Positions 1 to 20,489 of a stretch of DNA of 20,489 bases are shown piece by piece; within the stretch, counting starts at the first letter, position 1; each line of letters opens with the position of its first letter. The notes below the pieces were generated by a model. That model saw only the letters and a list, made by a program, of their open reading frames with translations. It searched no databases and was not told the DNA's origin. Made by a program: the position numbers and the translations under genes. This DNA comes from a virus. The stretch is taken from IMG/VR virus record IMGVR_UViG_3300006802_000774, positions 1 through 20,489 of that record; one strand, written 5' to 3'.

Positions 1-84
1 GCTGAAGCTGGTGATGTTTACTACAACAGCAGCAGCAACAAGCTGAAGTGCTACAACGGAACCACTTGGAACGACCTCTTCTAA
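1..84 (+). CDS. C-terminal end of a phage tail/structural protein (partial)
   Basis: Only the last 27 codons lie in the window, ending in TAA at 82-84. The peptide contains GDVYYNSSSNKLKCYNGTTW. This resembles a short motif (roughly GDLYYNTTTNKLKVYNGTAW) that often ends or punctuates phage tail fibre and other virion surface proteins. From that motif and from the phage context I infer a structural, probably fibre-type, protein. The next gene starts 7 bases later on the same strand, so the two are probably co-transcribed. The rest of the protein lies outside the window, so its class cannot be settled here. Confidence 0.6.
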   Translation, partial: AEAGDVYYNSSSNKLKCYNGTTWNDLF

Positions 85-91
85 TCCCACC

Positions 92-493
92 ATGCCCACC
101 CTCTCTTGGATCATCGAACGCCTGCTGGTCAAGCCGACCGAAGGCTCGCTCACCGATGTCGTCATCACCGCCGACTGGCGTTGCAACGGCACCGAAACCA
201 CCGGCTCTGGCGACACCGAGAAGACCTACAGCGGCACCTGCTACGGCTCCTGCTCGTTCGCTCCGCCGACCGAGAACTTCACGCCCTACGACCAGCTCAC
301 CGAGCAGCAGGTCTTGAACTGGTGCTGGGAAAACGGCGTGGACAAGACCGCCATCGAAGCCAACGTCTCGCTCCAGATTGCCAACCAGATCAACCCGCCG
401 GTTGTGGTGCTGCCGCTGCCGTGGGTGCCGCCAGTTCCGCCGCCGGAAATTGTTGCGAACGAGCCGATTGTTTCCGATGCTCCGGCGGCATGA
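92..493 (+). CDS. Conserved small phage protein (DUF7936-like)
   Basis: A 133-residue protein. The N-terminus (LSWIIERLLVKP) is followed by a beta-rich stretch with VVITADWRCNGTE and a YSGTCYGSCSF segment. Then comes FTPYDQLTEQQVLNWCWENG and a proline-rich end containing PLPWVPPVPPP. This layout (W..I..L, a 'V....W' strand, 'FTP...LTE..V..W', a PP..LPW end) matches a small protein family common in marine and freshwater phages that I know as DUF7936. The molecular function is unknown. It directly follows a structural gene and precedes the lysis-type genes. No clear Shine-Dalgarno sequence precedes the ATG, so coupling to the upstream gene is likely. Family name is from memory; the reading frame is secure. 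Confidence 0.7.
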   Translation: MPTLSWIIERLLVKPTEGSLTDVVITADWRCNGTETTGSGDTEKTYSGTCYGSCSFAPPTENFTPYDQLTEQQVLNWCWENGVDKTAIEANVSLQIANQINPPVVVLPLPWVPPVPPPEIVANEPIVSDAPAA

Positions 494-651
494 TTAAAAT
501 CGAACTCACTTCCGAACAGGCTAACAACCTCCTCGCTCTCATCGACATCGCCATCAAGGCTGGCGGCTTTCAGAATGCTAAGGTCGGCGTTCCTCTCGCT
601 GATCTGATTCTGGAAGCCGCCAAGGGACAGCAGAACCCAACCGCCAGCTAA
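490..651 (+). CDS. Small phage protein, 53 residues, unknown function
   Basis: The ATG at 490 overlaps the stop of the preceding gene as ATGA, the coupling used throughout this block. The 53-residue product has an amphipathic helical core (LTSEQANNLLALIDIAIKAG) and a second helix near LADLILEAAKG. It has no signal peptide and no cysteines. Similar tiny proteins with an 'NLL.LID.A.KAGG' core occur beside lysis and tail genes in other phages, but I know no function for them. Its position immediately before two membrane proteins suggests it belongs to the late lysis/accessory set. The frame is supported by the overlap and tight spacing on both sides. Confidence 0.65.
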   Translation: MIKIELTSEQANNLLALIDIAIKAGGFQNAKVGVPLADLILEAAKGQQNPTAS

Positions 652-661
652 TCATCAGGCC

Positions 662-844
662 ATGACCGATTCCCACTTCCTACGAGATATTTCTGTCGCA
701 GCTAGTGGGCCACTCATCGGCATCGTTGGCAGCACGATGTTTTCTGATCCGAATCTCAAGAAAGCATCGCTTGTTCTCGGCGTAATCGCGGCCTTCCTCG
801 CTTGCGTTGCGAAGGCCATCGACATCTACAATAAATTCAAATGA
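662..844 (+). CDS. Small membrane protein, holin candidate
   Basis: A 60-residue protein with two hydrophobic stretches: a moderate one (about residues 11-27, SGPLIGIVGSTMF) and a stronger one (about 35-53, SLVLGVIAAFLACVAKAID). It ends in a short basic tail (YNKFK). Size and topology fit class II holins or holin partners, which form inner-membrane lesions that start lysis. The stop overlaps the start of the next small membrane gene as ATGA, giving a tandem pair of the holin/antiholin kind. The assignment rests on topology and neighbourhood, not on a diagnostic motif. Confidence 0.55.
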   Translation: MTDSHFLRDISVAASGPLIGIVGSTMFSDPNLKKASLVLGVIAAFLACVAKAIDIYNKFK

Positions 845-1014
845 ACCCCACCGCAGCCTCTCTCGTCCGCCACCTCCTGACCGCTGCTGGCGGTTTCATC
901 GTCGCCAAGGGTCTTGCGAGTGCGGACCAGATTGCGGAGCTTTCAGGTGCGGTTGTCGCCATCATCGGCGTCACCCTCTCCATCCTGAAGAACCGCAAGA
1001 AGCCCGAAGCGTGA
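841..1014 (+). CDS. Putative holin (Pam3-gp28-like)
   Basis: A 57-residue protein with the N-terminal pattern SLVRHLLTAAGGFIVAKGLA, then AELSGAVVAIIGVTLSIL and a basic tail (KNRKKPEA). Two membrane helices separated by a short polar turn are evident (about 8-25 and 33-49). 'RHLLTA.GG...AKG' is the hallmark I associate with the Pam3-gp28 family of putative phage holins. The start overlaps the preceding membrane gene (ATGA). The stop overlaps a GTG start of the next gene (GTGA), so all three are probably translated as a coupled set. Its role would be timed permeabilisation of the host inner membrane. Confidence 0.7.
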   Translation: MNPTAASLVRHLLTAAGGFIVAKGLASADQIAELSGAVVAIIGVTLSILKNRKKPEA

Positions 1015-1166
1015 ACTGGCTGGCCGACCTAGTGATGAAGCTGGTCATCTGGCTTCACTCGCTCACGACCAAGGACACGCCAAGCGAAGATGCCAAGAAG
1101 CAACCAGAGCTTAAGCGCGGCCTTCTTGATCGTGTCCGCGAGCATGAGCGTGAGCTGCGCGAGTAG
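1011..1166 (+). CDS. Small membrane-anchored protein, possible i-spanin
   Basis: Starts with GTG overlapping the preceding TGA (GTGA). The 51-residue product has one N-terminal hydrophobic helix (WLADLVMKLVIWLHSL) followed by a polar, charged stretch ending in a helix (LLDRVREHERELRE). A single N-terminal membrane anchor plus a charged coiled tail is the i-spanin (Rz) pattern. The overlap of its 3' end by a gene for a secreted protein is also typical of Rz/Rz1 pairs. Spanins fuse inner and outer membranes at the end of lysis of Gram-negative hosts. The tail is short for an i-spanin, so an unrelated membrane protein is also possible. Confidence 0.5.
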   Translation: MNWLADLVMKLVIWLHSLTTKDTPSEDAKKQPELKRGLLDRVREHERELRE

Positions 1167-1314
1167 GGTCATCTACGTTCCTCATGGCGAGCCGGTCAGG
1201 CTTGCAGAGGATGTGAAAGCGAAAGTATGGATTCTGGATGCGAGTGGTAAGCCCGTTCGCAGCAAGAACCGAATCGTCATTCACGAAGGTTGGTACGCTC
1301 TTCCAAAGGAATGA
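1090..1314 (+). CDS. Secreted small protein, possible o-spanin/lipoprotein
   Basis: Begins 77 bases inside the preceding gene in the +1 frame. The 74-residue product has a signal-like N-terminus with basic residues, a hydrophobic core (AAFLIVSASM) and VSC at residues 21-23. Cys23 may be lipidated, although the position three before it is Ser rather than Leu, so the lipobox is not canonical. The mature part (VIYVPHGEPVRLAE, VKAKVWILDASGK, EGWYALP) resembles small exported proteins found beside holins in other phages. Nested position, export signal and cysteine fit an Rz1-type o-spanin in the outer membrane. The stop overlaps the next start (ATGA). Confidence 0.55.
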   Translation: MPRSNQSLSAAFLIVSASMSVSCASRVIYVPHGEPVRLAEDVKAKVWILDASGKPVRSKNRIVIHEGWYALPKE

Positions 1315-1469
1315 AAAAGAACGTCCCAACAAACAAGTCGCTCTACAGCAAGATGAAGGCGGCTGCTAAGGCCAAGTTCGACGTTTATCCAAGTGCTTAC
1401 GCCAACGGTTGGCTCGTTCGCGAGTACAAGCGGCGTGGCGGCAAATACAAGGTGGTCGATGCCAAGTAA
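1311..1469 (+). CDS. Small basic phage protein with PSAYANGW motif
   Basis: A 52-residue lysine-rich protein whose ATG overlaps the stop of the upstream gene (ATGA). Its core is SLYSKMKAAAKAKFDVYPSA followed by YANGWLVREYKRRGGKY. This module ('kfdvyPSAyAngw.v..Ykr.GGky') recurs in phages and large algal viruses, as I recall joined to the module encoded by the next gene here (DUF5872-type proteins). The function is unknown; basic charge and size suggest nucleic-acid or virion binding, which is inference. The next gene begins 11 bases before this one ends, in another frame. Confidence 0.65.
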   Translation: MKKNVPTNKSLYSKMKAAAKAKFDVYPSAYANGWLVREYKRRGGKYKVVDAK

Positions 1470-1728
1470 TAAGCCACAAGGAGGACTTGGCCGATGGTTT
1501 GCCGAGAAATGGGTGGACATCAAAACCGGTAAGCCATGCGGTCGTCAGGAGGGCGAGGAACGCGCCGGTTACCCCGCTTGCAGGCCAACCAAGCGCATCA
1601 GCGAGAAGACTCCCAAGACTCTTGGCGAGATGAGCAGCGCGGAAAAGGCTAGGTTCAAGCGCGAGAAAACCAGCTTCCAGAAGATCGGCTACCAGCATAG
1701 GATGCGGAAGAAGAAGGAAAAAGCATGA
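1459..1728 (+). CDS. Small basic phage protein with GLGRWF/KWVDIKTGKPCGR motif
   Basis: The ATG at 1459 is chosen because it begins just before the end of the preceding gene and directly in front of the conserved block. The 89-residue product has GGLGRWFAEKWVDIKTGKPC, then GYPACRPTKRISEKTPKTLG and a very basic end (RMRKKKEKA). The cysteines in PCGR and PACRP could bind a metal, but only two are present. The pattern matches the second half of what I recall as DUF5872-type proteins of phages and algal viruses. Function unknown. Coupled to the upstream gene by an 11-base overlap and to the downstream gene by ATGA. Confidence 0.65.
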   Translation: MPSNKPQGGLGRWFAEKWVDIKTGKPCGRQEGEERAGYPACRPTKRISEKTPKTLGEMSSAEKARFKREKTSFQKIGYQHRMRKKKEKA

Positions 1729-1871
1729 GCTACAATGCACCATACAAAGGCACTCCTCCCGTCTCACGACCAAACGGAAGCGGGCCTTACAAACAGTCGC
1801 CGCCACCGAAACCCCCGGTGAAGCCTAAGCCGGGGCCGGTTCCAAGCGGAAGCGGTCCGTATCGTAAATGA
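1725..1871 (+). CDS. Tiny proline-rich peptide with duplicated GSGPY motif
   Basis: The ATG overlaps the stop of the preceding gene (ATGA). The 48-residue product is almost entirely Pro, Lys, Gly, Ser and Tyr. The motif PNGSGPYK (residues 16-23) recurs as PSGSGPYR (40-47), with a PPPKPPVKPKPGP linker between them. No membrane segment or known fold is visible; it is probably unstructured. It is the last gene of the left block, ending 12 bases before the hairpin terminator. Its reality is supported by the overlap, the end-of-operon position and non-random repetition. No function can be assigned. Confidence 0.55.
   Translation: MSYNAPYKGTPPVSRPNGSGPYKQSPPPKPPVKPKPGPVPSGSGPYRK
1770..1865 (+). 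repeat. Two-copy P-x-GSGPY coding repeat
   Basis: Two 24-base units (1770-1793 and 1842-1865) encode PNGSGPYK and PSGSGPYR. They are similar at DNA level, with differences mostly at third positions, which suggests an old duplication kept at the protein level. Confidence 0.5.
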
Positions 1872-1882
1872 TTCAAACGAAA

Positions 1883-1915
1883 AGCCCCCGGTGGTAATCG
1901 AAACCATCGGGGGCT
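1883..1915. terminator. Bidirectional intrinsic terminator between convergent blocks
   Basis: A 13-bp stem pairs AGCCCCCGGTGGT (1883-1895) with ACCATCGGGGGCT (1903-1915), with one G-T pair and a 7-base loop. On the + side it is followed by TAATTGTTTT. On the - side the complement reads TTTTCGTTT after the stem. It sits between the ends of two convergent genes (1871 and 1937), where one hairpin can stop transcription from both directions. Confidence 0.85.
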
Positions 1916-1936
1916 AATTGTTTTGCAATCAATACC

Positions 1937-3124
1937 TCAGCGTCCCAACGATTTCATCACGCTGGCGACGAAGTCCTCGCTCTTGGCGGCATTCGTATTG
2001 GCAGACTTGAAGCCGGGGTTGGTGGCTTTCGAAGTCACTCCCGGCTCGCTTCCACGATACTTGGCCAACTCAGCCTGAAGCCGCTTGTTCACCTCAACCT
2101 GAGCGTAGAGAAGCTCACGGTATTTCGGCGCAGCCGCAGCCCATAGAGCGGCCTTCGCAAGATCCTCTTCGCTGTTCTCACCGTTGAAGATTTGCTGGGC
2201 GAGACTCAGCCGCTGGTTCAGCTCGCTGTTCCATTCCTCGTCGTTCTCTCGCGGTTCGAAAATCTCCAGCGCGCGCGCATTCTCGCTGACCTTCTGCCAA
2301 GTCTTGGTTGCCTGCTCCAATGCAGCCTTGGTGCCTTCCTCGTTGTCCTGCTGGTACTTCGAGATGATGGCGTCGTAATCGGATTTCGCCTCGGCAATCT
2401 CGGCAGATTTCTCAGCGTTGATTTCATCGTAGCGAACGATGAGTGCGCCGAGCTTGGCCTTCTTGGCTGGCGAAAGACCGTCAACAATGTCGTCGATCTG
2501 CGAGTTGCGGTAATCGCTCTCAGGCGATTTTAGCAGGCCAACGAGCCGTTCGCCATCGGTGCCAACAAGAGTCTTCACAGACTCGAAGACGCCATTGATT
2601 CGGCCCTCGTACTTCTTGATGAACTCAGGGTGACGTTCGACATCGAGAAGGCGGACACGCTCGGAAAGAGCGTCACGCTCCTCCTGCAACGCCTTGAGCT
2701 GCGCGTCGTAATCGGGATTCGTGGCTTTGCCAGCCTTCAACTCGTCAAGCTGCTTGGCGAGCTGGGCCTTCTCTTCCTTGATCTTGCGGAACGCATCAGC
2801 CGCTTTCGTGGACTTGATGGTGTCAGGAATGTCGGCGTCAGCCTCCGAAGACTCCTCGGCAACAGGAGCGGACTTCTTCGATGAGAACATCCTTTCGATG
2901 TCCTTCTCGGCCTTGCTGAGGTTGGTATTCGAATCCTTCGGTTCCGGCTTCTTTGCCGTCTCGGTCTTCTTGGGCTGCTCAGTCTTCTTTGGTTCCTCGG
3001 TGACGGGAGCGGCAACGCCCTCTTCAGGCTCGACTCCCATGCGATTGAATGCGTCCAGAATTGAGTTCGAGAACTCCGGCTGCGAGCCGGGATTCACAAG
3101 CGGAGAGTTCAACGGTTCATCCAT
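1937..3124 (-). CDS. Coiled-coil head scaffolding protein candidate
   Basis: A 395-residue, highly charged, helix-rich protein. Residues about 35-75 are low-complexity Lys/Glu/Pro/Thr (EEPKKTEQPKKTETAKKPEP). Residues about 108-162 form a likely coiled coil (FRKIKEEKAQLAKQLDEL, then LQEERDALSERVRLLDVE). A long helical middle follows, and the C-terminus is a short, partly basic helix (DFVASVMKSLGR). Acidic and coiled N-terminal parts with a basic C-terminal helix suit phage scaffolding proteins, which direct procapsid assembly and then leave. Its place at the end of the terminase-portal block supports this. No capsid gene follows it, so another virion-associated role is possible. Confidence 0.55.
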   Translation of the reverse strand: MDEPLNSPLVNPGSQPEFSNSILDAFNRMGVEPEEGVAAPVTEEPKKTEQPKKTETAKKPEPKDSNTNLSKAEKDIERMFSSKKSAPVAEESSEADADIPDTIKSTKAADAFRKIKEEKAQLAKQLDELKAGKATNPDYDAQLKALQEERDALSERVRLLDVERHPEFIKKYEGRINGVFESVKTLVGTDGERLVGLLKSPESDYRNSQIDDIVDGLSPAKKAKLGALIVRYDEINAEKSAEIAEAKSDYDAIISKYQQDNEEGTKAALEQATKTWQKVSENARALEIFEPRENDEEWNSELNQRLSLAQQIFNGENSEEDLAKAALWAAAAPKYRELLYAQVEVNKRLQAELAKYRGSEPGVTSKATNPGFKSANTNAAKSEDFVASVMKSLGR

Positions 3125-3130
3125 AATTGG

Positions 3131-3451
3131 TTAGTATTGTTTTTCGAATGTAGCTTCGGGTTCTTTGACGGTTTCAGTCACGGACAATTTTCGAAGGTTC
3201 TCAAGACAGTGAGCGTAACCAGCGGTTACTCCTGCTGCAAAAATGATGTCCGTTTCATTGCTGCCATGAGCAGGCATCGGAACGGGCATCGATTCGGCAA
3301 CGATTCGCAATGCCATTCGAAGGATCGGGTTGCGAAGAATGGTGGCCAACTCAGCACTCTCACCGCTTGTCATCCATGCCGCGAGATTAACCTCCGGCAG
3401 GTTCATCAAGTCGCTCTTCGGGGTCTTGCTCAAGCCTCTTAGCCAGTTCAT
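3131..3451 (-). CDS. Small phage protein upstream of scaffold, unknown function
   Basis: The start at 3451 gives 106 residues (MNWLRGLSKTPKS...). A further upstream in-frame ATG at 3532 would add 27 mostly Arg/Asn/Thr residues lying wholly inside the preceding gene, so I prefer 3451. An AAGAAGAA purine run lies upstream of it. The protein appears helical, with LATILRNPILRMALRIVAES and a second helix around AAGVTAGYAHCLENLRKL. Similar small helical proteins often precede the scaffold in phage head operons, but I recognise no family. It overlaps the end of the propeller gene by 65 bases and lies 6 bases before the scaffold gene. Confidence 0.6.
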   Translation of the reverse strand: MNWLRGLSKTPKSDLMNLPEVNLAAWMTSGESAELATILRNPILRMALRIVAESMPVPMPAHGSNETDIIFAAGVTAGYAHCLENLRKLSVTETVKEPEATFEKQY

Positions 3452-4736
3452 TTTGTTTGTTCTTCTTTGGTTTCTTCTGTTTGTGGAATTTTGGAATCGG
3501 GTCCAGAACCTCGATGACACGGTCAGGAACATCCTTCTTCACGACATCGCGGCTTTGGCGCACGACCTTCGTGATGTCCAGCATGTCGGAGAGCGGAATC
3601 TTGATGTAACCGCAGTCCACATCATTGATGCCGTACGAGACAACGAATTGGTTCTTGTTGGAATCGAAGAATGCTCCGCACGGGAACACGACCGCAGGAA
3701 GTCCCGGCCACCAGTCCTGCTGATTGGTTCCGGTCAGGATCGGCAACGTCGTCATGCGGACGATGCGGAACGGAGCTTTCATCTCGAAAGCGTATGCCCC
3801 CATGTAATATCGACGCTTGCCATTGATCCACGGCAGCGAGCTGTGGAAGAAGGTCCAGTACAAGCCGTCGGCCATGATGGGGTTGGAGCCGCCGCGCACT
3901 TCGCCAAACTTCCAGAGTGGATTGAACTCTTCGGTGACGTATTCCTGCTCCTTTTCAAGGCGTCCATTCAGGCGTACAACGACATGCGGGTTGGCCGAAT
4001 ACACCATGTGTGGCGCGTTGTCGTGGACGAAGTAGAGCCAGTTCTTTTCATGGCCATCGTTCGTCATCGCCTGCGCGTAGTTGTTCCCGTAAATCGGGTC
4101 GAACCGCGCCACGTTGAAGAACTGCTTGTCCAAAAGGAACATCCCCTGATGGGCGTAGCTCTTGAATGGGATAAATGTGCAGCAGCTCAGGCCGAACTTG
4201 TCTCCGAACTTGACGACGCGAGGGTCTTCGAACTGCTCGTTTTCAAACTGAGACGTTAGCTGGATTAACGCCTTCTTTGTGGCACGAAGATCCTTCGAAA
4301 GCTCGAAGCAAACGATGTCGTTCTTCTCAAGATAAACCTCCTCATCCTTCTCCCGCTTGTTCCGGCAGCGACGGGCGAACAACAGGATCTGACCATTCGG
4401 CTCCATCGTGATGGCCGGATTGAAGTAGTAGGTTCCGACCTCTTCAGGCAGCACGATCTTTCCAACTTCCCAATCGACTTGATCGGCCAGCAGAGGGACA
4501 TCGTTCTTTGCGTAACTCATCAGGAATTCAGTCGCGAATTTGGTTTCATCGTACAGAGCAAGCCAATGGTCACGCTCCTCACGGACTAAAGTCAGATGCT
4601 CCTCATGTTCTTTGGTTCGAATCTCAAGCGTTTTGCGAAGCTCTTCGATCTGCATGAGCAAATCGGCATGGCCATCTCCACCGTTTGCAAACCGCTTTAA
4701 TGCTTTGAGTGACAGTTCACGGATGATGTCTTTCAT
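3387..4736 (-). CDS. GH130-like five-bladed beta-propeller protein
   Basis: A 449-residue protein. Residues 1-60 are a charged helix or coiled coil. Residues about 90-385 look like a GH130 propeller (mannoside phosphorylases and related hydrolases). Visible marks are YYFNPAITMEPNG (103-115), FARR (120-123), FEDPRVVKFGDKFGLSCC (169-186), RGGSNPIMADGLYWTFFHSS (281-300), RRYYMGAYAFE (308-318) and VVFPCGAFFDSNKNQFVVSY (349-368), followed by GINDVDCG. The last 45 residues are Lys-rich and probably disordered. The family acts on beta-mannosides or related oligosaccharides; the substrate here cannot be told. It is the last of six sugar-related genes and overlaps the upstream methyltransferase by ATGA. 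A purely binding role on the virion is an alternative. Confidence 0.65.
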   Translation of the reverse strand: MKDIIRELSLKALKRFANGGDGHADLLMQIEELRKTLEIRTKEHEEHLTLVREERDHWLALYDETKFATEFLMSYAKNDVPLLADQVDWEVGKIVLPEEVGTYYFNPAITMEPNGQILLFARRCRNKREKDEEVYLEKNDIVCFELSKDLRATKKALIQLTSQFENEQFEDPRVVKFGDKFGLSCCTFIPFKSYAHQGMFLLDKQFFNVARFDPIYGNNYAQAMTNDGHEKNWLYFVHDNAPHMVYSANPHVVVRLNGRLEKEQEYVTEEFNPLWKFGEVRGGSNPIMADGLYWTFFHSSLPWINGKRRYYMGAYAFEMKAPFRIVRMTTLPILTGTNQQDWWPGLPAVVFPCGAFFDSNKNQFVVSYGINDVDCGYIKIPLSDMLDITKVVRQSRDVVKKDVPDRVIEVLDPIPKFHKQKKPKKNKQNELAKRLEQDPEERLDEPAGG

Positions 4737-5347
4737 TTTTTTCTAAACACGCGCGTTTTTCCATTCTCAAGATACATTACATGCTCGTACTTCTTCAAAG
4801 CCAACGTCTGGCAAAGTTGCATTTCGTTCCAATTCGCGTCATCCATGATGAATAGACCTCCGGTCTTTATTTTCGGAGTCCAAGCAATCAAGTCGCGCGA
4901 AGAATCCCACTCCGTATGCGCCCCATCCAAATGAAGGATGTCGATGCTTTCATCTGAAAAATCAAACGAAGCATCAAGAGATGTCTTCCTGATGATCGAC
5001 ATGTTTTCATCAAGACCCCTAGCTTTGAAGTTTTCCTTAAAATCTATGGCGATTTTGTCCAGCTCCTCTTGGCTTGAGCCAAGGTTTGCGTTGTAACCGT
5101 TTTCAGCCATCGCGACTGCGCTCCACGGATCGATGGCAACAACTTTTGTATTGGTAATCAATGAAGCGGCGCAAAAACTCGAAAGACTAAGGCCAAGCCA
5201 AACGCCCACTTCGACCACAAGCGACGGCTTTGTTTCCAAAACAACGTCGAACATGTATCTACTCTTATCTTCGTAAGTCCATCCGTGAACGGTATCTCTG
5301 ATTTCAAGGACTTTGTTCCAAGCCGATGTTTGATCGATTTGTTGCAT
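4733..5347 (-). CDS. Class I SAM-dependent methyltransferase (Methyltransf_24-like), copy 2
   Basis: A 204-residue protein with a Rossmann-type methyltransferase core. Motif I is VVEVGVWLGLSLSS (44-57), the ribose-binding acid is probably Asp73 in VVAIDPW, and the post-II region is DILHLDGAHTEWDSS (136-150). GGLFIMDDANWNE follows at 163-175. The HLDG.H...D / GG...DD pattern is typical of the Methyltransf_24 group, often found with sugar-modifying enzymes. It is clearly related to the methyltransferase at 7175-7792. Base composition is AT-richer than the portal gene (about 38% GC in a 60-base sample). The start lies 1 base after the upstream GT25 gene, with no clear Shine-Dalgarno, so translation is probably coupled. 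The acceptor is unknown. Confidence 0.75.
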   Translation of the reverse strand: MQQIDQTSAWNKVLEIRDTVHGWTYEDKSRYMFDVVLETKPSLVVEVGVWLGLSLSSFCAASLITNTKVVAIDPWSAVAMAENGYNANLGSSQEELDKIAIDFKENFKARGLDENMSIIRKTSLDASFDFSDESIDILHLDGAHTEWDSSRDLIAWTPKIKTGGLFIMDDANWNEMQLCQTLALKKYEHVMYLENGKTRVFRKK

Positions 5348-5348
5348 A

Positions 5349-5978
5349 TTAAGGGTGAAGGTTTGATTTTTCTTGGGTAGCTAATCTTGGTAGAATTCCG
5401 TAAAAATTCATCCTTGGAATTGAATCCAAAACCATCTGGATATCGATGGGTGCCCAGACTTTTTGATTTGTTTCGAGCAGCTTGCAAACACCTTCGTAAT
5501 TTACGAGATAGCAATGGGTACACATACCCTGAGTTAACTTGTAAAGGTTTGCTCCGACATGCCGATGTAGGGCGACATCGTCCGTGCAGCAGCTTCCGAT
5601 GTACACGACATGCCAATCGTCAGGAAGAACGGCCAAGTTTTCTGACAAAACACTTTTCCAATCGCTGCGCGTGAACTCGACATCGTCCTCGACGACGAGG
5701 AACACACGATGCGGGGTGATGGCCGACTCGACCATCCACTTGATGGACGCCCAGATGTTGAAGTGGCTGAGTCCAGCCACAATCGTTTTGGAGCTTATCT
5801 TCTCCTTCTCGCGACTCTTGTAGTAGTCCGTGGAAATTCCGCAGTTGTTCGCGCGAAAACCGTAGATCGGGACAGCGTTGATTCCGAACGACCGGGTGTA
5901 CCTGATGCCCCTTTGCTCCATGTCACTCCCCGGCTTCGACACCATGAATGTCGGGGTTGATTCAATGTTGAGGGTCAT
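5349..5978 (-). CDS. GT25-family glycosyltransferase, copy 2
   Basis: A 209-residue protein with the hallmarks of family 25 (LPS-biosynthesis type) glycosyltransferases. These are an N-terminal strand with an early Arg, the central VFLVVEDDVEF (92-102) supplying the acidic metal/nucleotide-sugar motif, LPDDWHVVYIGSCC (118-131), MCTHCYLVN (152-160) and APIDIQM (176-182) before ILPRLATQE. Such enzymes move a sugar from a nucleotide donor onto LPS, other glycans or protein. It shares GSCC, CTHCY and APID.QM with the GT25 gene at 6569-7171, so the two are paralogues. It starts by ATGA overlap with the upstream methyltransferase. Donor and acceptor are not predictable here. Confidence 0.75.
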   Translation of the reverse strand: MTLNIESTPTFMVSKPGSDMEQRGIRYTRSFGINAVPIYGFRANNCGISTDYYKSREKEKISSKTIVAGLSHFNIWASIKWMVESAITPHRVFLVVEDDVEFTRSDWKSVLSENLAVLPDDWHVVYIGSCCTDDVALHRHVGANLYKLTQGMCTHCYLVNYEGVCKLLETNQKVWAPIDIQMVLDSIPRMNFYGILPRLATQEKSNLHP

Positions 5979-6565
5979 CTGTTTGGCAGGATGTAGATGA
6001 TTCCGCGCATCGCACCCGTCGCCCTCGAAGGGTGATTGTAATAATAACTGTACCCAAACTTTTGGGTCAGAGTTTTAGCGCGATAAATGGCGTCCAGCTT
6101 TGGCTTGATGTAGTCGAAACAGAAGTCGTGTCCGTTGTAAGAGTCGTATCCAAGCCTCCCGGTCGGTTCCTTGAAATCGTGAATTGCAATGACCGGATGC
6201 AGATCATATCGGTTGATTGCCTCAAGCTCATCAAGCAATGGGCAGTAGTCATTCCAATGGGCATCCAGAAAGAAGATGGTGTCGTGGCCAACCCCGTTGT
6301 GCGGGATGAACCAGTTCATGCAGGCATCGCTGCTGCCTTCGAACATCTCCACATGGACCTTCGAATCAGCAAACTTTTGGCGAGCGTGAACAACGCGATT
6401 GTGGTCAAGTTCGCATGAAACCGTTTTCAGGAAATTCTTGGCAAGCCACACAGTCGTGTCGCCTTCAAACGTCCCGGTTTCAACCGCTGTCGTAAGCTCG
6501 AAGCGTTCCTTGAGGTAAAGGAACTCCTGCTCGATAAATGTGTCTCCGTTGAAAGGCTCACCCAT
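5975..6565 (-). CDS. SAM-dependent methyltransferase-like protein (second type)
   Basis: A 196-residue protein with a Rossmann-like N-terminal half. The glycine motif is AVETGTFEGDTTVWLA (27-42), an acidic residue ends the second strand (VSCELD, 49-54), then HARQKFADSKVHVEMFEGSS and DTIFFLDAHWNDYCPL. The later half (IAIHDF, GHDFCFDYIKPKLD, YSYYYNHPS) is divergent. It resembles small class I methyltransferases found in viral and bacterial sugar clusters, but differs from the two Methyltransf_24-like copies in this cassette. It lies 3 bases after one GT25 gene and overlaps the next by ATGA. The target is unknown; loss of methyltransferase activity cannot be excluded from sequence. Confidence 0.65.
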   Translation of the reverse strand: MGEPFNGDTFIEQEFLYLKERFELTTAVETGTFEGDTTVWLAKNFLKTVSCELDHNRVVHARQKFADSKVHVEMFEGSSDACMNWFIPHNGVGHDTIFFLDAHWNDYCPLLDELEAINRYDLHPVIAIHDFKEPTGRLGYDSYNGHDFCFDYIKPKLDAIYRAKTLTQKFGYSYYYNHPSRATGAMRGIIYILPNR

Positions 6566-6568
6566 ATT

Positions 6569-7171
6569 TTATTCCGCCAAATAATTGTCTTCTTGATCCG
6601 CAACGCGCGGAAAAATTGTGAAGCACTTTAGTTTTTCCCGGCTTTTGAAATACATCTGAAGATCGATTGGAGCGTAAATCTCCTCGTTGGTTTCGATCAG
6701 CGTTTCGAGTGCCTTCTTTCGAACGATGTAGCAATGGGTACAAAGCGGCATTCCCTCAAACAGATTCGAATCCAGTTCGCGCCCCATCCTTCCTCTTGCA
6801 CAGCATGAACCGGGATACAAGATGTCCCAATCTTCAGGTAATTTCGTCAGCGCGCGTTCAATGGTTTCGCGCCAATGCGGCTTAAAAATCACATCATCCT
6901 CAAGCACCATCACCATTTCTTGAGTCGAAGGCTCGAAATCCAATGCGTTCCAAAGCATCCAATGGGACATTGTGCATCCGACATGCTTGGCTCCGATCAA
7001 ATAGCCCGACCCCGGACTATCAACTTCGTATGGAATGCTCGCTTTTAAGCCTGATTTTGCGCCGTTTAATCCATTGAAGATGCGATAGTCAACGATTCCG
7101 GCAGACTTCAGGTTCTCTTGAAGACGATTTATGCGCGATGACCCGCGCATGGCGATAACAACCGTTTGCAC
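6569..7171 (-). CDS. GT25-family glycosyltransferase, copy 1
   Basis: A 200-residue protein. The start is GTG at 7171: it keeps the family's first strand (VVIAMRGSSRINRLQENL), which the internal ATG would lose, and AAGGA lies about 10 bases upstream. Diagnostic marks are VMVLEDDVIF (87-96), LPEDWDILYPGSCC (111-124), LCTHCYIV (143-150), YAPIDLQMYF (166-175) and IFPRVADQED. This is a complete short GT25 domain of the type that adds hexoses in LPS and related glycans. It lies 3 bases from each flanking methyltransferase gene. The similarity to the GT25 at 5349-5978 extends over several motifs, so duplication within the cassette is likely. Confidence 0.75.
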   Translation of the reverse strand: MQTVVIAMRGSSRINRLQENLKSAGIVDYRIFNGLNGAKSGLKASIPYEVDSPGSGYLIGAKHVGCTMSHWMLWNALDFEPSTQEMVMVLEDDVIFKPHWRETIERALTKLPEDWDILYPGSCCARGRMGRELDSNLFEGMPLCTHCYIVRKKALETLIETNEEIYAPIDLQMYFKSREKLKCFTIFPRVADQEDNYLAE

Positions 7172-7174
7172 GGG

Positions 7175-7792
7175 TTACTTATCCTTTCGATAGATTGCGA
7201 AACAGCTCTCAGCCAAGTCATGCCGAGAAACAAAAGAACAACGCTTCAGAACGAACTTGATTGCAGTCTGCGTCGATTCCCAATTCACATCGTCCATCAC
7301 TAGGTAGCCTCCAACCTTCAGCTTCGGAAGCCAGTTGACGACATCGCTGGTGGACGGCCATTCAGCGTGGTTCGCATCGATATGAACCATGTCCATGTCA
7401 GGGAGAAATCGCGAGGCATCCCAAGATGACATGCGGCAGAACTGGATGTGCTTCACGACATCGGCCCGCACCGTGTGGGCAACGAAGTTCGCGTAGTGCT
7501 GGTCAAGATCCAGCTTGGACCACCATTCTTGATTGGCGTTCGATTCGTCGTCGATGCAGTCCTCGCGCTTCCACGAATCAATGGCGTAAATGATTCCGTG
7601 GCCATTGAGCTTGCAGGCGTGGGCCATCGAAAGCGTTGACTTGCCCTCAAAAACTCCAACCTCAGCGATTTTCAGCGGACGTTCACGCAAGACAAGATTG
7701 GCAAGCTCGATTCCTTTACGCGGGTCACACCAACCTCCCATTTTCGGAAAGTTGTCCCTGATAAAATTCTCGACGCTTTCTTGGTGTGTCAT
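7175..7792 (-). CDS. Class I SAM-dependent methyltransferase (Methyltransf_24-like), copy 1
   Basis: A 205-residue protein with motif I IAEVGVFEGKSTLSMA (42-57), acid-loop IIYAIDSW (67-74), DMVHIDANHAEWPSTSDVVN (134-153) and GGYLVMDDVNW (161-171). These are the marks of Methyltransf_24-type enzymes. It is the first gene of the sugar cassette and overlaps the portal stop by ATGA, so it is tied to late head-gene expression. The C-terminal half aligns by eye with the methyltransferase at 4733-5347 (H.D..H.EW, GG...MDD.NW, then a helix). Likely substrates are sugars or glycoconjugates, by context only. Confidence 0.75.
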   Translation of the reverse strand: MTHQESVENFIRDNFPKMGGWCDPRKGIELANLVLRERPLKIAEVGVFEGKSTLSMAHACKLNGHGIIYAIDSWKREDCIDDESNANQEWWSKLDLDQHYANFVAHTVRADVVKHIQFCRMSSWDASRFLPDMDMVHIDANHAEWPSTSDVVNWLPKLKVGGYLVMDDVNWESTQTAIKFVLKRCSFVSRHDLAESCFAIYRKDK

Positions 7793-10035
7793 TGACGCAG
7801 CAGTTGGGCTTCCGCAGTTGCATTCGCGCGCTGGATGTCAGCGGTGGTCTTCGCATTCCGGCGAGCCAAGTCGGCCATCGCCTTCGTGTTCTGACGCTGG
7901 ATATTTGCCGCAGTCTCGGCGTTCTGGCGAGCGATTTTTGCCTGAATCTCCGCATTCATCACCGCCGTCTTCGGATCAACACCCTGCTGAATCGCCGCAG
8001 CCTGCTGCATCTGCATCTGCGCCTGCTGCTGCTCGGCAATGAATCCAGAAAGCTGCTGCACCGTATCCGAAAGAATCTGGAGCTGCTGCCGGTACGCTTC
8101 CACCTCGTTGCGGCGAGTCGGATCAGTCGAGAGCCTGAGCAGGTGGTCCTGCACATGCTGACCAATGCCCTGCAAGAACAACGTAATCTCCTGCGGATTT
8201 CCGCCCTGCTGGATCGAGCCAGCCGCCTCGTTCGCCGCCGCAAGATGCGTGTTGATGTGGATGATGTGACTCTGCGTATCCGTCACGACAACCATGTTGC
8301 CCTGACGCAGCGAGCCATGCTCAAGCACCGCAAGAGCAGCCTGATCCTGAGCCTTCGCAGACTGGATCTGGCTCGGCAGATAGCGGTCAACCATCTGCTG
8401 GCCAACCTGAGCGGCAATGTAGTCCTGCAAGAGATTGATCTTGCCACCTTCAGGAAGCGAACCAAGCAGGCCAAGAAGTGAGCCAAGAAGCTGCTGCTTC
8501 GCGAACTGAGAACCTTGGCCAACCGTTCGAGTCGCCTCCACGAAGTCGATGTCCATCATCGCCTGAACAGGAACACCACGCTCCTTGCATCGACGCTGGA
8601 ACTCGATGGCATCCTTGTCCGACTTCGTGATGGGGTTCAGGTTAGGATTGGACGCGCGGCGGTAACGCTCCTCGAAGAAAGCATCGAGCTGGTTGTAATA
8701 CCGACTGAGCTGCGTCTTACCGATGGCCGACTGCTGCGCTACAATCGCTTGGATTTCAGTCGCAGTCCTCGGGTTGCCGCTCGGCTTGTTGAGCGATTGG
8801 CGATACTGAGAAAGGTTGCCCTGAAGAACATTCTCAAGGTCCGCGTTGACCGCCATAGGAGCGTCAAGAACCCCAGCAATGTTCTGCTGAATGACCTCGT
8901 AGTCGGGAGGGAGTATCGCATACGGACCTTGCTGAACCACGCTGGTCTTCGTCAGCGCGTTCGGGTTGAGGGGGCGGAAGAGAATCTGCGTACGAGCAAA
9001 CGCGCTGTCCACCATCGAGCAGCGAAGCCGGTTCTTCAGCTCCATCGCTTGGAGCATCTTGATGCCCAAGCCCTTGACGCCGTGATGCTCGCCATCGCCA
9101 CGGTCGTAATACATCGGATGGATGACCTGCTCCCACCGATTGAATCGACGCAGCTTCCGGTACATGAAGTCGCCGCTGTCACGCTCATCGATGATGACAT
9201 GGCTGATCTGACCATCGAACTCCTTGTAGAAGACATGGCACATCAGCACGACCTCGGAACGCGCGCTGAACGTGATGTCGTTCGAACGAAGCTGACGCTG
9301 GAAGAACTCCCAATCGTACTGGACGCCGGAACGATACGGCTCAGGCATCGCCGCCCGAATACGCTCGCGCACATAGTCCACGTTCCATCCAGCCGCCTTT
9401 GCCGCCTCCTCGTCCTGAATCTTCTCGAAAAGGTCGTCCACACCCATCCGGGTTCGAACGCAGGCCACCTTCCAATCGCTCACATTGGACTTGGTGCCGT
9501 CAGGAACCAGAAGGTCCGTCGCCATGATGGCTTTGCACCGCCAATTGGTGCTGTCCTCAAAGATCAAAGGGCCGTGGCCAATGAGAACCATCTCACGCTG
9601 CGAAAGCTGCATGAGATAGTCGAAGTCCTTGTCCAACTTCTGGAGACGGTCGAACTCCTCGGTGATGATCTTCGACCACTCCTCCCGCTTATCCATGTCG
9701 TTGCCGTAAGCAGTACGGATGTTCGCGTAGGTAGGAACCTCAGCGAAAACATCGTAGAAGGCCGACATGGCCAACGTCAGAAAGGCTTCCGACTCGCGGA
9801 AATTGACGTTGGTTCGGAACGCCTGATTGTTCCGGCGAAGATCCGCAGGGTTGTACGGAGGATTGCCATCGACCAAACCGCGCAGCTTCGCGCGGGTGTT
9901 GTTCCGCAGCTCGTCTGCCGAAATCAACTTCTGGAAGATTTCACGGGCCGATGCCGCATCCGCAATGCGCGTCTCGGGGGCCGTCCCGTTCTCGTTGATC
10001 GTCTGGAGCGGCAGTTGGGCTATGTTTCCGTACAT
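7789..10035 (-). CDS. Portal protein
   Basis: A 748-residue protein between terminase and scaffold, in the size range of podovirus portals. The N-terminal half is mixed alpha/beta with AKLRGLVDGNPPYNPADLRR, VNFRESEAFLTLAMSAFYDV, a WSKIITEEFDRL helix and FMYRKLRRFNRWEQVIHPMY. The middle has GLGIKMLQAMELKNRLRCSM and SGNPRTATEIQAI, typical of the clip/stem-wing region of large portals. The last ~180 residues are helical and Gln/Ala-rich, ending in four 11-residue repeats. The portal is a dodecameric ring at one capsid vertex through which DNA enters and leaves. The long helical end may form a barrel, as in P22 portal (inference). Overlaps the zinc-ribbon gene by 16 bases. Confidence 0.8.
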   Translation of the reverse strand: MYGNIAQLPLQTINENGTAPETRIADAASAREIFQKLISADELRNNTRAKLRGLVDGNPPYNPADLRRNNQAFRTNVNFRESEAFLTLAMSAFYDVFAEVPTYANIRTAYGNDMDKREEWSKIITEEFDRLQKLDKDFDYLMQLSQREMVLIGHGPLIFEDSTNWRCKAIMATDLLVPDGTKSNVSDWKVACVRTRMGVDDLFEKIQDEEAAKAAGWNVDYVRERIRAAMPEPYRSGVQYDWEFFQRQLRSNDITFSARSEVVLMCHVFYKEFDGQISHVIIDERDSGDFMYRKLRRFNRWEQVIHPMYYDRGDGEHHGVKGLGIKMLQAMELKNRLRCSMVDSAFARTQILFRPLNPNALTKTSVVQQGPYAILPPDYEVIQQNIAGVLDAPMAVNADLENVLQGNLSQYRQSLNKPSGNPRTATEIQAIVAQQSAIGKTQLSRYYNQLDAFFEERYRRASNPNLNPITKSDKDAIEFQRRCKERGVPVQAMMDIDFVEATRTVGQGSQFAKQQLLGSLLGLLGSLPEGGKINLLQDYIAAQVGQQMVDRYLPSQIQSAKAQDQAALAVLEHGSLRQGNMVVVTDTQSHIIHINTHLAAANEAAGSIQQGGNPQEITLFLQGIGQHVQDHLLRLSTDPTRRNEVEAYRQQLQILSDTVQQLSGFIAEQQQAQMQMQQAAAIQQGVDPKTAVMNAEIQAKIARQNAETAANIQRQNTKAMADLARRNAKTTADIQRANATAEAQLLRQ
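7804..7935 (-). repeat. Four 11-residue (hendecad) coding repeats at the portal C-terminus
   Basis: Portal residues 701-744 read as four consecutive 11-mers: IARQNAETAAN, IQRQNTKAMAD, LARRNAKTTAD and IQRANATAEAQ. Positions 1 (I/L), 3-5 (R-x-N/A-like) and 7-10 (Ala/Thr-rich) are conserved. An 11-residue period favours a nearly straight or right-handed coiled coil and suggests an extended multi-helix barrel. Confidence 0.7.
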
Positions 10036-10643
10036 GGTCGTTTTTTCCAGCAGTGAGCCGGTAGGTTTTCGTTCTCTGTAGCGTCTGTGAAGCGGTGAAG
10101 TGTTTCAATGGGAAACCACACCATGCTACGAATGAAACACCCGCAAAATTCGCAGCTTTGGACCTTGTCGTCGTATGGGGTCGAGCCGTGCTGAGAGAAA
10201 GTTTTGACCGCCTCCTTCAAGACTCTCGCATTGCAACCCGTACATCCAAGCGGTTGGCGATTGAACCTGCATGTTGAACATATTGCTGCACGTTTAGTCG
10301 CCTCTTCCTGACTTACCTTTCCGCCACCAACGGTAAGGCCATGCAACAAACTCATGCTGAACCGGATGACATCGCCAATCTGTAGCGACTTCCGGCCAGC
10401 AGGCTTCGGAATCTCAATCTCGTTGAACGAGCAATCCGCACCATTTCGGCACAGGAACTCGACAATCATGTCGTCGATGTTAGCCGGTAATTGCAAAGAG
10501 TTTGCAGCGTAATGGTTTTTCACAAACTCCCGTAGCTGAGGCAATGAGCCTGCCGGGATGTCGATGCCGGTTTCCGGCACTCGATAATGCCAGCCACCGG
10601 GGATGACCATGTGTTCGTTGAGAATCTTGTATCCGCTGCTCAT
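10020..10643 (-). CDS. Zinc-ribbon-like protein between terminase and portal
   Basis: A 207-residue protein with 11 cysteines, seven of them in two clusters: C122-x2-C125-x8-C134-x2-C137 (ICSTCRFNRQPLGCTGC) and C164-x2-C167-x-C169 (SCEFCGC). A final HC pair lies at 197-198. These could hold one or two zinc ions. The N-terminal 110 residues contain a GGWHYRVPETGIDIPA segment and a helix at LPQLREFVKNHY, without a family I can name. The start overlaps the terminase stop (ATGA) and the end overlaps the portal start, so all three are made together. Similar cysteine-rich proteins sit between terminase and portal in other phages. A role in packaging or head assembly is inference. Confidence 0.65.
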   Translation of the reverse strand: MSSGYKILNEHMVIPGGWHYRVPETGIDIPAGSLPQLREFVKNHYAANSLQLPANIDDMIVEFLCRNGADCSFNEIEIPKPAGRKSLQIGDVIRFSMSLLHGLTVGGGKVSQEEATKRAAICSTCRFNRQPLGCTGCNARVLKEAVKTFSQHGSTPYDDKVQSCEFCGCFIRSMVWFPIETLHRFTDATENENLPAHCWKKRPCTET

Positions 10644-12316
10644 GCGTTTTCGTGGTAGATGCTGTCGGCGTCGCGAACCATCTTTTCCCAGAGCTTATCA
10701 GCTTTGGTTGCTCGCGGCTCCAAGACAGCGGTTTTTCGCACCAGATCAAGCAAGACTACAGCAGCGTCGGCCAAATCAGGCGATTTTCCGGTTCTCTGCT
10801 TCATCACGGTCTTTGATTCGACCGAAATCTTCCGCTTCCCATCATCGAACATGCGCGCGCAGAACTCTTGCAGCGTCTGCATGTCCAAGCCTCCGACACG
10901 CTCCTCAACGACCCATTTACGCATCGAGAACCAAAGTTCCGTCACCTTGCGGTCGTATGCCTCATTGCATGGCCGACTATCCTCGTCGCTGACAGGCATG
11001 GCGGACGGAGAGCCGCCAAACTCAACGCGATGAACAATTCCCCATTCGCGAGTCAGAATGTCGGCCAATCCGCCGCCTTCACCGCTTGAATCAAGAGCGA
11101 ATCTGTCCGGCCTGATGCCGCGAGCGTTGCACTCCTCTTTGACTCGATTGGCAATCTGGTAATGAACCGGCTCTGTAAGCTGCGCGTTGGGTGAAATGTG
11201 GATGATGTCGCCAAACAAGATGCTCATCTTGTCGTTGGCTGTACCAACTTTTGCGAATCGAAGGATACACCTGTCGCCACCGAAACCCGGATCAAGAGCA
11301 GCCACCTGCTCGACATTCGCAGTAAACACCAATTTTTTTGTAGGTGTATGCGTGTCAATCAGCGACTCGGACAAGACCGTCTTGACCATGCCGTCTGGTG
11401 CCCAGAATCCGCGCGTGTACTTCCAGAATGTCGGACTCTGCTCGCCCTCATGGCGCATGGCCGACAGAACCTGATCGTGCGTAATCAGGTACGGATACTT
11501 CGTTCGCCCCTCGCTGATGTTGGGCGACTTCATTCCGTCAAACCGTCGGCAGATGCCACGTTCTGTCAGCCAATGCTGATCCTCGATGGTGACGCTTCTC
11601 CATCCTTTTGCCGGAGTACAGAACCGGCCATGAGGATCGAACTTCGAAGCCGGGTTTCCGATGACCAACATCTTGAACTCGCGGCAACCTTTGCTGAGGT
11701 TCGTGCAGGCTTCGAATGCTGCTTCCGGCGTATCCGTCGCCTCGTCAATGATGACCATGACACGCTCGGCGTGAATACCTTGGATGTTGGCCACCGCCTT
11801 TGAGGTGTTGCCCTCTGCAACCGCAATGGCAGAAATCGAATGCCGGTCGTCTCCTTTGACAGCTTGGAGAGCCATCTTCGAATCGACCATGTTGCCCGGA
11901 AACCCGCGAGTCTTGCGAACCAAGTCCTGAAGATTGGCCCACATACGTTTGCGGATCATCTTCGCGGTCGTCGATGTCAGAACGACTGTTGACTTGAGAG
12001 GGTTGGCCAACCACCAGACAGTCGCGAATAAAGTTGCCCCGTAGGTCTTGCCGCTGGCACCGCATCCGGCCCATCCAACGTAATCGTAATCGCAGAGGCT
12101 TTCGACCTGAGCTTCCAGCCACGGGTTCCAGCTCATCTTCGGCCAGATCATCTTCGTGGCGTTACGGAAATGATCGAACGTGCCTAATCCACCCTCATTG
12201 GGTTGCAGGCGATTGCGAAAAGCGTACAGCTCAAGCTCTAGGTCTGGAATTTTGACCGGAGAACGGATGCCGTACTTGTGTTCAATCAATGGATGCTCAG
12301 ACGCTTGTTCCGCCAT
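10640..12316 (-). CDS. terL: Terminase large subunit
   Basis: I start it at 12316 (MAEQASEH..., 558 residues), with AAGG upstream. A longer start at 12382 would overlap the divergent fibre gene. The ATPase has Walker A GCGASGKT (84-91), Walker B VMVIIDEA (186-193) and a coupling motif VIGNP (218-222). The RNase H-like nuclease has acids in ALDPGFGGD (Asp342), FALDSSGEGG (Asp409) and SPDLADAA (Asp514, Asp517). This is a complete two-domain packaging motor: ATP-driven DNA translocation into the head through the portal, plus genome cutting. It is the first gene of the leftward block. No small terminase subunit was recognised in the window. Confidence 0.92.
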   Translation of the reverse strand: MAEQASEHPLIEHKYGIRSPVKIPDLELELYAFRNRLQPNEGGLGTFDHFRNATKMIWPKMSWNPWLEAQVESLCDYDYVGWAGCGASGKTYGATLFATVWWLANPLKSTVVLTSTTAKMIRKRMWANLQDLVRKTRGFPGNMVDSKMALQAVKGDDRHSISAIAVAEGNTSKAVANIQGIHAERVMVIIDEATDTPEAAFEACTNLSKGCREFKMLVIGNPASKFDPHGRFCTPAKGWRSVTIEDQHWLTERGICRRFDGMKSPNISEGRTKYPYLITHDQVLSAMRHEGEQSPTFWKYTRGFWAPDGMVKTVLSESLIDTHTPTKKLVFTANVEQVAALDPGFGGDRCILRFAKVGTANDKMSILFGDIIHISPNAQLTEPVHYQIANRVKEECNARGIRPDRFALDSSGEGGGLADILTREWGIVHRVEFGGSPSAMPVSDEDSRPCNEAYDRKVTELWFSMRKWVVEERVGGLDMQTLQEFCARMFDDGKRKISVESKTVMKQRTGKSPDLADAAVVLLDLVRKTAVLEPRATKADKLWEKMVRDADSIYHENA

Positions 12317-12370
12317 AGTTTGGCCTTGCAATAGTTCTCGCTGGACTTGAGCTTCTGGGAAAGGAAAAAT
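12317..12370. promoter_or_regulatory. Divergent intergenic region between terminase and fibre genes
   Basis: These 54 bases separate two divergent blocks and should hold, or lie close to, promoters for both. I see no convincing -10/-35 pair on either strand, so promoters may be phage-specific or lie inside the genes. The only clear signal is the fibre gene's ribosome binding site. The call rests on gene orientation alone. Confidence 0.3.
12361..12365 (+). promoter_or_regulatory. Ribosome binding site of the fibre gene
   Basis: AAGGA lies 5 bases before the ATG at 12371. This decides the start in favour of 12371 over an in-frame ATG at 12347, which has no such site and would add eight residues. 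Confidence 0.65.
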
Positions 12371-13588
12371 ATGCCGTCGCAACTTGCTTCTTCATCCGGC
12401 TGTTGCCAGCCTTGCGACTCCGAGCCGATTGTCGTGAATATCCCCGGCCCTCAAGGCGAGCCGGGAACCAATGGCACCAACGGAGTTGATGGAATCGATT
12501 CCTTCACCTACACGACAGCTCCGTTCTTCGTCCCCGCGCTTGGCTCGTTTGTCCTCGTTTTCGTGGACAACACCGACTTTTTGCCAGAGTCGGTTGCCGG
12601 TCAGTTCTTCGTTTCGATTCAGGGGCTTGGTTACATGCAGGTGCTGTCTGTTGACGGCCTGCAACTAACGCTTCAAAACCCCGCTGCCGGTGTTCTTGGC
12701 ATCGCAAACGCGATTCCGACAACGCTTATCCCGACCGGCTCTCTCATTACACTTGCCGGTGCTATCGGGCCTACTGGTGCCGCTGGTGCCGCTGGTGGTG
12801 CACCTACGGGTGCTTCTTACATCTGCCGCACGGGCGACGGTACGCTGACCAACGAGACGGCTCTCGACCTTCTTGCCGCCGGTTACATGAAGACCGCCGG
12901 TTCGGGCGGTTCCGGTGTTGTTTCAACTGTTGCCACGGTTCCTGTGGCCGACATCAGCGGAACGCTTCCGATTGCCAAAGGCGGAACCGGAGTCTCCACA
13001 ACCCCCACCAACGGCCAGCTACTTATCGGCAATGGCAGCGGTTTTACGCTGGCTACCCTGACTCAGGGTTCCGGTATTACGATTACTCCGGGTGCTGGAA
13101 GCATCAGCATTGCTTCAACCTCCCCGACTCCGTTCAATTATGTTACGTTTACACGCCGTGTAAGCGGGACGATTGGTGCTGGCGTCCCTCTAATCGCCTC
13201 TGGAGACATTAAAAATCCGTTTAGCAGCGGAGATTTCGGTTCAGGTTCGTGGTCAACGCTTGATCCTTCTTCCGCGTTCACCGCTGCTACCGGCAAATTC
13301 GCGACTCCATACACGGGGTACTACCGCATCGATTTGAACCTGATTTTGTTGGGTCAAGGTGGAACCGCTCAAGTGATTGTTTCTATCAGTAAAAATGGAT
13401 CAAATGTTCTTACAAGCAGGACATTCAATGTCACTAATGCGGCGCAAAGCCTTAACCCTGTGTGCATGAACTACATCGATTATTCGTCTGTAGTTGGAGA
13501 CACATACGACGTTGTTATCACATCTACCAGCAACGGTCTTTACGTTGACAACGGTTCGTCGATTTCTGTCCACCGCATTCAGGCTTAA
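12371..13588 (+). CDS. Collagen-like tail fibre with C1q-like C-terminal domain
   Basis: A 405-residue protein. Residues 11-15 are CCQPC, followed by a short collagen-like run GPQGEPGTNGTNGVDG (26-41). Residues 50-130 form a beta-rich module (PFFVPALGSFVLVFVDNTDF, then FVSIQGLGYMQVLSVDGLQL). A second Gly-Ala run (GPTGAAGAAGG) follows. Residues 199-250 hold the common fibre segment PIAKGGTGVST...GQLLIGNGSGFTLATLT...GSGITIT. The last ~135 residues look like a C1q/TNF jelly roll (FTAATGKFATPYTGYYRIDL, later GDTYDVVITS and SSISVHRIQA). Such proteins trimerise and bind receptors. It heads the rightward block, divergent from the terminase. A receptor-binding fibre is the best reading. Confidence 0.8.
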   Translation: MPSQLASSSGCCQPCDSEPIVVNIPGPQGEPGTNGTNGVDGIDSFTYTTAPFFVPALGSFVLVFVDNTDFLPESVAGQFFVSIQGLGYMQVLSVDGLQLTLQNPAAGVLGIANAIPTTLIPTGSLITLAGAIGPTGAAGAAGGAPTGASYICRTGDGTLTNETALDLLAAGYMKTAGSGGSGVVSTVATVPVADISGTLPIAKGGTGVSTTPTNGQLLIGNGSGFTLATLTQGSGITITPGAGSISIASTSPTPFNYVTFTRRVSGTIGAGVPLIASGDIKNPFSSGDFGSGSWSTLDPSSAFTAATGKFATPYTGYYRIDLNLILLGQGGTAQVIVSISKNGSNVLTSRTFNVTNAAQSLNPVCMNYIDYSSVVGDTYDVVITSTSNGLYVDNGSSISVHRIQA

Positions 13589-13591
13589 TCA

Positions 13592-15457
13592 ATGAGCGAA
13601 CGCGCACCACGAAGGTACACGGACGGATCTGTCTCCTTTGAGGGTGGCATTGACGCTGGCGTCATGCCGTCGGAGGTGGACAAGAATCAGGTTTCTTTCG
13701 CGGTCAACGCCAACTTTCGTGAGGGATTTATCGCCCCTCGCCCCGGCTTCGTTCAGAAGGATTACAGCCTTTGTGTCAGCATCACCGCCGATAACGCGGA
13801 GATTACCTCGGACCAAACAAACGTCACGGCGGACGGCTGGTCGGAGGATTGCTACGGTCCGCAATCGCTGACCGGCACATTCCAATGCGCGCTGCCCTAC
13901 ATTGCGGATGACGGGCGCACGTTCATCCTGATGCTTATCAGTGGTAAAGTGTGGCTTTACAACTGCGCGGAAAACCAAGCTCAGAACCTCAGCGTTTCTC
14001 CCGACCTTGAGAATCCGTCCAATCTGCTCGACGGATGGATGGTTCAGGCCGAGAACTTTGTCGTCATCCAAGACGGTTTCAGCAAGCCGCTCATCTTTAA
14101 CGGCACAAATCTGCGCCGTGCTGCGGATGATGAAATTAAGTGCGGCAAGGTGATGGCGTACGTCAATGGGCGTATCTGGTACGCGCTTCCCAATGGATTC
14201 TCTTTCAGGGCCACAGACATCGTTTACGGCGACGGTACGCGAGCCAGCGTTCTCAAAGAAACCGAGAACACCTTCCTCAATGAGGGTGGAGACTTCGCGG
14301 TTCCTTCGGATTCAGGAGGCATCACGGCGATGGCCGTCCCCGGAAACCCGGATACGTCGCTGGGGCAAGGACCGCTTCTTGTATTCACTCCGCGATACGT
14401 CTTCAGTGTCCAAGCTCCCGTTGACCGAGATGTCTGGAAAAACCTGAACTATCCGATTCAGGCCATCAGCTTGCTGACCAGCGGCGCACTCGGCGCAAGG
14501 TCGGCCATCACGGTCAACGGTGATGTGTTCTACCGCGCTATCGACGGTATTCGCTCGTTCATCATTGCCCGTCGGTCGTTCAATGATTGGGGCAACACTC
14601 CGATCAGCGGCGAGATGACGCCTGTCGTTGAGAACGATCAGACCAATCTTCTGTGGGCCAGCTCTGCGGTTGTCTTCGACAATCGGGTGCTGATGACCTC
14701 TCAGCCTCGATTCGATTCCGAAGGCGTCATTCACAAAGCCATCTCGGTTCTGGACATGGAGCTTGTCACCTCCATGCGGAAGAAGGCTCCTCCCGCTTGG
14801 TCTGGCATCTGGACCGGCCTCAACATCTTGCAGCTCGTCAAGACCGAGAACGCTTACGGTGACGCCTGCTTTGCCATTGCTCGCGGATCGGATGACTCGA
14901 TTCAGATTTGGGAAATCACCAAGTCGGATCGGTTCGATTACAACCTGACTGAAGGCAAGCGTGAGATTCAATGGCTTGTCCAGACTCGGGCGTACAATTT
15001 CGAGGTTCCGTTCGGACTCAAGCGTTTGGATTCTGGTGACTTGTTCATCGACCAGCTTGAGGGCGATGTTTCGTTCTTCGTGCAGTATCGGCCAGACCAG
15101 TATCCGAGCTGGTTCGAGTGGCACGACTTTGCCGAGTGCGCCACGGTGACGAATTGTTTTGATCTTTGCCCGATCAGCAATTTCAAGCCGCAGTATCGTC
15201 CGAAGATGCGGTTCCCGACTCCTGCGGACATTCCGTGCAACGAGACAATCAGCACACCGGCTCGAAATCTTTACGAGGTGCAGGTCATGCTGACAATTAC
15301 CGGATTCTGCCGAATCAAGAGTTTGCGTGTTCATGCTTACGACATTCAGGAGCCTTCGGTTGGAGAGTGCAGGAGTTCGTTCCCTGCATGCACCCCGCTC
15401 GATGTCTGTGATGTGAATCCGCTGACGTACACCTCGGAAACACCCAACGTCCTCTAA
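13592..15457 (+). CDS. Virion protein, tail hub/DNA-stabilisation type
   Basis: A 621-residue beta-rich protein. Its N-terminus has SFEGGIDAGVMPSEVDKNQV and NANFREGFIAPRPGF. The pattern 'GGid.g..ps.v..nQ....vN...r.G...pRPGF' recurs in phage proteins annotated as packaged-DNA stabilisation or tail-hub propellers. Repeated strands such as IWYALPNGFSFRATDIVYGD, LLVFTPRYVFSVQ and VNGDVFYRAIDGIRSF suggest a beta-propeller. The final ~110 residues carry eight cysteines. It would sit in the connector or short-tail region. The start is 4 bases after the fibre stop, and the next gene begins 1 base after its stop. Exact homology to P22 gp10 is not shown. Confidence 0.65.
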   Translation: MSERAPRRYTDGSVSFEGGIDAGVMPSEVDKNQVSFAVNANFREGFIAPRPGFVQKDYSLCVSITADNAEITSDQTNVTADGWSEDCYGPQSLTGTFQCALPYIADDGRTFILMLISGKVWLYNCAENQAQNLSVSPDLENPSNLLDGWMVQAENFVVIQDGFSKPLIFNGTNLRRAADDEIKCGKVMAYVNGRIWYALPNGFSFRATDIVYGDGTRASVLKETENTFLNEGGDFAVPSDSGGITAMAVPGNPDTSLGQGPLLVFTPRYVFSVQAPVDRDVWKNLNYPIQAISLLTSGALGARSAITVNGDVFYRAIDGIRSFIIARRSFNDWGNTPISGEMTPVVENDQTNLLWASSAVVFDNRVLMTSQPRFDSEGVIHKAISVLDMELVTSMRKKAPPAWSGIWTGLNILQLVKTENAYGDACFAIARGSDDSIQIWEITKSDRFDYNLTEGKREIQWLVQTRAYNFEVPFGLKRLDSGDLFIDQLEGDVSFFVQYRPDQYPSWFEWHDFAECATVTNCFDLCPISNFKPQYRPKMRFPTPADIPCNETISTPARNLYEVQVMLTITGFCRIKSLRVHAYDIQEPSVGECRSSFPACTPLDVCDVNPLTYTSETPNVL

Positions 15458-15458
15458 C

Positions 15459-16262
15459 ATGCCGAACCTTACGCTCATCAATCTCACGCCGCCGAACCTT
15501 CCGATTGGTTACTGCCCAACGAACTATCAGCAGTTGGCCAACGACATCGTCAGCGGTACGCAGGCGACGTTCAACAGCTCCATCGGGAACTCGTTCTTCA
15601 ACTTTGGCCCAACGACTCCTGCGCTGAACAATCAGGTTTATCCGTGGCTGGACGAGAACGGCGAGTGGTGGGTGTTCAACGGTGGCTACTGGAGCCGCAA
15701 GAATCCCGTTGTCGCCAACGGTTCTGATCGTCGCATCTTCGTTGGAACAACCAACGATCTGCTTTCATACGATGGTGGAGACGGAACTCCTTACAGCGGA
15801 AACATTTATGCCGGTGCGATGTGGGAGGTTGACACCAACTTCGACGCCAAGTTCCCGGTCGGTGTTGGTACCTTTGCAGCGAGCGGTACTGTAAACGTCA
15901 CGGGAAGCTCGACATCCACATCCGTTTCCGGTGAGGACAAGCACAAGCTCACCATTTCGGAAACCCCGTTCAACGAGCATACGCACGGTGTCGCCCAGAG
16001 GGTTCTTCCGAACAACGACGACTACTACATGGTGGCCAAGAACTGGAGCAATCTTGGCTCCTATTCTTCGCTGACTATTCAGGGTGCTGCCGGTACGGGT
16101 GGCGGTGGTGCTGGCCCGACCATCTCCAACGGCGATTTGTCCACGACGAACGCTGAGAATAGCGGAAACGACAGCTCCTCCACGCTGTCGCACAACAATC
16201 TTCCTCCGTTCTACGGTGTTTACTTCATCAAGCGGACGGCCCGAATCTACTACACGAAATGA
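15459..16262 (+). CDS. Tail-collar-like virion protein
   Basis: A 267-residue protein whose C-terminal half looks like the phage tail-collar/fibre-tip type: KLTISETPFNEHTHGVAQ (His-rich 'P.H.H' motif), a Gly/Ser-rich insertion (GAAGTGGGGAG) and the end SHNNLPPFYGVYFIKRTARI. 'H.NLPP.Y.V.FI.R' is typical of collar-domain proteins. The N-terminal half has PIGYCPTNYQQLANDIVSGT and WLDENGEWWVFNGGYWSRKN, a beta-rich region I cannot name. It is likely a virion surface or receptor-binding component working with the fibre two genes upstream. The start is 1 base after the preceding stop and the stop overlaps the next start (ATGA). Confidence 0.7.
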   Translation: MPNLTLINLTPPNLPIGYCPTNYQQLANDIVSGTQATFNSSIGNSFFNFGPTTPALNNQVYPWLDENGEWWVFNGGYWSRKNPVVANGSDRRIFVGTTNDLLSYDGGDGTPYSGNIYAGAMWEVDTNFDAKFPVGVGTFAASGTVNVTGSSTSTSVSGEDKHKLTISETPFNEHTHGVAQRVLPNNDDYYMVAKNWSNLGSYSSLTIQGAAGTGGGGAGPTISNGDLSTTNAENSGNDSSSTLSHNNLPPFYGVYFIKRTARIYYTK

Positions 16263-17230
16263 AGCTGATCGTTCAGGACATCCGTTCGACAATCGCTCGG
16301 GTCATCGGCGTATGCGTCGATGATGCGCGCGTTTACGATTACATCAATCAGGCGTGTCGAAGGCTTCTGCACAAGGGCCTTTGGGCCGGTGCTTATGGAC
16401 GCTTCACCATCCACACGACCGGCGGATGCATCACTTGGCCACGACAGATCGAAACCATCGAGGCCATCGCTGATTGCTGCGGCGTCGGTGTCGTCCGCAA
16501 TCAATGGTTCGAATTCCAAGAAACCGGCTATGGACTTCTCAATGGCAATCAAGTCTGCATTGGCAAGCAGCTTATTGATCGTGGCACTGTGGTTTCTTAC
16601 CGCGATTTGTCTGGTGGCACTAACAGCTACATTCGAGTTTATGCTGGCGACGCTTCGGACGTTGGCAAAACCATCACGCTCCAAGGAGTCGATCAGAACG
16701 GTCAATGGATCAGAACTCAATCCGGTGGAGCGTGGATCGACGGAGAAAAGCTGACGCTCGCTTTGCCGTACGTTCAGTCCACGAAGAAGTTCACGCAGCT
16801 TACGGGTGTCATCCGCGAGGCGACGAATACGGTGAGCCGCTTGTACGAGTACGACGCGACTGCTCTGACCGAGACTGACATCGCCGTTTACGACCCTGAT
16901 GAGACTCTGCCGCAGTATCGTCGCAGCTACTTGGCCGACCGATGCAGCGCGGATGAGGATAAGCCGGTGACGGTCATGGCGAAGATGCGCCACATCAATG
17001 CGACGAGCGTCAACGATTACATCATTCCTCCGTGTCCTGATGCCATCAAGCTAATGGTCATGGCCATTCGCAAGGAGGAGAACGATCTGATTCAGGAAGC
17101 TGTGGCCTACGAAGCCAAAGCCATTCAAGCTGTGCAGGAGCAGACGATGCAATACATGGGCGATGCGGTGCATACGATCCGCATGGTGGGCGTCGGATTG
17201 AATGGCGGGGGATTCTACCAGTGGTACTGA
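16259..17230 (+). CDS. Head-to-tail adaptor-like structural protein
   Basis: A 323-residue protein with a helical N-terminus: VQDIRSTIARVIGVCVDDAR, then VYDYINQACRRLLHKGLW, followed by GRFTIHTTGGCITWPRQIET. The pattern 'iN.A...L...G.W.g......i....g.itlPR.ie' recurs in phage virion proteins near connector genes. The middle is beta-rich (VVSYRDLSGGTNSYIRVYAG). The end is helical (DAIKLMVMAIRKEENDLIQE, then AVAYEAKAIQAVQEQTMQYM). I infer a connector or tail adaptor below the portal. It overlaps the preceding gene (ATGA) and the next gene by 10 bases. Tail tubular protein is an alternative. Confidence 0.55.
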   Translation: MKLIVQDIRSTIARVIGVCVDDARVYDYINQACRRLLHKGLWAGAYGRFTIHTTGGCITWPRQIETIEAIADCCGVGVVRNQWFEFQETGYGLLNGNQVCIGKQLIDRGTVVSYRDLSGGTNSYIRVYAGDASDVGKTITLQGVDQNGQWIRTQSGGAWIDGEKLTLALPYVQSTKKFTQLTGVIREATNTVSRLYEYDATALTETDIAVYDPDETLPQYRRSYLADRCSADEDKPVTVMAKMRHINATSVNDYIIPPCPDAIKLMVMAIRKEENDLIQEAVAYEAKAIQAVQEQTMQYMGDAVHTIRMVGVGLNGGGFYQWY

Positions 17231-17787
17231 ACCTCAACATCGATTTCGCGTTTGGCGAAGTTACTCCAAAGAAACTGGAGCTTCTTCAGGCTGTCTTTGA
17301 CGCGCATGACATGGCGGCGCGTAGCAATCAAAACGCGAGTTCCGCTGCCGCCATGAATGCATTCTTTGGAAGCGGAAATCTGACCAATGGAATTGCATCC
17401 TCCATTCTTACTCTTGGCGACGCTCATGGTCCTATTGGACCTGCTCGATTTGTTTACGAACGGTTTGACGAACGGGCGTTGAAGTCGGCCATTGAAGCCG
17501 GAATGAAGATTCCCGGCTTTGGAAACTCTTTCTTCAAAGATCGGATTGATCCTGCGTGGAGTCGGGTGCGCGAGATTATCGAGACTGACTTTCCGAATGC
17601 CAATGAACGCATCAAGCAGCTTCACGCTTGGATGAAGGAAGCTGGCAAAGATGTTTACCCAAATGCGGCTATTTACACGGCGGTAATTTGCAGCGAGCTG
17701 GTGATGAGTCCGGGTTCAGAGTCGGCCATCTTCATCTTGGCGAGGACTTCAGCTTGGACATCGATGTGCATAAAAAATGAAAGGTAA
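17221..17787 (+). CDS. Citrate-synthase-like protein, short form
   Basis: Starts at GTG 17221 with GGGGGA about 8 bases upstream, overlapping the preceding gene by 10 bases. The 188 residues follow citrate synthase/citryl-CoA lyase motifs in order: LLQAVFDAHDMAARSNQNAS (21-40, cf. ADHE.N.S), LGDAHGPIGPARFVYE (65-80, cf. GPLHGGAN), IPGFGNSFFKDRIDPAW (97-113, cf. PGFGHRVYK.DPR), YPNAAIYTAVI (146-156, cf. PNVDFYSG) and IFILARTSAW (170-179, cf. F...R..GW). The first catalytic His is kept (His69). The second is Asn102, and the Asp position is Ala150. Enzymes of this family are about 260-430 residues, so this is a minimal core. Normal citrate synthesis is unlikely. It sits among structural genes, so its job is unknown. 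Confidence 0.6.
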   Translation: MVLNLNIDFAFGEVTPKKLELLQAVFDAHDMAARSNQNASSAAAMNAFFGSGNLTNGIASSILTLGDAHGPIGPARFVYERFDERALKSAIEAGMKIPGFGNSFFKDRIDPAWSRVREIIETDFPNANERIKQLHAWMKEAGKDVYPNAAIYTAVICSELVMSPGSESAIFILARTSAWTSMCIKNER

Positions 17788-18322
17788 ACTCTTCCAAATC
17801 TGCGGACTGCCACGATTCGGATCGGCATTCATGTCGGTCCTTTTCTCGTTGGAGGCAGACTGCATTGGCCTACATGAGCAAGGGGCGACTGATCCTAACT
17901 GGAAACAGTCAATCGAAGAGTACCGGATGCGATACAAGTACGTCGCTGATTGCTCGACGTACGGCTACCTTCCAAAAGCTGTGGTTGATGATTCGGTCAA
18001 GGTGTACGTCAAGAAAGACCCCGATTCATCCGCCAAGGAATGCGCTGAAAGATTTGGCTACGAGGTTCACCTGCCATCCGTTCAAGCATTGCGGAAATAC
18101 GCTGACGAATGGGCGGCTGCTCGCGGTGTAATGACCATCGAGGAGAACGAGCTTTTTCGGTTGGATACTTTGCGTCGGGTGTGGGTTCATTGCTTCCAGA
18201 ACGAACGAGCTTTTCCAGAGGAAAAGGCGGCTCGGCTGGTTACCATGAACATCCAACGTCACGAACCTGAAAAGGTGTTCTCGATTGAGAACGGCAATCG
18301 TCTTGCGAAGGAGGTTTTTTGA
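17777..18322 (+). CDS. Small P-loop sulfotransferase-like protein
   Basis: A 181-residue protein opening with a strand and loop FQICGLPRFGSAFMSVLFSL (6-25) and then CIGLHE (29-34). This resembles the 'GLPRSGTAWL...C.HE' start of small bacterial and phage sulfotransferase-like proteins, where the loop holds the 5'-phosphosulfate of PAPS. VKVYVKKDPDSSAKECA (74-90) matches the 'v.vi.RdP..s..S' 3'-phosphate-binding element. YVADCSTYGYLP lies between them. Sulfotransferases transfer sulfate from PAPS to sugars, proteins or small molecules. The acceptor cannot be told. It overlaps the citrate-synthase-like gene by 11 bases and ends 3 bases before the ejection-type gene. A non-sulfotransferase P-loop protein remains possible. 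Confidence 0.6.
   Translation: MKGKLFQICGLPRFGSAFMSVLFSLEADCIGLHEQGATDPNWKQSIEEYRMRYKYVADCSTYGYLPKAVVDDSVKVYVKKDPDSSAKECAERFGYEVHLPSVQALRKYADEWAAARGVMTIEENELFRLDTLRRVWVHCFQNERAFPEEKAARLVTMNIQRHEPEKVFSIENGNRLAKEVF
18308..18315 (+). promoter_or_regulatory. Strong ribosome binding site inside the upstream gene's end
   Basis: AAGGAGGT, a near-complete Shine-Dalgarno sequence, lies within the last codons of the sulfotransferase-like gene, 10 bases before the ATG at 18326. It suggests strong translation of the following virion gene. Confidence 0.7.
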
Positions 18323-18325
18323 TTT

Positions 18326-19189
18326 ATGGGAGCTATTCTAGGAGGTGCGGCAATCATCGGTGGAACCAGCTTGCTTGGCGGTTTGTTAAGCAAGGGAAGC
18401 AAACCGAAGATTCCAGAGCTTAAGCCAATCGACTTTGCCGCAGAGCAGAGGCAGGCGATTCAGCAAAACATCGCCGCGCTTGAGCCTGCCACCGAGTTGG
18501 CCAGAAAGACGACCGAAGCCGAGCAGACTCAGCTTGAAGCACAGCTTCGTCGCGCTATTCCCGGTTACGACCAGCTTGTGGCTCAGGCTGGTAAAAACAT
18601 CGGTGCGGCTTTGCGCGGCGAGATTAGCCCGGAGGTTTCCGCTCAGGTTCAGCGTTCGACTGCTGGACGCGCGCTTGCCGGTGGATTCGGTGGCGGCTCC
18701 GGTTTCGGTCGTGCATTGACCGCTCGCGACTTGGGACTGACTGGAGTGCAGCTTCAGAATCAGGGTCTTGCTCAGGCTCAGAATTTCATCCAGCAGCAGC
18801 GAGCATTCGGAATGGTTCAGCCGTTCTCGGTGAGCAGCATGTTCATCACGCCAGCGCAACGAGTTGGAGCGATGCAGCAGCAGCAGCAGGCAATGTACAA
18901 TCGCAACCTGCAAGCCGCTCAGGTGGCTGCGATGCCTGATCCTACGCTTGCTGCTATCGGTGGCGCGTTGTCGTCTGCTGGCGGATTTGCCGGTGGCGCG
19001 TACACGCAGCGCGCTTTGATGCAGCAGATGCCTTCTAATTTGTACGCAACTACTCCCGGTGGTGCGCCAAGCGTAAGCAGCACGACAATCGATTACAGCA
19101 CCGGGGAAACAGCCTTTCCGAATCCGATGTCGCCTGCCACCACTTACGCAGTTCCTCCGTCCACCTTCTACCCCGGAAGAATAGGTTAA
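18326..19189 (+). CDS. Internal virion/DNA-ejection protein candidate
   Basis: A 287-residue protein beginning with a Gly-rich hydrophobic segment (MGAILGGAAIIGGTSLLGGL) that could insert in a membrane. A helical region follows (ELKPIDFAAEQRQAIQQNIA to LEAQLRRAIPGYDQL), then a Gly-rich centre (GRALAGGFGGGSGFGRALTA). A Gln-rich stretch with five consecutive CAG codons lies near 18875-18889. This composition (N-terminal 'MG....GA..GG...G', Ala/Gln-rich helices) is typical of ejection proteins of short-tailed phages, which leave the virion and help DNA cross the envelope. It directly precedes another Gln-rich helical gene. Assignment is by composition and position. Confidence 0.6.
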   Translation: MGAILGGAAIIGGTSLLGGLLSKGSKPKIPELKPIDFAAEQRQAIQQNIAALEPATELARKTTEAEQTQLEAQLRRAIPGYDQLVAQAGKNIGAALRGEISPEVSAQVQRSTAGRALAGGFGGGSGFGRALTARDLGLTGVQLQNQGLAQAQNFIQQQRAFGMVQPFSVSSMFITPAQRVGAMQQQQQAMYNRNLQAAQVAAMPDPTLAAIGGALSSAGGFAGGAYTQRALMQQMPSNLYATTPGGAPSVSSTTIDYSTGETAFPNPMSPATTYAVPPSTFYPGRIG

Positions 19190-19193
19190 TCTT

Positions 19194-20489
19194 ATGGCCG
19201 ACCAATCTCTTCAAGCATTTCAGCTAGGTGCGTCGCTCTTCGACCGCGCGCAGACGCAGGCTCGCATGATGGAGCAGCTTCAGATGCAAGCTGCCGATCA
19301 GGTCATGCGTCAGCGGCAGTTCGATCTTCAGAACAAGATCCAGTCGAACGCCTATGCTCAGGCTTTGGCGGAGCAGGAGGCTCAAGCCGCTGAGTACGAT
19401 ATTTTTCAGAAGTTCAACGAGGACGTTGGAACCTATTTCAACGATCCTGAGTTAAAGTCTCCAATGCCTGCGCTTCCTCGTTTCAAGTCAAAGGTGTTCA
19501 ACCAGCAAGCGATTCAGGCGTACCAAGGTCTTCAGCAGTATTCTCCGCGAGCGAAAATCATTAAGGCTCGCGAACAGTTTGAAAAACTTAGGGCAGATAG
19601 CATCGAAGAGATGCAGAAACAGGGAATCGATGTTTTTGACCCTCAGACCGGACAAATTAACGAAGAGGTTTATCGGGCAAATCTTCCCGTCATCAGGGAG
19701 CAGATGAAGGAGAAAGAGATTATCGGAAAACTTCCTCAGGAAGTTTTTACGCAAGTCTCTTTGCTAGATAAAACGATTCCCATTCAAGAAAGAATCAGAA
19801 AAGCTCAAGACATCGTTGACCAGCGAAAGATCGAGCAGCTTTCTCCGTCTGAACGCGCTAAAATGCGTTTGTCTGAAAGAGCGGTCAGCGAATATGAATC
19901 ATTGTTTGGAAAGCCAGACCAAACGACCAAAGACGTTATTGAGTCGAACGCTCTGAGCAACAAGTGGAATTGGCCTGATGGAACCGCTGAAAAGAGAATC
20001 AATGGAGACGAAACCATTGCTGCGGTTTCCAATGATCTTGTTAAAAATCTGGAAGATTTCGAAAAAAACTACGGACCTAAAACCATACAGAAATACGTTG
20101 GAATTATTGACGGAAGAGTTTCTGACATAGAAAAAAGGCTATTAGGAGCAAAGACTGACGAAGAGAAAGATGCGTATGCACTTCTTCAGCGGTTTCAACA
20201 GCAGTTCAATAAAACCGCTTTTGAGACTTCTGGAAAAGCTGTCACTCAGCCTGAAATGCAGAGACTTGTTGCTGCTCTTGGAAACATTAAGAGCAACAAC
20301 TTTGCAAACGATGTCAGGAATTTTGCAAAAATGTCTGCGGAAGATTTGTACAGAACGGTAAAATCTTTCAAAGACCAGTATCGAATCAGGCCAGAACAGG
20401 TTAGGTTGGCCAATGAGCTTGTTGAGCGTTTCAAACTGCCTCTTAAGCCGTTTGGTTCGCAGCAGCCTCAGGCGGCTCAGACTGGAACC
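19194..20489 (+). CDS. Large helical internal virion protein candidate (partial, runs off the right edge)
   Basis: Opens at ATG 19194 and stays open for 432 codons to the window end without a stop. The N-terminus (MADQSLQAFQLGASLFDRAQ, then ARMMEQLQMQAADQVMRQRQ) is Gln/Ala-rich and helical. The rest is long charged helices (KAREQFEKLRADSIEEMQKQ, then IREQMKEKEIIGKLP and FEKNYGPKTIQKYVGIIDGR). No enzyme motif is visible in this part. Gene order and composition fit a second ejection or internal core protein made with its upstream neighbour, 4 bases away. GC content falls along the gene (about 32% in the 60 bases from 20041). The missing C-terminus could carry a further domain such as a peptidoglycan-cleaving one. 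Confidence 0.65.
   Translation, partial: MADQSLQAFQLGASLFDRAQTQARMMEQLQMQAADQVMRQRQFDLQNKIQSNAYAQALAEQEAQAAEYDIFQKFNEDVGTYFNDPELKSPMPALPRFKSKVFNQQAIQAYQGLQQYSPRAKIIKAREQFEKLRADSIEEMQKQGIDVFDPQTGQINEEVYRANLPVIREQMKEKEIIGKLPQEVFTQVSLLDKTIPIQERIRKAQDIVDQRKIEQLSPSERAKMRLSERAVSEYESLFGKPDQTTKDVIESNALSNKWNWPDGTAEKRINGDETIAAVSNDLVKNLEDFEKNYGPKTIQKYVGIIDGRVSDIEKRLLGAKTDEEKDAYALLQRFQQQFNKTAFETSGKAVTQPEMQRLVAALGNIKSNNFANDVRNFAKMSAEDLYRTVKSFKDQYRIRPEQVRLANELVERFKLPLKPFGSQQPQAAQTGT

Follow-up and report, generated by a model that had tools for sequence, protein, structure and literature searches.

Among phages, virion glycosylation is known from a few mycobacteriophages, and most discussion treats it as a shield against mammalian antibodies. 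Giant viruses (mimivirus, PBCV-1) also encode their own glycosyltransferases (GTs) and methyltransferases (MTs) and build methylated virion glycans. They share virus-encoded GTs and MTs with the locus described here, but they are viruses of eukaryotic hosts and have larger sets, which include sugar-nucleotide synthesis; no genes for the latter are present in our slot, so that sugar donors must come from the host.

Experiments on a cassette at this position have been published for Corndogvirus, a cluster O mycobacteriophage. Its gene order is terminase, portal, O-methyltransferase, three glycosyltransferases, protease and capsid (PMC4351075), and the cassette enzymes are reported to add glycans to the capsid and the tail tube (PMC11600133 and PMC12363180, which cite Freeman et al.; PMC4351075). 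This cassette (Corndog gp35-38) was examined in Catdawg and Firecracker, whose genomes have the same order from portal through O-MT and three GTs to protease and capsid. The stretch from portal to capsid is present for the most part in about 31 Corndogvirus records; the members listed share 98.5-100% identity over it and carry the same four-gene set. Other described systems include the hypervariable host-recognition cluster of pelagimyophages and cyanomyophages, located in the structural region and containing glycosyltransferases (PMC7029224), and the P2-like Burkholderia phage AP3, in which a GT25 gene ends the tail operon, beside structural genes.

Here we describe a locus in the head operon of uncultivated aquatic phages, a large group, for which the cassette position and the kinds of enzyme are already known and the difference lies in exchangeability. 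As in Corndogvirus, the cassette directly follows the portal (assigned by position in our case), an O-methyltransferase comes first, glycosyltransferases come next, and genes are joined by short overlaps. Catdawg gp36, the fourth cassette gene, is a GT25 protein corresponding to Corndog gp38 by size and order; the profile of our gene type GTa matched it at 29 bits (E 1.7e-10 when six sequences were searched; both proteins belong to PF01755) and that of GTc at 24 bits. The Corndogvirus methyltransferase belongs to PF13578/TylF, the family of our MTa and MTc, with no direct profile match. Corndogvirus is nevertheless an unrelated phage: no terminase or portal kinship with our group was found by any search made, and its cassette lacks GH130 and is followed by protease and capsid. 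Its filling is constant among the members listed, whereas nine complete fillings are exchanged among close relatives in our group; virion glycosylation has been reported for it and is a prediction for our group. The pelagimyophage and cyanomyophage islands, likewise hypervariable, span tens of kilobases and carry tail fibres and many other genes, in contrast to a slot of 1.2-3.1 kb with precise gene boundaries that holds GTs and MTs only. The AP3 gene, a homologue of GTa and GTc by profile, stands singly and has no adjoining methyltransferase.

The head operon and its exchangeable slot

The DNA under study, hereafter the window, is an IMG/VR record of 20,489 bases taken in full, which is probably part of a longer phage genome, since relatives reach about 41-47 kb. 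Its minus strand carries TerL, a Cys-rich gene, a portal-position gene, six cassette-region genes, a small gene and a scaffold-like gene (Table 1).

Table 1. Genes of the head operon and the neighbouring fibre gene in the window
Feature	Position	Strand	Remarks
Fibre gene	12347..13588		
Terminase large subunit (TerL)	10640..12382	-	opens head operon; conserved backbone; phrog_2 1.3e-22; 72-100% identity, 75 relatives
Cys-rich conserved gene, function not assigned	10020..10643	-	between TerL and portal; 78 relatives, median 81% identity
Portal-position gene, 748 aa	7789..10035	-	follows TerL; left edge of exchangeable slot; at least 165 relatives
MTa, SAM methyltransferase	7175..7792	-	PF13578 (O-methyltransferase/TylF-like) 1e-18; AEvGVFEGKST motif conserved; dN/dS 0.086
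GTa, GT25-family glycosyltransferase	6569..7171	-	PF01755 9.6e-14; EDD motif conserved
MTb, methyltransferase-like	5975..6565	-	PF13578 0.007, under cut-off; ETGT motif; dN/dS 0.048
GTb, GT25-family glycosyltransferase	5349..5978	-	PF01755 8.7e-5, just under cut-off; hhalign to GTa 99.87%, GTc 99.85%
MTc, SAM methyltransferase	4733..5347	-	PF13578/TylF-like 2e-18; extra module; hhalign to MTa 99.7%
GH130-like protein	3387..4736	-	fixed right edge of slot; PF04041 2.7e-11; N-terminal predicted helix + GH130 domain
Small conserved gene, ~106 aa	3131..3451	-	between GH130 and scaffold-like gene; 60 relatives
Scaffold-like acidic coiled-coil protein	1937..3124	-	named by position and composition; 59 relatives

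The first-pass annotation had read the cassette as MT, GT25, MT, GT25, MT and GH130-like, joined by gaps of 1-3 bases or 4-base overlaps. Six intact genes do stand in this order, with the Pfam matches of MTb and GTb below cut-off and MTb labelled a putative methyltransferase solely from its weak match and its SAM-like motif; from the portal side the joints are a 4-base overlap (7789-7792), two gaps of 3, a 4-base overlap, a gap of 1 and a 4-base overlap. Chance is excluded as the origin of this arrangement, since intact copies of these genes are found again in dozens of contigs, at dN/dS values of 0.05-0.10. The placement between portal and scaffold also holds, except that the small gene separates GH130 from the "scaffold"; we place its start at residue Met28 of the ORF, matching the start in relatives, where the product is mostly 107-110 aa long. 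"Portal" and "scaffold" are putative names, given only by position after TerL and by composition. The portal-position protein had no Pfam, PHROG or PDB match, and its AlphaFold2 model (12 sequences, pLDDT 39) was too low in confidence for a structure search; the scaffold-like and putative MCP proteins had no family match in HMM or PDB searches.

The comparison set comprised 90 related IMG/VR contigs. Eighty, with 88-100% identity, were taken from the at least 165 IMG/VR relatives of the portal-position protein, and ten were added through searches with single slot modules; the portal-position protein had no relative among 50,697 phage records or in genome contigs. The GH130-like gene was present in 60 of the 60 loci spanning portal to scaffold (window counted) and is fixed backbone, while the five preceding genes are the content of an exchangeable slot.

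Typing of architectures from stop-to-stop ORFs identified nine complete fillings built from nine gene types, every one consisting of methyltransferases and glycosyltransferases only: (1) GT32-MTd-MTa-GTa; (2) GT7C-MTb-GTb; (3) MTa-GTa-MTb-GTb; (4) GT32-MTd-GTc-MTc; (5) GT32-GTc-MTc; (6) MTa-GTa; (7) GT7C-MTa-MTb-GTb; (8) MTa-GTa-MTb-GTb-MTc, found in the window and one other contig (L002) only; and (9) GTa-MTb-GTb-MTc. A further arrangement, GT32-MTd-GTc beside GH130, lies at the end of its contig (L058) and was left out as a separate type. By Pfam family, GTa, GTb and GTc are GT25, GT32 is PF04488, GT7C is PF02709, MTa and MTc are PF13578 and MTd is PF08241; the three GT25 types are homologous to one another (hhalign probability >99.8%), as are MTa and MTc. 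From the end of the portal gene to the GH130 start the complete types measure 1235-3053 nt, and no locus had an empty slot. The earlier expectation of a six-gene unit, present or absent as a whole, is not supported in that form: GH130 is a fixed neighbour, and the remaining five genes represent one out of at least nine fillings of a slot that is never empty. Alternation of MTs and GTs applies to the window's filling and a few others but not to the rest; what carried over fully is a coherent MT and GT set in the head operon, and scattered or degenerate genes were seen in no relative.

Exchange of fillings between close relatives

Mapped on a tree of portal DNA from 78 loci, cassette type requires 27 changes (least possible 8), compared to a mean of 45.8 for shuffled types, and none of 200 shuffles was as low as 27; the types are therefore clustered yet switch often. 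The corresponding numbers are 25 changes on the TerL tree and 19 on the GH130+scaffold tree, and the lower requirement of the downstream tree suggests that exchanged tracts often extend into GH130 and scaffold.

Differing fillings were found in pairs of very close relatives. L038 and L039, with 99.7% identical portal DNA, carry MTa-GTa and GT32-MTd-MTa-GTa, respectively; other such pairs are L032/L042 (99.4%), L007/L009 (98.1%), L018/L023 (97.2%) and L014/L013 (96.6%). In the last two pairs DNA homology stops no more than about ten bases from the portal stop codon, is lost over the slot and restarts a few bases at most from the GH130 start codon. Where a pair has a module in common (e.g., L007/L009), homology restarts earlier.

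Such turnover could reflect a recombination hot spot that gathers glycan genes of little use to the phage, in the manner of morons. The frequent type switching fits this, as does base composition, several modules having a GC content of 0.42-0.46 compared to 0.51-0.55 in the backbone. We nevertheless hold it to be highly improbable, given a slot that is never empty and accepts GT and MT genes only, intact frames, tight packing and low dN/dS. Median dN/dS of the nine module families is 0.048-0.098, alongside backbone medians of 0.043 (TerL), 0.060 (portal), 0.080 (GH130) and 0.107 (scaffold), and all modules are under purifying selection. The head operon contains a real, dedicated glycan-modifying slot that is under selection.

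Predicted activities of the modules and the GH130-like protein

Conservation across the modules extends to the acidic motif of GT25, the DXD motif of GT32 and the SAM motifs, and the nearest solved structure to GTa is mimivirus R655. A rival reading is modification of the phage's own DNA or nucleotides, with glycosylated or methylated bases protecting against restriction; in its favour, the best PHROG matches are phrog_2675, annotated as DNA methyltransferase, and phrog_2835, a glucosyltransferase. The Pfam matches, however, are to O-methyltransferase and sugar-transferase families; among 20 genes of L076 and L071 scanned by Pfam, most of them conserved, there were no hydroxymethyl-pyrimidine, thymidylate-synthase-like or kinase genes; and base modification does not explain why a head operon should have nine alternative sets. 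Among the explanations weighed here it receives the least credence.

The main rival to virion glycosylation is late remodelling of the host surface, in which the enzymes would act in the cytoplasm on precursors of LPS, O-antigen or capsule. Infected cells and debris would then no longer be bound by superinfecting phages or released progeny, and variation would follow host surface types. GT25 is classically an LPS family according to its Pfam description, and a host-surface role has been proposed for the glycosyltransferases of the pelagimyophage host-recognition islands (PMC7029224). On the other hand, convincing transmembrane segments are missing from all modules (19-residue hydropathy peaks at 1.75 in MTc and stays at or below 1.28 in the rest), and no filling includes a membrane protein, flippase, ligase or polytopic transferase, in contrast to the phage O-antigen seroconversion (gtr) systems with their membrane flippase and polytopic transferase. 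The head-operon location, which would imply late expression, and Corndogvirus, where the precedent modifies virion proteins, also speak against host-surface remodelling, which we consider unlikely.

The fixed GH130-like protein shares with the GH130 mannoside phosphorylases and β-1,2-mannosidases (PF04041) the domain match, at 43.4 bits above the curated cut-off of 26 bits, and the Glu-Asp of the putative catalytic acid; it differs from them by an extra N-terminal helix and a basic C-terminal tail. E170-D171-P-R is invariant in 13 diverse relatives and aligns with IEDAR of Lin0857 and YDPR of TM1225, its E170-D171 coinciding with the family's putative catalytic acid (PMC4599007). The phosphorylase subfamilies have three basic phosphate-binding residues; in a weak alignment, Glu279 stands opposite one basic position, Arg in Lin0857 and Lys in TM1225. 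Carboxylates replace phosphate-binding basic residues in GH130 hydrolases (PMC4599007), and Glu279, should it occupy one of these sites, would hint at a non-phosphorylase activity of the predicted protein. Its AlphaFold2 model (13 sequences) had a pLDDT of 42, too low for a structure search. A host in the Nitrosomonadales was considered from one GH130 match, to a phage contig that had been assigned to a Nitrosomonadales MAG, and was set aside because this evidence is too weak.

A candidate virion-glycan cassette

With moderate confidence, we read the slot as a polymorphic virion-glycan cassette with serotype-like switching. Expressed late with the head operon, the soluble phage glycosyltransferases, mainly GT25, would work in the cytoplasm and attach a few sugars to a structural protein of the phage (capsid, fibre or tail), and the paired O-methyltransferases would cap or modify these sugars. 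Homologous recombination in the conserved flanks, namely the portal gene and GH130/scaffold, would swap the filling, so that close relatives build different glycans, while the fixed GH130-like protein may act on a sugar or linkage shared by the glycans, or bind them. The selective reason may be evasion of surface-based recognition, tuning of adsorption, or virion stability.

In favour of virion glycosylation we count the nine MT/GT-only architectures, the frequent switching and sharp breakpoints, the low dN/dS and conserved motifs, the lack of convincing transmembrane segments, the same-position cassette of Corndogvirus, and the absence of base-hypermodification enzymes among the 20 genes scanned. 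Against it count the reliance on host donors and the fact that LPS synthesis is the best-known role of GT25 enzymes; serotype-like variation is also hard to account for in water, where no adaptive immune system is known to be involved. The search for a target also counts against it. Partial Mantel tests compared cassette content with other genes while controlling for portal distance. There was no association with TerL, scaffold or putative MCP; weak associations were seen for the fibre gene (r 0.12, with an uncorrected within-clade p of 0.005) and its neighbour p267 (r 0.09, uncorrected p 0.04), neither of them significant after correction for 13 tests. The weak link between cassette type and tail fibre could also reflect host matching under host-surface remodelling.

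The fibre gene has conserved Gly-X-Y stretches, and the GT25 family includes collagen glycosyltransferases. A collagen-like fibre as the glycosylation target is speculation that we did not retain: the repeats are without lysines and no hydroxylase was seen.

A broader proposal, which we advance tentatively and rate somewhat below even, is that virion glycosylation here amounts to a phage "serotype locus", at which near-identical phages exchange complete glycan-writing programmes in a single fixed slot of the head operon, with the GH130-like protein as common partner. Virion surface chemistry would then switch rapidly and under frequency dependence, like bacterial O-antigen loci. If this is true, the phage surface itself would be under diversifying selection in nature, without an animal immune system, and the near-identical natural pairs with different cassettes make the purpose of phage glycans directly testable.

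Fibre gene and second variable site

In the fibre protein, two stretches, such as GPQGEPGTNGTNGVDG, show a conserved Gly-X-Y pattern like that of collagen; the C-terminus of this protein gave a weak C1q-like match. The interval between the fibre gene and TerL represents a second variable site, as seen in the records of the related loci L071 and L018; in some relatives it holds an extra fibre-like protein of 663-805 aa together with two small genes.

Genes in and around the head and tail operons

No family was matched by the Cys-rich gene, nor did family searches with the putative major capsid protein of the related locus L082 return any match. The latter gene lies several kb past the scaffold-like gene, and is either an unusual displaced capsid gene or misassigned. 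The citrate-synthase-like half-gene is sited within the neck/tail operon of the window, where no N-terminal half was seen; this gene and the adjoining next gene were found in 16 of the 80 relatives, mostly at >80% identity.

Features discussed in this section
Feature	Location	Strand	Remark
Cys-rich (CxxC) gene	window 10020-10643	-	between TerL and portal; kept in 78 relatives
Fibre protein	window 12347-13588	+	collagen-like; C1q-like (weak)
Citrate-synthase-like protein, C-terminal half	window 17221-17787	+	PF00285, 2.7e-7
Putative major capsid protein, 434 aa	L082 6708-8012 (L071 record)	opposite	no family match

Larger record and host

A second, divergent tail/fibre-type gene set is present at ~33-50 kb of the 92,531-base record (L003), which is either one contig joining two phages or a larger genome. 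The sole clue to the host, a weak one, is the binning of L169, a contig of this phage group, within a Nitrosomonadales MAG.
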